Source: Anaerolineae bacterium
GTDB lineage: Bacteria > Chloroflexota > Anaerolineae > Caldilineales > Caldilineaceae
Length of the DNA: 64,000 nt
Assembly: GCA_030432295.1 (NCBI GenBank)
Contig: JAUIHI010000005.1
Location: 124,001-188,000 of the forward strand
Direction of reading: 5' to 3'
In this document: positions 1 to 64,000 of the stretch, one piece after another
Position numbering within the stretch: the first letter of the stretch is position 1
How the letters are laid out: each line of letters starts with the position of its first letter
The notes under the pieces: model-generated
What the model saw: only the letters and a program-made list of their open reading frames with translations
Database searches by the model: none
What the model was told of the DNA's origin: nothing
Made by a program: the position numbers and the translations under genes

Positions 1-1
1 C

Positions 2-529
2 CCAAGGGATCGCCATCCCCCGGTTGCTCAGAAAAGTGGGTCCGGGGAAGATAATTGCTTCCTGCACACGGGGAAGTTTGAAAAAGACCGCCTGCGCCCA
101 GAAGATGAGCAGTAGCAGCAGAGGAATATTACGGAAAATGTCGATATAGACAGCCGCGATTCGATTTACCAGAAAATTGGTGGAAAGCCGCATCACACCG
201 ATGAGGACTCCCAACAAAGTGGCAAAGAAAATCCCCAGAACCGCAACTTGGAAGGTATTGAGCAGGCCCACAACCAGTGCTTGTAGATAGGTCGAGGCCC
301 GGCTGTATTCGATCAGACCCTCGCCGATGTCAAAACCGGCGGTAGAACGCAGAAAGCCGTAGTCAATGGCAACGCCCAACTGCTCGCGCAGCGCGCTGAT
401 CATATTGTTGTAGAAGTAGCCGAGCAGACCCACCACTAGGCCGACGACCACAATTTGGCTGATCACGCCTAAAACACGTTCGTCTCGGTAGAAGGGGGGA
501 GTGGCCTGACTGGCCGCGATTTTTTGCAT
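2..529 (-). CDS. aapQ: Amino acid ABC transporter permease, N-terminal part (AapQ-like), cut by window edge
   Basis: The minus strand reads from an ATG at 529 through 176 codons without a stop to the window edge, so the gene is incomplete at its C-terminus. The product begins MQKIAASQATPPFYRDE, then a membrane segment (VVVGLVVGLLGYFYNN), then a long external stretch and the start of the permease core (LVVGLLNTFQVAVLGIFF, IFRNIPLLLLLIFWAQ). The long first loop and the LSNRG motif near residue 170 are typical of the AapQ half of general L-amino acid importers (AapJQMP). It sits downstream of the solute-binding gene on the same strand, in the usual order. In the membrane it would form the translocation path with AapM, powered by AapP; neither is in view. 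Confidence 0.85.
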   Translation of the reverse strand, partial: MQKIAASQATPPFYRDERVLGVISQIVVVGLVVGLLGYFYNNMISALREQLGVAIDYGFLRSTAGFDIGEGLIEYSRASTYLQALVVGLLNTFQVAVLGIFFATLLGVLIGVMRLSTNFLVNRIAAVYIDIFRNIPLLLLLIFWAQAVFFKLPRVQEAIIFPGPTFLSNRGMAIPW

Positions 530-605
530 CGTGCCTCCGTCTTGCACCTAAGCTTTAGTCAATGGGGATGCACAGGGGGTTGTGCAGCCAGAGAGGGAGA
601 AGAGC

Positions 606-680
606 GACCTTCCCGGAAACTCAGCAGCTACCGGGAAGGTCATGTATAAAGCGAGCTTCTGTACAGAAGCTCGCTTTATA
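606..680. terminator. Two stem-loops after aapJ, one a perfect 36-bp palindrome
   Basis: Positions 645-680 are a perfect 36-bp palindrome (half-site TATAAAGCGAGCTTCTGT) starting four bases beyond the aapJ stop. A second inverted repeat, 606-616 against 631-641 (GACCTTCCCGG, 14-nt loop), follows in the direction of aapJ transcription. The spacer lies between aapJ and aapQ, so these probably act as a partial terminator or mRNA-stabilising hairpins that set binding protein over permease level, a common arrangement in ABC importers. There is no long U tract. Confidence 0.6.
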
Positions 681-683
681 GTC

Positions 684-1781
684 TTACCGAATCGGGGGAG
701 CGTAGAGCAGGCCACCTTCGGTGTAGAGGCTGTTCAGGCCACGGGGCAGATTGAAGACTGTGTCCGGGCCGAGATTCTTGTTGTAGATCTCGCCGTAGTT
801 GCCGACCTGCTTGATGACCTGCACGAAGCAGTCGTTGGCCAGGCCCACTTTGCTGCAGAATTCGCCTTCCAGGCCGAGCAGTTTCATGATATTGGGGTCT
901 TCTGTGTCCATAAAGGTGTCTACATTGGCGCTGGTGATGCCCATCTCTTCAGCGGTGAATGTGGCATAAACAACCCAGGTTACCAGGTCATACCACTGGT
1001 CGTCGCCGTGGCGCACAGCCGGTCCCAGGGGTTCTTTGGAGAGGGTGACATTCATAATCTCGTGGGCCGAAGGATCGGCCATAACCGTCTGTCGGGAGAC
1101 GAGACCAGACTTGTCTGTGGTCCAGGCATCGCAGCGACCTTCTTCATAGGCAGTGGTCACTTCGTCGGCGGTCTCAAAGACAACCGGTTCGTAGCTCACA
1201 CCTGCCGCGGCCATCTGGTCGGCCAGATTAAGCTCGGTGGTGGTGCCTGTCTGCACGCAGATGGAAGCGCCGTTCAGGTCCTGCAGGGTGACAATGCTGC
1301 TGTCTTTGTGCACCATAATGCCCTGGCCGTCGTAGAAGGTGGTGGGCGCAAAGTTCATGCCCAGGTCGGTTTCCCGGGACATAGTATCAGTGGTGTTACG
1401 GATCAGCACATCGGCTTCGCCGCTCTGAAGCACTGTGAAGCGCTCGGAAGCGGTGGTGGCGCGAATCTCGGCTTTGGTGGCATCGCCAAAGATGGCCGCG
1501 GCCAGGGCCTTGCAGTAGTCCACATCAAACCCTGTGAAGACACCAGCTTCGTCCAGGAAGCCAAAGCCCGGCAGCACTGCATTGCCTACGCAAATAATTT
1601 TGCCCCGTTCTTTTACGATGTCCAGGGTGGATTTGGCGTCTGTCTGGGCCACAGGCGCGGCCGGTTCTTCGGCGGTGGTGGACGCAGGGGCCGCCGCAGG
1701 AGCCAGACAGGCAGCAATAACCATGCCCACAACCATGGACAGAATCAGCGCTACGGTTTGAACTTTTTTACCTTTCAGCAT
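684..1781 (-). CDS. aapJ: General L-amino acid ABC transporter, substrate-binding lipoprotein (AapJ-like)
   Basis: 365 residues. It captures amino acids outside the membrane and delivers them to the AapQ/M permease. The start at 1781 is chosen because AAGGAG lies six bases upstream; a reading-frame start 17 codons further up has no such site. The signal peptide ends in IAAC, giving a lipobox with Cys25 as the probable lipidated residue, followed by an Ala/Pro/Thr linker (about 26-45). The family 3 binding fold follows, with the family signature GFGFLDEAGVFTGFDVDYCKALAAA (about 75-99) and the AapJ-typical long C-terminal half (DDQWYDLVTWVVYATFTAEE). aapQ follows after a palindromic spacer. Specificity cannot be read from the sequence. 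Confidence 0.9.
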   Translation of the reverse strand: MLKGKKVQTVALILSMVVGMVIAACLAPAAAPASTTAEEPAAPVAQTDAKSTLDIVKERGKIICVGNAVLPGFGFLDEAGVFTGFDVDYCKALAAAIFGDATKAEIRATTASERFTVLQSGEADVLIRNTTDTMSRETDLGMNFAPTTFYDGQGIMVHKDSSIVTLQDLNGASICVQTGTTTELNLADQMAAAGVSYEPVVFETADEVTTAYEEGRCDAWTTDKSGLVSRQTVMADPSAHEIMNVTLSKEPLGPAVRHGDDQWYDLVTWVVYATFTAEEMGITSANVDTFMDTEDPNIMKLLGLEGEFCSKVGLANDCFVQVIKQVGNYGEIYNKNLGPDTVFNLPRGLNSLYTEGGLLYAPPIR

Positions 1782-2239
1782 TGCATTCTCCTTGTGATAG
1801 AAAAAAAGGGTGACAGAAAATCTTTGGAACAATCGAAAAGCAAATACGTTGGAGAGTTGCCAGACGATTGCAAAGCACGAGTGAGAAAACGGCAGGTGAA
1901 AAAAGGCTGAACTGAATTTAGGGGTTTGGCAAAGTATACTTCCCCCTAGGGGCGTATACTAGAATGCCAGACACGCCAGTGGATTATACATATACCTTCA
2001 GTTTTAGGTGGGTGCATCGACCCAACACAGACCCAATTGCGGGGGACCGCAGCAACGGGCCAATCTTGTGGCAAAATGCCTGTGGCACGCCCATCGGATG
2101 AGGCATTTGCCTCGACTTCAACCTGCATATCCTACGGAGTTGTAGATACTATACAGGATTTGACAGATATTTGCAAACTCTTGATTCGTTGTGTAAGCGG
2201 TTTCATTGGACTGGAACCCCAGCAAATCGCCCGGTCTGT
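1782..2239. other. Non-coding spacer upstream of aapJ and the zinc-ribbon gene
   Basis: No convincing gene: the open frames here are overlaps of neighbours with no ribosome-binding site or recognisable protein. It should hold the minus-strand aapJ promoter. Visible structure is the GTATAC-flanked palindrome at 1934-1959 and a weak inverted repeat around 2071-2109 (GCAAAATGCC against GGCATTTGC). Confidence 0.5.
1934..1959. promoter_or_regulatory. Candidate operator palindrome upstream of aapJ
   Basis: GTATAC, three bases, CCCC-TA-GGGG, one base, GTATAC: nested inverted repeats about 155 bp upstream of the aapJ start. The outer GTATAC repeats contain TATACT-like -10 elements in both directions. 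It may be a regulator site for amino acid uptake; this is inferred from symmetry only. Confidence 0.3.
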
Positions 2240-2268
2240 TTGGTCATCCCATCGGGCTGGGCTATAAT
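2240..2268 (+). promoter_or_regulatory. Sigma-70-type promoter for the zinc-ribbon gene
   Basis: TTGGTC at 2240-2245, a 17-base spacer, and a perfect TATAAT at 2263-2268. Transcription would start near 2275, about 25 bases before the ATG at 2301. Confidence 0.7.
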
Positions 2269-2300
2269 TGCGGCAGTCTATCTTTCTTGGGAGAGTTTGT

Positions 2301-2837
2301 ATGTCAACTGATCTGGTCAATTCAATTGCCACTGTTTTAGGGATTGCTGTTGCGCTGCTTGGCGCTTTTCTTTTTGCCTTTTGGATCGCAATGGGCATTT
2401 GGACCTTCAACGACATCCGTTCTCGCACCCGGGATTGGCTGGCGATTGGCCTGGCCTGTCTGCTCTCCCTCATCTTCCCGTTGGTCGGGTTGATCCTCTA
2501 TATGATGATTCGCCCCAAAGATACCCTGGCCGATGTCTATGACCGGGCGCTGGAAGAAGAGGCTATCCTGCGCGAGTTGGAGGAGACTGTTACTTGCCAC
2601 AATTGCGGCGTGCCGGTCAAGGGCGAGTGGGTCTTCTGCCCCAACTGCCACGCCCAGCAGCAATACGCCTGCGATAATTGCGGCACACTTGTGCGCCAGG
2701 AATGGGACATCTGCGTGACCTGCGGCGCTCCCCAGACGGGCGCACCCACCGGTTTCAGCCAGCCGCCCCACCAACAGGTCGATCCTCGGATGGCCGAGGC
2801 CAATCTGGGCTATCGGCCCGTGCAGATGGGGGAGTAG
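2301..2837 (+). CDS. Membrane-anchored double zinc-ribbon protein, function unknown
   Basis: 178 residues. The ATG at 2301 is preceded by GGGAG. Two membrane segments lie at about 5-32 (VLGIAVALLGAFLFAFWIAMGIW) and 46-66 (WLAIGLACLLSLIFPLVGLILYMMI). The cytoplasmic part has an acidic linker rich in Glu, then paired zinc-binding CxxC knuckles: CHNC, CPNC, CDNC and CVTC, which form two rubredoxin-like zinc ribbons at about 97-145. The C-terminus is Pro/Gln-rich. Such membrane zinc ribbons are common and uncharacterised. The gene stands alone with its own promoter and a strong terminator downstream. Confidence 0.75.
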   Translation: MSTDLVNSIATVLGIAVALLGAFLFAFWIAMGIWTFNDIRSRTRDWLAIGLACLLSLIFPLVGLILYMMIRPKDTLADVYDRALEEEAILRELEETVTCHNCGVPVKGEWVFCPNCHAQQQYACDNCGTLVRQEWDICVTCGAPQTGAPTGFSQPPHQQVDPRMAEANLGYRPVQMGE

Positions 2838-2843
2838 TCAGCA

Positions 2844-2976
2844 AATCGGTAAGCAGTCACCAGTGCCCAGTCGTTTCCTTTGTGTGACTGGTCACCGATT
2901 ACCGCTCACTTTACAGACGAAAAAAATACAGATAAAAAGAGGGCCGGTTGCCAAATTTGGCAACCGGCCCTCTTTT
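2844..2976. terminator. Inverted repeats ending in a 42-bp perfect palindrome, bidirectional terminator
   Basis: Positions 2935-2976 form a perfect 42-bp palindrome (half-site begins AAAAGAGGGCCGGTTGCC) with A tracts on one side and TCTTTT on the other, able to end transcription from both converging genes. Upstream at about 2844-2915 is a looser inverted repeat (AATCGGT, CACCAGT against ACTGGTCACCGATT). The remainder of the 300-base spacer to 3138 shows no gene. Confidence 0.8.
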
Positions 2977-3138
2977 AATTTCCTTGCCTCCCAACGGGGA
3001 CGGCGAACCGTCGTCCACCGCCCCCGCCAGAGGAGGGAACATAAAGCGCACAGTGGCGCGGATGTGATCAATGTTTAGATAAAGAGCAACTGTGCTCCTT
3101 CTGCCATTTTCAAAACTCGGTGGCGCCCAGGTTTTGGC

Positions 3139-4395
3139 TCAACCGCAACCGCCGCCGCCCTTGGCTCCGGCCGACTGTAGTTCGACTTTGGGCACAAAGG
3201 GCGTACCGTCATCGTGCTGGCTGGGTGTGGCGGCTGGTGCATTGGCCCCCAGGGCTGCCGAGAAGACGTAGTCGAGTTTCTCGTCGTTGCCTATAGAAGC
3301 AAGCAGGGGATACATACCCTCGCCGTAGACTGCAATCCAGTTGTTGATGCCCCCTTCCAAAATGTAGACATTGGGCAAGCCCAGAGCCACCAGCGTCTTC
3401 CACGCCGCGGTGGAGAGAGTCTCTCCGTTGCTGACGATGACATAGACTGTGTTGTCAGGCAAGGCCACCAAATCGTCCACCGCGGCGGGCAGATCGGCCA
3501 GGTCCATGCGCACCGAATCCCGCAGGTGGAAGATATTGAAGTTGGCCTCGTCACGCACGTCGATCACGGCCAGCTTGACGTTGGGATCAAAGGTGAGGCT
3601 GCGCAACTCTGCCGGATGAATCTGGACAAGGCGCTCGTCCAGTCTTACCTGCTCGGTGGCGGCTACCCGCTCCCAGAGGGCAGCCGGGTCTGGCTGGCCG
3701 ATGAGGAGGACGGCCAAAGCTGCTACAGCCAGGACCCCAGCCCCGGCAAAGCGCCAGGTGTTGGACGGTCTGGTCGCCGGAGTCGATGCTGTGTTCTGTG
3801 GGGCATCCGGCTCTTTCGCGCTGTAGGCTCGGGCGAGCAGTTCGGATCCCCAAAGCAGAAAGAGGGCCACCACCACCACAATGAAGACCAGCCAGCCGAT
3901 GCTCACCCCCAGCCAATCGGAGATGAGAAAACGCCCCATATAGCTGGAATTATAGAAGGTGTCAAAGCGGCTGGTCTCTTCGCCAAAGATGACGATGCCA
4001 GCCAGAATGCCGACCAGATAGAAGATAGCGTCGATTTTGCCCGTGGCCGCAGCCATCACCGAAGTGCCGGGACAGAAGCCGCCGATAATAAAGCCCACAC
4101 CGATCATAAAACCGCCGATGATCCCCGGCCATAGGTAAGTCTCTGGAATCCAGATTCGGTTGATGTCAAGCCAGCCCATCGCGGCTGCGCCAAAGACCAG
4201 AACCATCGCCACAATCACACCGGTGAACATGACCTGAAAGACAGTCTGATCCCGGAGATAGAACTGTCCGGTCAATTTGGTCGAGACCGCAAATCCAGAC
4301 ATCTCCAACGCCACGCCAAAGCCGATGCCGATGGCCAGGTAGATAGCGTAGGTGCCAAATTTGCCCAGAATCGCAATTAGATCGAAGGGTGCCAT
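3139..4395 (-). CDS. YeeE/YedE-type sulfur transporter half fused to a rhodanese-like domain with a Gly-Cys tail
   Basis: 418 residues. AAGGAG lies eight bases before the ATG at 4395. Five membrane segments (about 13-35, 55-75, 87-110, 121-140, 161-184) include the YeeE motif GGFCPGTS with Cys108. After a charged Pro/Thr linker comes a sixth segment (about 214-234), then a rhodanese-like fold at about 255-365 (VIDVRDEANFNIFHLRDS; LPNVYILEGGINNW). By the positive-inside rule that domain lies outside the cytoplasm. The rhodanese active-site Cys is absent: the loop reads VIVSNGETLS. The protein has just two cysteines, Cys108 and Cys417 in the terminal GGGGCG. YeeE proteins import thiosulfate; the Cys tail recalls the SoxY swinging arm (inference). 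It follows the smaller YeeE gene by 12 bases. Confidence 0.8.
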   Translation of the reverse strand: MAPFDLIAILGKFGTYAIYLAIGIGFGVALEMSGFAVSTKLTGQFYLRDQTVFQVMFTGVIVAMVLVFGAAAMGWLDINRIWIPETYLWPGIIGGFMIGVGFIIGGFCPGTSVMAAATGKIDAIFYLVGILAGIVIFGEETSRFDTFYNSSYMGRFLISDWLGVSIGWLVFIVVVVALFLLWGSELLARAYSAKEPDAPQNTASTPATRPSNTWRFAGAGVLAVAALAVLLIGQPDPAALWERVAATEQVRLDERLVQIHPAELRSLTFDPNVKLAVIDVRDEANFNIFHLRDSVRMDLADLPAAVDDLVALPDNTVYVIVSNGETLSTAAWKTLVALGLPNVYILEGGINNWIAVYGEGMYPLLASIGNDEKLDYVFSAALGANAPAATPSQHDDGTPFVPKVELQSAGAKGGGGCG

Positions 4396-4407
4396 TTCAG
4401 ATTCTCC

Positions 4408-4962
4408 TTAATTCCACAGACGGCGTACAAAGAAGGCCAACAGGTAGCCCCCCGCGAAGAAGGCCAACAGAAAGGCCCAGCTACCCACCGAGAGCGTGGC
4501 CGCGCCAGACAATCCCTGGCCAGACGTGCAGCCCCGGGCCAGACGCGCCCCAAAGCCGGTGATGATGCCGCCCAGCACAGCCATACCCCAGCGGGTCTGC
4601 GTGCTGATGTTGGGGCCTTTGATAGTTGTCCAGGTCAGCCGATGGCTGCGCCAGGCCGACACAAAGCCCCCAGTGAAAATGCCCACAGTCATAAGGACAA
4701 TCCAGTGGTCCAGGGCGTTTTTGTCTCCCCCAGCGTAGGAAACCAGATAGGATACCCGGTCCGAATGTTCGGGGGCCGCCAGATCGATGAACCAGATGAT
4801 CATACGGTTCAACCCGCCGGACGCGCCCAGACCGTTGCCTGTGAAGAAGAAGGCAGCAAAGAGGACCAGTCCCAGCAATGTGCCCGCCACATAAGGGTTG
4901 GCGAAGGGCTTGGGTGCTGTTTCGTTCTTTATAGCAGATGCTGATTGTGTCATAGCCGTCAT
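4408..4962 (-). CDS. YeeE/YedE-type transporter, small half
   Basis: 184 residues. The ATG at 4962 has AGGAG seven bases upstream, preferred over a longer frame start. There are four membrane segments (about 26-42, 52-62 weak, 85-103, 124-142, 155-175). The conserved RGCTSGQGLSG motif with its only cysteine (Cys145) matches the second Cys motif of full-length YeeE; the first motif (CPGT) is in the next gene. The two proteins therefore look like a split YeeE that must assemble to form the thiosulfate path. It is part of the minus-strand operon behind the cytochromes (gap 88 bases) and ahead of the rhodanese fusion. Confidence 0.8.
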   Translation of the reverse strand: MTAMTQSASAIKNETAPKPFANPYVAGTLLGLVLFAAFFFTGNGLGASGGLNRMIIWFIDLAAPEHSDRVSYLVSYAGGDKNALDHWIVLMTVGIFTGGFVSAWRSHRLTWTTIKGPNISTQTRWGMAVLGGIITGFGARLARGCTSGQGLSGAATLSVGSWAFLLAFFAGGYLLAFFVRRLWN

Positions 4963-5050
4963 ATCATTGCTCCTGAATAGGCCTACTGAAAGGGGGCGTC
5001 CGCTCTGCATACGCCATTGACGCACCCCTGGGTCTCAACGCGATCTTTCT

Positions 5051-7834
5051 TTATGCATCCCCATCATCAATTAATTCCACTTCTTCCCAACCCACAGTCA
5101 TGGCCTTGAGGGCGGCCAAGGGGGTGTGTCCTGTGGTGATGAGATAGACGTGCAAAACCACAAAGGTGGCGAATAGCCAGGCGATCAGCGTGTGGAAGGG
5201 CGCCAGCCAGGGCAGCCCGCCTAGTTGAGCCGCGAGGAGTGGCCATCTGGTGACCCCCCACATGACGATGCCGGTAATCACCTGCAAAGGCAACAGCACA
5301 TTGAGAATGACCAGATAGGTTATCTGCTGCAGGGGATTCAGCTTGCTGCCCGGCAACTTCTGGAAGGGGTGAGGTTCACCCCGGAAGATGCCTCGCACAT
5401 AGTATTCCGCCTGGGTCAACATCTGAGGGAAATAGCCCACAGGTTGCGGCAGATATTGGCGAATCTGGCCGCTGGCGAAGTGATAGAATGCGGCAAACAG
5501 GGCATTTGCCACAAGCAGGGCAGCTAGAATATTGTGGACAGGCACAACCAGCCCCAGGTCCAAAAAGCCCAGGCTGTCAGGGCGGTGAATGATAATCCCT
5601 GTAGCCAGCAGAAGCAGAATGACGATGGACTGCATCCAGTGCCAGGCCCGCTCGTAGAAGCCGTACATATAGAACTTGTGCAGCTTTCCCTTGCGATGAG
5701 TCTTCTTTACCCGGCGACCGGCCTGATAGACCCGCAGGCCGCCGTGGACGAATACCCCCGCCAGGGTGGTCAAGAAAGCGGACAGACCGACCCATCCCAC
5801 CCACTCCACTCGATTGTGTCCGGGCACGTAGAGGCCCATAGCAGTCGTGCTTGGGACATAGTTGACAGTGCTGTTCTCACTCACTGTCAATTCCCCGACA
5901 ACAGTCACCCCCGACACGTTGGTGAATTGGGGCGTCACGTCTCCTGGCCGATAGGCGGCCACTTGGAAGGTGTGGTTCAGGCGGGAATCTTCGATGTGGC
6001 AGGTCTTGCACTCACCTGTGGCAAAGGAGCCGTTGGTCACATCGTGGCTGATGGCGTAGGGTTGGATCTCTCCCTGGATTTGGGGGTCTGCCAGGCCCAG
6101 GGCGACCAGTTCGCCCCGCACCAGATCGACTTTGGCAGCGTTGTCCAGGCGCAGTTCCGTTTCGTCCAATTGGCCGTTGCCATCTGCGTCAAAGAGCGCC
6201 AGAATCTGGGGACGATAGCTATCGCCCGCGCCGTCCTCGGTCAGATAGACCCGGCGCAGATCTTCCAGCCGCACGGGCCGGAGTGGATCGCCATAGGTCC
6301 AGAAATAGGTGGTAACCAGGTTGAACGGGGCCAGTTGGGCTTCCCCGTCCACCCCCGTGCGGGGCAACAAGACCGGTTCATAACCTGTGATCAGGGCGGT
6401 CAAATCGTTCACGTCCCCCTCTACGCCCCGATAGGTGACCAAACTGGCGCCATCTGTGTGGATGGCTGTCCAATCCACCTGCTCCAGGGGTGCCGCGTAG
6501 AGTTCTGGGATGTGGCAGCTCTCACAGCTTAGAACGGAGAGATGCAGATCTGAGTAGGGCAGCCAGTCGTGGGTGGTCTCTGCGTCGTGGCAAGATTCGC
6601 AGCGACGCATGGAATCGGTATATTGGGCGGACACCAAATGTTGGGACGCCTCACCCCGGGCGAAGTTATGTTCCGGCTGCACCAGATAATAGTCATAGTC
6701 CAGACGTCGGGGATCGAAATTCAGGTGGTCCGGGCGAGACCCATCGGGTTCCTGGTAGTAGATGGGGTTGTTGACCGAAAAGTGGCAATCTGTGCAGGCC
6801 ACGTTGCGCTCGGCGTGGATGTCATAGGCACGGTTAAGCTCGTCCTTATTCTCGATGTTCAATCCCGTGTCTTTCACCCGCTGGCCGGTGAATATCTGGC
6901 CCGTGCGCTGAGTGTGCAGATCGTCAGCGGTGATCTCACTGGGCATCAAAGGCTCCGCGCTGGTGTGAACAGTGCCATGACAGGCGCCGCAGTTCTCCGG
7001 CGTTGGGTCCTGGATAAAGACGTAATCGGCAAGCAGAGAACCTTCGGAAGAGAAGGCGTCCGGGTTCCAGTTCCAAACCTCTCCCTCTTTGAGCAGAATG
7101 TCCGTGCTGGCTAGCGTAGCCGTATTAGCCCAACCGAAGTTCCCCGCAGTCAACTCCTCGGATCGGGCCGTCAGATCCGGATCAGCCATATGGCAGAGGA
7201 AACAGTTCATTTCCTCCACACCGGACTCGGACCAGTCCCAGACAGAGAGTTGGCTGGTGGCTGGATTGTAGCTGTGGGTGAAGGGATCGTCGCTGGTCAC
7301 AGCCAGGTCGGCCAAAGGCGTGCCATCCGGCGCGTTTGTGGCCGGGCCACCGCCCACATGGCGCGGTCCATAGAATTTGATCCAGTCCGCCAGGCCCAAG
7401 TCATAGCGTTCGTCGCCGGGCGGGGTGAGATAGCGATAGGCAATCGAGTCCCAGCCGCCAAAAAGCCCATGACTCATCTCCCAGGGCTGGCCGTTGGGCT
7501 GTTGGCCTGGGGCAGTGTAGCTTTCCCGTCCCACGCTGGTATGGAAGCTATGGTCGGCGATAAATCCAGTGTCGTGGCAGTTGCCACAAGTCTGCATAGT
7601 GGAGAGCGAATGGCCCGACACCAGCACATTGACCCCATCTGTGTCCAGCAGCGGGAAGGTGGGATGCAATGGCGAGACCCCAGGCGTTTGTTCCTGAGCC
7701 TGGGCCAAGCCCCCGTCCATCAGCCCCACGCCTAAAAGCAGGAGAGCGACCAGGGAGATGTAGAGGAGTATTCCCACCAGGCTTGGCGGTGCTTTGCGTA
7801 TTGAGGTGGGTAAGACGCGTGAAGGGTGGCTCAC
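5051..7834 (-). CDS. Seven-haem cytochrome c fused to a cytochrome b561-type membrane domain
   Basis: 927 residues. An N-terminal signal or anchor (about 18-46, ending AQAQ) leads to an extracytoplasmic region with seven CxxCH haem sites: CGNCH (83-87), CFLCH, CGACH, CTDCH, CESCH, CESCH and CKTCH, the last near 610. From about 690 on there are five or so membrane helices with b-haem-type histidines (YERAWHWMQSIVILLLLATG, VPVHNILAALLVANALFAAFYHFASG, FHTLIAWLFATFVVLHVYL), as in thiosulfate and formate reductase b subunits. It would pass electrons between the quinone pool and the octahaem partner. Its ATG overlaps the stop of the octahaem gene (ATGA), so the two are probably translated together. 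The fusion of both parts in one chain is unusual. Confidence 0.8.
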   Translation of the reverse strand: MSHPSRVLPTSIRKAPPSLVGILLYISLVALLLLGVGLMDGGLAQAQEQTPGVSPLHPTFPLLDTDGVNVLVSGHSLSTMQTCGNCHDTGFIADHSFHTSVGRESYTAPGQQPNGQPWEMSHGLFGGWDSIAYRYLTPPGDERYDLGLADWIKFYGPRHVGGGPATNAPDGTPLADLAVTSDDPFTHSYNPATSQLSVWDWSESGVEEMNCFLCHMADPDLTARSEELTAGNFGWANTATLASTDILLKEGEVWNWNPDAFSSEGSLLADYVFIQDPTPENCGACHGTVHTSAEPLMPSEITADDLHTQRTGQIFTGQRVKDTGLNIENKDELNRAYDIHAERNVACTDCHFSVNNPIYYQEPDGSRPDHLNFDPRRLDYDYYLVQPEHNFARGEASQHLVSAQYTDSMRRCESCHDAETTHDWLPYSDLHLSVLSCESCHIPELYAAPLEQVDWTAIHTDGASLVTYRGVEGDVNDLTALITGYEPVLLPRTGVDGEAQLAPFNLVTTYFWTYGDPLRPVRLEDLRRVYLTEDGAGDSYRPQILALFDADGNGQLDETELRLDNAAKVDLVRGELVALGLADPQIQGEIQPYAISHDVTNGSFATGECKTCHIEDSRLNHTFQVAAYRPGDVTPQFTNVSGVTVVGELTVSENSTVNYVPSTTAMGLYVPGHNRVEWVGWVGLSAFLTTLAGVFVHGGLRVYQAGRRVKKTHRKGKLHKFYMYGFYERAWHWMQSIVILLLLATGIIIHRPDSLGFLDLGLVVPVHNILAALLVANALFAAFYHFASGQIRQYLPQPVGYFPQMLTQAEYYVRGIFRGEPHPFQKLPGSKLNPLQQITYLVILNVLLPLQVITGIVMWGVTRWPLLAAQLGGLPWLAPFHTLIAWLFATFVVLHVYLITTGHTPLAALKAMTVGWEEVELIDDGDA

Positions 7835-9327
7835 TGTTGTGCCTCCTGGTCGTTGTTCAGGTTGCTGGAGAGAGTACCAGGCGGCACGCTCAACTGCTGC
7901 TCCCGGCTGCCGAAGAACATCGGATCGCCGTCATAGCCCAGGGCGGCCCAATCGAGACGGCCTGAGCCACTCCCCTCTACATGGCAGGCCGCGCATTGCA
8001 GCGAATCTTCGGACGGGGCGACCATATGGGTGATGGGCCAATACATCTCTGTATCGGCAAACCCGTATTCACCGGAATAGGGCAACCCCACCCTCTCCGA
8101 CCCCAAGCGGGCCGCCTGATCCCAGTCGAAATCGGTCCAATAGCCCCCCTCGCCAAAAGTCTTGGGCTGGATCAGTGTGTTGTAGACGGTGTCGTATATC
8201 TGGTTTGCTTCGTGAACTTTGAAGGGGAAAATTTTCGCACTGGGATCGGCGATGGACCCCTTGGGCTTGACCATTTCTGTGATCTGGCTGGGATCGATCA
8301 CATCGCCCAGAATGTAACGGTCCGCTGTGCCCGAATACCAGGCATAGGTGGGTATCACATTTGACTCGTAGACAAAAGCCCCCTTGATCTTCAGATACTC
8401 GTGTGTGTCTTGGGGCAGGTCCTGGCCCGCTTCGGACCAGAGCCACTCAACTTTTGTGGCTTCCTTGCGGGCGAATTCGGGAATGTGACAGGTCTGGCAG
8501 GCCACAGTGGCCGTGTGATCGTTTAGCCGGTCATCCTCGTGGGGTTCTTCCGCATGGCAATCGGTGCAATAGATCTGATTCGCATCGTCCAGACTGACGC
8601 TGATAGCGCGGCCATCGATCTCGTGATGCTCCGCCTGGTGGCAATCGGTGCAGACAAAGTCGTACTCGCCCATGTGTACATCCAATTCCGGGCTGGGGTT
8701 GAGCATGCTGTTGTCCAGGTCCCCGTGTTTGACAGCATCGCCGCCGCCGCCGGTGAAGTGGCAACTGCCGCAGTTGTCACGGCTGGGGTTTGCCACACTT
8801 TCGGCCACAGCCACCAGGTCAATACCCTCCTCGGGCTGGCCGCCTTTTCCCTTTATATACAGGCCGGACTGATCGTGACACGCAACGCAATCCACAGCCG
8901 TCTCTTCGGTGAAATCAAAATTTTCGTCCACCCAGCCGTAGCCGGTATGGCACGAAGTGCAGGCCGCTTCGTTGCTCTGGATGCCGATGCAGAAGTTGTT
9001 GAGCACATTGGCCTTGCCCGTGTAGACCGGTTCTTCGTGGCCGGGCAGGTCGTAGGGGCCGTGCTCCCACGTCCAGTGGGACGTCGCCATGACTTCCGAG
9101 GCCGCTCCTTCATGACAGGACAGGCAGGCTGCGGTCACTTCCGGGCCAGTGGTCAGTGGGTCGGTGAAGAGGCCGGTATGATCTGTGTGGGCCATGTGGT
9201 CGGGAAGACCATCCCATGGATCAACCTTTTGAGGTTCAAAAAAACCGGTCAGATAACCTATCGGTAGGATAATGATCAGCAGGGTAACGAGAGCGCCTGC
9301 GATCCAGCCATATCTGGAGAACTTCAT
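7831..9327 (-). CDS. Octahaem c-type cytochrome of the tetrathionate reductase (OTR) family
   Basis: 498 residues. The start at 9327 (GAGG upstream, directly before the signal anchor) is preferred over one 17 codons earlier. An N-terminal anchor lies at about 9-28. Eight CxxCH sites follow: C68, C123, C147, C186, C226, C254, C277 and a last one near 458 after a long haem-free stretch; number and spacing fit the OTR family. Shewanella OTR reduces tetrathionate, nitrite and hydroxylamine in vitro, so the true substrate here is open. The YeeE neighbours favour sulfur oxyanions. It would be periplasmic and membrane-tethered, exchanging electrons with the next gene product, whose start overlaps its stop by four bases. 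Confidence 0.85.
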   Translation of the reverse strand: MKFSRYGWIAGALVTLLIIILPIGYLTGFFEPQKVDPWDGLPDHMAHTDHTGLFTDPLTTGPEVTAACLSCHEGAASEVMATSHWTWEHGPYDLPGHEEPVYTGKANVLNNFCIGIQSNEAACTSCHTGYGWVDENFDFTEETAVDCVACHDQSGLYIKGKGGQPEEGIDLVAVAESVANPSRDNCGSCHFTGGGGDAVKHGDLDNSMLNPSPELDVHMGEYDFVCTDCHQAEHHEIDGRAISVSLDDANQIYCTDCHAEEPHEDDRLNDHTATVACQTCHIPEFARKEATKVEWLWSEAGQDLPQDTHEYLKIKGAFVYESNVIPTYAWYSGTADRYILGDVIDPSQITEMVKPKGSIADPSAKIFPFKVHEANQIYDTVYNTLIQPKTFGEGGYWTDFDWDQAARLGSERVGLPYSGEYGFADTEMYWPITHMVAPSEDSLQCAACHVEGSGSGRLDWAALGYDGDPMFFGSREQQLSVPPGTLSSNLNNDQEAQQ

Positions 9328-9402
9328 ATCGACCTCATTTACTAGACCTGGCGAGATAACATCCGACACCGACTTCAACCTGTCTGGATTGAATCGGTAG
9401 AG

Positions 9403-9732
9403 TCATTGGGATGAGTTGAGAACACGAACCTGCGCACTAATTCGGGCGTGGTATACATCGCGCAACAGATCCAGGGCGGTGATCACCCGTGGGTCTGTGA
9501 GTTTGTACAAAATGTTCTGCCCCTGTCGCTCGCTGAGAACCAGATGGGTGTCTCGCAGCACGCGTAGATGACGGGAAACTGTGGGTTGGGGCAGATCAAG
9601 CCGGGCTGTGATGTCGGTAACATTCACTGGCCCCTCGTTGAGCACATATAGAATTGCAATGCGAATCGGGTCTGCAACACCGGAGCAGATTTCTGCATGG
9701 AGACGACGAAGTTCATCTTGTGATGGAATCAT
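9403..9732 (-). CDS. ArsR/SmtB-family transcriptional repressor
   Basis: 109 residues from the ATG at 9732 (GAGG about 12 bases upstream; a TTG nine codons earlier is the alternative). It is a winged helix typical of ArsR: GVADPIRIAILYVL, then the recognition region LDLPQPTVSRHLRVLRDTHLVLSERQGQNILYKL. Only one cysteine is present (Cys16, ICSG), so the dithiol switch of SqrR/BigR is not evident and no metal site is clear. It is first in the operon, 75 bases before the octahaem gene, with a palindrome just upstream. The likely role is control of the sulfur/cytochrome operon and itself in response to a sulfur or redox signal (inference). Confidence 0.85.
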   Translation of the reverse strand: MIPSQDELRRLHAEICSGVADPIRIAILYVLNEGPVNVTDITARLDLPQPTVSRHLRVLRDTHLVLSERQGQNILYKLTDPRVITALDLLRDVYHARISAQVRVLNSSQ

Positions 9733-9773
9733 TGGTGATTTCTGCCTCTTGTTGCGCAAATCCTGATTTCTGG

Positions 9774-9793
9774 ATATTCGGATATGCGAATAT
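9774..9793. promoter_or_regulatory. Probable ArsR operator
   Basis: ATATTCG-6-CGAATAT, a perfect inverted repeat 42 bases upstream of the arsR-like ATG, in an AT-rich promoter-like stretch. Size and base content fit ArsR-family sites. Confidence 0.55.
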
Positions 9794-10288
9794 ATCTACT
9801 TGCAATATTGGGCAAACACGAAGTCGTAGACCAACCAGATGCAGTCTACTGCGAACGGCACACGGCAACACCAGACAGAGGATGGGGGGGATAGCTGTCC
9901 ACGTGACCAGTATTCGTGAAAAATTTCCCAAACCAGGGTTGAGTTCCCGGCCAGAAAGCTTTCGCGCCACTGATAAACCCTGAAAACAGCGGATTTCTGT
10001 AGTGATCAGACTGATGGTGAAAAAAGTTGGACGCAGATGAACGCTGAAAAACGCGGATTTTTGCCTCTGGATCAGCGTTTATCTGCGTGAATCAGCGTCC
10101 CATTTTCTGTTTCATCATCCTCCTGATCAGTACAAAAACAGCGGATTTCCTTCCTGAATTTCTATGCGCCCCTGCGCCTCTGGGAGAATTTCTTTTTTCC
10201 GGTTTGACGCGCCCTCCATCTGCTGGCAAAATGAGTGGCGCAGCACTTCTCATCGTCCCAGAATCCAACCACCCCCCGGAACCTGCCT
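9794..10288. repeat. Gene-free spacer with an inverted repeat
   Basis: No gene is supported. An inverted repeat has arms at 10031-10047 (ACGCAGATGAACGCTGA) and 10072-10088, one mismatch, and further partial copies of CAGCG and GCGGATTT between 9980 and 10145. This is the common intergenic repeat type also seen near 35690 and 49215. No promoter could be assigned with confidence. Confidence 0.5.
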
Positions 10289-11461
10289 GTGAAACGCATC
10301 GCCGCCATCATCACCGAATATCGACCCCGCTCCCACGCGGATGTCATCGTCACCAAATTTCTCAAAGGCTTCCCCACCGACGAGGGGCTGATCCCGCCCC
10401 AGGTGGAGATCGTCTCGATGTACGTGGACCAGTTCGCCGAGAACGACCTGAGCCGCCAATACGCCGCCGAACACAACGTGCCCATCTACAACAGCATTCC
10501 CCGCGCCCTGACCCTGGGCGGGGATAAACTGGACGTGGACGGGGTGTTGTTGATCGGCGAGCACGGCGACTACGCCTGGAACGAAAAGGGGCAGCATCTC
10601 TACCCGCGCAAGTTCTTTTTGGAGCAGATCTGCGGGGTGATGGCGACCAGCGGTCGGGCTGTCCCTCTCTTCAGCGACAAGCATCTCTCCTACAATTGGC
10701 ACGACATCCGCTGGATGTATGACCGGATGGCCGGGCTGGGCGCGCCATTTATGGCTGGCTCCTCTCTGCCTCTGGGCTGGCGCTCCCCCTGGCTGGAACA
10801 CGAAAAAGAGACGCCGATCCAGGCCGCGCTGGCCGTGGGCTACAGCGGGCTGGACATCTACGGTTTTCACACCCTGGAAGTGCTGCAATGTATGGTGGAG
10901 CGGCGCAAAGGGGGTGAGACCGGCGTAGCGTCGGTCCAATGCCTGGAAGGGGATGCGGTGTGGGAGGCAGCCCAGGCCGGTCGCTGGGATCGGCGGCTGG
11001 CCGAGGCGGCCTGTGCGCCCATCGACGCCGACCGCAAGCCCGCCGGTTCGATGGAGGAAAATTGCGCCAACCCCGCGCTATTTTTGGTGGATTATAAAGA
11101 CGGAACCCAGGGCGCGGTGCTGATGCTCAACGGCTATGTGGAGACGCTGGCCTACGCAGCCAATGTGGATGGGGTGATCTCCGGCACAGAATTCTATTTG
11201 CAGGACGGCGATCCCCACTGCCACTTCAGCTATCTCAGCCTGAACATTCAGGAGATGTTCCTCAGCGGTGTGCCCACCTACCCGGTGGAGCGCACACTCC
11301 TCACCTCCGGTGTGCTGGAAGCCGCGCTGGATTCCCGCCACCAGGGCCACGTGCCTGTGGCCACGCCCCACCTCAACATTCAGTATCAGAGCTACGACTC
11401 TGTCCCCTGGCGACCGTTAGGCACGCGCCCGACGGGAGCCTGTCTGCTGCCTTTTCCCTAA
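10289..11461 (+). CDS. Uncharacterised protein, possibly Gfo/Idh/MocA-like
   Basis: About 390 residues if translation starts at the GTG at 10289 (VKRIAAIITEYRPRSHADVI); a GTG at 10235 adds 18 residues without homology-like content, and neither has a strong ribosome site. The N-terminal half has alternating strands and helices, with DGVLLIGEHGDY and a VPLFSDKHLS segment placed where oxidoreductases of this group carry EKP, but the glycine-rich nucleotide motif is missing. I do not recognise a defined function. It lies 43 bases before a zinc-type alcohol dehydrogenase in what seems one operon, so a role in sugar breakdown is likely. Confidence 0.6.
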   Translation: MKRIAAIITEYRPRSHADVIVTKFLKGFPTDEGLIPPQVEIVSMYVDQFAENDLSRQYAAEHNVPIYNSIPRALTLGGDKLDVDGVLLIGEHGDYAWNEKGQHLYPRKFFLEQICGVMATSGRAVPLFSDKHLSYNWHDIRWMYDRMAGLGAPFMAGSSLPLGWRSPWLEHEKETPIQAALAVGYSGLDIYGFHTLEVLQCMVERRKGGETGVASVQCLEGDAVWEAAQAGRWDRRLAEAACAPIDADRKPAGSMEENCANPALFLVDYKDGTQGAVLMLNGYVETLAYAANVDGVISGTEFYLQDGDPHCHFSYLSLNIQEMFLSGVPTYPVERTLLTSGVLEAALDSRHQGHVPVATPHLNIQYQSYDSVPWRPLGTRPTGACLLPFP

Positions 11462-11504
11462 TTTCTACCCAAACCCCCACTCATTTCCAAGCGGAGAAAA
11501 ATCC

Positions 11505-12476
11505 ATGCGAGCAGTACAAGTAATGGCCCCTGGCCGGGCCGAGTTTGTCGAGACGCCCAAGCCCGCCCTCAAACCGGGCCACGCACTGATCCGCACTCGC
11601 CGTTTGTCCCTATGCGGCAGTGATATTTTCATGCTCCATTACGCGCCGCCGGAGATGTACCCGTTTCCGCCCGGAACCTCCGGCCACGAAATGGTGGGGG
11701 TTGTGGAGTCGGTGGATGCGCCCGGTTCCGGTATTGAGCCTGGAATGATGGTGCTTTCTCTTGTGATGGGAAACGCGGCGATGGCCGAGTATTACCTGGC
11801 CCCCATCGAGCACGTCATCCCGCTGCCCAACAACAAACCCATCGAAGAACTGTTGCAGGCCCAGCAGTTGGGCACAATAATCTACGCGGCCAAGCATCTG
11901 CCCGGCCCGGTTATCGGCAAGAATGTGGCGGTGATTGGCCAGGGGTCCGTGGGGCTGTGGTGGGTGTGGATGTTGCGGCGGATGGGCGCGCGGCGGGTGA
12001 TCGCGCTGGATGTGCTGCCCCACCGGCTGATGCTGCCCAAACGCTACGGTGCCACCCACACAATCAACAACCGGGAGGTGGACCCGCAGGAGGCCATCCG
12101 CTCCATCACGGGCGGCGAGTTGGCCGATGTGGTGATTGAGGCCGCGGGGGAGGTGGAGACGATCAATCTGGCCTATACGCTGGTGCGCCAGCACGGGGAT
12201 TTGGTCTACTTCGGCATTCCCCACGCCATGGAAATGACCTTCAACTTTGGCGAATTCTTCCGCAAGTTTCCCCGGGTCAAGGCCATCTCCGGTGCGATGA
12301 GCGATCCAGGCCAGGGCGTGACCCACCAGGCGTTAGAATACATCGCCACCGGCGAGATCGACGTCTCTCACATCCTGACCCACCGCTTCGCCTTCGATCA
12401 GGTGTTGGACGCCTATGAAGTCGCCTACACCCGGGACGAGGGGTCGGTGAAGGTAGTGATTGAGATGCCGGAATAG
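11505..12476 (+). CDS. Medium-chain dehydrogenase/reductase (zinc-type alcohol or polyol dehydrogenase)
   Basis: 323 residues; GGAG precedes the ATG. The catalytic zinc region is visible as LCGSDIF (about 38-44) and GTSGHEMVG (about 58-66). The four-cysteine structural zinc loop is absent. The Rossmann motif GQGSVGL lies at about 146-152 with a downstream ALDVLPHRL, whose Asp suggests NAD rather than NADP. It probably oxidises a sugar or polyol hydroxyl, as in sorbitol or threonine dehydrogenase relatives. It is cotranscribed with the preceding uncharacterised gene. Confidence 0.8.
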   Translation: MRAVQVMAPGRAEFVETPKPALKPGHALIRTRRLSLCGSDIFMLHYAPPEMYPFPPGTSGHEMVGVVESVDAPGSGIEPGMMVLSLVMGNAAMAEYYLAPIEHVIPLPNNKPIEELLQAQQLGTIIYAAKHLPGPVIGKNVAVIGQGSVGLWWVWMLRRMGARRVIALDVLPHRLMLPKRYGATHTINNREVDPQEAIRSITGGELADVVIEAAGEVETINLAYTLVRQHGDLVYFGIPHAMEMTFNFGEFFRKFPRVKAISGAMSDPGQGVTHQALEYIATGEIDVSHILTHRFAFDQVLDAYEVAYTRDEGSVKVVIEMPE

Positions 12477-12488
12477 GACAGCAGACAG

Positions 12489-12530
12489 CGGACGACGGAC
12501 CGCCACGCAACACTTGCGGTCTGCCGTCCG
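12489..12530. terminator. Inverted repeat between convergent genes
   Basis: Arms 12489-12503 and 12516-12530 (CGGACGACGGACCGC type, two mismatches, 12-base loop) between two converging genes. It belongs to a GACGGCAGAC-rich repeat family also seen at 16408-16471 and 48291-48347. Confidence 0.5.
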
Positions 12531-12550
12531 CCGTCCGCCGTCTTCCGTTT

Positions 12551-13657
12551 CTATTCTGCCAGCAACTGCGCGGCCCGCTCCCGGCTGAGGAAGTGCATGA
12601 CCAGCGGCTGGGAAAAGTCGGCCTGGGACTGCTGCCAGGTGGCGTAGAAGCCCTCGGCGGTTTCCAGAACGTGGACATAGCGGCTGGTCCCTGCGCCGGT
12701 GGGGGAGACGAAAAGCGGGCCGCTGACCGACAGCCGCTCGATCTGCGAGACCCCATCCCCGGCGGTGACAGCCACGCCGCCCAACTCCTCGCAGGAGTAG
12801 CCCCGGGGCCGCTTGGCCGCCGCGTTGTGTTCGTCCAGGTCCCGCATACTTTCGCCGCCGTCGTAGAAGAGAAGCGTGGCATCCGGTCCGTCGGCAAAGA
12901 CGCCCAGCCGGGGGATCGGCAACCAGCCCGTAGCCCGACAGATAGCCACATCCCAGACAAAGCCGCGGGGGAAGAAATCGTAGACCGGCGGCTGGAACTC
13001 CGACGCACCCGCGGGCCGCAGGGCATAGGCTGTGTTGGAACTGGCCCAGGAAAAGGGGTGGGTGACAAAGCCGAGCAGCGTATCCCCGTTGGGCTGGTCG
13101 AGGATAAAGGGGTCTTTGACGTGCAAATAGCGGGGGTCACTGCATTCCAGAACCGTCTCCGGTTGGGCCGAGGCCAGCTCCTCGACTGTCGGAGCGGCCA
13201 GTCGCTCAATTGTCCAGACCCCTGTGTTGGGCTTCTGATAGACTTCCAACGCTGCCGGATAAGGGATCCGCTTTTCGGACGAGACGAATAGTTCCACGCC
13301 GTCGTCCGTCCAATGCAGCGCACTGCCTTCAATGGAAAGCACGGATTTGCGGGGCACGCCCAGGGCTGCTTTGGAAAAAGTGCTCACCTTTTCAAAGTAT
13401 TGGCCCCGGTCGGTGGAGCGGAAGATCACCACCTCCAGCCCCCGTTCGCCCATCCCCAGCCCTGTGCGGGAATCTCCTTCGATGCGGTAGCGCCCCACCA
13501 GATAGAAATCTCCGTTGGGCGCTTCGATCAGATTGCCGCCACCGAACCAGAAGCCGGGCTGCGCTTGCCTGGGGTGGATCAGAATGCTGGCAGCCTGCTG
13601 GTCGATAAGGGCTTCGCAGAAACCGACAAGCCGCTCCCGTTGAATCTGTGTAATCAT
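12551..13657 (-). CDS. Beta-propeller protein related to sialidase/GH43-type glycosidases
   Basis: 368 residues, no signal peptide. The sequence shows repeated beta-strand blades: FWFGGGNLIEAPNGDFYLVGRYR, an Asp-box-like STDRGQYFEK (about 80-89), SALHWTDDGVELFVSSEK, HVKDPFILDQPNGDTLLGF, GFVWDVAICRATGWLPIPRLGVF. Such repeats are seen in five- and six-bladed glycoside hydrolases and lyases. The catalytic acids cannot be assigned. The neighbourhood (dehydrogenase, galactonate-dehydratase-like enzyme) supports a carbohydrate substrate. It is transcribed toward the dehydrogenase and away from the next gene, so it has its own promoter near 13660-13800. Confidence 0.55.
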   Translation of the reverse strand: MITQIQRERLVGFCEALIDQQAASILIHPRQAQPGFWFGGGNLIEAPNGDFYLVGRYRIEGDSRTGLGMGERGLEVVIFRSTDRGQYFEKVSTFSKAALGVPRKSVLSIEGSALHWTDDGVELFVSSEKRIPYPAALEVYQKPNTGVWTIERLAAPTVEELASAQPETVLECSDPRYLHVKDPFILDQPNGDTLLGFVTHPFSWASSNTAYALRPAGASEFQPPVYDFFPRGFVWDVAICRATGWLPIPRLGVFADGPDATLLFYDGGESMRDLDEHNAAAKRPRGYSCEELGGVAVTAGDGVSQIERLSVSGPLFVSPTGAGTSRYVHVLETAEGFYATWQQSQADFSQPLVMHFLSRERAAQLLAE

Positions 13658-13731
13658 TTGGCTGCCCCCTGTGCTGGAGATTTCCTCGGCTTGACCGATT
13701 TAGAGAAATGGGTAGGATAAAGAACGCAATG

Positions 13732-13766
13732 CAGAAGTTCGACTTTTCAGAAAAGTCGAACTTCTG
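13732..13766. repeat. AAGTTCGACTTT hairpin repeat, copy 1
   Basis: Perfect 16-bp arms (CAGAAGTTCGACTTTT, 13732-13747, against 13751-13766) with a three-base loop. It lies between two divergently transcribed genes, so it terminates neither. Copies 2 and 3 are at 46810-46839 and 60212-60241. Confidence 0.85.
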
Positions 13767-13817
13767 ACTCAGTATACCACCCATCCCCACCGAATCACCC
13801 GCGGAGGAGCCACTTCT

Positions 13818-14972
13818 GTGAAAATTACCCAAGTCGAAATCTTTGAAGTCACCTATCCCAACACCCCCAACTGGCATCCGGTGCTCATCCGCATCGGCAC
13901 GGACGAGGGCATCAGCGGCGTGGGCGAAGTGGGGCTGGCCTATGGCACAGGCGGTTCGGCTGGCGTGGGAATGGTGAAGAATCTGGCCGAGAATTTTCTG
14001 ATCGGGGCCGACCCCTTCCGCATCGAAGAATTGTGGGACACAATGTACCGCAAGACCTTCTGGGGCCAGGGCGGTGGGCCAGTGGTCTACGGCGGGATGA
14101 GCGCCATCGACCACGCGCTGTGGGACATCAAAGGCAAAGCCCTGGGCGTGCCGGTCTACGAACTGCTGGGCGGCAAGTGTCACGAGAAGCTGCTGGTCTA
14201 CGCCAATGGCTGGTATCACGACTACAACGCGCCCGCGGAATTTGTGGAGCCGGTGCAGCGGTTGGCCGCGGATGGGTATAAGGCGCTCAAATTCGACCCC
14301 TTCCGCAAGCGGCCCGATGGGGTGAACGAATACTCCAAACGGGCGCTGGACAAGGATCGGGAAGATTTGGCCGTGGGCCGGGTAGAAGTTGTGCGCGAGA
14401 CCCTGGGACCGGATTTCAAAATCTGCGTGGAGGTCCACGGCAATCTCGGCCCGATGTCGGCCATTGCCGCGGGCAAGCGGCTGGAAGCGTGCAAACCCTT
14501 CTTCTACGAGGAAGCGGTGGACGCCAATAATGTGGAGATGATGGCGAAGGTGGCCGCCCACGTGGACATTCCCATCGCCGCGGGGGAACGGCTCTACACC
14601 CGTTACGGCTTCCGCCCGTATATCGAGCAGCAGATTCTCGACATCATCCAGCCGGATTTGGGGCTGGCCGGCGGCATCAGCGAAGTCAAAAAGATCGCCA
14701 CCTACGCCGAAACCTACGGTATTTCCGTCCAGCCCCACAACTGCGCGTCGCCGGTGCTGACTGCCGTTTCCGTCCAGTTGGACGCCTGCATCCCCAACTT
14801 TATCATCCAGGAACTCTTCCCCTACCGGCCCGCGGCCCACTACGAAGTCGTCACCGAACCCCTGGAACGGCAGGTGGTGGACGGCTATCTGCCCATCTCC
14901 GACAAGCCGGGGCTGGGCGTGGAACTCAACGACGACTTTCTGGCCGGGCAGGCGAAGATTGTTGTTCGCTAG
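13818..14972 (+). CDS. Mandelate racemase/muconate lactonizing family dehydratase, galactonate-dehydratase-like
   Basis: 384 residues from a GTG with GGAGGAG eight bases upstream. Enolase-superfamily fold: N-terminal cap (about 1-120), then a barrel. Residues matching D-galactonate dehydratase are visible: KFDPF lysine on strand two, EVHGN (metal acid and adjacent His), FYEEAV, AAGERLY (third metal acid) and the QPHNC histidine. It removes water from an aldonate to give a 2-keto-3-deoxy acid. Exact sugar acid is unknown. A paralogue is at 35932-37068. It is followed, after a repeat element, by an aminotransferase on the same strand. Confidence 0.85.
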   Translation: MKITQVEIFEVTYPNTPNWHPVLIRIGTDEGISGVGEVGLAYGTGGSAGVGMVKNLAENFLIGADPFRIEELWDTMYRKTFWGQGGGPVVYGGMSAIDHALWDIKGKALGVPVYELLGGKCHEKLLVYANGWYHDYNAPAEFVEPVQRLAADGYKALKFDPFRKRPDGVNEYSKRALDKDREDLAVGRVEVVRETLGPDFKICVEVHGNLGPMSAIAAGKRLEACKPFFYEEAVDANNVEMMAKVAAHVDIPIAAGERLYTRYGFRPYIEQQILDIIQPDLGLAGGISEVKKIATYAETYGISVQPHNCASPVLTAVSVQLDACIPNFIIQELFPYRPAAHYEVVTEPLERQVVDGYLPISDKPGLGVELNDDFLAGQAKIVVR

Positions 14973-14989
14973 GCAAAATATCACGCAGA

Positions 14990-15171
14990 AGGTATTGGGT
15001 ATTGGATAAGTAGTTCAAAAAAAGTTTTTAGACTTCAATTTGCTAAAATTTTGCCAATTCAAACCTGACCACTTAGAAATCTATTTTCAAAAACTTTCTT
15101 GGTTTTACTTATTTCGCAGTGTAAAGTTGGGCCAACCCATACGAAATATCCAATACCCAATACCCAATACC
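14990..15171. repeat. AT-rich element with 18-bp terminal inverted repeats (MITE-like)
   Basis: Arms GGTATTGGGTATTGGATA at 14991-15008 and its exact complement at 15147-15164, followed by one more CAATACC unit to 15171. The 138 bases between are clearly AT-rich compared with the flanking genes and hold no gene. It looks like a small non-autonomous mobile element or a decayed insertion; no target duplication is obvious. Confidence 0.5.
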
Positions 15172-15205
15172 TGTTCTCTTATCACCCCACACGGAGCTTC
15201 CCCCA

Positions 15206-16402
15206 ATGACAGCATTCAATTTTACTTCCCTTCTCTCCTCCCGCGCCGCGGATGCCAAGCCGCTGGGTATGAACAAACGGGGAAAATACGACTTTGCCGT
15301 GGCCTATCCCGACCCGGAAACCCTGCCCCTGGACGGGCTGGTGGAAGGGCTGCGAAAAGGGTTGGCTGAGGATGGCCGGGACCTGGCCCTCTACGCCCAT
15401 CCCCAGGGCTATACCCCCCTGCGCGAGTTTGTGGCGGCCAAATTGCAGCGAGACCGCAATATTCAAATCACAGCCGATGACATCATTCTGGGCGACGGCT
15501 CCGGCCAGCCTATCCATATGATTGCCGAGACGCTGCTCGATCCCGGCGATGTGGTGATCGTCGAGGATTTCGTCTATTCCGGCACGCTCAATACCCTGCG
15601 CCGTTTTGGCGCGGAGCTGCGGGGCGTTGTCACCGACGACGAAGGGATGCGGACGGATTCGTTGGAATCTGTGATTCAGGGGGCCATTGCCGACGGCAAG
15701 CCACCCAAATTCATCTACACCGTGCCCACTTTTCAGAATCCCCAGGGCTGGACAATGAGTTTGGAACGGCGCAAGGCGATGGTGGCTCTTTGCCAGAAGT
15801 ACGGCGTGCCCATTTTGGAGGACGATTGCTATGTGGACCTGCGTTTTGAGGGCCAGGACGTGACATCTCTCCACGCGCTGGACGATACCGGGCTGGTGAT
15901 GTACGTGGCTTCCTTTTCCAAAATTATCGCGCCGGGGATGCGCCTGGGCTATCTGACTGCGCCGAAGGAGATTTTGCAGCGGGCGATGGGGGCCAAGAGT
16001 GGCGGATCGGTGAATACCTTCGCCTCCTTTGCCGTGCATCGCTTCGCCCAGGACAATCTGATGTCTCACATCGAGACAATCAACGATGTGCAGTTGGAGA
16101 AGCGGGACGCGATGCTAGCCGCGCTGGACGAGCATTTCAGCGAGCCAGGTGTCAGTTGGAGCCGTCCCCAGGGCGGCATTTTCATCTGGCTGAAACTGCG
16201 GGAAGGGGTGGACGCGGCGGCCATTCGGGACAAAATCCTGGCGACGGATGATGTGGGTTATCACCCGGGCAGCAACTTCGCCGCTGATGGGGTGTCGGGG
16301 AAGAATTGCCTGCGTCTCTGCTTCGGCTACAATACGCCCGAAGAGATCGGCGAGGGCATCGCTGTGCTGGCCGCAGCACTCCGCCGGGAGGGGGTGCTGT
16401 AG
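15206..16402 (+). CDS. PLP-dependent aminotransferase, class I/II (2-aminoadipate aminotransferase-like)
   Basis: 398 residues; GGAG lies nine bases before the ATG. Fold type I signatures: YAHPQGYTPLREF substrate loop (about 66-78), ILGDGSGQPIHM, VPTFQNPQGWTMS (Asn-Pro-Gln before the cofactor), LEDDCYVDL (Asp to the pyridine nitrogen), SFSKIIAPGMRLGY with the Schiff-base lysine (about 236) and the carboxylate-binding CLRLCFGY near the C-terminus. It is the MocR/LysN subgroup without a DNA-binding domain. Amino donor and acceptor are not readable. It may be last in the unit that starts with the dehydratase. Confidence 0.85.
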   Translation: MTAFNFTSLLSSRAADAKPLGMNKRGKYDFAVAYPDPETLPLDGLVEGLRKGLAEDGRDLALYAHPQGYTPLREFVAAKLQRDRNIQITADDIILGDGSGQPIHMIAETLLDPGDVVIVEDFVYSGTLNTLRRFGAELRGVVTDDEGMRTDSLESVIQGAIADGKPPKFIYTVPTFQNPQGWTMSLERRKAMVALCQKYGVPILEDDCYVDLRFEGQDVTSLHALDDTGLVMYVASFSKIIAPGMRLGYLTAPKEILQRAMGAKSGGSVNTFASFAVHRFAQDNLMSHIETINDVQLEKRDAMLAALDEHFSEPGVSWSRPQGGIFIWLKLREGVDAAAIRDKILATDDVGYHPGSNFAADGVSGKNCLRLCFGYNTPEEIGEGIAVLAAALRREGVL

Positions 16403-16407
16403 CAGAG

Positions 16408-16471
16408 ACGGCAGACGGCAGACGGCGGACCGCGGACGGCAGGTGGACTCCGCGGTCTGACGTCTGCCGTC
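16408..16471. repeat. GACGGCAGAC-rich inverted repeat
   Basis: Arms GACGGCAGACG at 16408-16418 and CGTCTGCCGTC at 16461-16471 with an inner CCGCGG pair, 5 bases after the aminotransferase stop. It probably terminates that transcript; same family as 12489-12530. Confidence 0.5.
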
Positions 16472-16552
16472 AGTATAAATGTTTTTGACCCTGCGCTACG
16501 CTTTCTCTCCTCCTTTTTGACGGCCCACTCGCTCCCCCGCAAATCTGCACCT

Positions 16553-16562
16553 GTGGTATACT
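16553..16562 (+). promoter_or_regulatory. Possible -10 element for livH
   Basis: TATACT at 16557-16562 about 57 bases before the TTG start; no good -35 at the right distance, so it is a weak call. Confidence 0.35.
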
Positions 16563-16618
16563 TTCTCCCAAAATAACTGTCTGACAAACCACACGTCCTT
16601 TCCACTTGGGGTCTATTC

Positions 16619-17518
16619 TTGACAACGCCTCTCCTACTCGATTCGCTGGTACGTTCGCTCCAGGTGGGCAGCCTCTATGCGCTGATGGCCGTCGGACTTA
16701 CCCTTACCTTTGCCGTCCTGCGTCTGCCCAACTTCGCCCACGCCGAGCTGATTACTGTGGGCGCCTACGTGGCGCTGGTCGTCTCCCTCTTCATTTCGGG
16801 CAATCCGCTGCTGGTGATGGGTGCGGCCTTTGTGGTGACGGCGCTGGTAGCACTGGTTTCCCACCGCATTGTCTTTCGGCCACTCTCAAAGCTGAATTCG
16901 TCGATGTATACGCTGATTCTGGCCTCTTTCGCGCTGGGGCTGATCCTGCGCTACACCCTCTTTTTGCTGGCGGATCGTTATGATCTTTTTGACAAACGCA
17001 TTGCCGTGCCCCTGGAAATCTGGTTTCAGAACGGTCAGTTCACCATCACAAATATATTTTTCTGGGTTGTGCCCACCAGTCTGGGTCTGGTGCTGGGGCT
17101 GAGTCTGCTTCTCAACTACACACCGCTGGGACGGGAGATGCGCGCCCTGGCCGATAACTTCTCCCTGGCGAAGGTTATCGGCATTCCCGTGGAGCAGGTC
17201 CACGACCTGACCTGGCTGCTGGTGGGGGGAATGGCCGGGGTGGCCGGTGCGCTCTGGGGCATCTACACGTGGGTGAACCCGACGGTCGGCTGGCTGGCCG
17301 TTCTCTCTGTCTTTGCCGCCACCGTCCTGGGCGGGATGACCAGCTTCTCCGGCACAATTCTGGGGGCCTATCTGGTCGCGCTCTCTGAAAATACAGCTAT
17401 GCAATTTCTGAATAGCTGGTTTGGGCTGGATTTCAGCTTCAAACCAGCCATCCCCTTTGTGATTATTGTACTCGTCCTGCTCGTGCGTCCCCAGGGATTT
17501 ACCGCCAAAAAGACGTAG
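16619..17518 (+). CDS. livH: Branched-chain amino acid-type ABC transporter permease (LivH-like)
   Basis: 299 residues from a TTG start (GGGG seven bases upstream; no ATG fits before the first helix). About eight membrane segments; the family signature GSLYALMAVGLTLTFAVLRLPNFAHAELITVGAY (about 15-48) and the cytoplasmic EAA-like loop GREMRALADNFSLAKVIGIPV (about 160-180) are present. It pairs with the next gene product to form the HAAT-family translocation pore for branched-chain amino acids, or amides or urea. No ATPase (LivG/F) or binding protein gene is nearby. Confidence 0.85.
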   Translation: MTTPLLLDSLVRSLQVGSLYALMAVGLTLTFAVLRLPNFAHAELITVGAYVALVVSLFISGNPLLVMGAAFVVTALVALVSHRIVFRPLSKLNSSMYTLILASFALGLILRYTLFLLADRYDLFDKRIAVPLEIWFQNGQFTITNIFFWVVPTSLGLVLGLSLLLNYTPLGREMRALADNFSLAKVIGIPVEQVHDLTWLLVGGMAGVAGALWGIYTWVNPTVGWLAVLSVFAATVLGGMTSFSGTILGAYLVALSENTAMQFLNSWFGLDFSFKPAIPFVIIVLVLLVRPQGFTAKKT

Positions 17519-17576
17519 CGAGTTGCGAGTTGCGAATTGACACCTGACACATCGACACCTGACACCGTCCACCCCT

Positions 17577-18653
17577 ATGCAAATTGACCTGATCGCCACC
17601 GCCATCGCTCTGCTGACCTTCTTCGCCATCTCCGGTCTGATGGCGATCAGTCTGAATCTGGAATACGGGTTGGCGGGTATCCCCAATTTTGGCAAAGCCC
17701 TCTTTGTCTCCCTCGGTGCATATACCGCGGGCTGGACGTACACCCGTCTGCTGCCCCGGCTGCACGGCGTAGACGCGCTCGACCCCTGCGGGCTGACACT
17801 GGGCCAGGCGGTGCAGATGCGCAGCGAGATTATGCGCACTTTTCCGCTGGAAGCGCTGGGCAACTTCGCCATCACACTGCTCATTGCCGCGGTCATCGGC
17901 GGAGCGGTGGGCTGGCTCGCCTCCTATCCGGCCCTGCGTCTGAAGGAGGAGTGGTATCTGGCGCTGGTGCTGCTGGTGGGCAGCGAAATCCTGCGTATTG
18001 TCGTGCGCGGCTACGATCCGCTGATCTGCGGCACGAACGGGCTATCGGGCATCGCCCAGCCCTTCGCCTGGATGGGAACGCTGACCGGCAGCCCGCGGGT
18101 GGCTGCACTCTCTTTCCTCGCCTTTGCCCTGCTTCTGCTGGCCGCGGTCTATCTCTACGCCGAGCGGCTGGTGCGCTCCCCCTTTGGCCGTCTGCTGAAA
18201 GCTGTGCGCGAAAACCCGGATGTGGCCCAGGAGTTGGGCAAAAATGTGCCCCGCATCCGGGCCGGGGTGATGTTCATTGGCTCGGCGATCGCGGCGATTT
18301 CCGGCGTTCTCTTTGCGGTCAATCTGGGCTTTGTCAGCACCAACGACTACGCGGTGGCCCTGACGCTGGATGTGTGGGTGATGGTTGTGCTGGGGGGCAT
18401 CGGCAACAACCGGGGCGCGCTGCTGGGCGCGGCGATTGTCACACTGTTGGACCGGGTGACAGCCATCACCGCCATCCGGCTGGATATGCTCGGCTCGGAA
18501 TTTGAGTTCAACTACGTGCGCTTCATTCTCTTCGGCATCATTCTGCTGCTGATGCTGCGCTACCGGCGAGAGGGTCTGCTGCCGGAGCCGGTGAGCACGA
18601 CAGGCGCGCAGGATGTGTTGGCCAGGGAATCAGCCGCGGCACAGGGAGAATAA
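17577..18653 (+). CDS. livM: Branched-chain amino acid-type ABC transporter permease (LivM-like)
   Basis: 358 residues, about nine membrane segments. LivM features: SLNLEYGLAGIPNFGKALFVSLGAY (about 25-49), SPFGRLLKAVRENPDVAQELGKN in the ATPase-contacting loop (about 201-223) and VLGGIGNNRGALLGAA. A soluble insertion of about 45 residues after the third helix (RLHGVDALDPCGLTLGQAVQ) is longer than usual. It lies 58 bases after livH; no clear ribosome site was found. Confidence 0.85.
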   Translation: MQIDLIATAIALLTFFAISGLMAISLNLEYGLAGIPNFGKALFVSLGAYTAGWTYTRLLPRLHGVDALDPCGLTLGQAVQMRSEIMRTFPLEALGNFAITLLIAAVIGGAVGWLASYPALRLKEEWYLALVLLVGSEILRIVVRGYDPLICGTNGLSGIAQPFAWMGTLTGSPRVAALSFLAFALLLLAAVYLYAERLVRSPFGRLLKAVRENPDVAQELGKNVPRIRAGVMFIGSAIAAISGVLFAVNLGFVSTNDYAVALTLDVWVMVVLGGIGNNRGALLGAAIVTLLDRVTAITAIRLDMLGSEFEFNYVRFILFGIILLLMLRYRREGLLPEPVSTTGAQDVLARESAAAQGE

Positions 18654-18656
18654 GCG

Positions 18657-19376
18657 CTGAGACACCCAGAAACGAAACTCCCCCCACCAGCCACAGTCCA
18701 CATCTGGTACGCTCGTCTGGACCCGCCCGATTCCGTCATCGCGCAGATGGAGCAGACGCTAACTGCCGATGAGTGGGAGCGGCTGCGGCGCTTCCACTTT
18801 GCCAGGGTTGCCCGGCGTTATGCGGTACGGCGGGGCGTGTTGCGCCACCTGCTTGGCCGCTATCTCTCCATTCCACCCAGCGAAGTTTCTTTTGTCTATG
18901 GCCCACAGCAGAAGCCGGCCCTGGCCGAACCGCTGGCCAAGACTGGTCTCCATTTCAATCTTTCTGATTCGGGGGAACTGGCGGTCTACGCCTTTGCTGT
19001 GGAGCAGGCGATTGGCGTGGACATCGAAGATCACCGGGACTATCCCGACGCCCGCCAACTGGCCCAGCGCTTTTTCAGCCCGGCAGAAACCGCATGGCTC
19101 AGTCAACAGCCAGACGAACAGATTTCTCTGGCCTTTCTACGCTGCTGGACCTGCAAAGAGGCGGTGGTCAAAGCCCTGGGCGACGGGCTGATGGCCCCCC
19201 TGCAAGAGTTTACCGTCGCCCACTGGCAGACGCCGCCAGGTCTCATCTGGCCAACCGCGCCCGCTGGCAAATGGTCTGTCCACCTGCTCAACCCGCCCGC
19301 CCACTTCAGCGCCGCCCTGACTGTTACCAGCCCGATAGCAGCCATCCACGAACAGCATTTTCACTTCAGGCTATAG
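18657..19376 (+). CDS. 4'-phosphopantetheinyl transferase (Sfp/AcpT-type)
   Basis: About 239 residues if started at the CTG at 18657, which has GGGAG eight bases upstream inside the end of livM. The first ATG is at 18747, but the 17 residues before it (VHIWYARLDPPDSVIAQ) are the normal first strand and helix of this family, so translation must begin upstream. It activates acyl or peptidyl carrier proteins by transferring phosphopantetheine from CoA. Family motifs: FNLSDSGELAVYAF (about 98-111), GVDIEDHRDY with the magnesium-binding acids, FFSPAE and WTCKEAVVKALG with the catalytic Lys/Glu. Three bases separate the livM stop from this start. Confidence 0.8.
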   Translation: MRHPETKLPPPATVHIWYARLDPPDSVIAQMEQTLTADEWERLRRFHFARVARRYAVRRGVLRHLLGRYLSIPPSEVSFVYGPQQKPALAEPLAKTGLHFNLSDSGELAVYAFAVEQAIGVDIEDHRDYPDARQLAQRFFSPAETAWLSQQPDEQISLAFLRCWTCKEAVVKALGDGLMAPLQEFTVAHWQTPPGLIWPTAPAGKWSVHLLNPPAHFSAALTVTSPIAAIHEQHFHFRL

Positions 19377-19445
19377 GCCCAAACTAGCCTATATTGTCAC
19401 TACACGCCCAATTCCGCATTCCGCATTCCCCACTCCGCATTCCGT

Positions 19446-19808
19446 TCACGCCACAAACTCCACCAGTAGCACCAACGCAATCACGTGCAGAATCTGGTCC
19501 ACAGCAATACGCATAAATAGCACATCTGTCTGACCAAAGAAATGCATCCAGCGCTTGGCCAGCCCTGTGGCGTCAATCAGCCAATGGGAGAAGTAGACAA
19601 AGAGTGCAATGCGCAGAGTATCGCGCAGGTTTTGGGGTGGCGCGGCTGACAGAAAATAGACGAGCAGAAGCACTGCCGTATAGACGGCGCAGTGAACCAG
19701 GATTGCCCGGTTGAGCAATCCGTTCTGTTTGTGCCGGGCCATCCAATCGTTCTGAAAGACCCAATCGCCGATCAGATGACCGACCAGTAACCATTCGAAG
19801 AGTGTCAT
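19446..19808 (-). CDS. DUF3307-family membrane protein
   Basis: 120 residues from the ATG at 19808; the longer frame upstream overlaps the crp promoter region and is not protein-like. MTLFEWLLVGHLIGDWVFQNDWMARHK is the DUF3307 opening, followed by three to four membrane segments (LVHCAVYTAVLLLVYFLS, LFVYFSHWLIDATGLAKRWM, AVDQILHVIALVLLVEFVA). Conserved His and Asp residues lie inside the membrane (GHLIGD, HWLID, DQILH). Function unknown. It is divergent from the regulator gene. The 19380-19440 spacer carries short ATTCCGC tandem units. Confidence 0.7.
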   Translation of the reverse strand: MTLFEWLLVGHLIGDWVFQNDWMARHKQNGLLNRAILVHCAVYTAVLLLVYFLSAAPPQNLRDTLRIALFVYFSHWLIDATGLAKRWMHFFGQTDVLFMRIAVDQILHVIALVLLVEFVA

Positions 19809-19874
19809 GGAAATTGCGGTTTGCTTGAGCGACAGCGTGCCGAAGCGCCCATATCGGATCAGAGAGGGATGGTT

Positions 19875-19880
19875 TATAAT
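19875..19880 (+). promoter_or_regulatory. -10 element for the Crp/Fnr gene
   Basis: TATAAT at 19875-19880, giving a leader of roughly 115 bases before the ATG at 20004. The -35 is poor, which fits an activated promoter. Confidence 0.45.
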
Positions 19881-20003
19881 ACCCCTATGCGCGATTACAG
19901 ACCAACCGGGAAAAACACAGGCTGCCTGTGATCCTCGACACCCATCCTTTGTGTCCCGCGCAATAAACTCTTGCCAATTGCTCAATCAGAATGGTGGTAA
20001 CCA

Positions 20004-20744
20004 ATGCAAGACGCTGAACTGGCCCGCCGGGTCGCCCTGCTCAAAGATGTCCCGATTTTTTCGTCCCTGGCCACTACCCAACTGGAGCGGCTGGTCAACG
20101 ACCTCCGTCTGCGTGAATTTGACAAAGACGACATCATTTTCCGCCAGGGCGACGAGAGCCGGGAAATCTACATTTTGCTCAAAGGCAAAGTACGTATCTT
20201 CAAGATCAGCCCGTCCGGCAACGAGACTTCCATTGACATCTTTTCCGTCAACGATGTGATCGGCGAACTGGCCGCCATCGACAGCAGCCCCCGCTCGGCC
20301 ACGGGCAAAGCCATCGGCAAAGTTTCGCTGCTCACAATGTCCCACGAGCGCTTTCTTTATCACTTGGAAAACGCGCCGGGCCTGGCGTTGGGGCTGGCCC
20401 GTCTACTCTCGCAAAAGCTACGCTGGACAGCCTCCTTCGCCGAATCGGTGGCCCAGTTCGACGCCGCCGGTCGTCTTCTCCACATTCTGCTCTACTATGT
20501 GGAGCGCTATGGCAAGGAGATCGAAGCGGGCAAGCAGTACAGCGTGGACCTGGCCCTGAACCAAACGGATCTGGCCTCGATGGTGGGCGCACGCCGGGAA
20601 TGGGTAAACCGGCTGCTCAGCGACTGGCGCAAGCGGGGCCTGCTGGATTATGACCGGGGCGTACTCACGATTTTGGATATGGAACGGGTGGTGGCTGAGA
20701 GAGACAGCCGCATCGAGCTTTTTAGCAACGAGAGCGACTGGTAG
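20004..20744 (+). CDS. Crp/Fnr-family transcriptional regulator
   Basis: 246 residues; GGTGG six bases before the ATG. Cyclic-nucleotide-binding barrel at about 20-130 ([48 protein letters not shown], including the GE and R-SATA-like pocket residues) followed by a dimer helix and a winged helix with [35 protein letters not shown] at about 181-215. No cysteine cluster, so not an Fnr iron-sulfur sensor; cAMP or another ligand is plausible, and a double-cyclase protein is encoded 4 kb downstream. The next gene starts 57 bases after the stop. Confidence 0.88.
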
Positions 20745-20801
20745 CCGGGCCGGAGACATTGGCAGGCGGCCCGTTGCATTGTCAATAAACAGGGGAAACG
20801 A

Positions 20802-23800
20802 ATGAACCGATCCACTGCCACACCATCCCGATTGCACAGGCATGGCCCTGTCCGCTCCGTCAGTGGACCGTCGCTGATTGGCCGGGCCGTATTTGTCATC
20901 GCCGTCCTTCTTCTCCTTGCCGGGTTTGGCCCGGTGGCGTTGACCCAAGCCCAGACAGTCGAACCCACAATCACCCTCGATCCACCCGCGGCGACAGCCG
21001 CCGCGATTGTGCTGGTCAACGGCCAGGGCTTCAGCCCGGGTGGGGGGGATCTGACTTTTTTCTGGGATGGCGAAAAAGTTGCCACCCATTCGATGGAGAA
21101 AGGCGATTCATTCAGCATCCCCTTCCCCGTGCCGGAAGACACCAACCCCGGCGAACACCGCCTGGATGTCTGCACGGGCGATCCCTGCGGTAGTGTGGAA
21201 CCGGCCAAGAAAGCTGGTGCGTCTTTCCGGGTGACAGGGGCCATGCCCCACTTTTCCGATTCCGTCGCCTATATCTACGACACCGATAAAGAGCAGGCGG
21301 CCCAATTTATCAGCCTGCTGCGCCCGTCTGGTATCACCCTCACCCCCATTCCACTGGACGATGTGGAAAGCACCGACTTTGGCTCCTTCCGTTTAGTGCT
21401 TGTGGGCAGTGATACGGGCAGCGGCAAAGAGTGGGGCACGCCGGGTCAGGTGGAAGGCCAGGTGGCAGCGCTGAGCAAAGCCGCCCGGATCGTCGGCATT
21501 GGCAAAGGCGGTCACGCCCTCTTTGGCAAACTGGACCTGATGATCGGTGCGCCCAATGGCAGCCTGTTGCAAGCCCAAACGGTTACGGCTGGCGACACCC
21601 AACTGACCTCTCTGCGCATCCCCTACGATCTGACCACTCTGATCCGCAACCGCCGAGAGATTCCTCTGTTCGCCAATCCGGTAGACGCCATCGCCATCGA
21701 CCTGACCAACCAGCCCACAGACATTCTGCCCCACGCGGTGCTGGACAGCACACCAAAAATTACAATTGTCAATGGGCTGGTGGTGGGCCAGGGCTGTCGC
21801 ACCCTCTGGGGTTTCGATGCGCCGCTCAGTGCAATGACACCCCTGGGCCACTCCTTCTTTATCAATCTGGTCGTCTTTGCCCTGGGCAACAACTGTGACG
21901 CCATTCTGAGTGTCCCCTGTGGACAACTGACCAATCAGGCTGTCATTCCTGGCTTGGCCTATATCAACTTCGACGATATGAACAACGGCGCGGAGATCGG
22001 CGATTTCTATGCCAACGCTTATGGGGTACGTTTTGAAAAGAAGAGCACCGACGATACCATCGCCCACGCCATCATCTACGGCGGCCATATCAATGACCCA
22101 TCCCAACCCCGCTCCGCGCCCAATGTAGCCGCCAACAGTGCCATCACCGGGACCAGCGAAGGGGTTCCGATGCCCATCGCCTTTGACCGGGACCAGAGCC
22201 ACGTGGGTATGTGGATCGGCAACGGCGAGGGTGGCAATGGCAAGCCCGCTGATCTGACTGCGACACTCACCGCCTATGACCGAACCGGCAAGGAACTGTG
22301 CAACGCACGTCTGAACCCAGTGCCGGTTTCCCATACCGCGTTTCTGGGGCTGACCGACGCCTTTGGCCGCATCGCTTACATCAGCCTCGATTACGGCCGC
22401 ACTCTCAATTCCGAAGCGATTGACAATCTGGTCTTTGGCCCCTTTTTCCCGGCCAACAATATCCGGATATGCCAGGAGTTGCAGACCGCCTGTGTGCCCG
22501 CCGCCAATGCCCAGGTATCCATCCTGCGCGACGGGTCCCCATCCGGGACGATCCTCAAAACCGATAGCCAGGGCTATGTGACTCCGCGCAGCCAGGTGCG
22601 TTTCGGTGACAGCCTCTGGGCGGGACTCACTATCTCGAATACAGACCAGACAAAGCTACTTCACACCTCCGGCTCACCCCGGCTGGTCAGCGCCGCCGAG
22701 TTCAATCGCTTCCCCGGCCAGGAAATGATCATTCCTGTCGGGCCGTCCCATCCCCTGCTGCTACACGATCTGACCATCTCCACCCAGTGGAGTCTGATCG
22801 GTGATGGGGTCTATCAGACCCGATTGCACAGCCACATTCAAAAGGCCGCCCGCTACCTATACGACTTCACCGACGGCCAGATGAGTCTGGGCGATGTCCA
22901 TATCTACCAGAACTACGATATGTGGGACGAGGCGGATGTGCGCATCTATGCCAGCAATAACCTGCGCCCCCACGCCGAGATCGGCGGGGTGAGCACCAGC
23001 GATGTCGCTGACCCGCTGCTTGCAAATATTTCTTATTACCCCGGCTACACTTTTATGGGGCGCACCTGGAATCGCTTCAATGTGCCCGGCGAACCCAACG
23101 ATCTGGGCGTGGACATCAGCAACGATTGGCCCCTGGCCCTGGCCCACGAGCTGGGCCACTACCTGCTCTACCTCTTCGACACCTATCTGGCTGTGACTCC
23201 GGATGGCGAAATTGTGGAGACCGATAGCTGCACAGGCAGCGCGATGGGTTGGGTCTATGACGATGCGAACACCGAATTTGTCTACGATTCGGGCCATTGG
23301 GAGAGCGCCTGCGGCAGCACCCTGGCCAACCACACCCTCAAACGCACCGAATGGGATACAATTCGGCTCTGGTACAGTGGGTTGCTGGCGCCAACAGCCG
23401 TGAATCCCGGCCCGAACACATTGCCAGCCGCCTTCACTGATGTAACGATTCACCCCCCCTCTAACCCGGCGGTGGTGCTGCCCAATCAGACCTTCTCCCT
23501 TGCCTATCAGGCGGGAGAGACTGCTTCTGGCGAGGCCCGGGCTTTCATTCTGCGGGGCAACCGGGTGATCGATCAGGGCAAGCCAGCCGAGGGCACAACC
23601 GAAATTACCCTCGTCGGCGCACAGACTGATGACCGCTTCTGCGTCTTCGATGTCAACGACTTCACTGAGGACGCATCCGAGCCGCGCCACCAGTATGGCT
23701 GTGAGGTGCTGGCCTTGGGGGACAACAGCTTGCAAATGGAGAAGGACGACGGCTGGGCGCCTGTCATCGAAATCTCCCACGCCACCAGCCGCACCATTGG

Positions 23801-24494
23801 CATTTCGGTGACGCAGGAGATCAGCACTGGGCACTCCCTGCGGGCCGTGCTCTACCCGGAAGATACGGACACGACGACAGAAATCGCTCTGGCCGGGACT
23901 GACGGTTTTTATACGGGCACATTCAACTCACCCGTAGACGCCACATCGGCCTATGTGCAGCTCTTTGTGGATGAACCAGCCAGCGAAGGCGATCCCCGCC
24001 GGGAGACGCTGGTGGACTACGGCGTGGGCGGCGGCGGCGCAGAGGGGCCGGCTACCTGGTATGGCGGCGTACCTGTCATATCTTCGGACGGCAAAGCCGA
24101 ATTTGCCCGCCAGACGGACATCTTCCTGGAAAGAGGCGAGTTTATCGCTTTACAGAGCATGACTGGCACACCCTCGCCTCCCGCCGGACGACAGATTGTA
24201 GGCCAGTCCTATCGTCTGGTGGCCCTGCCCCGCTCACTGGCCGATGAAGGATACGTCACCTTGCGGGTCCGACCGCCACGCGTCGAGAGCCGCAAGGCCC
24301 AGGCCCTGCCTGATGTTGTAATCGCTTTTTGGAACGGCGAAATTTGGCGTCCCGTCAAAAGCGTCAATCTGGACGATCTGATCGACGGGCGGTTGGCAAT
24401 CGCGCCCGCCCAGGGCGTAGGGGTCTATGCGCTTCTGCTGGCAGAAGATACGCCACCAATCAATCAACTCTACTTGCCACAAATCGAGCGGTAG
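20802..24494 (+). CDS. Large secreted protein with a HExxH metalloprotease-like motif
   Basis: 1,230 residues; GGGGA before the ATG. Signal peptide at about 24-51 (VFVIAVLLLLAGFGPVALTQAQ). An IPT-like beta domain follows (about 55-145), then alpha/beta segments with Cys pairs. The motif HELGH is at 782-786 and is followed by YLLYLFDTY, so H782, H786 and probably D793 could bind zinc, as in CLCA-type proteases that use a HExxH...D site. The later part is beta-rich, and the protein ends NQLYLPQIER, resembling C-terminal tails of secreted Chloroflexota proteins. The substrate is unknown; the protein probably acts at or beyond the cell surface. It follows the Crp/Fnr gene on the same strand and may be its target. 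Confidence 0.7.
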   Translation: MNRSTATPSRLHRHGPVRSVSGPSLIGRAVFVIAVLLLLAGFGPVALTQAQTVEPTITLDPPAATAAAIVLVNGQGFSPGGGDLTFFWDGEKVATHSMEKGDSFSIPFPVPEDTNPGEHRLDVCTGDPCGSVEPAKKAGASFRVTGAMPHFSDSVAYIYDTDKEQAAQFISLLRPSGITLTPIPLDDVESTDFGSFRLVLVGSDTGSGKEWGTPGQVEGQVAALSKAARIVGIGKGGHALFGKLDLMIGAPNGSLLQAQTVTAGDTQLTSLRIPYDLTTLIRNRREIPLFANPVDAIAIDLTNQPTDILPHAVLDSTPKITIVNGLVVGQGCRTLWGFDAPLSAMTPLGHSFFINLVVFALGNNCDAILSVPCGQLTNQAVIPGLAYINFDDMNNGAEIGDFYANAYGVRFEKKSTDDTIAHAIIYGGHINDPSQPRSAPNVAANSAITGTSEGVPMPIAFDRDQSHVGMWIGNGEGGNGKPADLTATLTAYDRTGKELCNARLNPVPVSHTAFLGLTDAFGRIAYISLDYGRTLNSEAIDNLVFGPFFPANNIRICQELQTACVPAANAQVSILRDGSPSGTILKTDSQGYVTPRSQVRFGDSLWAGLTISNTDQTKLLHTSGSPRLVSAAEFNRFPGQEMIIPVGPSHPLLLHDLTISTQWSLIGDGVYQTRLHSHIQKAARYLYDFTDGQMSLGDVHIYQNYDMWDEADVRIYASNNLRPHAEIGGVSTSDVADPLLANISYYPGYTFMGRTWNRFNVPGEPNDLGVDISNDWPLALAHELGHYLLYLFDTYLAVTPDGEIVETDSCTGSAMGWVYDDANTEFVYDSGHWESACGSTLANHTLKRTEWDTIRLWYSGLLAPTAVNPGPNTLPAAFTDVTIHPPSNPAVVLPNQTFSLAYQAGETASGEARAFILRGNRVIDQGKPAEGTTEITLVGAQTDDRFCVFDVNDFTEDASEPRHQYGCEVLALGDNSLQMEKDDGWAPVIEISHATSRTIGISVTQEISTGHSLRAVLYPEDTDTTTEIALAGTDGFYTGTFNSPVDATSAYVQLFVDEPASEGDPRRETLVDYGVGGGGAEGPATWYGGVPVISSDGKAEFARQTDIFLERGEFIALQSMTGTPSPPAGRQIVGQSYRLVALPRSLADEGYVTLRVRPPRVESRKAQALPDVVIAFWNGEIWRPVKSVNLDDLIDGRLAIAPAQGVGVYALLLAEDTPPINQLYLPQIER

Positions 24495-24501
24495 ACGCTG
24501 T

Positions 24502-24541
24502 AACGCAAGCTGCCAGCTTGGATAAGTTAGCAGCTTGCGTT
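24502..24541. terminator. Inverted repeat between convergent genes
   Basis: AACGCAAGCTGC at 24502-24513 against GCAGCTTGCGTT at 24530-24541, 16-base loop. It lies between the secreted protein and the cyclase gene, and the right arm overlaps the cyclase stop region. Confidence 0.55.
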
Positions 24542-27500
24542 GCTCGTCCATATCTCCCGGTTGAACGTCACATTCTCCAAAAACGACCTACGCAGCATGG
24601 GGTTGGCAATCTTCTCCGCCTTCTCACGCAGTAAGCGACAGGCTGTTGTCTGGGCATTTTCTGCATCGGCCAAGCGACCGACCGATCCGAATACTTGGGC
24701 GCAGTGCCAGTAATCCCTATGGGGGAAATCGGGGCCGTCTCCAGCGCACGTTTCCAGCAGAGCAATAGCCTGCTCTGCAAAAACTATGGCCTCCGCGGGT
24801 CTGTCCAACGCCAATGCTGCTTGGGCCTGGGTGGCAAAATCGGCCGTAGCCATATAAGGCATACCGATTGCCGCGTAGAGGGCCTGTGCTTGCTGGGCTT
24901 CGTCGATCGCCTGGCTATATTTCTGCTGTACCATCCGCAATATTGCCAGATCGCTATGGCAGATCGCCTCCAACTGACGATCCTGCCTATGCATTGCAAA
25001 TTCCAGACTGGCGGCAAAGGCATTCTCTGCGCCTTTCCAATCGCCTGTATCCCGTAAAACTTGTCCCAAATTGGCTTGAATATATGCAGCGCCTACTTCT
25101 GCATTGATTTCAGTTACAATCGCCAAAGCCGCAGTCATCGCCCGCAACGCTTCTTCATAGTTCCCTACAAGCATCTTTACAATCCCAATCTCATTCCACG
25201 CAATCGCTTCCCACCACTGGTTTCCCAGGGCCTGCTGAATGAGCAATGCTTCTTGGAACAAAGCCAAGGCTCTGTCATGCTGATTCAATCTGCGGGAAGT
25301 TTGGCCCAAAGCTAGCAGGCTGGAACCTTCCCCAGCCCGATCGCCGATGGCCTGCCGAATCCCCAATGCCTGACGGTTTAAGGATAGTGCTTCGGACAAA
25401 TCGCTCCGATGGATTTCAGCAATGCTCGCCAGCGCGGCCAGCACCTTCGCTTCCTCTGGCCGGTTTTCCAACTGCCGGGCCAGGGCCAACGCCCGCTCCA
25501 ATTCCGCCTGGGCCTGGGCAAACTTCCCCTGCTGGCGGTGCAGAATCCCCAGCCCGTAGCGGATTTCCCCTTCTTCCGCGGCCCAATCAGGTGAATCGGC
25601 CAACAGCGCCAACGCCTCTTCGTAGACCGCGGCGGACTCAGTGTAGTTGCCCTGCCGCCAGTGGATCAGCCCGGTGCGCCCCAATACCCGAATCAATCCC
25701 CGGCTGTCGGCTGTGTCGCGTGTGCTGGCCGCGGCGGCATCCATCGCAGCCAGGGCAGCCGGATAGTCGCTCATCGCCTCGTGGAATTGTCCCCAGAGCA
25801 GTTGCACCTCCAGAGGCGGCGCGCCTGCCAGACCGTCCAGCCGATCCAGCGCTGCCTGTTCATCTTCTCGGCGGCCCAAAATGTGCAGGAGATCGACTTT
25901 GGCTGTCTGCCGCTCCCAACTGCTGGAAAGGGCCAACGCCCGCTCCACATAGCCCAGCGCGGTCTCATTGGCATATTCTCGTCTGGCTCGTCTACCCGCC
26001 GCGTCCAGATAGTGCAGGGTTTTGTCTCGCACAAAAGGCAGGTTGAGATCGCCGTGACGATAGTGAAAGGCCAGCCGCTCGATGGCCTGGGGATCGGTAC
26101 TTTCCAACTGCTGGGCGACACTTGTATGCACCTCCCGCTGTTGGCTTTCCAGCAGGGTTTTGTAGACGACTTCCTGGGTGATATTGTGCTTGAAAATATA
26201 GGTGACGTGGGGTTGGGGCCGTTCCAGCCGGGCAAAATCCCGGCGGCTGAGGGTCTCGATCTGTGCCAAGACCTGCTCTTGGGTGGGCACGGCGGGATGG
26301 ATAGCTGTCAAAAGGTCCAACTCGAAAACCCGGCCAATCACACTGGCATGCTTTAACGTCAGCTTCACATCTTCGGGCAGCCGATCCAGCCGGGAGAGGA
26401 CAACCCCGTGGATAGTGTCGGGCATACCCAGGCTGACCGCGGAAAGGGGTGCATCGGCCAGCAGCGTCCAGCGCCCATTCACCCGCTGCACACACCCGTC
26501 CGCCTGCAATTGGGCCAGCAGAGCGGGCGACAGACGCCATTTTTCGTCTGCCAGAACCAACAGCCCGGATTCGGCGAGGGCGTCCACCAACTCTTCGGTG
26601 AAGAAGGCGTTGCCCTGGGCCTGCACCTGAATCAGCGCCAGGGCCAGATCGTCCACAGGGCCACCCAGCCGGTTGCTGACCAGACCGGCGATCCCTTCTG
26701 GGGATAGTTCGGCCAGTTCTATGGCGGGGTGGTCGGCTCCGTTCAACAATTCGCCCAGGGCCAGCCCTGTACCTTCGGCGGTCAGTGGCCGGTGGACCAG
26801 TAGGAGCAGAATGTGTGATTCCCGAATCACCCGAGAAAGAGCCAGCACCAGTTGCCCCGATGCTTCGTCGATCCAATGAATATCTTCGATCAGTAGGAGC
26901 AGGGGGCGCTGTCTGGCCCGCAACTGGACAACTTCCAGGGCCAGGGCAATGAGCGCTTCCTGGCGCAATTGGGGTGTGAAGGCTGCGGTCGTCGGGTTGT
27001 CAGGAATAGGCAGACGCAACAGATCGCCCAGCAGGGGCAGACGTACCAGCCACTCCGGGTTCAGCCCACTGATTACTGCTGTCAGATGGGCCAACTGTTC
27101 ATCGACAGATCGCCCCTCCTGTCCGGCCAACCCCAACAGTTGGCGAGCAATCGCTCCCACAGATCCGTAGGCCACGCCCCGGTCTGTGCTCTGGCAACTG
27201 CCCACAGCCATCTGCACATCCTGGCGTTGTGCTTCTTCCAAAAAGACCGCGGCCAGATGGCTCTTGCCCACACCTGCCTCGCCTTGCACCCGGAGCAGCC
27301 CACCGCGACCGGCCAGGGCATCGGCCAGCACTTCGTGCATCCGCGCCAGTTCTTCGCTGCGACCTTCCAGTCGGCTGGGAAAGAGCAGCCGGTATTCGTC
27401 GCCCGAAAAGATGCGCTCTCCCTCGACGGCGAAAACGGCCAGGGGTTCGCTCTTGCCTTTGAAGCGCATGGCCCCCATTGCCCGCAACTGAAAACGCTCG

Positions 27501-28741
27501 TCGATCTGTTCGGCCACCCGCTGGCTGACCAGAACCTGTCCGGCGTCGGCTTTGGACATCAGCCGGGCGGCCAGATTTGTCTCGTCGCCCAACACGCCGT
27601 AGGTACGCCGGTTCACGCTTCCATAGGCCCCCACCCGCATCCGGCCCTGGCTGATGCCGATTGCCACCCGACTGATAAAAGGAAATATTTGGGGGGAGTG
27701 GCTCAATTCCAGGGCCGCCGAGACCGCCCGCTGCACGTCGTCGTCGTGGGCGATGGGCGCGCCAAAGGCAGCGTAGAGATAGCTGCCCTTGTCGCCGGTA
27801 GTCAGTTGTATGAGGTTTCCCTCCAGCCGGTCCACCACCTCCTGTACCCAGCGGATATAGCGGTCCAACTGCCCGCCAGCCTCCGGCACTTCCGCCTCCC
27901 GCGCGTGCGCCCCCTGCGCGCCTGTCTCTGAGTTGGCGTCGAAATCCAGCCCGTCAAATTTGAGAAAGAGCGCAGTCGCGGGTCGCAGCTCAGCCAGAAA
28001 GCGGCCCTGCTGATCCCGGATGCGTTCGTAGATCGCGGGCAACAGCCAGGGCCGGGTCACTTCGTCCGAGAGGGTGATACTGGCCTGGGGCATCTCCGGC
28101 GAGGGGGGATCAGCCAGCCCATCCACCCGAAAGAACCGACAGCCGCTGCGCTCGATCCATCCACCGGTCAACCGGCCCGCAATTTCCCGCGCGCTGGTGG
28201 CATCCATCAACACTTCGCCCTGTTCGGCTACACCCTCTGCACTCGCCATCCGCTCCAGCAGACCACCGGCCAGCACATCGAGCAGGCGGCTGGCCGGATT
28301 GCCCACCAGATAGCGCTGGACTGGCCCCACGGCCACGGCGATTTTGATCGCCAGCCGCACGGGTCCGCTGGGGTACTCCAAGCGGGCAAAGGCCGACATG
28401 GCCTGCTGAATTTCCAGCCCGGCCGCGCAGGCCCGCAGGCCACCAGAAGCCGTCCCGGTATCGTCGAACCAGCAGGTGATGGCGTCACCACTAAAGCCGA
28501 TGACCGCGCCGTCGTAGCGGTGGATGGGGGCAATGATAGCGTTGTAGACTTCGTTGAGTTGGCGGGTGAGTTCGTCCGCGCCCCGCCGGGGGCCAAAGGC
28601 CAGGGCCAGGGCTTCGGTGAGGGGGGTGAAACCGGAGATGTCGGCGAAGAGGGCTGCGCCGGTGGTCCGGGCTGGCAATTCAACGCCCGCGGCCAGTGCC
28701 CGGCGACGGTCTAAAGGGATGTAGGCGGCTGGATTTTCCAT
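24527..28741 (-). CDS. Double class III nucleotidyl cyclase domain / AAA ATPase / TPR regulator
   Basis: 1,404 residues, no membrane segment. Cyclase-like domain 1 at about 25-200 (LFADISGFTPLTE metal-binding Asp; GFSGDAITCWF). Domain 2 at about 250-440 (FLKFDGLDFD; GVLGDETNLAARLM). A P-loop ATPase follows (LLRVQGEAGVGKSHLAAVF, about 490-508; LLLLIEDIHWIDEASGQLVLALS Walker B), then a C-terminal run of TPR repeats from about 900 (for example GLIHWRQGNYTESAAVYEEALALL). This resembles signal-dependent cyclase/ATPase proteins of Chloroflexota, actinobacteria and cyanobacteria. Whether cAMP is made is unproven. The ATG is only six bases after a TATAAT, so the mRNA may be leaderless. Confidence 0.85.
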   Translation of the reverse strand: MENPAAYIPLDRRRALAAGVELPARTTGAALFADISGFTPLTEALALAFGPRRGADELTRQLNEVYNAIIAPIHRYDGAVIGFSGDAITCWFDDTGTASGGLRACAAGLEIQQAMSAFARLEYPSGPVRLAIKIAVAVGPVQRYLVGNPASRLLDVLAGGLLERMASAEGVAEQGEVLMDATSAREIAGRLTGGWIERSGCRFFRVDGLADPPSPEMPQASITLSDEVTRPWLLPAIYERIRDQQGRFLAELRPATALFLKFDGLDFDANSETGAQGAHAREAEVPEAGGQLDRYIRWVQEVVDRLEGNLIQLTTGDKGSYLYAAFGAPIAHDDDVQRAVSAALELSHSPQIFPFISRVAIGISQGRMRVGAYGSVNRRTYGVLGDETNLAARLMSKADAGQVLVSQRVAEQIDERFQLRAMGAMRFKGKSEPLAVFAVEGERIFSGDEYRLLFPSRLEGRSEELARMHEVLADALAGRGGLLRVQGEAGVGKSHLAAVFLEEAQRQDVQMAVGSCQSTDRGVAYGSVGAIARQLLGLAGQEGRSVDEQLAHLTAVISGLNPEWLVRLPLLGDLLRLPIPDNPTTAAFTPQLRQEALIALALEVVQLRARQRPLLLLIEDIHWIDEASGQLVLALSRVIRESHILLLLVHRPLTAEGTGLALGELLNGADHPAIELAELSPEGIAGLVSNRLGGPVDDLALALIQVQAQGNAFFTEELVDALAESGLLVLADEKWRLSPALLAQLQADGCVQRVNGRWTLLADAPLSAVSLGMPDTIHGVVLSRLDRLPEDVKLTLKHASVIGRVFELDLLTAIHPAVPTQEQVLAQIETLSRRDFARLERPQPHVTYIFKHNITQEVVYKTLLESQQREVHTSVAQQLESTDPQAIERLAFHYRHGDLNLPFVRDKTLHYLDAAGRRARREYANETALGYVERALALSSSWERQTAKVDLLHILGRREDEQAALDRLDGLAGAPPLEVQLLWGQFHEAMSDYPAALAAMDAAAASTRDTADSRGLIRVLGRTGLIHWRQGNYTESAAVYEEALALLADSPDWAAEEGEIRYGLGILHRQQGKFAQAQAELERALALARQLENRPEEAKVLAALASIAEIHRSDLSEALSLNRQALGIRQAIGDRAGEGSSLLALGQTSRRLNQHDRALALFQEALLIQQALGNQWWEAIAWNEIGIVKMLVGNYEEALRAMTAALAIVTEINAEVGAAYIQANLGQVLRDTGDWKGAENAFAASLEFAMHRQDRQLEAICHSDLAILRMVQQKYSQAIDEAQQAQALYAAIGMPYMATADFATQAQAALALDRPAEAIVFAEQAIALLETCAGDGPDFPHRDYWHCAQVFGSVGRLADAENAQTTACRLLREKAEKIANPMLRRSFLENVTFNREIWTSNASC

Positions 28742-28747
28742 ACGCCT

Positions 28748-28753
28748 ATTATA
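28748..28753 (-). promoter_or_regulatory. -10 element giving a probable leaderless cyclase mRNA
   Basis: TATAAT on the minus strand at 28753-28748; the ATG begins six bases later at 28741, the usual -10 to +1 distance. No ribosome-binding site is present. Confidence 0.55.
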
Positions 28754-28847
28754 GCGGAGGGGAGGGGATTGGGGAAAGGAGATTGGGGAAAGGGGATTGG
28801 GGATTAGACGAAATCTTCCCAGTCTCCAGTCCCCGCTCCCCGGTCTC

Positions 28848-29627
28848 CTATTGCGCTGTCGCCACGAAATCGAATTGTAGCTGGACTTCGTTGGTCACAT
28901 TGGCTACGCTGGGCACGCTGGGAATGGTGAGTTCGTAGTTCTCACGCAGAACTTGGGTCTCACCGCTGATGTGCAGTTCGCTTTCCGAGACGACCTGAAC
29001 TTCAATCGCAAAGGTCTCGGATCGGGTGATCTCCCGGATGGTCAGATCGCCGGTGACTTGCAGGGAGAGAGTGTCACCCACCGCGACAGATGCGGGCACG
29101 CCGTCGATGGCTGTGGGGGTGAATGTGATGGTGGAATAGCTGCTGCTCTGCAAGATAAAGCGCTGGATCGCGCTGTTGCGCCGGTCGCTGTCGGTGACGA
29201 AATCGTTGGCACCGATGGTAATGGGGCCAATCGCCACACTGCCCGGCTCGCCGGGGTTGACCGTAACGTCGCCGCTGACTGTGCTGTTGACACCCACCAC
29301 AGTTTTTGGGTTCCCCAGCAACTCTTCGTCGATGACAAAGCGGGCCTCGGATTGGGCCGGGTCTATGGCAAAGGTGATGGGTTCACTGGCTGTTTCCGGC
29401 GCTTCGGCTGCGGGCGCTTCAGTCGCGGGTGCTTCAGCCGCTGGTGCTTCTGTGGCTTCGGCGACCGGGGCCGGTGTTGGCTCGGCATCTGCCTGGGTGG
29501 CTGTCGGCTGGACTACGGCTATTGCTGTGGGGGTGGCTGTCGGCGTGCTGGAAGAGGAGCAGGCAGCCAGAGCCAGCATCAGCAAAAGAAAGGTTGTAAT
29601 GAGCAGAGAACGGGAACGAAAACGCAT
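28848..29627 (-). CDS. YceI-family lipoprotein
   Basis: 259 residues from the ATG at 29627, which has AAGGAG six bases upstream. The signal peptide ends LALAAC, a lipobox with Cys at about 22. A linker with repeated Ala-Pro-Glu units (about 45-85) follows, then the YceI beta-barrel: TFAIDPAQSEARFVIDEEL, VGVNSTVSGDVTVNPGE, ITIGANDFVTDSDRRNSAIQRFILQSSSYSTITFTPT and the C-terminal ITRSETFAIEVQVVSESELHISG. YceI proteins bind isoprenoid-like lipids outside the cytoplasm and often link to stress or electron transport; the ligand here is unknown. It is transcribed alone. Confidence 0.85.
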   Translation of the reverse strand: MRFRSRSLLITTFLLLMLALAACSSSSTPTATPTAIAVVQPTATQADAEPTPAPVAEATEAPAAEAPATEAPAAEAPETASEPITFAIDPAQSEARFVIDEELLGNPKTVVGVNSTVSGDVTVNPGEPGSVAIGPITIGANDFVTDSDRRNSAIQRFILQSSSYSTITFTPTAIDGVPASVAVGDTLSLQVTGDLTIREITRSETFAIEVQVVSESELHISGETQVLRENYELTIPSVPSVANVTNEVQLQFDFVATAQ

Positions 29628-29848
29628 GGACATCTCCTTGAATCGGTAATTTTGGCAGAATGGGTGAAAGTGTACCCGAAGGCTCCGTCCAGGACAAAGC
29701 CAGAACAATCTCGGATAGGATAGCAGCCAATTCTGGAGGAATTGTGGAGATGTGATTTGGGGATGGTAAACAAGCGCTTTCCCGGCGGGGTGCCCAGTTC
29801 AGGGGCGATTGTCGGTTGTGTCTGTCTGTGGTTGTTTTGCGCTGGCTT

Positions 29849-31645
29849 CTAATGCTCGCCCCGGGCCTGGGCCTGGACCAGCGCGGTGTAATAGCCGTCA
29901 GGGTTCTGCATCAGCGTTTCGTGGGTTCCCAGTTCGACCACCCGTCCCTGCTTCAGCACGACAATCTGGTCGGCCTTGCGGATGGTGGATAGGCGGTGGG
30001 CGATGACGATGGCCGTGCGGTTCGCCATCAGTCGGGTGAAGGCTTCCTGGATCAGCGCTTCGGTCTCCGTATCCACGGCAGATGTGGCTTCGTCCAGGAC
30101 GAGGATGCGGGGATCGGCCAGGATAGCCCGTGCGATGGAGAGCAACTGGCGTTGGCCGATGCTGAACTGCGCGCCCCGCTCGCTGGCGACTGTGTTGTAG
30201 CCGTCGCTCAGTTTCATAATAAAGTCGTGACAGTTGGCGAGCTTGGCCGCGGCCATAACCTCCTCGTCCGTGGCATCGGGACGACCGTAGCGGATGTTGT
30301 GGGCCACCGTATCGGTGAAGATAAATGGCTCTTGCAGCACAACGCCGATCTGATCCCGCAGAGAGCGCTGGGTGACTGTGCGCAGGTCGTAGCCGTCCAC
30401 CGTAATCTGCCCGCCGATCACATCGTAGAAGCGGCAGAGCAGAGAGGCAATCGTCGTCTTGCCGCTGCCCGTCTGCCCCACCAGCGCCACCAGTTGCCCC
30501 GGTTCAATCGTCAGATTCACATCCCGCAGCACCCGTTTTGTCTCGTCGTAGCCAAAGTCCACGTGCTCGAAGACCACCCGCCCGCTGATCCGGGGCAGGT
30601 CCACCGCGTCGGGTCCGTCCTGCACCGTCTGGCGGGCGTCCAGCAGTTGAAAGACCTTCCCCGCCGAGGCCAGAGTCGCCTGCATCACCACATACAGATT
30701 GGTCAGGGTGCTGATCGGCCCCCACAGATTGTTGATGTAGGCGGTGAAAGCCACCAGTGTGCCCACCGTCAGCGCGTCGCCGCCCAGCCCCAACTGATTG
30801 GCCGCCACAAAAAGCACAATCACCAGCGCCGCACTGCGGGTGATCTCCACCAGAGGAGAGAACCAGGCCTGGAGGCGGATGACCGCCATCCATTCGGTCA
30901 CCACCCGATCGTTGGCTTGGTGGAACTGGCCCAGATTGAACTCTTCCCGCACAAAAGCCTGAATCACCCGCATCCCCGCGATATTCTCGGCCAGGAAGAT
31001 ATTGAAGCGGGTCATATTTTCCCGCACCCGGTCCCAGCCGTTGTAGAGGCGGGGGCGCATATACAGGCCAATGATTGTCAGAATCGGCAGCATAAAGAGC
31101 GCAATGAGGGTCAACACCGGGTTGATGGCGAACATCAATGCGATGACGATAATTCCCGACATCACATCGTTGACCACATTCGCCAACTGGTTGGTCAGGA
31201 AGTCGTTGACAGTATTGGCATCGCCGATGAAGCGGGTCATCGTCTTACCCACCGGCTCCCGCTCGTGGAAGGTGAAGGAGAGATTGACTACGTGCTCAAA
31301 AAGCTGGTGGCGCAGGTCCACCAGAATGCTCAGGCTGACCCGCTGGATCAGCAGGGAACGGGCCAGCACACCCACCCAGACGAGCGAGTGGGCCACCGCG
31401 GCCAGGGCCAGCAGAGGCAGAAAGCCCTCCCGTTTGCCCACAGCGATATGCTCATCGATGAGAATCCGGTCGATGTACGGGTAGAACTGGGAGATCGTCA
31501 CGCAGATGGCGTAGATGGAGAGGGTGATTGCCATCCGTCGCCGGTAGGGGCGCAGGTAGCCGAAGAGACGGCGCAACGTCGTGCCCATTGGCGGCGGCGT
31601 GTCGATGTCGCGCATGACGATTGGTTTGACTAGGCTGCGTAGCAT
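29849..31645 (-). CDS. Heterodimeric ABC exporter subunit A (membrane domain plus ATPase)
   Basis: 598 residues: six membrane helices (about 30-330) then an ATPase domain with Walker A VGQTGSGKTT, Q-loop LQEPF, Walker B ILVLDEATSAVD with the catalytic Glu and the H-switch IAHRLS. The signature loop is FSIGQRQ rather than LSGGQ, which is degenerate. The partner is the next gene upstream on this strand, 90 bases away; together they form an exporter of the MsbA/LmrA-like (TM287/288) type for lipids, peptides or drugs. The ATP site using this subunit's Walker motifs would be the active one. Confidence 0.88.
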   Translation of the reverse strand: MLRSLVKPIVMRDIDTPPPMGTTLRRLFGYLRPYRRRMAITLSIYAICVTISQFYPYIDRILIDEHIAVGKREGFLPLLALAAVAHSLVWVGVLARSLLIQRVSLSILVDLRHQLFEHVVNLSFTFHEREPVGKTMTRFIGDANTVNDFLTNQLANVVNDVMSGIIVIALMFAINPVLTLIALFMLPILTIIGLYMRPRLYNGWDRVRENMTRFNIFLAENIAGMRVIQAFVREEFNLGQFHQANDRVVTEWMAVIRLQAWFSPLVEITRSAALVIVLFVAANQLGLGGDALTVGTLVAFTAYINNLWGPISTLTNLYVVMQATLASAGKVFQLLDARQTVQDGPDAVDLPRISGRVVFEHVDFGYDETKRVLRDVNLTIEPGQLVALVGQTGSGKTTIASLLCRFYDVIGGQITVDGYDLRTVTQRSLRDQIGVVLQEPFIFTDTVAHNIRYGRPDATDEEVMAAAKLANCHDFIMKLSDGYNTVASERGAQFSIGQRQLLSIARAILADPRILVLDEATSAVDTETEALIQEAFTRLMANRTAIVIAHRLSTIRKADQIVVLKQGRVVELGTHETLMQNPDGYYTALVQAQARGEH

Positions 31646-31667
31646 TTAGGAAATTCCGCTTCTCTTC

Positions 31668-31720
31668 AACGCAAAGATGCGGCGCTCCCCTTCGCGCCTC
31701 TGCATCTTTGCGTCTTGCAT
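31668..31720. repeat. Inverted repeat, AAGACGCAAAG type
   Basis: AACGCAAAGATGC near 31668-31680 pairs with GCATCTTTGCGTCTT near 31702-31716. It is related to the ACCACAAAGACAC repeats at 37079, 41401 and 47842 and sits between the two ABC genes. Confidence 0.5.
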
Positions 31721-31735
31721 TGAAAATTGTTCTCT

Positions 31736-33517
31736 CTATACTTTCACACCGTCTATCGTCGGTGCGGTCCCCAGAATATCTGTCACCGACTCTTCCGCGT
31801 TCATCTGCTGCATCTCCAGTACGTGGGCGTAGTAGCCGTTGGCCGCGGACAATTCGTCGTGGCTGCCGATCTCCACAATCTCCCCGTCGCGCAGGACGAC
31901 GATGCGGTCGGCCCGCTGGGCCGTGGCCAGCCGGTGAGCCACGAGGATCGTCGTGCGTCCCTGCATCACTTCGCTGATGGCGGATTGGAGCAGCCGTTCG
32001 GTCTGGGAATCCACCGCGGACATAGAATCGTCCAGAATCAGAATGCGTGGGTCCAGGAGCATCGCGCGGGCAATCGCCACCCGCTGGCGCTGGCCGCCGG
32101 AAAGCCCCACGCCCCGTTCGCCGATGTGGGTGTTGTAGCCTTCGGGGAGTTCGCTGATAAAGTCGTGGGCCTGGGCCAGCCGGGCCACCCGTTCGATTTC
32201 GGCCTGGGTGGCGTCCGGGCGGCCAAAGGCGATATTTTCCCCAATTGTAGCGCTGAAAAGAAGGGTGTCCTGGGAGACCATTCCAATCTGACGGCGCAGC
32301 CCCTGCAGGTCCATCTCCCGCACATCGATGCCGTCGATCAGCACCTGTCCGCTGGTCGGGTCGTAGAAGCGACCAATCAGGTGGATGAGTGTGCTCTTGC
32401 CGCTGCCGGTGGCGCCGACCACCGCCAGGGAGGAACCCGCGGGGATGCGAAGATTCACATCCTTCAGCGTTTTGGCAATGGAAGTGGGATAGCTGAAATT
32501 GACATTGCGGTATTCGATTTCGCCCTGAATGGGGTGGACCTGCGCCGGTCCAGAACCTTCCGGAGAGTGGATCGCCACCTCTTCGTCCATCAGTTCAAAG
32601 ATGCGCACCGCGGCGGTGGCGGTCTGGCTGAAGCTGTTGAGTTGGGTCCCCAGCGCGTTGACCGCACCCATCAGCAGCAGGCTGAGGCTGAGGATAGCCA
32701 CCAGCGTGCCCAGGGTGATCTCCCCGTCCATCACCTGATAGCCGCCCACCAACAGCAGTCCCAACTGCATAAAACGGGGCAGGCTGCCGATGAGCGCCCA
32801 ACGTTTGGACCAGGCGTCGCTGATGCCCAGGCTGCCCATACGTACGGCCTGCTGCACCTCTTCAAATTTGCCCCGGGCCTGGTCTTCCTGGGCAAAGGCT
32901 TTGACGACTTTGATGCCGCTTAAGCTGTCCTGCAGCGTGGCCGACATCTGGGCAATGCGTTCGTGCTGCTGCTGCCAGGGCTTGGTGAGCACCTGATGCG
33001 CATAGTACATCCCCACGCCGGAGATGAGCACGGGAATAATCGCAATGGCGGCGAGTAATGGGTCCTGCTGAAAGAAGACGATACCGGAGAGGATAATTGT
33101 GAAGACGTGGCTGGTAGATTCGACCAGAATCTGGGAGAGGAAGATGCGGGTGCTTTCCACATCGCTGCTCACCCGGCTCATCAGCCGCCCGGTCTGCTCC
33201 TTGTCGTAGAAGCTGTAGGGCAGGGCCAGAAGCTTGCGGTAGAGCGCGGCCCGCACATCGGTCATCACCAACTGGCCCAACCGGTTCTGGCCGTAGGAAT
33301 AGAACCAGGTGGACGCGGCCCGCCCGCCCGTCACCAATAGCAGTAGCCCCAAATAGGGCAGGAGAAGGTGGAGTTGCTTCTGGTCGATCACCTGATCCAC
33401 AATGGCTTTGATGACCAAAGGGGCTACGGTGAGCATAGCCGACAAAAAGATGTTGACTGCCATCAGGACAATCAGCAGCTTGCCGTGAGGCTTAAGAAAT
33501 CCAAAGAGCCTGCGCAT
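31736..33517 (-). CDS. Heterodimeric ABC exporter subunit B (membrane domain plus ATPase)
   Basis: 593 residues: six membrane helices (about 15-300) and an ATPase with Walker A VGATGSGKST, Q-loop VSQDT, canonical LSGGQRQ signature and H-switch VAHRLA. Walker B reads ILILDDSMSAVD, so the catalytic glutamate is replaced by Asp, the hallmark of the non-hydrolysing site in heterodimeric exporters. This complements the degenerate signature of the partner. It is the first gene of the pair. Confidence 0.88.
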   Translation of the reverse strand: MRRLFGFLKPHGKLLIVLMAVNIFLSAMLTVAPLVIKAIVDQVIDQKQLHLLLPYLGLLLLVTGGRAASTWFYSYGQNRLGQLVMTDVRAALYRKLLALPYSFYDKEQTGRLMSRVSSDVESTRIFLSQILVESTSHVFTIILSGIVFFQQDPLLAAIAIIPVLISGVGMYYAHQVLTKPWQQQHERIAQMSATLQDSLSGIKVVKAFAQEDQARGKFEEVQQAVRMGSLGISDAWSKRWALIGSLPRFMQLGLLLVGGYQVMDGEITLGTLVAILSLSLLLMGAVNALGTQLNSFSQTATAAVRIFELMDEEVAIHSPEGSGPAQVHPIQGEIEYRNVNFSYPTSIAKTLKDVNLRIPAGSSLAVVGATGSGKSTLIHLIGRFYDPTSGQVLIDGIDVREMDLQGLRRQIGMVSQDTLLFSATIGENIAFGRPDATQAEIERVARLAQAHDFISELPEGYNTHIGERGVGLSGGQRQRVAIARAMLLDPRILILDDSMSAVDSQTERLLQSAISEVMQGRTTILVAHRLATAQRADRIVVLRDGEIVEIGSHDELSAANGYYAHVLEMQQMNAEESVTDILGTAPTIDGVKV

Positions 33518-33659
33518 GGATCAGGACCATTCGTCTGGGGGAGTCGATGTCGTCGCCGTTGCGCAGATGATCATACTCCCAGATGGGCAAAGAGGCAAGT
33601 CCTATTCCAGCAGTGATTCCAGTGTGCTGTACGTCATTTGAATAGCGCGAAGAATAGGT

Positions 33660-34727
33660 TCAAAGTAGGCCAAATCGGTCCAATAAATCTATGGGCAGGC
33701 CACTGGCAATGGATTCATAGCCCGCCTGGACAATCGCCAGTGTGCGCCGTTCGCTGCGCCCGCTGGTCAGCCCCTCCTGGCCGCTCGCCACCGCTTCGGC
33801 AAAAGCGGTAATCTCCTGGGCATATTCGGAAAGCGGGTGGGGAGGATAGTTCACAATCAGCGGTGTGTGGGGATCAGCCGCGTCGGCCAGGAAAAGCTCG
33901 GCCTGCTGCGCCCCCGCGCGCAGACTGCCCCGTTCGCCGTGGATGACGTAGCCACCCAGATTGTCCGGCAGCTTCGTCTCGCTGCTCTGGACGATAGCGA
34001 CCGGCAGGCCGCTTGCCAAAGTGAGTATGCCTGTGACTGTCCCTTCCAACTCCCGGCGCTGGAAGGAAGGGGTTTTGTGTTCTGCCAGATAGACTGTCTC
34101 CACCTCGCCTTCCCCGCTGCCAAAGATGACCCGCAACTCGGCCATTGTGTGGATGCCGTGGAGTGTCCACGTGCCTGTGCCCCCCGCCTCAGGCCGGGTG
34201 AGCCACTCTCGACGGCCTGCATAGGCAAAGTTTTCGGCCCGGAAGCCCGCTACCAGCAAAGCAGCGGTCACAGCGCCGATGGGTTCATCGCTGGTTACCA
34301 CCTGGCGCAGATAGCGGGCACGGGCGCTGTAGGATTGGTTCTCCGCCACAAAGAGGGTGACACCGGCGGCTTCGGCTGCGCCAATCATCCGGTCGGCGTC
34401 GGCGACAGTCAGGGCAATTGGCTTTTCCACCAGAATCTGCTTGCCCGCGGCCGCGGCTTCCAGCGCCATCGGGCAATGCAGCAGATGGGGCGCGCAGATG
34501 GAAACCGCGTCGATGGATGGGTCGGCCAGCGCGTCGGCGTAGCGGGTGTAGACTTTTTCCACACCCAATTCGGCGGACTTTTCGGCCAGAAAATCGGCGT
34601 CGTTGTCCACCAGTGCCACAACTTCCACATTGCCGCCCGACTTCTCAGCGTCGGCCAGTTCCTGCACGGCCTGGGCCTGGCGTGTGCCCGCCCAGCCCAC
34701 ACCGACTATCGCCAGTCGCAGTGTCAT
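33660..34727 (-). CDS. Gfo/Idh/MocA-family NAD(P)-dependent oxidoreductase
   Basis: 355 residues from the ATG at 34727 with GGAGGAG upstream. N-terminal Rossmann fold (AIVGVGWAGTRQAQ, about 5-18; VVALVDND) and the family motif ILVEKPIALT with its lysine (about 97-106), then the C-terminal beta-sheet domain (GTGTWTLHGIHTMAELRVIFG). It oxidises or reduces a sugar or inositol-like substrate. Its ATG overlaps the stop of the preceding metallo-hydrolase gene (ATGA), so the two are coupled; the pairing suggests one catabolic step each. Confidence 0.85.
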   Translation of the reverse strand: MTLRLAIVGVGWAGTRQAQAVQELADAEKSGGNVEVVALVDNDADFLAEKSAELGVEKVYTRYADALADPSIDAVSICAPHLLHCPMALEAAAAGKQILVEKPIALTVADADRMIGAAEAAGVTLFVAENQSYSARARYLRQVVTSDEPIGAVTAALLVAGFRAENFAYAGRREWLTRPEAGGTGTWTLHGIHTMAELRVIFGSGEGEVETVYLAEHKTPSFQRRELEGTVTGILTLASGLPVAIVQSSETKLPDNLGGYVIHGERGSLRAGAQQAELFLADAADPHTPLIVNYPPHPLSEYAQEITAFAEAVASGQEGLTSGRSERRTLAIVQAGYESIASGLPIDLLDRFGLL

Positions 34728-35662
34728 CGGCTCTCCTCCTCCACAATACTGCCACCCCACCCTAGCCCTCCCCAATTTGGGGAGGGAACTGGATCGGCTC
34801 CTCCCCCAACCTGGGGGAGGCTGGGAGGGGGTAGGGTGGCCTTCTCCTCTATAATCTTACGAACAGTATTTGCGTGGCGTTTGGGCATTCCGTGGCGATC
34901 TTTGGGCAGCCGGTCGCCGACAAAGCGGTCGTACTCTATCCCTTCCACAATCTCTGCGGAGGGCGTGCCCGCGTCCAACGCCTGTCGCACCGCGGCCCGC
35001 ACATCGCGCAGATAGCCCGCCAGCCAGCCCAGCCAATCCTGCACATTCTCCCGCCCGTAGACCACCGCTCCGTGGCCGGGGACGAGGATTTCGATCTCCC
35101 GTTTAGCCAAGCGTTCCAGGGTGGCTTGCAGGATGCGGCTGTCCCCGTCGCCGATGGCGGGCACAATCCCCGTCACCACCGCGTCCCCGGCGATGAGCAG
35201 CTTTTCCTCTTCCAGTAGCACCGATACCCCGTCCTGGCTGTGGCCCGGTGTGGGAAAGAGACGCAGGCGGCGGTCGCCCAGGTCCAGCGTCAGTTCGTGG
35301 CTGAAGGTGATGGTGGGCCAGGCGATTTGGGCTGCCAGTTCCTCCGGCGTCTTGCCCGCCCGGACCGCAAGCAGGGGCAGCAGGCGGCGACACTCCACCG
35401 GCATCAGTTCGTGGGCGACGATCTCCACCGCATCCCGAAAGGCCCCACTGCCCAGCGCGTGATCCCCGTGGCCGTGGGTGTAGAGCAATCGATCCGGCGT
35501 GCGCCCCAGGCTGCGGATGAAGTCGGCCATCTCCTGGCCTTCGTGGGCGTAGGTCCCGGCGTCGATGGCCCAGACCGACCGCTGACCGACGACAATCGCA
35601 TTTTTGCCTTCGGCCACCGCGTGGTCAGCGGTGTAGACGCCGGGGATAATTTCTCTGATCAT
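34724..35662 (-). CDS. Metallo-beta-lactamase-fold hydrolase with a repeat-derived C-terminal tail
   Basis: 312 residues from the ATG at 35662. Metal-binding motif THGHGDHALGSG (about 61-72), the later FPTPGHSQDGVS, AGDAVV and VPGHGAVV. The family includes glyoxalase II, lactonases and quorum-quenching enzymes; the substrate is unknown. The last 35 or so residues (after KIIEEKATLPPPS) are low-complexity Gly/Pro and are encoded by the inverted repeat at 34751-34840. The repeat seems to have entered the gene end while keeping the frame and the ATGA overlap with the next gene. Confidence 0.8.
   Translation of the reverse strand: MIREIIPGVYTADHAVAEGKNAIVVGQRSVWAIDAGTYAHEGQEMADFIRSLGRTPDRLLYTHGHGDHALGSGAFRDAVEIVAHELMPVECRRLLPLLAVRAGKTPEELAAQIAWPTITFSHELTLDLGDRRLRLFPTPGHSQDGVSVLLEEEKLLIAGDAVVTGIVPAIGDGDSRILQATLERLAKREIEILVPGHGAVVYGRENVQDWLGWLAGYLRDVRAAVRQALDAGTPSAEIVEGIEYDRFVGDRLPKDRHGMPKRHANTVRKIIEEKATLPPPSLPQVGGGADPVPSPNWGGLGWGGSIVEEESR
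34751..34840. repeat. Compound inverted repeat inside a coding end
   Basis: Outer arms near 34751-34770 (GCCACCCCACCCTAGCCC) and 34822-34840; two inner hairpins CTCCCCAATTTGGGGAG (about 34769-34785) and CTCCCCCAACCTGGGGGAG (34801-34819). Structure resembles small palindromic mobile repeats. It is read through as the C-terminus of the 34724-35662 product. Confidence 0.75.
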
Positions 35663-35686
35663 TGGCTCTTCTGCCCTGAAAATAGC

Positions 35687-35755
35687 TTGTAAACACGGAT
35701 TAAAAGGAACACGGATCAACCTGAAATCAGTGTTCTCTTCTATCCGTGTTTACAA
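35687..35755. repeat. Inverted repeat with 14-bp perfect arms
   Basis: TTGTAAACACGGAT at 35687-35700 against 35742-35755, with an inner AACACGGAT copy. It lies between divergent genes, so is not a simple terminator. Similar words occur near 49215. Confidence 0.7.
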
Positions 35756-35877
35756 ATTTTCATCTCCCCTGGCGCACTTGGCGTATGGAGAAATGGTGTA
35801 GATTGTCAGCAACCCATCTTCCCGATAATACCCCTGAAACCGGAGAACCACAAACAGCTTTTCATTTCCGGGCAAGA

Positions 35878-35886
35878 TGCTATAAT
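35878..35886 (+). promoter_or_regulatory. Extended -10 promoter
   Basis: TGCTATAAT (TATAAT 35881-35886), a perfect extended -10, about 45 bases before the ATG at 35932. The -35 is weak, as is usual for extended -10 promoters. TGCTATAAT recurs at 41508 and 52064. Confidence 0.6.
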
Positions 35887-35931
35887 ACCCTCACTGTACT
35901 CTTCCACTCTGCTCGAAAGGAACCCCCACCC

Positions 35932-37068
35932 ATGCGCATCACCGAAATTCGTACAATCATCAGTTGGGCCGGCCTGCGCAATTGGGTCTTTGTCCAGATA
36001 CGCACGGACACAGACCTCTACGGCTGGGGCGAGGGGACGCTGGAAGGCAAAGAGCGCACGGTCGAGCAGGCCATCCACACCCTCTCCGAGACACTCATCG
36101 GCCAGGACCCGCTGGCTGTAGAGCATCTCTGGCAGATACTCTACCGGCACGGCTTCTGGCGGGGCGGGGTGGTGCTGAACTCTGCCCTGGCCGCGCTGGA
36201 TCAGGCCCTGTGGGATTTGCGGGGCAAAGCCTGGGGCGTGCCCGTCTATGCGCTGCTGGGCGGGCCGACCCGCAAACATCTGCGGGTCTACACCCACGTG
36301 GGCATCTACCAACCCCAGTTGATGATCGAAGACGCGCTGCGGGATGTGGAGGACGGCTACACGGCGATGAAGACTGGAGCCTGGGCCGGGGATTCCCGCC
36401 TGCCCGAAGTGGACCGCATCGCGGCTTTCGCCGAGCGCATCGGTCAACTGCGGGAAGCTGTCGGCCCCAAAATCGATCTGATGGTGGACGATCACGGGCG
36501 GGGACGGCCTGCCAGCGGCGTGCGGCTGATGCAGGCGCTGGAACCCTTCGACCTCTTCTTTCTGGAGGAGCCGACCCAACCCGACGATGTGGAAGGGTTG
36601 GCTCGCGTGCGGGCCGCCAACCCCAAAATGGACCTGGCGACTGGCGAACGGCTCTATTCGAAGTGGGACTTTCGCTCCCTGTTGGAGCAGCGGCTGGTCG
36701 ATGTGATCCAGCCGGACCTCTGCCACGCGGGGGGCATCAGCGAGTGCAAGAAGATTGCGGCCATGGCGGAAGCCTATTACGTGAACGTCGCGCCCCACAA
36801 CCCCCAGGGACCGGTCGCCACCGCGGCCGCGGCCCATCTGAGTATGGCCATCCCCAACTTTCACATTCTGGAGTTTGTGCGCAGCGAACCCTACCGGGAC
36901 CAGGCGCTGACTGAGCCGTGGGTGGTGGAGGAGGGCAATCTGCTCGTGCCCGATCTGCCCGGCCTGGGCGTGGACCTGAATGTGGAGACCCTGCAAGCCA
37001 GCACGCCCCGGCTCTCCCGCGTGCCGCGCGACGCCTTCGCCGCCGACGGCAGTGTCTTCGATGTGTAA
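35932..37068 (+). CDS. Mandelate racemase/muconate lactonizing family dehydratase, paralogue 2
   Basis: 378 residues; AAAGGA ten bases before the ATG, whereas the upstream open frame crosses the promoter. Enolase-superfamily pattern: lid ITEIRTIISWAGLRNWVFVQI; MKTGAW lysine region; MVDDHGRG (metal acid and His), FFLEEPTQ, ATGERLYS and VAPHNPQGP. The acid and His positions are those of galactonate or mannonate/gluconate dehydratases. Roughly a third identical by eye to the 13818 enzyme in motif regions, so probably a different aldonate. Its own promoter is upstream; a repeat at 37079 follows. Confidence 0.82.
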   Translation: MRITEIRTIISWAGLRNWVFVQIRTDTDLYGWGEGTLEGKERTVEQAIHTLSETLIGQDPLAVEHLWQILYRHGFWRGGVVLNSALAALDQALWDLRGKAWGVPVYALLGGPTRKHLRVYTHVGIYQPQLMIEDALRDVEDGYTAMKTGAWAGDSRLPEVDRIAAFAERIGQLREAVGPKIDLMVDDHGRGRPASGVRLMQALEPFDLFFLEEPTQPDDVEGLARVRAANPKMDLATGERLYSKWDFRSLLEQRLVDVIQPDLCHAGGISECKKIAAMAEAYYVNVAPHNPQGPVATAAAAHLSMAIPNFHILEFVRSEPYRDQALTEPWVVEEGNLLVPDLPGLGVDLNVETLQASTPRLSRVPRDAFAADGSVFDV

Positions 37069-37078
37069 CTGAGTTTTT

Positions 37079-37155
37079 ACCACAAAGTCACAAAGACACG
37101 AAGGAAGAAACGGAATTGTTTGCTGTTCTTCGCGTCTTTGTGGCTTCGTGGTTTA
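37079..37155. repeat. ACCACAAAGACAC inverted repeat, copy 1
   Basis: Imperfect arms TACCACAAAGTCACAAAG.. from 37079 and ..CTTTGTGGCTTCGTGGTTTA to 37155, stem of about 30 with mismatches. It lies between convergent genes and overlaps the Lon-like stop codon, so may serve as the shared terminator. Other copies are at 41401 and 47842. Confidence 0.7.
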
Positions 37156-39570
37156 CGCTACTCCCGGCCCGATGTGAGCGTGGAAGGCCGACCAGCGCTG
37201 GGCGAAGTCGCGCAGCCGGTCCTGCACCCGCCGGTTGACCGTCCCTTCCGGGTAGATGCCGTTCTCGTCGGCCACGCCCGCGGGGATGCCGGTCAGCAGT
37301 TCGATGCCCTCGTCGATGTGGGCAACTGGATGGATGGCGAATTGTCCGGCTTCCACCGCATCCACCACATCCTGACGCAGCATCAGATGGCGCACATTCG
37401 TGGCCGGGATCAGCACCCCCTGCTCGCCGGTCAGCCCCCGCTGCTGGCAGATGGCGAAGAAGCCCTCGATCTTCTCGTTGACCCCGCCGATCACCTGCAC
37501 ATTGCCAAACTGATCCACCGAACCGGTGACAGCGAAGGACTGCCGAATGGGCAGATTGGCGATGGCCGAGAGCAGCGCGTAGAGTTCGGTGGAACTGGCG
37601 CTGTCCCCGTCCACCCCGCCGTAGGATTGCTCGAAGACCAGCCCGGCCTGGAGAGCCAGGGGAAAGTCCGCGGCGTAGCGGGCGGCCAGATAGGAGGCCA
37701 GAATCAGCACCCCTTTGCTGTGGCTGGGACCGCTCATCGCCACCTCCCGCTCGATATTCACCACTTCGCCCCCGCCGATCGTCACCCGCGCGGTAATGCG
37801 GCTGGGCTGGCCGAACATTAAACTGCCCAGTTGCATCACCGCCAGCCCGTTGATCTGACCGACCACCGCGCCTTCGGTCTGCACCCGCACGGTCCCGTCC
37901 AGAATCGACTCCTGGCTGCGTTCGGGGATGCGCCAGGCCCGGTAGCGCTGGGCGTCCAACGCCTGCTCCACGTGGGCCAGGTGAATCAGATCGTCCCCGG
38001 CTTTGCCCGCAAAATAGTCGGCCTCTTGCAGCAGATCCACCACCGACGCCACCCGCATGGAAAGTTTGCCCGCGTCCCCGGCCTCCCGTGCGCACTGGTC
38101 GATGACTCGCGCGGTGGCTTCCCGGTCCAGATGGCGCAGTTCCAGACGGGTGGCCATGGACCCAATCAGCCGGGCAAAGAGCATCTGATTTTCTGGTGTG
38201 CGCTCGATCTCGTCGTTGAAATCCGCCATTACTTTGAAAAGTTCGTCAAAGTCCGGGTCGGCCTGGGTCAGTTGGTAGTAGAGGCTGCGGTCGCCCATCA
38301 GCGCCACTTTGATGTGCAGGGGGATTGGCTCCGGTTCCAGCGAAACCGCGTTGGCCTGACTGAGCATCTGGCCTGGCGTTTCGATGCGGATGGTCTTGGC
38401 GCGCAGCGCGCGTTTCAGCCCCTCCCAGGCGTAGGGCTGGGAGAGCAGTTTCAGGGCGTCGATCATCAGATAGCCGCCGTTGGCCGTGTGCAGGCTACCA
38501 GATTTTATGTGGGTGAAGTCGGTGATCAGCCCGCCCATCTGGGGGATGTACTCGACCCGCCCCACCAGATTCTGATAGGCCGGGTTGTCTGCATAGACCA
38601 CCGGCGCGCCCGTGGAACCGCTGTGATCCACCAGCACATTGACTCTGTAGCGCACCGCGTAGTCCCCGTCATCGCCAGGGGCCGCGGGCGACTGATCCTC
38701 CCCGGTCGAATTCTCTTCGCCGCGCAGAAAGACCGGCAGATTCTCGATGATGTCTGCCTGGACCGCGGCCAGATAGACCTGCACGGCTGGCTGAGACGCG
38801 TAGGCTTCGCTCAGTTCGGAGAAAAGTGGGTCCAGTGTGGTGTGGGCCAAATCGTTGTGAAAGGTCTGTAACTCCTTGCCTAGTTCCCGCTGCCAACGGG
38901 GCAGTTGAATCACCACCCGCTGCAACTTTTCCTGCATCTCTTCGATGGCGGCTTTGATCGTCTCCTGCTCCTCGGGGGTCATTTTCTGGAAATCTTCGGT
39001 CTTCAGCACTTCGCCATTGGCCACCGGCGCGAAGATCAGCCCTTCAGGTGTGCGCAGCAGATTCAGCCCTTTGGGCACGGCCTCTTCCTGCAAAGCGGAA
39101 AATGCCTCTTCTTGGCGCTGCTGGAAGGTGGACTCGACGGCCTGACGGCGCACCCGGTAGTCGTCGGTCTCGAAGGCCGCGGGCAGGACTGTGCGGATTT
39201 CGTCCAGCAGTTCGTCCATCGCCGTCCGCAGTTCCACACCGCCGCCCGCGGGCAATTCCAGCGCGATGGGTCGATGGCTTTCCTGAAAGTTATAGACGTA
39301 GCACCAGTCGGAAGGGGGCGGGTCGTCCGCGGCCTGCTCGGTCAGATAGTCGCGCACGACCGTATGCTTGCCTGTGCCAGGGCTGCCCAGGGCAAAAATG
39401 TTATATCCGGAGTGACGGATGCCGATGCCAAACTCCACCGCAGCCACAGCCCGGTCCTGGCCGATGATATCGGAGATGGGTTCCAACTCCGCGGTGGTGG
39501 TAAAGGCGAAACTGGCCGGATCCGTGCGGGTGTTGAGTCGGGCGGGTGTCAGGGCGGGCAGGGGTGTCAT
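37153..39570 (-). CDS. Lon-like ATP-dependent serine protease
   Basis: 805 residues from the ATG at 39570 with GAGG eight bases upstream. N-terminal ATPase region with P-loop ALGSPGTGKHT (about 66-76), a long helical insertion (about 150-320), and sensor region GGYLMIDALKLLSQPYAWEGLKRAL. The C-terminal Lon protease domain has the Ser in GDSASSTELYALLSAI and the Lys in GGVNEKIEGFF, the Ser-Lys dyad. This is the bacterial LonB-like group lacking the classical N-terminal LAN domain. It degrades unfolded or regulatory proteins. The gene is isolated between convergent and divergent neighbours. Confidence 0.88.
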   Translation of the reverse strand: MTPLPALTPARLNTRTDPASFAFTTTAELEPISDIIGQDRAVAAVEFGIGIRHSGYNIFALGSPGTGKHTVVRDYLTEQAADDPPPSDWCYVYNFQESHRPIALELPAGGGVELRTAMDELLDEIRTVLPAAFETDDYRVRRQAVESTFQQRQEEAFSALQEEAVPKGLNLLRTPEGLIFAPVANGEVLKTEDFQKMTPEEQETIKAAIEEMQEKLQRVVIQLPRWQRELGKELQTFHNDLAHTTLDPLFSELSEAYASQPAVQVYLAAVQADIIENLPVFLRGEENSTGEDQSPAAPGDDGDYAVRYRVNVLVDHSGSTGAPVVYADNPAYQNLVGRVEYIPQMGGLITDFTHIKSGSLHTANGGYLMIDALKLLSQPYAWEGLKRALRAKTIRIETPGQMLSQANAVSLEPEPIPLHIKVALMGDRSLYYQLTQADPDFDELFKVMADFNDEIERTPENQMLFARLIGSMATRLELRHLDREATARVIDQCAREAGDAGKLSMRVASVVDLLQEADYFAGKAGDDLIHLAHVEQALDAQRYRAWRIPERSQESILDGTVRVQTEGAVVGQINGLAVMQLGSLMFGQPSRITARVTIGGGEVVNIEREVAMSGPSHSKGVLILASYLAARYAADFPLALQAGLVFEQSYGGVDGDSASSTELYALLSAIANLPIRQSFAVTGSVDQFGNVQVIGGVNEKIEGFFAICQQRGLTGEQGVLIPATNVRHLMLRQDVVDAVEAGQFAIHPVAHIDEGIELLTGIPAGVADENGIYPEGTVNRRVQDRLRDFAQRWSAFHAHIGPGVA

Positions 39571-39765
39571 TGGCGGGCCTCGGGTGGCTAACGGATTTCG
39601 TAAGACAGGTGGTAAATCTAAAGATAGGATACACCGTCGGCAGGGGGAGTGCAAGAGAGGTATGGAGTGCTTGGATATCTCTCCTTTTTATTTCCCATCG
39701 CCCCCTTCTTCTGCTACAGTATTCCCCAATCGATTCTCACACTTTAGCAAAGGAGTAACCCCCCA

Positions 39766-41400
39766 ATGCCTACCTACGACACCCTCATCCGGGGCGCACG
39801 CATTATCGACGGCTCTGGCAACCCGTGGACCTACGGCGATGTAGCCCTGGCCGGTGACCGCATCGCCGCCATCGCACCGCCCGGATCGATTCCTGCCGAG
39901 AACTGCGCCGAAGTGGTGGACGCGACCGGCCACGTCGTCTGCCCCGGCTTTGTGGACATCCTCAGCCACTCTATCCTGCCCCTGATGGCCGACGGGCGCA
40001 GCCTCTCCAAAATCACCCAGGGCGTCACCACCGAAGTAATGGGTGAAGGCTGGACCCCCGCGCCCTACGGCGGCCTGCTCGACGAACCCCTCCCCAAACA
40101 CCAGTTCGCAGGACTGATCGGCGACGAATGGGAAGAGCGCATCCGGGGCTGGAGCCGCTTTGGGGATTGGCTGACCGCGATGACGGAGACGGGCGTCTCG
40201 CCCAACATTGGCTCCTTTCTGGGCGGAGGCAGCCTGCGCAAATATGCGATGGGGATGGAGATGCGTCCACCCACAGCCGACGAACTGGCGACAATGCGTC
40301 GGGTCACAGCCGAGGCCATGGAGGACGGCGCATTCGGCGTCTCTTTCGCCCTCATCTACCCGCCCAGCAGCTTCGCCGATCTGGACGAGATTGTCGAAAT
40401 CAGCAAAGTCATCAGCCGCTACAACGGCATTTACATCACCCATCTGCGCTCGGAGGCCGACACCTTTCTGGAGGCCCTGGAAGAGGCGATTACTATCGGC
40501 CAGCGCGCGGATGTGCCGGTGGAGGTCTATCACCTGAAGGCCGCGGGCAAGCCCAACTGGCACAAACTGTCTTCCGCGATGGAGCGCATCACTGAAGCCC
40601 GCAGCCAGGGCCTGGACATCACCGCGGATATGTACACCTACACCGCGGCTGGTACGGGGCTGACTTCTGTTCTGCCGCCATGGGCCGCGGCGGGCAACAA
40701 ACTTTATGAGAATGTGGCGGACCCGGCCATGCGCGCCAAAATCAAGGCCGCTGCCCTGCACCCGGACGGCTCCTGGGAGGCAATGGCCGAGATGTGTGGG
40801 GTGGACGGGGTGATGCCTACCGGCTTTATGAAAGCAGAGAACCAGCAGTATGTGGGCAAGCGGCTCTCGGAGATTGCCGAGATGCTGGGCAAGGAGTGGC
40901 CCGACGCGGTGATGGATTTGCTCGTCTCCGAAGGCCAGCGCATCGGCACAATCTATTTTGCCATGAGCGAGCACAATCTGCGCCGCCAGTTGCAGCAGCC
41001 GTGGATCACCATCTCCACCGACGCGGGCGGGCTGGACCCGGAATGGGCCGCGCCCACCGGTCCCTATCATCCCAGAGCCTACGGCACATACACCCGTGTC
41101 CTGGGCAAATATGTGCGGGAGGAGAAAGTGCTGCCCCTGGAGGATGCGGTGCGCAAGATGTCCTCCGCCCTCTGCGACCGGCTGGGGCTGCGGGATCGGG
41201 GCCAACTGCGGGAAGGTTTCTACGCCGATGTGGTCATCTTCGACCCGGAGACTGTCGGCGACCGGGCCACCTTTACCGATCCTCATCAGCTTTCCGTAGG
41301 TGTGCGGGATGTCTGGGTGAACGGGGCGCGGGTGCTGCGGGATGGCACACACACCGGCGCGACCCCAGGCCGGGTGGTCAAAGGCGTGGGGGGAAGCTAA
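39766..41400 (+). CDS. N-acyl-D-amino-acid deacylase-family amidohydrolase
   Basis: 544 residues; AAAGGAG upstream. Amidohydrolase layout: DTLIRGARIIDGSGNPW start, VVCPGFVDILSHS, QGVTTEVMGEGW, THLRSEAD (metal His), EVYHLKAAGK (metal His), ISTDAGGLDP (catalytic Asp) and the C-terminal return of the beta-sandwich (REGFYADVVIFDPETVGDRATF). The family's usual HxH is LSH here, and the metal Cys (GNCG) is Glu (GEGW), so metal use differs from the classical D-aminoacylase. Related groups hydrolyse N-acyl-D-residues or dipeptides; substrate uncertain. Confidence 0.82.
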   Translation: MPTYDTLIRGARIIDGSGNPWTYGDVALAGDRIAAIAPPGSIPAENCAEVVDATGHVVCPGFVDILSHSILPLMADGRSLSKITQGVTTEVMGEGWTPAPYGGLLDEPLPKHQFAGLIGDEWEERIRGWSRFGDWLTAMTETGVSPNIGSFLGGGSLRKYAMGMEMRPPTADELATMRRVTAEAMEDGAFGVSFALIYPPSSFADLDEIVEISKVISRYNGIYITHLRSEADTFLEALEEAITIGQRADVPVEVYHLKAAGKPNWHKLSSAMERITEARSQGLDITADMYTYTAAGTGLTSVLPPWAAAGNKLYENVADPAMRAKIKAAALHPDGSWEAMAEMCGVDGVMPTGFMKAENQQYVGKRLSEIAEMLGKEWPDAVMDLLVSEGQRIGTIYFAMSEHNLRRQLQQPWITISTDAGGLDPEWAAPTGPYHPRAYGTYTRVLGKYVREEKVLPLEDAVRKMSSALCDRLGLRDRGQLREGFYADVVIFDPETVGDRATFTDPHQLSVGVRDVWVNGARVLRDGTHTGATPGRVVKGVGGS

Positions 41401-41462
41401 ACCACAAAGACACAAAAACACAAAGAAGAGCTTTTCCTTCGTGCCTTTGTGTCTTTGTGGTT
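41401..41462. repeat. ACCACAAAGACAC inverted repeat, copy 2
   Basis: ACCACAAAGACACAAA from 41401 pairs with TTTGTGTCTTTGTGGT ending 41462, starting right after the deacylase stop. It probably terminates that transcript. Confidence 0.75.
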
Positions 41463-41507
41463 ATCTGGTGGATTCCCTGCAAAGTGCTTGCGTGGCGGTG
41501 CGCGTAG

Positions 41508-41516
41508 TGCTATAAT
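41508..41516 (+). promoter_or_regulatory. Extended -10 promoter for a leaderless mRNA
   Basis: TGCTATAAT, with TATAAT at 41511-41516. The ATG is at 41523, so transcription would begin at or next to the start codon. No ribosome-binding site precedes this ATG. Confidence 0.6.
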
Positions 41517-41522
41517 CAGCCT

Positions 41523-41792
41523 ATGACACCTCCTGTGAGCGGCAAACTTTCTGAATCCCTGCGCCATTCCATCGAGACTGCTCCCCAACAGCCCTTCGAT
41601 TTTATTCTGCGTGTGCAGGCAGCGGATGACGAAACCCAGGCCCGCCTGGAAGCCGCCGGTCTGACTGTGCGTAATCGGCTCACCCTCGTGCCCCAATTTA
41701 TCGTCACTGGTCCCGGCCACGCCATCCTCGCCCTGCTGGACGAGGAATGGCTGGTCGGCGTAGAAGCGGATGGCCCTGTTCACACTTGGTAG
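41523..41792 (+). CDS. Small stand-alone protein resembling a subtilase propeptide (I9-like)
   Basis: 89 residues, cytoplasmic by sequence (no signal). The order FDFILRVQAADDETQARLEAAGLTVRNRLTLVPQFIVTG...LLDEEWLVGVEADGPVHTW has the strand-helix-strand-strand-helix-strand pattern of I9 propeptides. It ends in PVHTW, matching the PVHTM at the end of the propeptide-like region of the adjacent protease (VIIQFKAG...IIPAAAAAVDANQIDALAALEGVENVWFDEPVHTM). It lies 33 bases upstream of that protease on the same transcript. It may act in trans as chaperone or inhibitor; this is inferred from layout and similarity only. Confidence 0.6.
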   Translation: MTPPVSGKLSESLRHSIETAPQQPFDFILRVQAADDETQARLEAAGLTVRNRLTLVPQFIVTGPGHAILALLDEEWLVGVEADGPVHTW

Positions 41793-41825
41793 CAGGCATA
41801 CCCTACCCAACAAGGAGAAAACCCT

Positions 41826-43151
41826 ATGGCTTCGGACGAAGGTGATAAGCTGACCCCCCGGACCCGGGACCTGATCCAATCGGCCAGAGGCGGCGGCGAA
41901 CCGGTTCCTGTGATTATCCAGTTCAAAGCGGGCCGGGGCCGGGAAGCCCTCGCCACCAACGCCCGGGCCATTTCCACCGTCAATGTGACCCAGGATTACA
42001 GCATCATTCCCGCGGCTGCTGCGGCGGTGGACGCCAACCAGATCGACGCCCTGGCCGCGCTGGAAGGGGTGGAAAATGTCTGGTTCGATGAGCCGGTCCA
42101 CACAATGCTGGATTCCTCTGTGCCTATCATCGGCGCAGACAAAATCTGGCAGCAGTTGGGCAACCGGGGCGAAGGGGTCACCGTCTGTATCGTCGATACG
42201 GGCATTGACAGCGACCACCCGGACTTCGCCGGGCGCATCGGGCTGACCAAAGATTTCTCCGGCAAAGGCTCGGTGGAAGATGGCAACGGCCACGGAACCC
42301 ACGTGGCTTCCACAGTGGCGGGGACGGGCGCGGCCAGCGGCGGCAAATATGTGGGCGTGGCCCCGGCCGCGTCGCTGATGGTGGCGAAAGTCCTCTCCGA
42401 TTCCGGCGGCGGGCGTATGAGCGATGTGATGGCCGGAGTGGAGTGGGCCGTACAGAACGGCGCAGATGTGCTCAATCTTTCCCTCGGCTCCGACGGCAAC
42501 AGCGACGGGCGCGACGCGCTGAGCACAATGTGCAACGCGGCGGTAGACGCGGGCAAAGTCGTCGTTGTGGCTGCGGGCAATGCGGGGCCAGGGGCCAATA
42601 CAGTGGGCAGCCCCGGCGCGGCTGAGAAGCCGATTACCGTCGGCGCCAGCACAGACGCGGATGGCATGGCCAACTTCAGCAGCCGGGGGCCGACCGCGGA
42701 TGGCCGGGTGAAGCCCGATATCTCTGCGCCGGGCACGAAAATCATCGCGGCCAAGGCCACGGGCACTTCCATGGGCCAGGCGGTGGACGACAACTACACC
42801 AGCGCCCAGGGCACGAGTATGGCCACACCCCACGTGGCCGGTCTCTGCGCGTTGATTCTCAAGGCCAATCCGAGACTGACCCCGGCGCAGGTCAAAGGCA
42901 TTCTGCGCGATACTTCCATCAACCTGAATCTGGACGCCAACATCCAAGGACAGGGCAGGGTGGATGCGTTGGCGGCTGTGACCGCGGCCGCGGCTGTGCC
43001 GCCTCCCGGCCCGCCCACACCGCCGCCCGATCCCAAGCCAACGCCAGAACCAACACCGGCTCCAACGCCAGCACCGGTTCCTCAACCCGATCCGCCCAAG
43101 AAGCCACTCGGCTGTTTGGGCGCAATTCTGAATCTCTTTGGATTGCTATAA
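41826..43151 (+). CDS. Subtilisin-family (S8) serine protease
   Basis: 441 residues; AAGGAG before the ATG. There is no signal peptide. A propeptide-like segment (about 20-98) leads to the protease domain with catalytic Asp124 (VDTGIDSDH), His156 (GNGHGTHVAS) and Ser331 (GTSMATPHVAG), with the oxyanion region AAGNAGPGANT. The C-terminus is a Pro/Thr stretch (PTPEPTPAPTPAPVPQPDPP) and a hydrophobic end (LGCLGAILNLFGLL), which could be a tail anchor or secretion signal. The set up with the stand-alone propeptide protein upstream suggests a regulated intracellular or surface protease. Confidence 0.88.
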   Translation: MASDEGDKLTPRTRDLIQSARGGGEPVPVIIQFKAGRGREALATNARAISTVNVTQDYSIIPAAAAAVDANQIDALAALEGVENVWFDEPVHTMLDSSVPIIGADKIWQQLGNRGEGVTVCIVDTGIDSDHPDFAGRIGLTKDFSGKGSVEDGNGHGTHVASTVAGTGAASGGKYVGVAPAASLMVAKVLSDSGGGRMSDVMAGVEWAVQNGADVLNLSLGSDGNSDGRDALSTMCNAAVDAGKVVVVAAGNAGPGANTVGSPGAAEKPITVGASTDADGMANFSSRGPTADGRVKPDISAPGTKIIAAKATGTSMGQAVDDNYTSAQGTSMATPHVAGLCALILKANPRLTPAQVKGILRDTSINLNLDANIQGQGRVDALAAVTAAAAVPPPGPPTPPPDPKPTPEPTPAPTPAPVPQPDPPKKPLGCLGAILNLFGLL

Positions 43152-43154
43152 CCT

Positions 43155-43994
43155 ATGCATCTGACCGCCAGCGAGCAGCAGAAACCCGAAGACCCAGAGT
43201 CCCTGGACGAACGGGCACGCAAACGACAGGCCATCGGTCTCTCCGCTGTGCGTCCCACGGCCAAGGCGGAAGTCTATCATCCGCCGGTCCAGCGCGGGGT
43301 GAACGGTCTGCCCTGGCTGGCGGTACTGCTGCTGGTGGCTGTGCTGGCGGTGACCTTCTGGCTGCTGCTGCGCGCCACTTCGCCAGGTGTAACAATGTCT
43401 GTTACAGGCGATAGTGGCTCGCCGATCCTGCTCCAGGACGATTTTGTGCAGCCCGTATTGGGGCTGGCTCCAGAGGTCGTCACCAGCGACTGGTCCATGG
43501 GCTATGTGGGCGATCTCTACCAGATTCATATAGCCCAGCCCGGTGTGCTGGCCTGGACAACTCTGGGGCAGATCGACCTGGGCGCCTACCGCTACGACAC
43601 CAGTCTGATGCTCACCGGCTCCTCCGGCGACAACTCGGCCTGGGGCTATGCTGGTCTGATCGTGCGTTATCAGAACGACCAGAACTTCTACCTTTTTGTG
43701 GTGGATGGCCGGGGCAAATATCAGGTCCAGGCCCAGGAGCAGGGCAATTGGCGCACCCTTCAGCCCTGGAGCGACAGCCCTCTGCTGGCGACTGTGGGCG
43801 GCGAGAATCTGCTGGGCGTGGAGGACGACGGCCAGTCGCTGCGCTTCTTCGTCGGCCCGGAACTGCTCTATAGCACAGACGATCTGCGCCTGCCTGTGGG
43901 GGATGTGGGCCTGTTGGCCGGTTCCCGCAGCCAGGGCACGGCCCGTGCCCTCTACGATTGGGTGCGCATTGAGGCAATTCCCATTGCCCGGTAA
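43155..43994 (+). CDS. Single-pass membrane protein with a lectin/LamG-like outer domain
   Basis: 279 residues, starting three bases after the protease stop. A cytoplasmic charged N-terminus (about 1-48) precedes one membrane helix (LPWLAVLLLVAVLAVTFWLLL, about 53-73). The outer part is beta-rich with ILLQDDF, AYRYDTSLMLTGSSG, YAGLIVRYQNDQNFYLFVVDGRGKYQVQ and LLYSTDDLRLPVGDVGLLAGS, the pattern of concanavalin-like domains that hold carbohydrate. No catalytic residues are evident. It could anchor or present a partner of the protease. I do not recognise a named family. Confidence 0.6.
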   Translation: MHLTASEQQKPEDPESLDERARKRQAIGLSAVRPTAKAEVYHPPVQRGVNGLPWLAVLLLVAVLAVTFWLLLRATSPGVTMSVTGDSGSPILLQDDFVQPVLGLAPEVVTSDWSMGYVGDLYQIHIAQPGVLAWTTLGQIDLGAYRYDTSLMLTGSSGDNSAWGYAGLIVRYQNDQNFYLFVVDGRGKYQVQAQEQGNWRTLQPWSDSPLLATVGGENLLGVEDDGQSLRFFVGPELLYSTDDLRLPVGDVGLLAGSRSQGTARALYDWVRIEAIPIAR

Positions 43995-44020
43995 GCAGGA
44001 CATATAAATAGTGAACAGTC

Positions 44021-44156
44021 AACAGTTACCAGTGAGATCGCTTCGCTGGTAACTGTTTGTTGATAGGCCATTGAAATGACTACAGTGAAAAACCGAGTTT
44101 TTGGTGAAAGCGACTGAAGACGCCCGGTGTGGTTCGGTCCTAAAAACTCGGTTTTT
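44021..44156. terminator. Two stem-loops downstream of the protease operon
   Basis: AACAGTTACCAG 44021-44032 against 44046-44057. Then AAAAACCGAGTTTTT 44088-44102 against AAAAACTCGGTTTTT 44142-44156, arms of 15 perfect bases and a 39-base loop. The second ends in a T tract and may terminate the operon. Confidence 0.55.
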
Positions 44157-44205
44157 GAGCTTCTTGCATTAGACTTTTGAAATGAAATTTAGGAAGGAAT
44201 CCCCT

Positions 44206-44772
44206 GTGAATCTGTTTGACGCCATTCATACCCGCCGGACTATCAAAGAATTTACCGACCAGCCCGTCCCCGACGATTTGCTGCACCAGGCGCTGGACGC
44301 GGGTCGCTGGGCGCAAAATCACCGCATGACCGAACCCTGGCGCTTTTTAATTCTGGGGCCACAGACTCAGCAGGCCATCGCCGTTATCAACGGGGACGCA
44401 CTGTTGCAGAAGACACGGGCCGACGCCGGAATGCTGGCGAAGATGCGCGCCGACGCCGAAACGAAAATCCTCTCCAAACCCCGGATTGTGGCTGTCACCT
44501 GCTGCCTGTGCGGGAATAAAGCGGTGGAGCAGGAGGATTACGCTGCGGTCTGCTGTGCGGTGCAGAATATCCAACTGGCGGCCTGGGGGTTGGGGCTGGG
44601 GATGCAATGGAGCACCAGCGGCTTCTCCACCCGGCCCGACACCTACGCGCTCCTCGGCGTGGACCCGGTCCAGGAGATGATCGCTGGACTGCTCTACTTT
44701 GGCTTCCCGGCTGTCGTGCCTGATCCCAAACCGCGCAAGCCCCTGGCGGACGTGTCGCGAACCCTGCCGTAG
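44206..44772 (+). CDS. Nitroreductase-family FMN oxidoreductase
   Basis: 188 residues from the GTG at 44206, which has AAGGA seven bases upstream; the ATG 24 bases earlier would add eight residues not typical of the family. The opening VNLFDAIHTRRTIKEFTDQPVPDDLL is the nitroreductase FMN-binding start, followed by AGRWAQNHRMTEPWRFLIL, a central AVCCAVQNIQLAAWGLGLGMQWST and the C-terminal GVDPVQEMIAGLLYFGFPA with PRKPL. It reduces nitro or quinone-like compounds using NAD(P)H. Several cysteines (VTCCLCGNKA) are uncommon in the family. Confidence 0.85.
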   Translation: MNLFDAIHTRRTIKEFTDQPVPDDLLHQALDAGRWAQNHRMTEPWRFLILGPQTQQAIAVINGDALLQKTRADAGMLAKMRADAETKILSKPRIVAVTCCLCGNKAVEQEDYAAVCCAVQNIQLAAWGLGLGMQWSTSGFSTRPDTYALLGVDPVQEMIAGLLYFGFPAVVPDPKPRKPLADVSRTLP

Positions 44773-44812
44773 CAATCCCCGTACGTTCCATTTTCAAGAG
44801 GAAACCCCACAA

Positions 44813-45862
44813 ATGCCCATTTCCCAGAAACCCTTCGGTGTCACCGGGGACGGACAGCCGGTGACACTCTACACCCTTTCCAGCGACGGCGGTGTAAGCG
44901 TCGAAATACTAAACTATGGCGGTATCATCCGGGCCATCCACACCCCGGATCGGGCGGGCGCACTGGCCGATATCGCCCTGGGCTTCGACAGCCTGGAACC
45001 CTATCTGGACCGCCATCCCTTTTTTGGCGCGCTGGTGGGGCGCTTTGCCAACCGCATCGGCAACGCCCGTTTCTCACTGGACGGCGCAGAAATTCAGCTT
45101 GCCAAGAACAATGGCGTCAACCACCTCCACGGCGGGGTCAACGGTTTTGATCGCAAAGTCTGGCAATCGGAATCTTTTGAAAAGGACAATTCCTGTGGCC
45201 TGCGCCTGGCCTACACCAGTTGGGACGGGGAAGAAAACTATCCCGGCACGCTGACTGTGCAGGTCGTCTACACCCTCACCGGCAACGCGTTGGCCATCGA
45301 CTATACCGCCACCACCGACAAAGCGACGGTTCTCAATCTGACCAACCACTGCTATTTCAATCTGGCCGGTGGCGGCGACATTCTGGGCCACCAGATGCAG
45401 TTGCACGCGGATTTCTTCACCCCCATCGACGGCACGCTCATCACAACCGGCGAGATTCGCCCGGTCGATGGCTCGCCCCTGGATTTACGCCAGCCGAGGG
45501 CCATCAGCACTGCCATCGACGCCGACGACGCCCAGATCGGTTTCGGCGGTGGCTACGACCATAACTTTGTGGTGCGGGGCACGCCGGGAGCGCTGCGGTC
45601 CGCGGCAAGGGTCACAGAACCGACCACTGGCCGGGTGTTGGAAGTGGAGACGACCCAGCCCGGTGTCCAGCTTTACACCGGAAATATGCTGCCCGACGCT
45701 TTGCCGGGCAAAGACGGCCAAATCTATAGCAAACGCACAGGCTTCTGTCTGGAAACCCAGCACTACCCGGATTCACCGAATAAACCCCAATTCCCGTCGC
45801 CCGTCCTGCGCCCCGGCGAGCGGTACGAACAGACGACTGTTTTCCGATTTGGCGTAGAGTAA
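44813..45862 (+). CDS. galM: Aldose 1-epimerase (mutarotase)
   Basis: 349 residues; AGAGGA ten bases before the ATG. It interconverts alpha and beta anomers of hexoses. GalM motifs: NYGGIIRAIHTPDR, GALVGRFANRIGNARF (about 76-91), NNGVNHLHGGVNGFDRKVW (catalytic-region His), NLTNHCYFNLAGGG (second His, about 180), GYDHNFV and the C-terminal ETQHYPDSPN with the general acid/base Glu. It precedes an SMP-30-type lactonase, an order that fits oxidation of an aldose to an aldonate. Confidence 0.9.
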   Translation: MPISQKPFGVTGDGQPVTLYTLSSDGGVSVEILNYGGIIRAIHTPDRAGALADIALGFDSLEPYLDRHPFFGALVGRFANRIGNARFSLDGAEIQLAKNNGVNHLHGGVNGFDRKVWQSESFEKDNSCGLRLAYTSWDGEENYPGTLTVQVVYTLTGNALAIDYTATTDKATVLNLTNHCYFNLAGGGDILGHQMQLHADFFTPIDGTLITTGEIRPVDGSPLDLRQPRAISTAIDADDAQIGFGGGYDHNFVVRGTPGALRSAARVTEPTTGRVLEVETTQPGVQLYTGNMLPDALPGKDGQIYSKRTGFCLETQHYPDSPNKPQFPSPVLRPGERYEQTTVFRFGVE

Positions 45863-45878
45863 TTACCCACTCACCCAA

Positions 45879-45929
45879 TCAACTAATGAACCAATCAACC
45901 GGTCGAGTGTTGATTGGTTCATTGGTTGA
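45879..45929. terminator. Inverted repeat after galM
   Basis: Arms 45879-45898 and 45910-45929 (TCAACTAATGAACCAATCAA type, one mismatch in 20, 11-base loop), 16 bases after the galM stop. It may reduce readthrough into the lactonase gene. Confidence 0.65.
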
Positions 45930-45953
45930 CTTCATCCCCACGAGGAGACTCTG

Positions 45954-46799
45954 ATGAAACTCAACAATCTGATCGAACGGGGCAACCCGGAAAAGCTGGC
46001 CGGGGACTTTCAGTTCACCGAAGGCCCCATCTGGCAGGACGACGGCTCTCTGCTCTTTTCCGACATTCCGGCCAATCGCATTTACCGCTGGACATCGGAC
46101 GGCGGCGCGCAGGTCTGGCGGGAACCCACGGGCAACTCCAACGGGCTGACGCTGGACCGGGAGGGGCGGCTCATCGCCTGTGAACACAGCGGGCGACGGG
46201 TCTCCCGCACGGAAGCGGATGGGACGGTGGCGGCCATCGCCTCCCATTTCAACGGCGGCAAGCTGAACAGCCCCAACGATGTGGTGGTCAAGTCGGATGG
46301 CGTCGTCTACTTCACCGACCCGCCCTACGGCATCCAGCCGGAGGAACGGGAGCAGCCGGTCAACGGCGTCTATCGCATTTTCAATGATGGCACCCTGGAC
46401 CTGCTGGTGGATGACTTCGACCGGCCCAACGGGCTGGCCTTCTCGCCGGACGAGTCGATTCTTTACATCGACGACTCGCCCCGCCGTCACGTGCGCGCCT
46501 TTGACGTGCGGCCCGATGGCACGCTTGCCAACAGCCGCATTATCGCGGATATGGACCACCCCCAGCCCGGCTCGCCTGACGGTATGAAAATTGATGAGGA
46601 AGGCCATCTCTACGTGACCGGGGCGACGGGCGTCTGGGTCTTCGAGCCGAACGGGGAACTGCTGGGTGTGGTGGCAACGCCGGAGCGCCCGGCCAACTGT
46701 GCCTGGGGCGACGATGACCGCAAGAGTCTCTACATCACCGCGCAGACATCTCTCTATCGGGTGCGCACGAAAGTGGCCGGGGCGAAACGAAAGGCGTAG
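45954..46799 (+). CDS. SMP-30/gluconolactonase-family protein
   Basis: 281 residues; AGGAG six bases before the ATG. Six-bladed propeller typical of sugar lactonases: FTEGPIWQDDGSLLFSDIPANRIYRW with the metal-binding Glu (about 20), SNGLTLDREGRLIACEHSGRRV, LNSPNDVVVKSDGVVYFTDPPYG with the metal Asn, NGLAFSPDESILYIDDS and SPDGMKIDEEGHLYVTG with the catalytic Asp. It hydrolyses aldono-lactones. It sits between the epimerase and an NAD-dependent epimerase/dehydratase gene. Confidence 0.87.
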   Translation: MKLNNLIERGNPEKLAGDFQFTEGPIWQDDGSLLFSDIPANRIYRWTSDGGAQVWREPTGNSNGLTLDREGRLIACEHSGRRVSRTEADGTVAAIASHFNGGKLNSPNDVVVKSDGVVYFTDPPYGIQPEEREQPVNGVYRIFNDGTLDLLVDDFDRPNGLAFSPDESILYIDDSPRRHVRAFDVRPDGTLANSRIIADMDHPQPGSPDGMKIDEEGHLYVTGATGVWVFEPNGELLGVVATPERPANCAWGDDDRKSLYITAQTSLYRVRTKVAGAKRKA

Positions 46800-46809
46800 A
46801 GCAGCAAAG

Positions 46810-46839
46810 AAGTTCGACTTTTTCTAAAAAGTCGAACTT
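46810..46839. repeat. AAGTTCGACTTT hairpin repeat, copy 2
   Basis: AAGTTCGACTTTTT 46810-46823 and AAAAAGTCGAACTT 46826-46839, two-base loop, between two same-strand genes. Confidence 0.85.
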
Positions 46840-46874
46840 TTGAAAAACCCCTCATTGAACGAAAGGCACAAAAA

Positions 46875-47825
46875 ATGACACGAGTTGTAATGCTGGGCGC
46901 AAGCGGCCACGTGGGAACCTATCTGGTCCCGCGGATGGTGGAGGCGGGCTACGAAGTGGTGGCGGTAAGCCGGGGACAGCGGGAACCCTATCAGCCCCAC
47001 GGCGCGTGGAAGCAGGTGCAGCAGGTGATGATTGACCGCACGGCAGCCGAGGCCGCAGGCACATTTGGCGCGCAAATCCGCGACCTGAAACCGGATGTGG
47101 TGGTGGATATGATCTGCTTTACCCTGGAGAGCGCGCAGCAGTTGGCCGAGGCGCTGAAGGGACAGGTGCAGCACTTTCTCCACTGCGGCACTGTCTGGGT
47201 ACACGGCCCCAGCGTACAGGTTCCCACCACAGAGGCCCAGCCCCGCACGCCCTTTGGTGAATACGGCACTCAGAAGGCGGCCATCGAAAGCTATCTGCTC
47301 GATCAGGCCCGCCGCCACGGCTTCCCGGCCACCTGCCTGCATCCCGGCCACATCGTCGGCCCCGGCTGGAATCCCCTCAACCCGGCAGGTCACTTTGACC
47401 CAGCGGTATTCTCACAGATTGCCAGGGGTGAAGAATTGCTGTTGCCCCACTTTGGCCTGGAAACCGTCCATCACGTCCACGCCGACGACGTGGCCCAGAT
47501 ATTCTTCCGGGCTATGCAGAACTGGTCCACGTCTGTGGGCGAGAGTTTCCACGCTGTCTCCCCCGGGGCGGTGACGTTGCGAGGCTACGCCGAGACTGTC
47601 TACGGCTGGTTCGGTCAGCAGCCCAATCTGCGCTTTGTGCCCTGGGACGAATTCGCCGCGGCCACTGGTGAATCGGACGCGCAGAAGACCTGGGAGCACA
47701 TCGCCCATAGCCCCAATTGCAGCATCGAAAAGGGCCAGCGGCTGCTCGGCTATCAGCCCCGTTACACCTCCTTCGAGGGCATCTACGAATCGGTCCAATG
47801 GCTGGTGGCCCAGGGTAGAATTTGA
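46875..47825 (+). CDS. NAD-dependent epimerase/dehydratase (extended SDR)
   Basis: 316 residues; AAAGG upstream. Rossmann motif MLGASGHVGTYLVPRM (about 6-21). The usual catalytic YxxxK appears as EYGTQKAAIESYL (Tyr about 132). Variable C-terminus with YGWFGQQPNLRFVPWDEF. No membrane segment. It acts on a nucleotide sugar or free sugar derivative; neighbours suggest sugar-acid metabolism. Followed by an ACCACGAAGACAC repeat. Confidence 0.8.
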   Translation: MTRVVMLGASGHVGTYLVPRMVEAGYEVVAVSRGQREPYQPHGAWKQVQQVMIDRTAAEAAGTFGAQIRDLKPDVVVDMICFTLESAQQLAEALKGQVQHFLHCGTVWVHGPSVQVPTTEAQPRTPFGEYGTQKAAIESYLLDQARRHGFPATCLHPGHIVGPGWNPLNPAGHFDPAVFSQIARGEELLLPHFGLETVHHVHADDVAQIFFRAMQNWSTSVGESFHAVSPGAVTLRGYAETVYGWFGQQPNLRFVPWDEFAAATGESDAQKTWEHIAHSPNCSIEKGQRLLGYQPRYTSFEGIYESVQWLVAQGRI

Positions 47826-47841
47826 GGTTTTTGTAATTCTT

Positions 47842-47904
47842 AACCACGAAGACACAAAGCCACAAAGGAGAAAATTTCTTCGTGACTTTGTGTCTTCGTG
47901 GTTA
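47842..47904. repeat. ACCACGAAGACAC inverted repeat, copy 3
   Basis: AACCACGAAGACACAAAG from 47842 pairs with CTTTGTGTCTTCGTGGTT ending 47904 (18 perfect bases plus a partial inner stem). It ends 18 bases before the next ATG. Confidence 0.8.
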
Positions 47905-47922
47905 ATCGTTCAGGAGAATTCT

Positions 47923-48306
47923 ATGACTGACTACGAACGAGGCTACGCCCAGTTCCGCCAGATGGTGGGGGAGGATCGGATCGAAGGGCTGGTTGCCCGC
48001 TTTGCTGCGATCTGCCCGGACTTCGAGACGGAAGTCGTCTCCGTCGTGGGCGGGCGGGTCTGGGCGCGGCCAGGGTTGGACCTGAAGACCCGCTCCCTGT
48101 GCAGCATCTGTACCCTGGCCGGGCTGGGACGGGTCAACGCGCTGCGCCTCAATTTCCAGATGGCGCTGAACAACGGCGCAACACCGGAAGAAATCTTCGA
48201 GGCGCTCTTCCAAGTGGCGGTCTACGCTGGCTATCCGGCGATGTGGGATGCGTTGGTGATGCTGGAAGAGGTACTGGAAGAGACGACGAAAGACGGTGGA
48301 CGATAG
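47923..48306 (+). CDS. Carboxymuconolactone decarboxylase-family protein
   Basis: 127 residues; AGGAG before the ATG. One CMD domain with the CSICTLAGLGRVNALRLNFQMALNNGATPEEIFEALFQVAVYAGYPAMWDAL pattern in order. CxxC (about 62-65) and a downstream His-less helix make it closer to the AhpD-like/4-carboxymuconolactone group; lactone decarboxylation or peroxide-linked redox activity cannot be told apart. Probably cotranscribed with the genes before it. Confidence 0.82.
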   Translation: MTDYERGYAQFRQMVGEDRIEGLVARFAAICPDFETEVVSVVGGRVWARPGLDLKTRSLCSICTLAGLGRVNALRLNFQMALNNGATPEEIFEALFQVAVYAGYPAMWDALVMLEEVLEETTKDGGR

Positions 48307-48347
48307 ACGAACCAATTCGCCAAAAGTTCGTCTTCCGTCCGTCGTCT
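48291..48347. repeat. GACGGCAGAC-type inverted repeat overlapping a gene end
   Basis: Imperfect arms 48291-48312 (AGACGGTGGACGATAGACGA) and 48326-48347 between convergent genes; the left arm includes the last codons of the 47923 gene. Confidence 0.5.
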
Positions 48348-48358
48348 GCCGTCCATCT

Positions 48359-49189
48359 CTACGCCGGCCAGAGCTGCATCCCGCCGTCCACCCGCAGCAC
48401 CTGACCGGAGATATACGACCCCCCATCGGAAGCAAGGAAAGCCACCGCCGCCGCGATCTCCTCGGGCCAGCCGTAGCGGATGAGGGTTCCGTCTTCCTGA
48501 ACTTTGCTCTGGTCAATAGGGCGGGTGGCCAGGAAACGGGGGGTGACAATCCCGCCGGGCGCGATGACATTGACCGTCACATTGTCGGGCCGCAGTTGGT
48601 CGGCCAGGCAGCGGGAGTAGTGATGGACCGCGGCTTTGGCAGCCCCGTAGATGACCCCCTCACCGCGCCCTGCCAGCCCGCCCACACTGCCGATGTTGAC
48701 GATCCGCCCGGCCTTGCGTGCCTGCATCTCCGGCGCAACCGCCCGGCAGACGAGAACGCAGGTCATCAGATTGCGGTCGATGACCGTGCGGATGTCCTCT
48801 ACCGAAACTTCGATGGCGTCGTTGTGGACCGGTTTGCCGCCCCCTTCGCCCAGCACCCCCTGCGCCCCGATGTCACCCCCCGCGTTGTTGATCAGAATGT
48901 CGATGCGGCCAAAGCGTGCGTGGATCTGATCGACCAGCCCCGTCACCACTGCCGGATCGGTCAGATCGCCGTGGACAGCCAGCACCTCTGCGCCCGTTTC
49001 CTCGGCGATGAAATCGGCCACGGACTGAAGGGAGTCTGCTTCGTTGAAGGCCCGTGTGGAGGTGGGCGATGTGCCGTGGACCACCACCTGCGCGCCCAGC
49101 CCGGCCAGATGGGCAGCGATCACCCGGCCAATCCCTCGGGACGAACCGGTCACCCACGCTACTTTGCCCTGCAATGTTTTGTCTGTCAT
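48359..49189 (-). CDS. Short-chain dehydrogenase/reductase
   Basis: 276 residues from the ATG at 49189 with AGGA upstream. Classical SDR: TGSSRGIG cofactor motif (about 14-21), NNAGGD, catalytic Ser (NIGSVGG) and YGAAKAAVHHYSRCL with Tyr and Lys (about 171-175), then IAPGGIVTPRF. It most resembles 3-oxoacyl or glucose/gluconate dehydrogenase types. It probably oxidises a sugar or hydroxy acid. Divergent from the CMD gene side; 90 bases after a dioxygenase gene on the same strand. Confidence 0.87.
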   Translation of the reverse strand: MTDKTLQGKVAWVTGSSRGIGRVIAAHLAGLGAQVVVHGTSPTSTRAFNEADSLQSVADFIAEETGAEVLAVHGDLTDPAVVTGLVDQIHARFGRIDILINNAGGDIGAQGVLGEGGGKPVHNDAIEVSVEDIRTVIDRNLMTCVLVCRAVAPEMQARKAGRIVNIGSVGGLAGRGEGVIYGAAKAAVHHYSRCLADQLRPDNVTVNVIAPGGIVTPRFLATRPIDQSKVQEDGTLIRYGWPEEIAAAVAFLASDGGSYISGQVLRVDGGMQLWPA

Positions 49190-49279
49190 CGAATTTCCTC
49201 CTGTTTTGAATAGCCACTGATGAACGCTGATAAACACGGATTCACGGATGGAAACTGAGTAAACCTGCGCGCCTGTCTT

Positions 49280-50092
49280 TTATAGCTCTTTTGTCACCGG
49301 CCCCAGCAATTGGGTCCGCAACATCAGACGGCGCTGGCTGTTGTCGAAACTTTCCCGCCGGTGCATTGTGCAGCGATTGTCCCACACAATCAGGTCGCCC
49401 GGCTGCCAACTGTGCTCCCACACAAAACGGGGCTGGATGGCGTGGGCGAAGAGATCGTCCAACAGTTGGCGGCCCTCTGTTTCGTCCATCCCGACGACCC
49501 GCTCTGCACTGCTGGGGCTGATGAAAAGAGTGGGTCGTCCGCTTTCCGGGTGAATGCAGACCAGTGGGTGTTGGGGCGGCGTGGGCGGGTTGTAGGCCGG
49601 GTTGCGGTGGACATAGACCGCCTTGACGCCCTCGATTTTGGCTTTGGTGGCTGGGTCCAGCGCGTCGTAGGCGGCATAGCCATTGGTCCAGAAAGTGTTG
49701 CCACCTTCGGTGGGCGTCTCCACACAATAGAGGAGCGAGACACTGCCTGGCTCGTGCAGAAAGACCAAATCCGCGTGGAAGGCCACTTCGTCGTTGCCCA
49801 ATGCGCCCACAGCCTGGCCCGCTTCTACAATATTGGAGATGATTGTGATTTCGGAGACCCGCGGGTCCCGATCTCTGGTATTGGTGGGATGGGGGACTGG
49901 CTCGCCAAAGCAGCGGCTAAAGCGCACCTGATCCTCTTTGCTGATCTGCTGGCCGCGTATAAGAAGCAGGCTGTGCGCCAAAAAGGCGGCCCGGATACGG
50001 CCAACGGTCTCTTCGTCCAGCGGGGCGCGCAGATCGATATCGGATACCTGCGCGCCCAGCGCGCCGCCCGTCGGGGTGATTGTGACGGTCAT
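49280..50092 (-). CDS. TauD/TfdA-family Fe(II)/2-oxoglutarate dioxygenase
   Basis: 270 residues. Iron ligands: the HxD of AFHADLVF (about 105-107) and the distal His of CTMHRRESF (about 243). The 2-oxoglutarate-binding Arg is in RRLMLRTQLLG near the C-terminus. The family hydroxylates taurine, herbicide acids, or carnitine and sulfonate-like compounds, releasing succinate and CO2. Substrate unknown; no sulfonate transporter nearby. Same strand as the SDR downstream, possibly one transcript. Divergent from a second oxygenase family gene. Confidence 0.86.
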   Translation of the reverse strand: MTVTITPTGGALGAQVSDIDLRAPLDEETVGRIRAAFLAHSLLLIRGQQISKEDQVRFSRCFGEPVPHPTNTRDRDPRVSEITIISNIVEAGQAVGALGNDEVAFHADLVFLHEPGSVSLLYCVETPTEGGNTFWTNGYAAYDALDPATKAKIEGVKAVYVHRNPAYNPPTPPQHPLVCIHPESGRPTLFISPSSAERVVGMDETEGRQLLDDLFAHAIQPRFVWEHSWQPGDLIVWDNRCTMHRRESFDNSQRRLMLRTQLLGPVTKEL

Positions 50093-50175
50093 TGATTGAC
50101 TCCTCTGGTGGTTGGTCGGGGAAGTTTCTGCCTGGCTATTCTACCCGCCCCCACAACTTTTTGCCAGCGAAGAAA

Positions 50176-50211
50176 AAGACCTGCCAGATTTTTCAAAATC
50201 TGGCAGGTCTT
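50176..50211. repeat. Perfect hairpin in a divergent intergenic region
   Basis: 17-base arms (AAGACCTGCCAGATTTT, 50176-50192, and 50195-50211) with a two-base loop, between two genes transcribed away from each other. It looks like a terminator but has no gene to terminate, so probably is a dispersed repeat. Confidence 0.75.
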
Positions 50212-50294
50212 GGGCGCAGGTGCATCTTTCCCGGTTTTCGGCTACAATTTACCCGGTGTCAGTTGACCCCCTACCACCCACCAGGAGTAACCCA

Positions 50295-51038
50295 ATGGAC
50301 GAAGTAGAACGCTACCTTTTCGATTTGCACGGCTATCTGATCATCCCGGACGTGCTTTCCCCCGCGGAGGTGGCCGAGTTGAACCGGCTGATCGACGCCC
50401 AAAACCTGCCCGATCCCGGCGAAGTATCCAGCGCGGCCCGTTTTAACAATTTTCTCAACTGGGATAAAGCCTTCTGCGCGCTACTGGACCACCCCCGGCT
50501 GATGCCTCTGTTGAAAACAATTCTGGGCGACGGCTTCCGGCTGGACCACTACTACGGCATCTATATGCGGGCCGGGACCGATCGGCTCAATCTCCACGGC
50601 GGCGGCACACCCTACGATCCGCCGGAGTATTTCCACTTCCGCAACGGCGAAATGTACAATGGGTTGACTGTCGTCTCCTGGAACCTGACCGATACCGGAC
50701 CCGAATACGGCGGCTTCTGCGCTATCCCCGGCAGCCACAAGTCCAACTATCCCTGCCCGGCAGAGGTAAAGGAGCAGCACACTGACCATCCAGCAGTGGT
50801 CGTGCCTTCGGCCCCGGCTGGCTCTCTGGTTATCTTCACCGAAGCCCTGACCCACGGCACCGCGCCCTGGACAGCCGAACACCAGCGGCGGTCCCTGCTC
50901 TACAAATACAGCCCCGGCCAGCAATCCTGGAGCAGCACTCATATCCAGCCCCCAACAGATGTGGAACTGACGCCCCGGCAGAAGCTGCTCTTCGAGAAGC
51001 CCTATTTTCACGCCCGGCCCACGCTTTTTGATGAGTAA
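50295..51038 (+). CDS. Phytanoyl-CoA dioxygenase (PhyH)-family protein
   Basis: 247 residues; AGGAG before the ATG at 50295. Non-haem Fe/2-oxoglutarate fold: opening LFDLHGYLIIPDVLSPAEVAELNRLID, the ligand set in LNLHGGGTPYD (His about 98) with an acid partner, LTDTGPEYGGFCAIPGSHKSNYP and the distal His in TEALTHGTAPWTAEHQRRSLLYKY. It hydroxylates a small molecule or acyl chain. Second dioxygenase facing the TauD-type gene. Confidence 0.85.
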   Translation: MDEVERYLFDLHGYLIIPDVLSPAEVAELNRLIDAQNLPDPGEVSSAARFNNFLNWDKAFCALLDHPRLMPLLKTILGDGFRLDHYYGIYMRAGTDRLNLHGGGTPYDPPEYFHFRNGEMYNGLTVVSWNLTDTGPEYGGFCAIPGSHKSNYPCPAEVKEQHTDHPAVVVPSAPAGSLVIFTEALTHGTAPWTAEHQRRSLLYKYSPGQQSWSSTHIQPPTDVELTPRQKLLFEKPYFHARPTLFDE

Positions 51039-51051
51039 ATGACATCCATTT

Positions 51052-51113
51052 GTAGGGGCGCTTGCTTGCTGCGCCCGTCACCAAATGCGGGCGCAGCAAG
51101 CAAGCGCCCCTAC
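51052..51113. repeat. Long inverted repeat, GTAGGGGCGC type
   Basis: 26-base perfect arms (GTAGGGGCGCTTGCTTGCTG.., 51052-51077 and 51088-51113), ten-base loop, 13 bases after the PhyH stop. A strong terminator-like hairpin without a T tract; also a common dispersed repeat type. Confidence 0.75.
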
Positions 51114-51143
51114 GATTCAAACGACCTATTTTAGGAGGAAACA

Positions 51144-52037
51144 GTGTCACAAAATATAGGAGTCATTGGGCTGGGCGCAATGGGAATGGGCATGGCCCAA
51201 TCCCTGGTGCGCGCCGGTTTTGAGGTGAAGGGTTATGACATCGCGCCCGCTGCTGTGCAGGTGCTGGTGGATGCGGGCGGCCACGCTGCGGCGACAGTGG
51301 CCGAGGCCGCAACCGGCGCGGATGTGCTGATTGTGATGGTCGTCAACGCGGCCCAGGCCGAGGACGTGCTCTTTGGCGCGGGTGGCGGCGCAGCGGCCAT
51401 GCCCACCGGCGCTGTAGTGATGCTCTCCTGCACAGTCTCCCCCGCCTTTGCCCGCCAGACCGCTGAACGGTTGGCGGAGATGGGGCTGGAAATGCTCGAC
51501 GCGCCGGTCAGCGGCGGTCCTGTGCGCTCGGCAGAGGGCGCGCTGAGTGTGATGGCTTCGGGCGGCCCCGGGGTCTTTGACAAATGTGGAGCGGTGTTGG
51601 AAGCGGTGGCGGCCAACGTCTACCGGATGGGGGACGCGCCGGGACTGGGATCGGTGATGAAATCCGTCAACCAACTGCTGGCCGGGGTCCACCTGGCCGC
51701 AATGGGCGAGGCGTTCGTCTTTGGCAGTAAGCAGGGCATCGACCTCCAGCAGATGTACGACGTCATCTGTGCCAGCGCGGGCGGCTCGTGGATGTTCCAG
51801 AACCGGGGCCAGCACATTCTGGACAACGACTACACCCCCGCCAGTGCGGTGGACATCTGGGGCAAGGATTTGGGTATTGTGCTGGAAGCGGGCAAAGAGA
51901 ATAAACTGGCCCTGCCCCTGGCCGCAGTAGCCCACCAGCTATTCCTCGCTGCCTCCGCCCAGGGGATGGGACGGATGGACGACGCCGCGATTGTGAAGAT
52001 TTACGCCCAGTTGGCCGGGGTGGAGTTGGGCGGGTGA
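51144..52037 (+). CDS. Beta-hydroxyacid dehydrogenase (3-hydroxyisobutyrate / L-threonate dehydrogenase-like)
   Basis: 297 residues from a GTG with TTAGGAGGAAACA upstream. N-terminal NAD(P) domain GVIGLGAMGMGMAQSLVRAGFEVKGYD, substrate region LDAPVSGGPVRSAEG (about 121-135), catalytic Lys in KSVNQLLAGVH and C-terminal all-helix domain with KDLGIVLEAGKE. It oxidises a hydroxy acid; with LtnD relatives the substrate is L-threonate, otherwise 2-hydroxy-3-oxopropionate. It is consistent with the sugar-acid theme of the region. Confidence 0.88.
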   Translation: MSQNIGVIGLGAMGMGMAQSLVRAGFEVKGYDIAPAAVQVLVDAGGHAAATVAEAATGADVLIVMVVNAAQAEDVLFGAGGGAAAMPTGAVVMLSCTVSPAFARQTAERLAEMGLEMLDAPVSGGPVRSAEGALSVMASGGPGVFDKCGAVLEAVAANVYRMGDAPGLGSVMKSVNQLLAGVHLAAMGEAFVFGSKQGIDLQQMYDVICASAGGSWMFQNRGQHILDNDYTPASAVDIWGKDLGIVLEAGKENKLALPLAAVAHQLFLAASAQGMGRMDDAAIVKIYAQLAGVELGG

Positions 52038-52063
52038 AAGGGTGAAAGACGCTGGGCAGATTG

Positions 52064-52072
52064 TGCTATAAT
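52064..52072 (+). promoter_or_regulatory. Extended -10 promoter for the Uma2/Mrr genes
   Basis: TGCTATAAT (TATAAT 52067-52072) followed by CAGCC as at 41508. The transcript start would be near 52079, about 40 bases before the ATG at 52118. Confidence 0.55.
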
Positions 52073-52117
52073 CAGCCCAGCGCGCTGGACGGTGTAGAGT
52101 CAAGGACAAAAGCAACA

Positions 52118-52735
52118 ATGCAAACCCTATCTCGTGTGGAAGTGATGGAACGGATGACCGCCGCGGACTTCTTCCGCGACGCGCCGGAAGATCGCAAAGC
52201 TGAACTGATCGATGGAGTGATGATTATGCCTTCTCCGCCACTGGTTATTCACGAACGAATGCAGGGCTTTTTATCAACGCTTTTGCGCCTTTATGTCGAA
52301 GAGAAAGAAGTTGGCGAAGTCTTCGGTTCCCGCACAGCCGTGGAATTAGAACTCTTCTACGCGCCAGAACCGGATATTCTTTTCGTCGCCAAAGACCGGC
52401 TGCATATTATCGGCGAAAAGGGCATTCGGGGCGCACCGGACTTTGTCATCGAAATCCTCTCGGCCAGCACAGCCCAGAACGACCGGGGGGCCAAGTTCCA
52501 CGCCTACGAGCGGGCCGGTGTGCGCGAGTACTGGCTGATCGACCCCTATGGGCCAGCGGGCACGGAATTCTATCAATTGCAGGAAGGCCGCTTTCGTCCC
52601 CTCGCCCCCGACGCCGAAGGGAGTCTGAGCAGCGTAACTGTGCCCGGCTTCTGGATCGATTTGGCCTGGCTCTGGTCTGGTCAGGAGTATCCGCCGGTGC
52701 GTCAGGCGTTGAATGCAATTTTTGGCCATCCATAA
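52118..52735 (+). CDS. Uma2-family (DUF820) endonuclease-like protein
   Basis: 205 residues. PD-(D/E)xK fold: AELIDGVMIMPSPP, EVFGSRTAVEL, APEPDILFVAKDRL with the metal-binding Asp, PDFVIEILSASTAQNDRGAKFHAYERAGVREYWLIDPYG with the Glu and Lys of the active site. Such proteins are numerous in Chloroflexota and cyanobacteria; their role in DNA or mobile-element biology is unproven. It starts 38 codons before its first PD motif; own extended -10 promoter. Confidence 0.82.
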   Translation: MQTLSRVEVMERMTAADFFRDAPEDRKAELIDGVMIMPSPPLVIHERMQGFLSTLLRLYVEEKEVGEVFGSRTAVELELFYAPEPDILFVAKDRLHIIGEKGIRGAPDFVIEILSASTAQNDRGAKFHAYERAGVREYWLIDPYGPAGTEFYQLQEGRFRPLAPDAEGSLSSVTVPGFWIDLAWLWSGQEYPPVRQALNAIFGHP

Positions 52736-52808
52736 CCCTCTGCAAAGCGGGTTCGCCGTCTGTTGTCAGCGGTCGTTCCCTATTCCATCCACTCACTGCA
52801 ATTCTCCC

Positions 52809-53621
52809 ATGCGACTCAGCAAACTCCAGGCGATGGACCCCATTGCCTTTGAAAAATATGTGGGCACGCTCTTTGCCAAGCGGGGCTATCGGGTGCAGGA
52901 CACCCAAGCCTCCGCTGACGAGGGCATCGACCTGATCGTGCGCCAGGGACGGCGGATGGCTGTGGTCCAGTGCAAGCGCTATCAGGGCAGCGTGGGCCAG
53001 CCAGTCGTACGGGACCTCTACGGGGTGATGCTGCACACCCGGGCCGACGAAGCCTATCTGGTCACTACAGGCACTGTCACCGCGGCGGCCCGGCGTTGGG
53101 CAGAGGGCAAGCCCATCCATCTGGTAGACCAGCACCGGTTGGTGGAATGGACGCGCACGGGGCGGCTGAACTACGAGAAACCCAATGCGCTGAAGCTACC
53201 GAACCGCCGCCGTCAATTCGCTTTGGGCGTAGTGCTGCTGGCAATTGTGGCGGTGGCGCTGCTGGCTCCGGAGCGGATTCTGGCGGTGCGCGATAGTGTC
53301 GCCCAGACGGTTGCCCCCCTGTGGGCGCGGATCGAGGCGTCTATACCGCCCATTTCTACACCGATCCCGCCCAGCCCGACCCCAGCGGTGACAGCCACCA
53401 GTGCACCGGCTGTCATCGACGCCGACGCCACCGACACCCCTCAGCCTTCGCAAACGCCCGCCGCACCGGTCGCTACACCCGCAGAGTCGCCCGCATCTGC
53501 GACCGCCACCGAGACGCCCAATGCGGGCCGGGTTCCCAAACCCAAGCCGATTGCTCCTGTTTTTACCCCAATATCGACGCCGGATTTCAAAATCGGCACG
53601 CCTGCCCCAGCCAGTCAATAA
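52809..53621 (+). CDS. Membrane-anchored Mrr-like restriction endonuclease with a Pro/Thr tail
   Basis: 270 residues. Mrr-type nuclease domain (about 9-120): FEKYVGTLFAKRGYRV, DEGIDLIVRQGRRMAVVQCKRY with the Asp...QxK catalytic set, VRDLYGVMLHTRADEAYLVTTG. A membrane helix follows (FALGVVLLAIVAVALLAP, about 138-155) and then an outer Pro/Thr/Ser/Ala tail to the end. Placing an Mrr nuclease on the inner membrane face is seen in a few uncharacterised proteins. Follows the Uma2 gene by 74 bases. Confidence 0.78.
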   Translation: MRLSKLQAMDPIAFEKYVGTLFAKRGYRVQDTQASADEGIDLIVRQGRRMAVVQCKRYQGSVGQPVVRDLYGVMLHTRADEAYLVTTGTVTAAARRWAEGKPIHLVDQHRLVEWTRTGRLNYEKPNALKLPNRRRQFALGVVLLAIVAVALLAPERILAVRDSVAQTVAPLWARIEASIPPISTPIPPSPTPAVTATSAPAVIDADATDTPQPSQTPAAPVATPAESPASATATETPNAGRVPKPKPIAPVFTPISTPDFKIGTPAPASQ

Positions 53622-53631
53622 GGAATCTCCA

Positions 53632-55452
53632 ATGACCGACTTCGCCCGCTATCTCAACATCCGCAGCGCCCAGATGCCTGTGCTTTCGCCCGACGGCAGC
53701 CGGGTCGCCTTTCTCAGCGACATCACCGGGAACCTGCAAGTGTGGAGCGCGCCCACCGCGCCCGACCGCGGCGAATGGCCCCGGCAGCTTACCTTTTTTG
53801 CCGACAAAGTGTGGGAAGTCCACGGCACGGGCGGTGGGGATCACCTGCTAGCCGTGGGGGATGTGGGGGGCAACGAGCGCCAGCAGTTCTATCTGATCAG
53901 CGGCTATGGCGGGGACGGCGGCCACGACGTGCGCCGTCTGACCAGCGACGACAACGCCATCCACCGCTTCGGCGGATTCAGCGGCGACGGCCAGCGGATT
54001 CTCTACGCGGCCAACGGGCGTAACGGCGTGGACTTCGACCTCTTCCAGATGGATATGGCAAACGGAGAGAGCCGTCTGCTCTGTGAACTTTCCGGCAATC
54101 AGGAGGTGATGGCCTGGTCGCTGGATGAGGAGTTTGTGCTGACCCGTCAGCAGGTGGGGCCGCTGGAAGACCGGCTCTTTCTTATCGATCTCCACGGGGA
54201 GGGCAATTCACGCCAGCCACGGGAGTTGACGGCAGGCACAGCACCGGCCCGTTACGAGCAGGTGCGTTGGGGGCACGGCGGGGTCTATCTGCTCAGCGAC
54301 CGCACCCACGACCGGGGCGCGATCTGTCGCTTGGATTTGGAGAGCGGCGAACTGTCGGAGATTGTCAACGCCGACGCCCACGGCGGTGACGGCGAAATGG
54401 AAGCGCTGGCAATGGCGGCCAACGGCGCGGCGATCTACAGCTACAATGAAGGCGGCTACAGCCGTCTGTGGCGGGTGGACCTGAAGACGGGCGAGCGGGC
54501 CGCTGTCGCCGGGCTGCCCGACGGGCAGATCGGCCATATTTCTGTCAAAAATAATGGGACGCTTGTCTGCGATGTGCAGACCCCCCAGGCCAATCTGAAC
54601 GTCTGGCTGGTGGGAACCGATGGCATCGCCCGCGCCCTGACCCAAAGTGACCGGGCCGGGCTGGATGCTGGCTCCTTTGTGGCTCCGGAACTGATCCACT
54701 TTTCCAGCTTCGACGGCCTTTCGATTCCCGCCTTCTACTATCTGCCCCAAACGCCCCGACCCGCAGGCGGCTACCCCTGCATTCTCTATGTCCACGGCGG
54801 GCCGACCAGCCAGCTACGCCCGGATTTCGATGTGCGTTTTCAGTATTTTCTCAGCCGGGGCTATGCGATTCTGGGCACGAATGTGCGGGGCAGCACAGGC
54901 TATGGCCGGGCCTACGCGGCCCTGGACGAGATTGAGAAGCGGCCCGACAGCGTGGCCGATCTGAAACACGCGGTCCTCTGGCTGCAAGGGCGGGCCGAGA
55001 TCGACAGCGGACGGGTGGCGGTCTATGGGCGCAGCTACGGCGGCTATATGGTTCTGGCCGCCTTGACCGCCTATCCTGAACTTTTTGCCGCAGGGATCGA
55101 TGTGGTGGGGATCGCCAATTGGGTCAGCTTCCTGGAACGCACCAGCCCCTGGCGGCGGGTGCATCGGGAGCAGGAGTACGGCAGTCTGGCCGACCACCGG
55201 GAGGTGCTGGAACGCATCTCGCCCATCCACCGGGCCGAGCGCATCACAATGCCGCTGCTGGTCATTGCCGGGGATAACGACCCCCGGGTTCCGCTCTTCG
55301 AGTCGGAGTTGATTGTGGAAAAGGTGGGGGCCAGCGGGGGCACAGTGGAGTTTCTGCACTACGCGGACGAGGGGCACAAAATCAGCAAACTGAGCAACCG
55401 CATCGACAGCTTTACAAAAATGGCGGCCTTTTTGGAGAAATATCTCGTCTGA
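53632..55452 (+). CDS. Prolyl oligopeptidase-family (S9) peptidase
   Basis: 606 residues; AAGGA before the ATG, ten bases after the Mrr-like stop. N-terminal beta-propeller (about 1-350, SPDGSRVAFLSD, FSGDGQRILYAANG, SVKNNGTLVCDV) and C-terminal alpha/beta-hydrolase with catalytic Ser468 (GRSYGGY), Asp in AGDNDPRVP and His in DEGHKI. Acyl-aminoacyl or dipeptidyl peptidase-like. No signal peptide, so cytoplasmic cleavage of short peptides. Terminator follows. Confidence 0.87.
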   Translation: MTDFARYLNIRSAQMPVLSPDGSRVAFLSDITGNLQVWSAPTAPDRGEWPRQLTFFADKVWEVHGTGGGDHLLAVGDVGGNERQQFYLISGYGGDGGHDVRRLTSDDNAIHRFGGFSGDGQRILYAANGRNGVDFDLFQMDMANGESRLLCELSGNQEVMAWSLDEEFVLTRQQVGPLEDRLFLIDLHGEGNSRQPRELTAGTAPARYEQVRWGHGGVYLLSDRTHDRGAICRLDLESGELSEIVNADAHGGDGEMEALAMAANGAAIYSYNEGGYSRLWRVDLKTGERAAVAGLPDGQIGHISVKNNGTLVCDVQTPQANLNVWLVGTDGIARALTQSDRAGLDAGSFVAPELIHFSSFDGLSIPAFYYLPQTPRPAGGYPCILYVHGGPTSQLRPDFDVRFQYFLSRGYAILGTNVRGSTGYGRAYAALDEIEKRPDSVADLKHAVLWLQGRAEIDSGRVAVYGRSYGGYMVLAALTAYPELFAAGIDVVGIANWVSFLERTSPWRRVHREQEYGSLADHREVLERISPIHRAERITMPLLVIAGDNDPRVPLFESELIVEKVGASGGTVEFLHYADEGHKISKLSNRIDSFTKMAAFLEKYLV

Positions 55453-55466
55453 CCGGCCTGCCCAGG

Positions 55467-55521
55467 AAAAAAGGAGACAGATTGCCACGGATACAATCTC
55501 TGGCAATCCGTCTCCTTTTTT
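55467..55521. terminator. Strong intrinsic terminator between convergent genes
   Basis: AAAAAAGGAGAC at 55467 pairs with GTCTCCTTTTTT ending 55521, with an inner GATTGCCA/TGGCAATC stem. The A and T tracts make it active in both directions. Confidence 0.85.
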
Positions 55522-55536
55522 GTGTGGTTTTCTGCC

Positions 55537-56955
55537 TCACCGGCACAGAGCGGGGAATGTGTACCCTTCAGCGCTGAGGGTTGCCAGAATTGTACCGAGC
55601 GCCTCGATTGTCCCGGTCCGGTTGTCGCCCCCGTCGTGGAGCAATACAATCGACCCCGGCTGGACTTTGGTCAGGACCCGGCTGGCGATTGTCTCCGGGT
55701 TCTGGTTCAGCCAATCCAATGGGTCCACAGTCCAATAGATGAGACTATAGCCCGCCGTGTCTGCGTTGGCCAGCAGATTCGGCCCCACATCTCCATAGGG
55801 CGGGCGCAGACAGTGGCTGCCGTATCCGCCCAACACCTGCTCGGTTCCCTCTACCTCTTTTTCAAAGGTGTCCCAGTCTGCGCTGCCCAGCTTGCTGTGG
55901 TTCCACGAATGGTTGCCGATGGCGTGGCCCGCATCGTACATCTTTTTGATCAGTTCCCCCTGGTTTTGGGCAGAGCGACCCACCACAAAAAAGGTGGCTT
56001 TGGCGTCGTACTCCGCCAGCACTTCCAAAATTTGGGGGGTGTAGCGGAAATGGGGGCCGTCGTCGAAGGTCAGATAGACGGCCTTGCCAGCCCCCGGACC
56101 CCGGGTGACCAGGCGCGAGCGGGTGGTAGCTGAGAGCGTCGAAACACCCATCCCCCCACTCCCAATGGCCAGAGGCGTCAGATATTCGTCGTAATCCAGG
56201 CGGCCATAGACCACACGCAGCCGCAGTTGCTGGCTGCCTGGCGGGTAGTCGGCGGGGGAAAGTGTGAGCAGTTCCCGCTCTGCCGTCACCCGTTCCTCGC
56301 CCACACCCAGAAAGACGGCCTGGTTGGGGTCCCCGTTTAGCAGCAGGTCGATCTGCCATTTGCGGAAGGTGGGGTGATTTGCCACACCACGTACGGAAAG
56401 CGAATCGCCCTGGGCGACGACGGAAAGACCGTTGCCGGTCAAAGTGCGCGCCATTGCGGCCGCTGGAGCAGGCGCAGAAGCGGGCACAGGAGTGGGCACG
56501 GTGGCTGGCTGCGGAGCGGTTTGTGCGGGTTGAGGCGGAGTCGCTGGATTTTCGCCGCCGCCGGATTGATTGGCGATGTGAATGGGCAGAAAGTATTCGT
56601 CGTAGTTGAGATTGCTATGCACCACCCGCAGCCGCAATTGATGCTCGCCGTCGGGATAGAGGCTGGTATCCAGCGTGGACAAGAGGCCCGGCGAAGGTAT
56701 TGGGTCTTCGCCAAAGGCCAAAAAGGCTGGCTCTGTACTGTTCAGCAACAGGTCCAGTTGCCACTTGCGAAAGGTGGGATGGTCGGCCACGCCGAGAACA
56801 GACACAATCCCATAGGCCGCGGCCGCATCCCCGTTTTCCAGTGTCAGCCCATTGCCGGGCGACTGGGCCTGAGTAGTGGGGGATAGTATAAGGGACGCCA
56901 GGCAGAATAGCAGCAGACTGAAAACACGGCGTGCAGCAATGATTCGTCGGGGCAT
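55537..56955 (-). CDS. Secreted polysaccharide deacetylase with a duplicated N-terminal module
   Basis: 472 residues from the ATG at 56955. Signal peptide about 9-31 (VFSLLLFCLASLILSPTTQAQ). Two copies of an approximately 95-residue module follow, at about 34-130 and 170-262; both contain HPTFRKWQ(L/I)DLLLN and a final YDEY segment, separated by a Pro/Ala linker. The NodB domain (about 290-470) has TFDDGPH, GNHSWNH, RPPYGD, DPLDW and LLHDGG. It removes acetyl groups from glycans such as peptidoglycan or chitin at the surface. The modules may be glycan-binding. The next gene upstream ends 57 bases away. Confidence 0.86.
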   Translation of the reverse strand: MPRRIIAARRVFSLLLFCLASLILSPTTQAQSPGNGLTLENGDAAAAYGIVSVLGVADHPTFRKWQLDLLLNSTEPAFLAFGEDPIPSPGLLSTLDTSLYPDGEHQLRLRVVHSNLNYDEYFLPIHIANQSGGGENPATPPQPAQTAPQPATVPTPVPASAPAPAAAMARTLTGNGLSVVAQGDSLSVRGVANHPTFRKWQIDLLLNGDPNQAVFLGVGEERVTAERELLTLSPADYPPGSQQLRLRVVYGRLDYDEYLTPLAIGSGGMGVSTLSATTRSRLVTRGPGAGKAVYLTFDDGPHFRYTPQILEVLAEYDAKATFFVVGRSAQNQGELIKKMYDAGHAIGNHSWNHSKLGSADWDTFEKEVEGTEQVLGGYGSHCLRPPYGDVGPNLLANADTAGYSLIYWTVDPLDWLNQNPETIASRVLTKVQPGSIVLLHDGGDNRTGTIEALGTILATLSAEGYTFPALCR

Positions 56956-57012
56956 AGGGGGGATACCTGTTGATGGTTCGGATAATACTTTTGTTCGATG
57001 GCCTGGCATTTC

Positions 57013-57927
57013 TCACCCTGCGGCCAGAAGTTCCAGCGCTGCCAGTAGGGTGCGGCGCTGGGTCTCCCCATCACCGGCCCGACCCAATGGACGTCCCATC
57101 CAGAAGGGCGTCGTCAGCAGCCGGGGCACACGCATGGCCTCCAGCCGTTCCCGGAAGGTATCGGCAGCGATGATGACCGTCCCAATCCCCGCCTCTTCTG
57201 CCACCCGCGCAACGTGCCCCACGGACACGTGACAGACCGGTCAGACAGGGACCAGAACTGCGCCGTCGATCCCCGCTGCTTTCCACATCGCCACCCACTG
57301 GGGCGCGGTCCGTTTGGTCAGGGGTGTCTGGGCACACGCGCCCACAAAGGAATAGGCCGTCGGGTGCAGGCTGCCGATGACCCCTTCTGCGGCAAGGCTG
57401 ACCAGATGATCTGTCGGGAAAGCCACATTGTGATCCGCCAGCACGCCCCGCACATCGTAGCCGCCGTGACGGGCGCGCAAGCGGTCGTGGGGCGTCTCCA
57501 CGGGAATCTCGGAAAGCGTTGGCTGCTCTTTCAGAAAGTCGTCGATACGCCGGGCCGCTTCCTCCTGGCTCATATTGTCGATGCCAAAGGGCTTGGGATC
57601 GTCCCCTTCCACAAAGTGGCCGGTGGAGGTGATGAGTGTAATTTTGGCCGCAGATAGGGGTTTGCCCAGGGGCGTGCGTGGGCCGTCGTCGTAGACCCAG
57701 AGGGTCGGCCCCGCGTAGTTCTGCGCCTGCCCGGCCTGCATGTGCGCAATGATCGGGGACCAGTCGTTGCTGTCGTAGGCGTCGCCCAATTTCCAAAAAA
57801 GCTGTTGAACAAAATCGGCCGCTTCTTCCTCGCTCAGCCCTTTGAGGAATTTGAAGTTGAGGTCGTTGCGGCTGCCGTAGGAAAAGGAGTTCTTGAAATC
57901 GACAAAGGATTCAGGTTCTTCGGACAT
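57013..57927 (-). CDS. Probable selenoprotein, glycine/sarcosine/betaine reductase B (GrdB)-like family
   Basis: 304 residues with one in-frame TGA read as Sec at codon 229 (57243-57241). AGGAG five bases before the ATG at 57927. Before the TGA the frame runs 228 codons (for example GFNFKFLKGLSEEEAADFVQQL-like opening, FVGACAQTPLTKRTAP, GIDGAVLVPV). After it the frame continues 75 codons with uniform coding character: PVCHVSVGHVARVAEEAGIGTVIIAAD. Codons around the TGA give V-P-V-U-P-V-C, a UxxC redox motif where other family members carry Cys or Sec. A SECIS-like hairpin begins ten bases later. Function is probably a redox reductase; substrate unknown. Alternative: inactivated gene. Sec insertion needs selA/B/C/D elsewhere in the genome. 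Confidence 0.78.
57212..57230 (-). promoter_or_regulatory. SECIS-like hairpin downstream of the UGA
   Basis: On the mRNA: arm ACGUGUC (57230-57224), loop CGUGG (57223-57219), arm GGCACGU (57218-57212), seven pairs including one G-U. It starts ten bases after the UGA, placing the loop 17 bases from it, with a G in the second loop position, the geometry of bacterial SECIS elements. Confidence 0.6.
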
Positions 57928-57946
57928 GAGGACTCCTGTTAAATGA

Positions 57947-57976
57947 AATAGCGCTACCCAGTTGGGTAGCGCTATT
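57947..57976. terminator. Terminator between the TspO-like gene and the selenoprotein gene
   Basis: 14-base arms AATAGCGCTACCCA and TGGGTAGCGCTATT with a two-base loop, 19 bases upstream of the selenoprotein ATG. On the minus strand it ends in U/A-rich sequence and separates the two transcripts or sets their ratio. Confidence 0.6.
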
Positions 57977-58005
57977 ATCGCATTTTCATTGCTTGTCGTC
58001 AACGG

Positions 58006-58782
58006 CTAGGCGGGGTTGCTTTGCAGTCGGGCTGGCGACGAACCACTGCCTGCTGCCGCCATCAAAACCAGCACCGTAATCCCAGCGGCCAAGACGGCGG
58101 CGGTGTAGGCGACCAACGGCGTGTCGGTGTACTTGACGGCGATGCCGATGAAGGCCCAGATGAAGACCGCCCCGTAGGCCACATCCCGCCGGGTGCGCAG
58201 GATGACGAAGGCAATGGCCGTGCCCACCACCATCACCAGCACAGACCAGAGGGGTGCTGGCACGGGTCCGCCGTTGAAGCCCAAATCCTGGAGCAGAACA
58301 GTTGTATTGGCAATCGTCGCCACACTGATCCAGCCCACGTAGATGCTGAAGGGTATGTGGACAATCCAGCGTTCCAGCCGGGAAACGGGCTGGAACCCCA
58401 GCCGCACAAAGATCGCCAGAAGGGTCCCCAGAATCCCCAGCATAATCACCCAACTGAGGGGGAAGAGCAGGTAGTGCCAGGCCGCGATCCAGGCGCTGTT
58501 GAAAAGATTGGAGAGAATAAAGAGCCAGCCAATCTTCTCCATCCGGGGGTTTTCCCGTTGGGCAGGCAGGGAGTGGTAGATGGTGAAAGCCAACAACCCG
58601 GAATAGATCACACCCCAGATGGCGAAGACGTAGCCCGCCGGTGTGAAGAAGTTGGGGAACATATCGGAGATTGCCCCCGTGTCCATGCCGTTGAGGGGCA
58701 GCGATGTGGCCAGACCGTTCATCACAATCGTCAGCGCGAAGGTGACGATGACAAGAAATTGACGTGTAATGTTTCGGTTCAT
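58006..58782 (-). CDS. TspO/MBR-family-like membrane protein
   Basis: 258 residues; GGGAG seven bases before the ATG. About seven membrane segments; TspO-like features FTPAGYVFAIWGVIYSGLLAF (about 46-66), LFILSNLFNSAWIAAWHYLLFPLSW (about 86-110) and IPFSIYVGWISVATIANTT. It is longer than the five-helix TspO, with extra C-terminal helices, so belongs to the larger tryptophan-rich relatives. TspO proteins bind porphyrins and cholesterol-like ligands; function here not known. Gene oriented away from rplU. Confidence 0.72.
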   Translation of the reverse strand: MNRNITRQFLVIVTFALTIVMNGLATSLPLNGMDTGAISDMFPNFFTPAGYVFAIWGVIYSGLLAFTIYHSLPAQRENPRMEKIGWLFILSNLFNSAWIAAWHYLLFPLSWVIMLGILGTLLAIFVRLGFQPVSRLERWIVHIPFSIYVGWISVATIANTTVLLQDLGFNGGPVPAPLWSVLVMVVGTAIAFVILRTRRDVAYGAVFIWAFIGIAVKYTDTPLVAYTAAVLAAGITVLVLMAAAGSGSSPARLQSNPA

Positions 58783-58929
58783 TGAATATCTCCCTATGAT
58801 TTATCTGTGTTTTGCACAAGTGTTGCGCAAAAATGTTCATATATTGTACAATTTTAGCACGAGGTTATCCAGTTGTCAAGTGTAAATCCAGTGCGAATTT
58901 TTGTGATGCAAAGTGGATCGCCTCCAGTT
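58783..58929. other. Divergent spacer before the rplU promoter
   Basis: AT-rich at 58790-58880 (minus-strand promoter region of the TspO-like gene). No gene or clear structure was recognised. Confidence 0.5.
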
Positions 58930-58958
58930 TTGACGCGCGCTGCCAAATCGGCTATACT
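58930..58958 (+). promoter_or_regulatory. Sigma-70 promoter of the rplU operon
   Basis: TTGACG at 58930-58935, 17-base spacer, TATACT at 58953-58958. The start near 58965 lies immediately upstream of the leader hairpin. Confidence 0.8.
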
Positions 58959-58970
58959 TGTTCTTCGTGT

Positions 58971-59006
58971 GGGTAGCGGCCTCTGGACCTGCTACCCCGG
59001 TTTTTT
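58971..59006 (+). promoter_or_regulatory. rplU leader hairpin with T tract (attenuator)
   Basis: GGGTAGC at 58971-58977, 13-base loop, GCTACCC at 58991-58997, then CGG and six Ts (59001-59006). It sits at the very 5' end of the rplU transcript, as in ribosomal-protein leaders that feed back on their operon. Confidence 0.6.
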
Positions 59007-59142
59007 GTTCTGTTTTTGGTGTTATTGAAATTGCTTTGTTTTGTCGTCCATTTGGGGCCAGTGCCCAGCGGCCCGCCCCAGAACCGCCAGACAAAGTTTC
59101 GGGGATTCTGCGCACCCGGACGCGGTCAAAAGGAGAAAATTC

Positions 59143-59454
59143 ATGCACGCAGTTATTCGCACAGGCGGAAAGCAGTACCGGGTCACACCCGGCGATATTT
59201 TTGAAGTAGAGAAGTTGGACGGCAACGTTGGCGACGTACTCAGCCTAACCGATGTCTTGCTTGTCTCTGACGGTGACGAAGTGAAGATCGGTCAGCCGAT
59301 TGTAGACGGGGCTACTGTCACCGCCAAGATTACCGGGCAACATCGTGGCGAGAAGATTCTCGTCTTCCGTTATCGGCCCAAGAAACGCATTCGCGTGCGC
59401 CGGGGCCATCGCCAATACCTGACTCGACTCGAAATTCAGTCGATCGAAGCGTAA
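59143..59454 (+). CDS. rplU: 50S ribosomal protein L21
   Basis: 103 residues; AGGAG seven bases before the ATG. The family-typical start MHAVIRTGGKQYRVTPGD and KILVFRYRPKKRIRVRRGHRQYLTRLEI match L21, length as usual. L21 binds 23S rRNA. First gene of rplU-rpmA-rpmE, after a long 5' leader with an attenuator-like hairpin. Confidence 0.97.
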   Translation: MHAVIRTGGKQYRVTPGDIFEVEKLDGNVGDVLSLTDVLLVSDGDEVKIGQPIVDGATVTAKITGQHRGEKILVFRYRPKKRIRVRRGHRQYLTRLEIQSIEA

Positions 59455-59517
59455 CCGACCAAAGGTAACCGACTACCCAACCGGGTTGGTTTTCCAGAGA
59501 CGAAAGGACCAGCAACA

Positions 59518-59781
59518 ATGGCTCACAAAAAAGGTGGCGGCTCCAGCCGCAACAACCACGACTCGAACGGCCAGCGCCTGGGCGTCAAACGCTTCGGTGG
59601 CGAAGAAGTGACCTCCGGCAGCATTATTGTCCGTCAGCGCGGCACCCGCATCTTTCCTGGCACAAATGTAGGCCGGGGCAAAGATGATACGCTTTATGCG
59701 ACCACCGATGGTTTTGTTACCTTCGAGTGGGAAAAGAAGAACCGGAAGCGCGTCAGCGTCTACCCGGAAAAGGTGAACTAA
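59518..59781 (+). CDS. rpmA: 50S ribosomal protein L27
   Basis: 87 residues; AAAGGA before the [26 protein letters not shown] is the flexible N-terminus that reaches the peptidyl-transferase centre, without the cleaved extension of Firmicutes. [16 protein letters not shown] follows. 63 bases after rplU, one base before rpmE. Confidence 0.97.
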
Positions 59782-59782
59782 C

Positions 59783-60130
59783 ATGAAAGCAGAAATCCAC
59801 CCAACCTATTACGAAGATGCCCGGGTCACTTGCTCCTGCGGCAATAGCTGGATTACAGGCAGCACCGTACAGGAAATCCAGGTCAACATTTGCAGCCAAT
59901 GCCACCCCTTCTATACGGGTGAGCAGCGCATTGTGGACACTGTGGGTCGCGTCGAGCGCTTTGTCAAGCGCCTGGAAGCTCGCCAGAGCGTCAGCGCCCG
60001 CCAGGAGATCGAAGCCAAGGTGCGCAAGGAATCCGAAGAAGCAGCCCGCAAGGCTCGCGCCCGGGGTGACAATCCCGACAAGGCCGTAGCTGAAGTGGTC
60101 GCCAAGTATGCGGCTGAAGAAGCTGCCTAG
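59783..60130 (+). CDS. rpmE: 50S ribosomal protein L31, zinc-binding form with C-terminal extension
   Basis: 115 residues, about 40 more than usual. Zinc Cys: C-S-C (about 17-19) and CSQCH (about 37-41), so the zinc-containing paralogue. The additional C-terminus is helical and rich in Ala, Arg and Glu ([27 protein letters not shown]). Its ATG lies two bases after the rpmA stop. Confidence 0.93.
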
Positions 60131-60162
60131 GCTCAGGCACGGCGGGAATGTAGAAGTTTCAG

Positions 60163-60198
60163 AAGGCAGAGATGAATTTACTTCGTCTCTGCCTTTTT
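60163..60198 (+). terminator. Terminator of the ribosomal protein operon
   Basis: AAGGCAGAGA 60163-60172 against TCTCTGCCTT 60186-60195, then TTT. Located 32 bases after the rpmE stop. Confidence 0.85.
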
Positions 60199-60211
60199 CG
60201 TTAGCATAAAA

Positions 60212-60241
60212 AAGTTCGACTTTCACCAAAAAGTCGAACTT
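60212..60241. repeat. AAGTTCGACTTT hairpin repeat, copy 3
   Basis: AAGTTCGACTTT 60212-60223 and AAAGTCGAACTT 60230-60241 with a six-base loop. It ends a few bases before the AGGGGG ribosome site of tdk, so it may affect translation of that gene. Confidence 0.8.
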
Positions 60242-60256
60242 CTGAAGGGGGATGTT

Positions 60257-60910
60257 ATGCAAGATCAACCGGGCGGCGGCCATGTGGAACTGATCTGCGG
60301 TTCGATGTTCAGCGGCAAGACTGAAGAACTCCTGCGCCGCATCCGCCGCGCCGAGATTGCCCGCCGCACCATTCAGATTTTCAAGCCTCGGCTCGACAAC
60401 CGCTACGGGCTGGAGAAAGTGGCTTCCCACAACGGCGTCGCCCGCCAGGATGCGATTGTGGTGGAGAACGCCACAGACATTCTGGCCCTCGTCCATCCCG
60501 ACACCCAAATTGTGGCTATCGACGAAGTGCAATTCTTCGACTGGGCCATCGCCGATGTCTGCGGCGCGCTGGCCGACCGGGGCAAACGGGTCATCGCGGC
60601 TGGGCTGGACCAGGACTTTCGGGGCGAACCCTTTGGGCCGATGCCGCTGCTGATGGCATTGGCGGAAGAGGTGGACAAACTTCACGCCATCTGTGTGGTC
60701 TGCGGGATGACGGCCAGCCGTACCCAGCGGCTGATTGATGGCCGCCCCGCCCGCTACGACGACCCGATTATTCAGGTGGGCGGCAGCGAAAGCTACGAAG
60801 CCCGCTGCCGGGCCTGTCACGCGGTGCCGGGTCGCCACCCGGAGGCAGAATCCGGCCAAGAGATTGAGACAGCCGACGGAGGCGATACAGACGCCAATGG
60901 CCCAGGCTGA
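60257..60910 (+). CDS. tdk: Thymidine kinase
   Basis: 217 residues; GAAGGGGG eight bases before the ATG. It phosphorylates thymidine in pyrimidine salvage. P-loop [15 protein letters not shown] (about 15-29), catalytic Glu in AIDEVQFFD (about 93), TASRTQR lasso and zinc cysteines CVVC (about 141-144) and CRACH (about 175-179). The rpmE-tdk order is common in bacteria. The C-terminal 30 residues are variable. The last 14 bases overlap the next gene. Confidence 0.95.
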
Positions 60911-62792
60911 TGGCCCGGTTGACGGCCCAGTTGACCGCCCGGCTGACCGCCCGCTGGCTATCCGTTGGGCCACCCAATCTGAACCACCGGCTCTACTCAG
61001 CCGCCTGGCGGGGCACGCTGGCGCGGTCTATTGCGTCGTCTTTCTGCTCGATGGCAAAAGGGCACTCTCCGGCGGGGCAGATGGCGCGCTGATTGTGTGG
61101 GACCTGGCGACGGGCACGCCCCAGGCCGCGCTCACCGGCCACACCGCAGGTGTGACTTCCTTGGCCGTCACGCCTGATGGCACGACCGCCTTCTCCGCCT
61201 CACTCGACGGCACAATCCGCGGCTGGCAACTGGCCGATGGCGGTTGCACCCGGACATTCAGCGGCCACACAGCCCCCGTGCGTTCCCTCCACCTGACCCC
61301 GGCGGGAATGCTGCTTTCCACCTCCGACGATCGCACCCTCCGACTCTGGGAATCAAATTCTGGCGAGTGTGTCGCCCAATGGATCGGCCACACCGACCGG
61401 GTTCCAGCGGCTGCCCTCACCCCGGATGGCCAGTGGGCTATCAGCGCGGGGGACGACCGCACCCTGCGAGTCTGGTCCCTGGCCGATGGCAAGGAAGTGG
61501 GTTCTATTATCGGCGAAGGCGGCTACGTCTCCTGTCTGGCTGTGACGCCGGACGGAACCCGGCTGATCACCGGCTCGGATGACCGGCTTCTGCGGGTCTG
61601 GGAACTGGCGACGGGCAAACTGCTGGCTGTGTGGGAGGGGCACGCGGGAGGGGTGCGGGATTTGGCGCTGACGGCTGACGGGCTGCACCTCTTCTCGGCG
61701 GACAACAGCGGTGTTGTCTGTGTGCGGCGGCTGGCCGATGGGGTGGTGGAATCCTGTCTGACCGCCCATTCCGCACCGATTACTTCCCTGGCCCTAAGCC
61801 CAGACGGGGCGCAGCTTTTGACCGCATCTCAGGACCACACGCTTGGGCTGTGGAGCCGGGAACGACTGGGCCTGCCCTTTCGCCAGGGACACGCGGGGCC
61901 GGTTACGGGGCTGGTGTTTACCGACGATGGCCGTCGTCTGGTCAGTTGTGGCGAGGACGGCGAACTGTGCCTGTGGGATGGGGCCAGTGGCGAACTGCTG
62001 GACAGCCTGAGCGAAGAAGCAGCCCTGCTCTGCCTGGCCGCCTTGCCCGACGGTGGCATTCTGGTCGGCGATAGCGCGGGCGGATTGAGCCAATACGCGC
62101 TGGAGACCGACGGCGGCTTTGCGCGCTCGGCTTTGCGTCTGGGCGAACAGCGGGGCAGCCTGCTGGCCGCGGCGGTTTCGCCCGATGGCTCGCTCGCTGC
62201 GGTCGGAACCGATACCTGGGCGGTGGTGGTCTGGGAACTGGGCACAGGCCAACGGCGTCACGTCCTGGCCGGTCATCGGGGGGCAGTCTTGGCGGTGGCC
62301 TTTCTGCCCGACGGCACAGGGCTGCTTTCAGCGGACGAGAATGGGGTGATTCGTCTGTGGGATGTCTCCACGGGTGTCGGCACACGCCTGGGCACAGCTT
62401 TCGACGAGGCGGTGGAGACGCTGACTGTCGCGGCGGACGGTCGGCGAGTGGTGGCTGGTCTGGAGAGCGGTCGAATCGTCTGCCTCGCGCTGCCGGACGG
62501 TGCAGAAGTGGCGGAGTGGCGTGGCCACGACGAATGGGTGGCCGGTGTTGTCCTTTTGTCCGCCGGTGCGCCACCAGCAGAAAGCGGTGGCCCACTGCTT
62601 TCCGCGGGCGGGGATGGGGCCGTCTGTCTCTGGCGCGGGGCAGACGGGGAGGTGTTGTTGCGCCAGGAATTTGGCAATCCCTTTTCCCGGCTGGCCTCGG
62701 CGGGCAATGGGTTTCTGGCCCTGGGAGACGAAGAGGGTTGTGTACAGGTATTGTCGTATCCAAAAAATTTACTTCAAGAAGGCAAACAATGA
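60897..62792 (+). CDS. WD40-repeat protein
   Basis: 631 residues from the ATG at 60897 (GGAGG 14 bases upstream), overlapping tdk by 14 bases. N-terminal Asp/Pro/Ala repeats ([15 protein letters not shown]) precede about thirteen WD40 units with ending WD or WE ([56 protein letters not shown]), enough for one full and one partial propeller. No enzymatic or membrane domain. A protein-interaction scaffold; partners unknown. Its TGA overlaps the next ATG. Confidence 0.85.
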
Positions 62793-63814
62793 CAGACGCA
62801 CGCAAACTAAAATTGGCACTGGTCGGTTGTGGTGGAATTGCCCAGGCCCACTGGAAGGGGATTCAGGCCCATTCACCCCGGATTGAGGTCACGACGGTTG
62901 TGGACACCGACGCCGAACGGGCCAGAGCGATGGCCGAGCAGACGGGTGCAACGCCCTACACTTCTCTGGCAGAAGCCCTGGCCCAGGGGGATTTTGAGGC
63001 GGTGGATATTCTGTTGCCCCATTCTTTGCACGAGGAGGCCGCGGTGCTGGCCTTTGCCGCGGGCAAGCACGTCGTGCTGGAAAAACCGATGGCCCACAAT
63101 CTGGCCAGCGCTGCACGGATTCAGGCTGCGGCACAAAAGGCGGGTACAGTCTTTATGGTGGCGGAGCAGGCCCAATACTGGCCGGATGCACTGGCTGTGC
63201 GGGATTTGATTCAGGCCGGCGCGATTGGTGAAATCATCACCGCTCGCGCCTTTTTTGGTGGACCAACCAGACCGCTCGGCGAAGGACCCCGGCCCTGGCG
63301 CTATGACCTGGCGATGGCAGGCGGCGGCATCACAATGGACGGTGGCGCACACTGGATTCGTCCCCTGCGCATGTGGCTGGGCGAGATCGACGAAGTGGTG
63401 GCGGTGACCGGTCGACCCCTGGCCGAGATGGACGGGGAATCCCTTTCCCGCTCGATCCTGCGCTTCCGTTCGGGGACGGTGGCGATTCTCGACGCTATGA
63501 CGGCTGGCGTGGCGATGGGGCCGGGGGAGGAGTTCCGGGTCACCGGGACCGAAGGAGAGGTTCTGATCGAAAAGGGGCGGGGTGGACGGGTGCTGCTCTT
63601 CGACGCCGATCACCGGGACGGGAAAGTCATCCTCGACAATAAGGACGAGGGACGCGCCGCGGCCTTTGGCTATGAGCTGAACGATTTTGTCGGCGCGGTA
63701 CTGGACGGCACGCCCCTGGAAGCTGGCCCCGAATACTCACTGGGCGAACTGCGCACGGCCTTTGCCATCTATCGTTCGGCAGAGAGCCGCCAGTGGGAGA
63801 AGGTCTGGGCGTAG
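62789..63814 (+). CDS. Gfo/Idh/MocA-family oxidoreductase
   Basis: 341 residues. The ATG overlaps the WD40 stop (ATGA), with AAGG upstream. Rossmann motif VGCGGIAQAHWKGIQAH (about 12-28), TVVDTD, and the family motif VLEKPMAHNLASAAR (Lys about 99), then GGGITMDGGAHWIRPLRMWLGEIDEVVAVTG. NAD(P)-dependent oxidation of a sugar or cyclitol. Third member of this family in the window, not close to the 33660 gene in motif detail. Confidence 0.87.
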   Translation: MTDARKLKLALVGCGGIAQAHWKGIQAHSPRIEVTTVVDTDAERARAMAEQTGATPYTSLAEALAQGDFEAVDILLPHSLHEEAAVLAFAAGKHVVLEKPMAHNLASAARIQAAAQKAGTVFMVAEQAQYWPDALAVRDLIQAGAIGEIITARAFFGGPTRPLGEGPRPWRYDLAMAGGGITMDGGAHWIRPLRMWLGEIDEVVAVTGRPLAEMDGESLSRSILRFRSGTVAILDAMTAGVAMGPGEEFRVTGTEGEVLIEKGRGGRVLLFDADHRDGKVILDNKDEGRAAAFGYELNDFVGAVLDGTPLEAGPEYSLGELRTAFAIYRSAESRQWEKVWA

Positions 63815-63824
63815 GGACGTACCC

Positions 63825-63888
63825 GATTCCGGGAATCGGCCAGGCAATTGAGGGAACGCCAGAAATATTGTGGCCGATTCCCGGAATC
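63825..63888. repeat. Inverted repeat built of GATTCCGGGAATC palindromes
   Basis: Arms 63825-63842 (GATTCCGGGAATCGGCCA) and 63871-63888, 28-base loop; each arm itself holds a small palindrome. It lies just after the last gene, so may be a terminator or dispersed repeat. From 63889 to the window end I see no gene. Confidence 0.65.
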
Positions 63889-64000
63889 AGAACTCCCCTT
63901 CAGTAATCGATAACCTTTTGGCAAGGTTTGGGCGGCGCGGGCCGGGTATACTGGGGATACTTCTCGCTATGCTACAGTTTTACTCTCGACTAGCGACGCC

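Follow-up and report, generated by a model that had tools for sequence, protein, structure and literature searches.

The natural substrate of OTR-family octahaem cytochromes is unsettled. The Shewanella enzyme reduces nitrite and hydroxylamine as well (PMC4484225), and an Otr-b561 gene cluster has been reported in Ignavibacteriae Ch128a (PMC7509429). In TsuA, the Cys91 and Cys293 equivalents are indispensable (PMC11582611), and SoxY carries sulfur on the Cys of a C-terminal GGCGG motif (PMC6067878). Here we describe a cassette, present in about ten phyla, in which one clade of OTRs is tied to a putative sulfur importer bearing an arm of its own. It was found in a 64,000-nucleotide stretch of DNA from an Anaerolineae bacterium, the whole of which is called the window below. 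The author of an earlier note on this DNA knew of no described system with just this gene set, and the literature searched contained none. Neither the gene set nor the arm was described in the full texts covered, a body of literature that leaves out most subscription papers, and a literature search for TsoR returned no match.

Gene content and conservation of the cassette

The cassette consists of five genes on the minus strand (3139–9732), encoding an ArsR repressor, an OTR, a c/b561 fusion (CBF) and the two halves of a YeeE protein, one of which bears a rhodanese-like domain; all five are present as the earlier note had described them. The ArsR/SmtB-family repressor (9403–9732, minus strand; NF033788, 83 bits against a cut-off of 55) precedes a membrane-anchored octahaem OTR-family cytochrome (7831–9327, minus strand; TIGR04315, 564 bits against a cut-off of 375, eight CxxCH motifs). 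The OTR reading frame opens at 9378, and translations and alignment place its conserved start codon at ATG 9327 and that of the YeeE C half at ATG 4962. The OTR and fusion genes overlap at 7831–7834, where the sequence is GTGA and not the ATGA originally given. From profile matches and CxxCH motifs, CBF (5051–7834, minus strand) joins a c-type domain with seven haem motifs (residues ~57–660) to a quinone-type cytochrome b561 membrane domain (~720–917; PF01292, 73 bits). The latter also matched the PhsC-like model PRK15006 at 119 bits, which is under that model's own cut-off, and in a Foldseek search with the CBF model it resembled the quinone-reactive cytochromes FdnI and HyaC. The same search returned no solved relative of the seven-haem domain, a result that, coming from a model built without haems, should not be read as evidence for a new fold. 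The last two genes encode the halves of a YeeE-type sulfur channel: a PmpA-like C-terminal half with a conserved GCTSG Cys motif (4408–4962, minus strand; Sulf_transp positions 174–309) and a PmpB-like N-terminal half (3139–4395, minus strand; positions 3–196). Together they cover the N and C halves of PF04143, with a conserved Cys in each. A perfect inverted repeat flanked by A and T runs, read in the sequence at 2935–2976, is a probable bidirectional terminator closing the operon, which is convergent with an ORF at 2268–2837 (plus strand). This ORF, a double zinc-ribbon membrane protein, and the one at 684–1832 (minus strand), a family-3 amino-acid-type binding protein, adjoin the cassette without being conserved neighbors.

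The earlier note had staked its claim on the gene order recurring in related genomes, with OTR, YeeE and the c/b fusion found together. The order proved to be strongly conserved. When 400 Chloroflexota genomes were searched with CBF, 16 full-length copies turned up, the window's own among them and one of the 16 lying in two frames, all of them in one class, and OTRs over the cut-off occurred in exactly the same 16 genomes. The block ArsR-OTR-fusion-YeeE-YeeE/rhodanese was present in every one of them with the seven and eight haem motifs retained, the ArsR-like gene of L036 lying past the opposite end of the block on the other strand. All 15 full-length CBF relatives from other Chloroflexota genomes fall in this same gene block. 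A scan of all bacterial and archaeal genomes with an OTR alignment, from which the best 80 loci were taken, gave loci labelled Chloroflexota, Calditrichota, KSB1, Planctomycetota, Gemmatimonadota, Pseudomonadota, Actinomycetota (Acidimicrobiia), Neomarinimicrobiota/Fidelibacterota, Latescibacterota and Myxococcota. The order OTR-fusion-YeeE-YeeE/rhodanese was kept in 57 of the 59 loci that extend 6 kb or more from the OTR start, in about ten phyla; the exceptions were L121, which has no YeeE, and L130, a frame artefact of the gene table. Because the 15 CBF relatives share one block and the order is kept in nearly all long enough loci, the cassette is not a chance association, and the proposal of a single sulfur-linked functional unit with an electron chain is supported.

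Some variation was observed around this core. ArsR stands ahead of OTR in 42 of 69 loci, and the fusion of the Planctomycetota, Latescibacterota and Myxococcota loci is either shorter or partly divided between separate c and b genes. Misbinning may account for a few of the phylum labels; L151, labelled Planctomycetota, nests within Chloroflexota in the OTR tree. A decayed cassette was found in G096 (L048, 8751–10341), where the fusion contains TGA and TAG stops and the genome has no OTR, so that here the cassette is lost as a unit. In the flanks of the cassette loci no gene family beyond the five genes was widely common, an XRE-type regulator being present in 12 loci and all other families being rarer. 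The block therefore behaves as a single module, and a bigger conserved neighborhood was rejected.

The window OTR matched the solved S. oneidensis OTR (1sp3) at 510 bits. The active-site residues of 1sp3 are Asn61, Cys64, Asp150 and Lys153, and all four are present in the alignment, as N127, C130, D214 and K217 of the 515-aa ORF. Among the 80 cassette OTRs, the NNFC motif was found in 75 and the Lys of the KHG motif in 78. The position aligned with D150 is Asn in most of them, with Asp kept in the window (D214). This substitution is possibly a tuning of the active site, and it counts against the leading reading of the cassette given below. Reduction of tetrathionate, nitrite or hydroxylamine by the window OTR is a prediction from its family.

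OTRs outside the cassette have a different setting. An OTR over the cut-off was found in 25 of 321 Gammaproteobacteria genomes, one of the 25 being the cassette genome used as centre. When ~18–19 non-cassette OTR-family loci, mostly gammaproteobacterial and over the cut-off and including three distant relatives, were read with wider flanks, a stand-alone b561 gene followed OTR in 16; the three distant loci lacked even b561, and one locus (L215) had weak YeeE-like matches. With b561 at most in those 16 loci, the idea that the cassette is the generic OTR neighborhood was ruled out. In a tree of 125 OTR proteins, the 94 cassette OTRs formed one group apart from the rest (SH-aLRT 96). A second OTR lies near the cassette in five loci (L087, 4116–6332; L098, 5626–7362; L105, 3633–5891; L142, 517–3798; L158, 5381–7705), and four of these five group with the gammaproteobacterial non-cassette OTRs. 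Two further loci, L065 (G106) and L206 (G792), encode OTR-like proteins with ten CxxCH motifs that are ~33% identical and have no cassette genes. The activities of the Shewanella enzyme (PMC4484225) could mean that the cassette is an ammonifying nitrite or hydroxylamine reductase with the sulfur genes as passengers. We regard this as very improbable, since the YeeE pair and its arm are too constant across the 57 loci and their phyla to be passengers and the flanks contain no conserved nitrogen gene. A nitrogen-only reductase was accordingly dropped as the leading reading, YeeE and the arm being inseparable from OTR in the cassette clade.

The putative importer, its arm and the UGA codons

The transporter is split as the earlier note had it, and the rhodanese fold lies on the N half. 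At 184 and 418 residues the two proteins are longer than the short PmpAB proteins (~130 residues, four TM helices), and the N half carries an added TM helix, a rhodanese-like domain (3331–3615, minus strand) and a Gly-rich C-terminal arm. The active-site Cys of the domain is absent, with VSNGE standing where the Cys loop is expected, and a catalytic Cys was found in this loop in none of the rows of a 41-row alignment, into which two Sec-type sequences had been entered with TGA read as C. Foldseek matched the domain to rhodanese folds. AlphaFold modelled it with high confidence and assigned none to the last six residues, the tail being predicted to be disordered. By the positive-inside rule and loop charge, the rhodanese domain and the tail, like the N terminus, are predicted to lie outside. 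The alignment has 43 invariant columns, among them the channel cysteine Cys108 (GGFCPGT; codon 4072–4074, minus strand) and G415-G416-C417-G418 of the arm (GGGCG; 3142–3156, minus strand), in which the penultimate Cys417 is encoded at 3145–3147. The GGCG tail closes the larger YeeE protein in nearly every locus and gives it a C-terminal Gly-rich Cys motif in the style of SoxY. The SoxY Pfam domain itself was not matched in the arm-bearing protein. It was also missing from 15 cassette genomes, a comparison that shows little because control genomes were equally blank.

Both cysteines are replaced by UGA codons in relatives. At the C-terminal end, GGG-TGA-GGC-stop was read in three of the best 80 loci, and a search of the class added three more, giving six distinct genomes (L082=G624, L097/L173=G698, L137, L171=G556, L172=G587 and L174=G518) with a predicted Sec in the arm. 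The channel Cys is also TGA in L171, L173 and L174 (GGF-U-PGT or GGY-U-PGT). The Sec-type genes have no further stops in ~416 codons, and a hairpin with a G[G/U] loop lies 18–20 nt past every UGA. The published bSECIS model (PMC13188914) has a loop of 3–9 nt whose first two positions contain G, a spacing of 16–37 nt and an energy of at most −7.5 kcal/mol. By these values, a bSECIS hairpin follows all six C-terminal sites, versus 8 of 70 Cys-type loci, and all three channel sites, versus 7 of 62. Similar coding hairpins are frequent in Cys-type genes, which makes the channel-site hairpin weak evidence when taken alone; the C-terminal hairpin, being non-coding, is the stronger evidence for Sec. 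SelB exceeded the cut-off in four of these six genomes; it was not found in the other two, G587 and G518, which are fragmented assemblies (87–89% complete). Nor did any SelB match exceed the cut-off in two Cys-type genomes of Gammaproteobacteria.

All Sec-type cases come from metagenome assemblies, and decayed cassettes with TGA and TAG stops do exist (G096/L048), so the UGA codons might be sequencing errors or signs of gene decay. We find this exceedingly improbable given that the identical two positions are affected in six genomes within a frame that is otherwise free of stops, that each UGA is followed by its hairpin at nearly constant distance, and that most of these genomes have SelB. The OTRs of three Sec-type loci (L082, L097 and L137) cluster across phyla in the tree, together with that of L134, and Sec may therefore have had a single origin and then spread. 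The occurrence of UGA at the channel and arm positions of relatives also indicates that both cysteines are probably redox or sulfur-handling residues, these natural Cys-to-Sec swaps flagging the reactive residues of importer and arm.

Regulation, sirohaem reductases and proposed function

The repressor was identified as the earlier note had it. It has a single Cys column, invariant in 59/59 homologues, and an operator-like palindrome, TATTCGGATATGCGAATA (9775–9792), lies 43 nt upstream of its ATG. In 44 of 59 loci, with one mismatch allowed, the operator TATTCG-N6-CGAATA precedes ArsR by no more than 170 bp, and sites of this type are 320-fold denser there than in the rest of those loci. The exact site is found only once in the window and in the whole window genome. 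Each of the 11 genomes with an exact site has just one, located at the cassette by position in ten and on another contig in G569; the reversed control pattern had no match in these 11 genomes. The repressor therefore seems to be dedicated to the cassette operon.

In the window's genome (100% complete), no protein matched NIR_SIR at the chosen threshold, so that no sulfite or nitrite reductase of the sirohaem type was observed. Within the window's family, no genome had both the cassette and NIR_SIR, while 7 had the cassette, 26 had NIR_SIR and 4 had neither (Fisher 3e-5, which is not a true probability because the genomes are related). This exclusion spans seven cassette genera. Class-wide, the avoidance is weak (13/70 versus 94/326, p = 0.10). 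Congeners of the window's organism without the cassette (family f1, e.g. G707 and G755) carry NIR_SIR, the reverse of the window genome. The exclusion suggests that the cassette supplies reduced sulfur.

The earlier note had suggested a sulfur oxyanion or polysulfide cycle that links outside sulfur chemistry to the quinone pool. Taken together, the arm, the operator, the Cys-less rhodanese, the predicted Sec replacements and the NIR_SIR exclusion make capture and import of sulfur a likelier role than such a respiratory cycle. Our preferred reading, on which our confidence is evenly divided, is that the cassette is a self-contained, ArsR-controlled system for sulfur capture and import, with a quinol-linked haem chain and an arm-carrying importer whose proteins would form a complex. 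The b561 domain of CBF would exchange electrons with the quinone pool, taking them from quinol as its PhsC-like sequence and FdnI/HyaC-like fold suggest, and the seven-haem domain would relay them to the octahaem enzyme at the outer membrane face. The split YeeE pair would form the sulfur channel, its larger half holding the Cys-less rhodanese fold outside the membrane, and the flexible Gly-rich tail ending in Cys or Sec would serve as a covalent sulfur carrier. The arm residue may capture a sulfur (oxy)anion, for example tetrathionate, thiosulfate or polysulfide, so that OTR could reduce or cleave the S-S(O) bond of the arm-held compound with quinol electrons. Sulfane sulfur would then be passed to the channel cysteines and on to the cytoplasm, where it would feed sulfur assimilation and act on the single invariant Cys of ArsR to lift repression.

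A c/b561 chain can run in both directions, and the main rival, which we consider unlikely, is oxidative and Sox-like. OTR would conjugate thiosulfate or sulfide onto the arm Cys, as SoxXA does on SoxY, electrons would pass via CBF to the quinone pool, and sulfane sulfur would be imported for cytoplasmic oxidation. This fits the resemblance of the arm to the GGCGG of SoxY and of the importer to SoxT, which moves sulfur inward for oxidation (PMC11582611), as well as the otr genes that adjoin soxYZ in lucinid symbionts (PMC11237559). It also fits a cluster that follows the cassette in L104 (16127–19436), consisting of genes for a rhodanese, TauE, a metallo-beta-lactamase with two rhodanese domains (persulfide dioxygenase-like), DUF302 and another rhodanese. 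Similar genes occur in L119, L122 and L123. On the other hand, the b561 domain comes nearest to quinol oxidases of the PhsC type, the thiosulfate/tetrathionate couple has a high potential for a reductant of quinones, and the SoxY domain was not found in the 15 cassette genomes, nor in the controls.

YedE relatives have been tied to selenium (PMC9312934), rhodanese and ArsR genes would suit a reactive-sulfur response, and the operator stands once per genome, solely at this operon, in ten of 11 genomes. The cassette could thus be a device for handling or sensing selenium or reactive sulfur and serve neither nutrition nor respiration. This appears improbable to us, because fifteen haems and a quinone-type cytochrome would be costly for sensing and the Cys form is found in gammaproteobacterial genomes without an over-cut-off SelB.

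With sulfur capture and import as the preferred role, we put forward tentatively, and with some doubt, the broader proposal that the cassette is an unrecognised sulfur machine: a transporter with its own covalent Cys/Sec arm, which a dedicated multihaem redox chain would load and discharge. Such a machine would provide the cell with reduced sulfur and take the place of sirohaem sulfite reductase in many bacteria that are uncultured. If this proposal is true, a protein-bound sulfur adduct would be the natural substrate for one OTR clade. Common, uncultured Chloroflexota might then assimilate sulfur by a route that does not depend on sirohaem. In any case, the cassette offers residues and an operator that can be tested.

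Comparison with described systems

The canonical arrangement of otr with a stand-alone b561 gene (S. oneidensis, Ch128a) shares with the cassette the eight haems, the same active-site residues and the adjoining b561. It has no seven-haem domain, YeeE pair, arm or ArsR, however, and its OTRs are separate in the tree. The Sox system (SoxXA, SoxYZ, SoxT) likewise has a Gly-rich C-terminal Cys arm outside the membrane, a haem redox partner and a YeeE-type importer. In the cassette, by contrast, there is no SoxY domain, the arm is built into the importer and the haem enzyme is OTR and not SoxXA, so that the two arms are best regarded as alike in mechanism or function and not as homologous.

The closest importers are split YeeE pairs of the PmpAB type and SoxT transporters with ArsR-type regulators (PMC11582611, PMC12423496). 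With these the cassette shares separate genes for the N and C halves, one essential Cys per half equivalent to TsuA Cys91 or Cys293, and ArsR control. To this plan the cassette adds a TM helix, an extracytoplasmic rhodanese fold and a carrier tail on the N half, together with two multihaem cytochrome genes. Its ArsR has one conserved Cys, unlike the sulfane-sulfur sensors SoxR and sHdrR, which have two that form a sulfur bridge. A selenoprotein catalogue from 2026 has, in its accessible part, separate entries for a 'YeeE/YedE family' with GUxSG and a 'TIGR04315 octaheme cytochrome' (PMC13188914). Sec thus occurs there in the same two families, and GUxSG fits the GCTSG of the cassette C half; that part of the catalogue lists no YeeE-rhodanese protein whose Sec lies in GGF-U-PGT or a GGG-U-G tail and describes no common operon. 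The families that make up the cassette are already known, and what appears to be new is their assembly, the arm carried on the importer and the two Sec sites.

Follow-up and report, generated by a model that had tools for sequence, protein, structure and literature searches.

The PrdB and GrdB proteins that have been studied act together with a partner from the pyruvoyl-subunit family PF09338, namely PrdA for PrdB and GrdE for GrdB. GrdB (PF07355) is the selenocysteine (Sec)-containing subunit B of the glycine, sarcosine and betaine reductases; its pairing with GrdE has been described (PMC10838667), and PrdB and GrdB are listed among the known selenoprotein families (PMC13188914). Selenoproteins with a UxxC motif that were named proline reductase PrdB rank with the most abundant selenoproteins of surface-ocean metagenomes, with 42 and 235 sequences in the Sargasso Sea and GOS surveys, in which we found no discussion of a missing PrdA partner (PMC1088965, PMC2398784). 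Here we describe a gene from a 64-kb window, by which we mean the whole stretch of 64,000 nucleotides that was analyzed, from the genome of an Anaerolineae bacterium (Table 1). The gene is a further member of this already known selenoprotein family, and its PrdA-less setting is the interesting part.

Table 1. Positions of the features of the selenoprotein gene, numbered within the window.
Feature	Position	Strand	Basis
PrdB/GrdB-like selenoprotein CDS, 304 aa, predicted Sec at residue 229	57013..57927	-	profile matches and homologues
In-frame TGA, predicted Sec229 (UPVC, UxxC motif)	57241..57243	-	TGA or Cys in homologue column; TGA in annotated PrdB
Cys232, partner of Sec229 in the UxxC redox pair	57232..57234	-	at least 90% conservation among 50 relatives
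Predicted bacterial SECIS-like hairpin, 8-bp stem ACGUGUCC/GGGCACGU	57212..57230	-	excess pairing in Sec forms only, and covariation
Shine-Dalgarno AGGAG, 5 nt 5' of the ATG	57933..57937	-	sequence
Extension at the N terminus (approximately residues 7-71), predicted helical; marks one all-Sec clade	57715..57909	-	tree and structure model

Reading frame of the gene

The minus strand of the window carries a frame of 304 codons that runs from the ATG to a terminal TGA at 57015-57013 and contains a single internal TGA, at codon 229, within the residues V-P-V-TGA-P-V-C; re-reading the letters gave what the original prediction had claimed. The start at this ATG is supported by the AGGAG sequence upstream of it. 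The claim that coding character continues on both sides of the TGA agreed with two further results. The G+C content at codon positions 1, 2 and 3 was 0.64, 0.44 and 0.74 on the 5' side of the TGA and 0.77, 0.55 and 0.73 on the 3' side, and the substitutions 3' of the TGA among five close homologues fell mostly at third positions (162, 136 and 331 at positions 1, 2 and 3), so that the composition fits coding sequence both before and after the TGA. We did not take the open frame alone as proof of Sec, because 32 stop codons in the window (10 of them TGA; the window is 60% G+C) are likewise preceded by at least 200 and followed by at least 70 open codons in the same frame, which makes such a frame weak evidence by itself. 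What makes the observation significant is the homologues, together with the hairpin and the Sec machinery.

The TGA column in relatives

When 86 relatives were aligned, the codon at this column was TGA in 66 and a Cys codon in the remaining 20 (TGC in 15 and TGT in 5), and no other codon was found. Four full-length homologues share 58-63% identity with the window protein. Its own genome encodes two paralogues, which are 61% and 36% identical to it where they match and which both have a single TGA at this position. Relatives were present in 12 of 150 genomes surveyed from the class, with exactly one TGA in every match, and PrdB-like proteins, mostly Sec forms, were present in 103 of the 400 genomes sampled from the phylum. 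The annotated PrdBs of Terrisporobacter, Enterococcus gilvus and Peptoclostridium likewise have TGA as the aligned codon, as does a PrdB homologue from Acetoanaerobium, where the record is unannotated, and the codon is TGC in Haematobacter and Roseomonas. Among the 86 aligned relatives, Cys forms were found in three of our families (f69, f61 and f87) and in two Alphaproteobacteria, and within f61 and f87 they are intermixed with Sec forms in the tree, as would be expected of Sec/Cys exchange. At the level of sequence comparison, the homologues show that the TGA of codon 229 lies where the PrdB/GrdB family carries its Sec.

Some variation of the motif was seen among these proteins. One relative (L075) has TGA at both motif positions (UPIU) and possibly carries two Sec residues, and two others (L083 and L089) retain the TGA with the second Cys shifted or lost (UPHIC and UPRDH).

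Selenocysteine machinery and SECIS-like hairpin

The genome encodes SelA, a SelB of 640 aa, a tRNA-Sec with the anticodon TCA, located on a contig other than that of the window, and a SelD with an in-frame TGA (ACAGUASKLPPG; L011 1228-2595), which is thus itself predicted to contain Sec. Rfam and tRNA scans of the 64-kb window found nothing. In a survey of 80 genomes, all 47 genomes with a Sec form had SelB and/or tRNA-Sec over the cut-off; among the 16 genomes whose examined copy was a Cys form, 13 had SelB/tRNA-Sec and three, all from f61, had neither. The f69 genomes (6.6-13.7 Mb; e.g. L058, L060 and L062) have Cys forms and have kept both SelB and tRNA-Sec, indicating that a Cys form needs no loss of the machinery.

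Just 3' of the UGA, the transcript of the window gene has the order CCGGUCUGUC-ACGUGUCC-GUG-GGGCACGU, in which the GUG (57222-57220) forms the loop of a hairpin at a distance of 18 nt from the UGA. The stem was picked after inspecting the folds of ten sequences from the Sec set, so these ten are not independent, and the Cys set and a recoding null, in which each sequence was rewritten with synonymous codons taken from its own gene (1000 trials), served as controls for this choice. The 62 distinct Sec forms had 7.13 of the 8 stem pairs compared to 5.15 +/- 0.12 after synonymous recoding, a value reached in none of the 1000 trials, whereas the 18 Cys forms had 4.44 of 8 compared to 4.59 under recoding. 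With relatives above 65% identity removed, the Sec set had 7.0 pairs compared to 5.11 in the null. Among 24 Sec sequences, hand-picked for diversity from the 62, the covariation score was 0.405 compared to 0.120 for shuffled data, and the pairing fell from 92% to 44% or less once the partner was shifted by a single column. The folding energy of the window hairpin alone was unremarkable (z -1.06), and this measure was dropped as weak evidence in favor of the recoding and covariation tests. These comparisons show selection beyond the protein code on a predicted SECIS-type hairpin in the Sec forms and not in the Cys forms.

The reading of this TGA as Sec was therefore supported by the checks that accompanied the original prediction: selA, selB, selC and selD were all found when the genome was searched for them, and the alignment had Cys or TGA without exception at the place where the UxxC motif had been proposed, so that neither a lack of selB/selC nor an unrelated residue or gap, both of which were looked for as evidence against Sec, was encountered. 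A pseudogene or sequencing error, with a true or artefactual stop and a decaying downstream frame, would be in keeping with the frequency of open frames around stops in this GC-rich window, but it is scarcely credible given a column that is only ever TGA or Cys, a part 3' of the TGA that evolves as coding sequence, and a hairpin under selection. Reassignment of TGA occurs in some lineages, and a TGA read as another amino acid (Trp via a reassigned code, or near-cognate read-through) would follow that precedent; here it appears next to impossible, since the homologues have Cys and never Trp, the gene's own terminator is TGA, the Sec machinery is complete in the genome, and the hairpin is kept in the TGA forms only.

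Relationship to PrdB and GrdB

The Pfam profile GRDB (PF07355) matched residues 88-226 (E 2.5e-11) with 43.9 bits, above its gathering score of 22. The best NCBIfam match was PrdB (TIGR04483; E 1.7e-23, residues 85-294), at 83.4 bits compared to an equivalog cut-off of 300, followed by lower scores for the GrdB model TIGR01917 (E 3.4e-10; 39.4 bits compared to a cut-off of 602) and for TIGR01918 (42.9 compared to 65). By these profiles the window protein is nearer PrdB than GrdB, and it lies below every NCBIfam cut-off. The description of the protein as a GrdB-like reductase consequently held for the PF07355 superfamily, while PrdB replaces GrdB as the nearer relative; the word reductase should not be taken to mean a working glycine or D-proline reductase, as the PrdA/GrdE partner was not found in the genome. 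Searches of the PDB by sequence and by fold yielded no usable match, and with Foldseek no relative of known structure reached E <= 0.001.

Of the 347 positions in the PF07355 profile, the last one matched is 345, directly before the Sec column, which means that the profile does not extend as far as the active site. The same profile matches the window protein and four relatives (L003, L054, L029 and L093) only to 1-3 residues before the Sec column. From its end point, it looks as if the profile had been built from proteins cut at the TGA.

The window protein resembles PrdB in its best curated match and in having UxxC at the same column, where three annotated PrdBs have TGA. It differs from PrdB in an N-terminal extension of about 65 residues, in its score far below the cut-off, and in that no PrdA was found. 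The PrdBs of Terrisporobacter, E. gilvus and Peptoclostridium have UGTC where the window protein has UPVC, and their SECIS stem is not the same (4-5 of the 8 pairs). With GrdB it shares the UxxC motif and the PF07355 match, but it lacks about the first 220 of the 347 GRDB profile positions and has no GrdE-type partner. The alphaproteobacterial proteins annotated as glycine/sarcosine/betaine reductase selenoprotein B family protein (Haematobacter and Roseomonas; homologue in Chelatococcus) are homologous and have CxxC at the same column; unlike the window protein, they have Cys for Sec, and the stem is not kept (4-5 of the 8 pairs). The marine PrdB selenoproteins, which the surveys name proline reductase, are UxxC members of the same superfamily, a likeness that we draw from the surveys' description rather than from sequence (PMC1088965, PMC2398784).

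The tree groups the window protein and its 61% paralogue with six relatives in a clade (support 100/99) in which all members are Sec forms and share the extra N-terminal segment, which is predicted to be helical.

Partner subunit and respiration

We found no PF09338 protein, and hence neither the PrdA proprotein of D-proline reductase nor the GrdE of glycine, sarcosine and betaine reductase, in the 6.7-Mb genome, which is a draft of 61 contigs, making the absence strong rather than absolute. The same search was positive in 9 of the 400 genomes sampled from the phylum, and in these, frames of GrdB length mostly adjoin PF09338. Among the 103 of these 400 genomes that have PrdB-like proteins, at most nine have a PrdA/GrdE partner. 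The genome of the window also encodes subunit I of a heme-copper oxygen reductase, so this bacterium probably respires oxygen.

These results bear on whether the protein could serve as PrdB in a genuine D-proline reductase, or as GrdB in a glycine, betaine or sarcosine reductase, with its partner elsewhere in the genome. PrdB being the best NCBIfam match and the Sec column being common to annotated PrdBs would both agree with such a role. However, the search that found no PF09338 works in this phylum, the PrdB score falls well under its cut-off, the oxygen-reductase subunit is present, and the gene has no prdA or prdC neighbor, in contrast to Terrisporobacter and E. gilvus, in which prdB follows prdC and prdA. 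We consider this role very improbable. On a plasmid of Peptoclostridium acidaminophilum, an annotated prdB (L169 3926-4639) has no prdA or prdC within about 4 kb. The reading that we prefer, a Sec-containing protein of the PrdB type that stands alone and is independent of PrdA, is predicted with high confidence.

Neighboring genes

Upstream of the window gene is a TspO-like match under its cut-off (21.2 compared to 24 bits), and downstream is a polysaccharide deacetylase; neither recurs at the homologous loci inspected. No redox gene adjoins the window gene, and no conserved neighborhood was seen for its own clade among the loci inspected. Between the upstream gene and the start lies an inverted repeat whose 14-bp arms, AATAGCGCTACCCA and TGGGTAGCGCTATT, match perfectly and are 2 nt apart (window 57947-57976); it overlaps a sigma-70-like promoter (58002-57974; 10 of 12 matches). 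The repeat could terminate the upstream gene or serve as an operator; an operator shared with other loci was rejected, as no copy was found at the other loci fetched.

Elsewhere in the family, clustering of neighbors placed an AhpC/TSA peroxiredoxin near 12 of 69 loci, and in six of these, from families f61, f81 and f87 and including both Sec and Cys forms, it lies within 300 bp upstream in the same direction. A 1-Cys peroxiredoxin lies just downstream of the PrdB-like gene in Chelatococcus, and a thioredoxin lies just upstream at three near-identical f74 loci. Loci with a peroxiredoxin or thioredoxin beside a PrdB-like gene include L133, L160, L124, L136, L164, L125, L026 (6943-7677), L118, L119 and L163. 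The peroxiredoxin neighborhood is mostly a feature of one other clade, which makes it a weak guide to the clade of the window protein. In Roseomonas haemaphysalidis, the Cys-form PrdB-like gene (L172 3887-4795) adjoins a gene for a SelO protein adenylyltransferase.

Predicted fold and proposed mechanism

A confident AlphaFold2 model (pLDDT 90.4, pTM 0.88) places Sec229 in a loop between a strand (222-226) and a helix (230-245), a strand-loop-helix arrangement that is the common geometry of redox CxxC motifs. In 50 relatives, D165, P171, U229, G247, R269 and G282 never vary, and near-invariance was seen for C232, H154, R241 and E244. We propose that SelB and Sec-tRNA(UCA) would bind the hairpin and insert Sec229, giving one 304-residue protein instead of a 228-residue fragment. 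From the motif and the predicted fold, Sec229, at the start of the helix that follows the strand, would be paired with Cys232 as a selenol/thiol redox couple. The Sec would attack an electrophilic substrate, Cys232 would resolve the product as a selenenylsulfide, and a thioredoxin-type donor would then reduce the Sec/Cys pair. Since no pyruvoyl subunit of the PrdA/GrdE type was found, the protein should not act as a D-proline or glycine reductase, and it is most likely a stand-alone UxxC selenol-thiol oxidoreductase. Because several relatives adjoin peroxiredoxin or thioredoxin genes, our best guess for its role is a reductase tied to peroxide or thiol metabolism, which we put forward tentatively, as a possibility a little short of even.

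A stand-alone selenoenzyme could also carry out reductive dehalogenation or deamination, with an activated carbon-halogen or carbon-heteroatom bond as its target, instead of being linked to peroxides or disulfides. UxxC chemistry is compatible with this, and there is a proposal that FarB, a GrdB-like selenoprotein, breaks the C-F bond of fluoroacetate through attack by a selenolate; however, in that proposal FarB works with FarE, which is GrdE-like (PMC10838667), a type of subunit that is absent here, and the neighbors of the window gene, the weak TspO-like match and the polysaccharide deacetylase, suggest no such pathway. We regard this substrate class as unlikely, but as one to be kept in mind.

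Significance

Overall, the locus holds a well-supported selenoprotein gene of the kind that stop-codon-based gene calling splits at the active site, and it raises the question of what a "D-proline reductase" selenosubunit does when its catalytic partner is missing and the bacterium is apparently able to respire oxygen. The extended clade, and more widely the short forms without PrdA, may represent a selenoenzyme family of its own in oxygen-respiring bacteria, one that dispenses with the pyruvoyl subunit and perhaps reduces peroxides or electrophiles in a thioredoxin-linked manner, a proposal for which we see the chances as evenly balanced. If it is true, the label "proline reductase PrdB" that such proteins carry in oxic marine metagenomes would be a misassignment.
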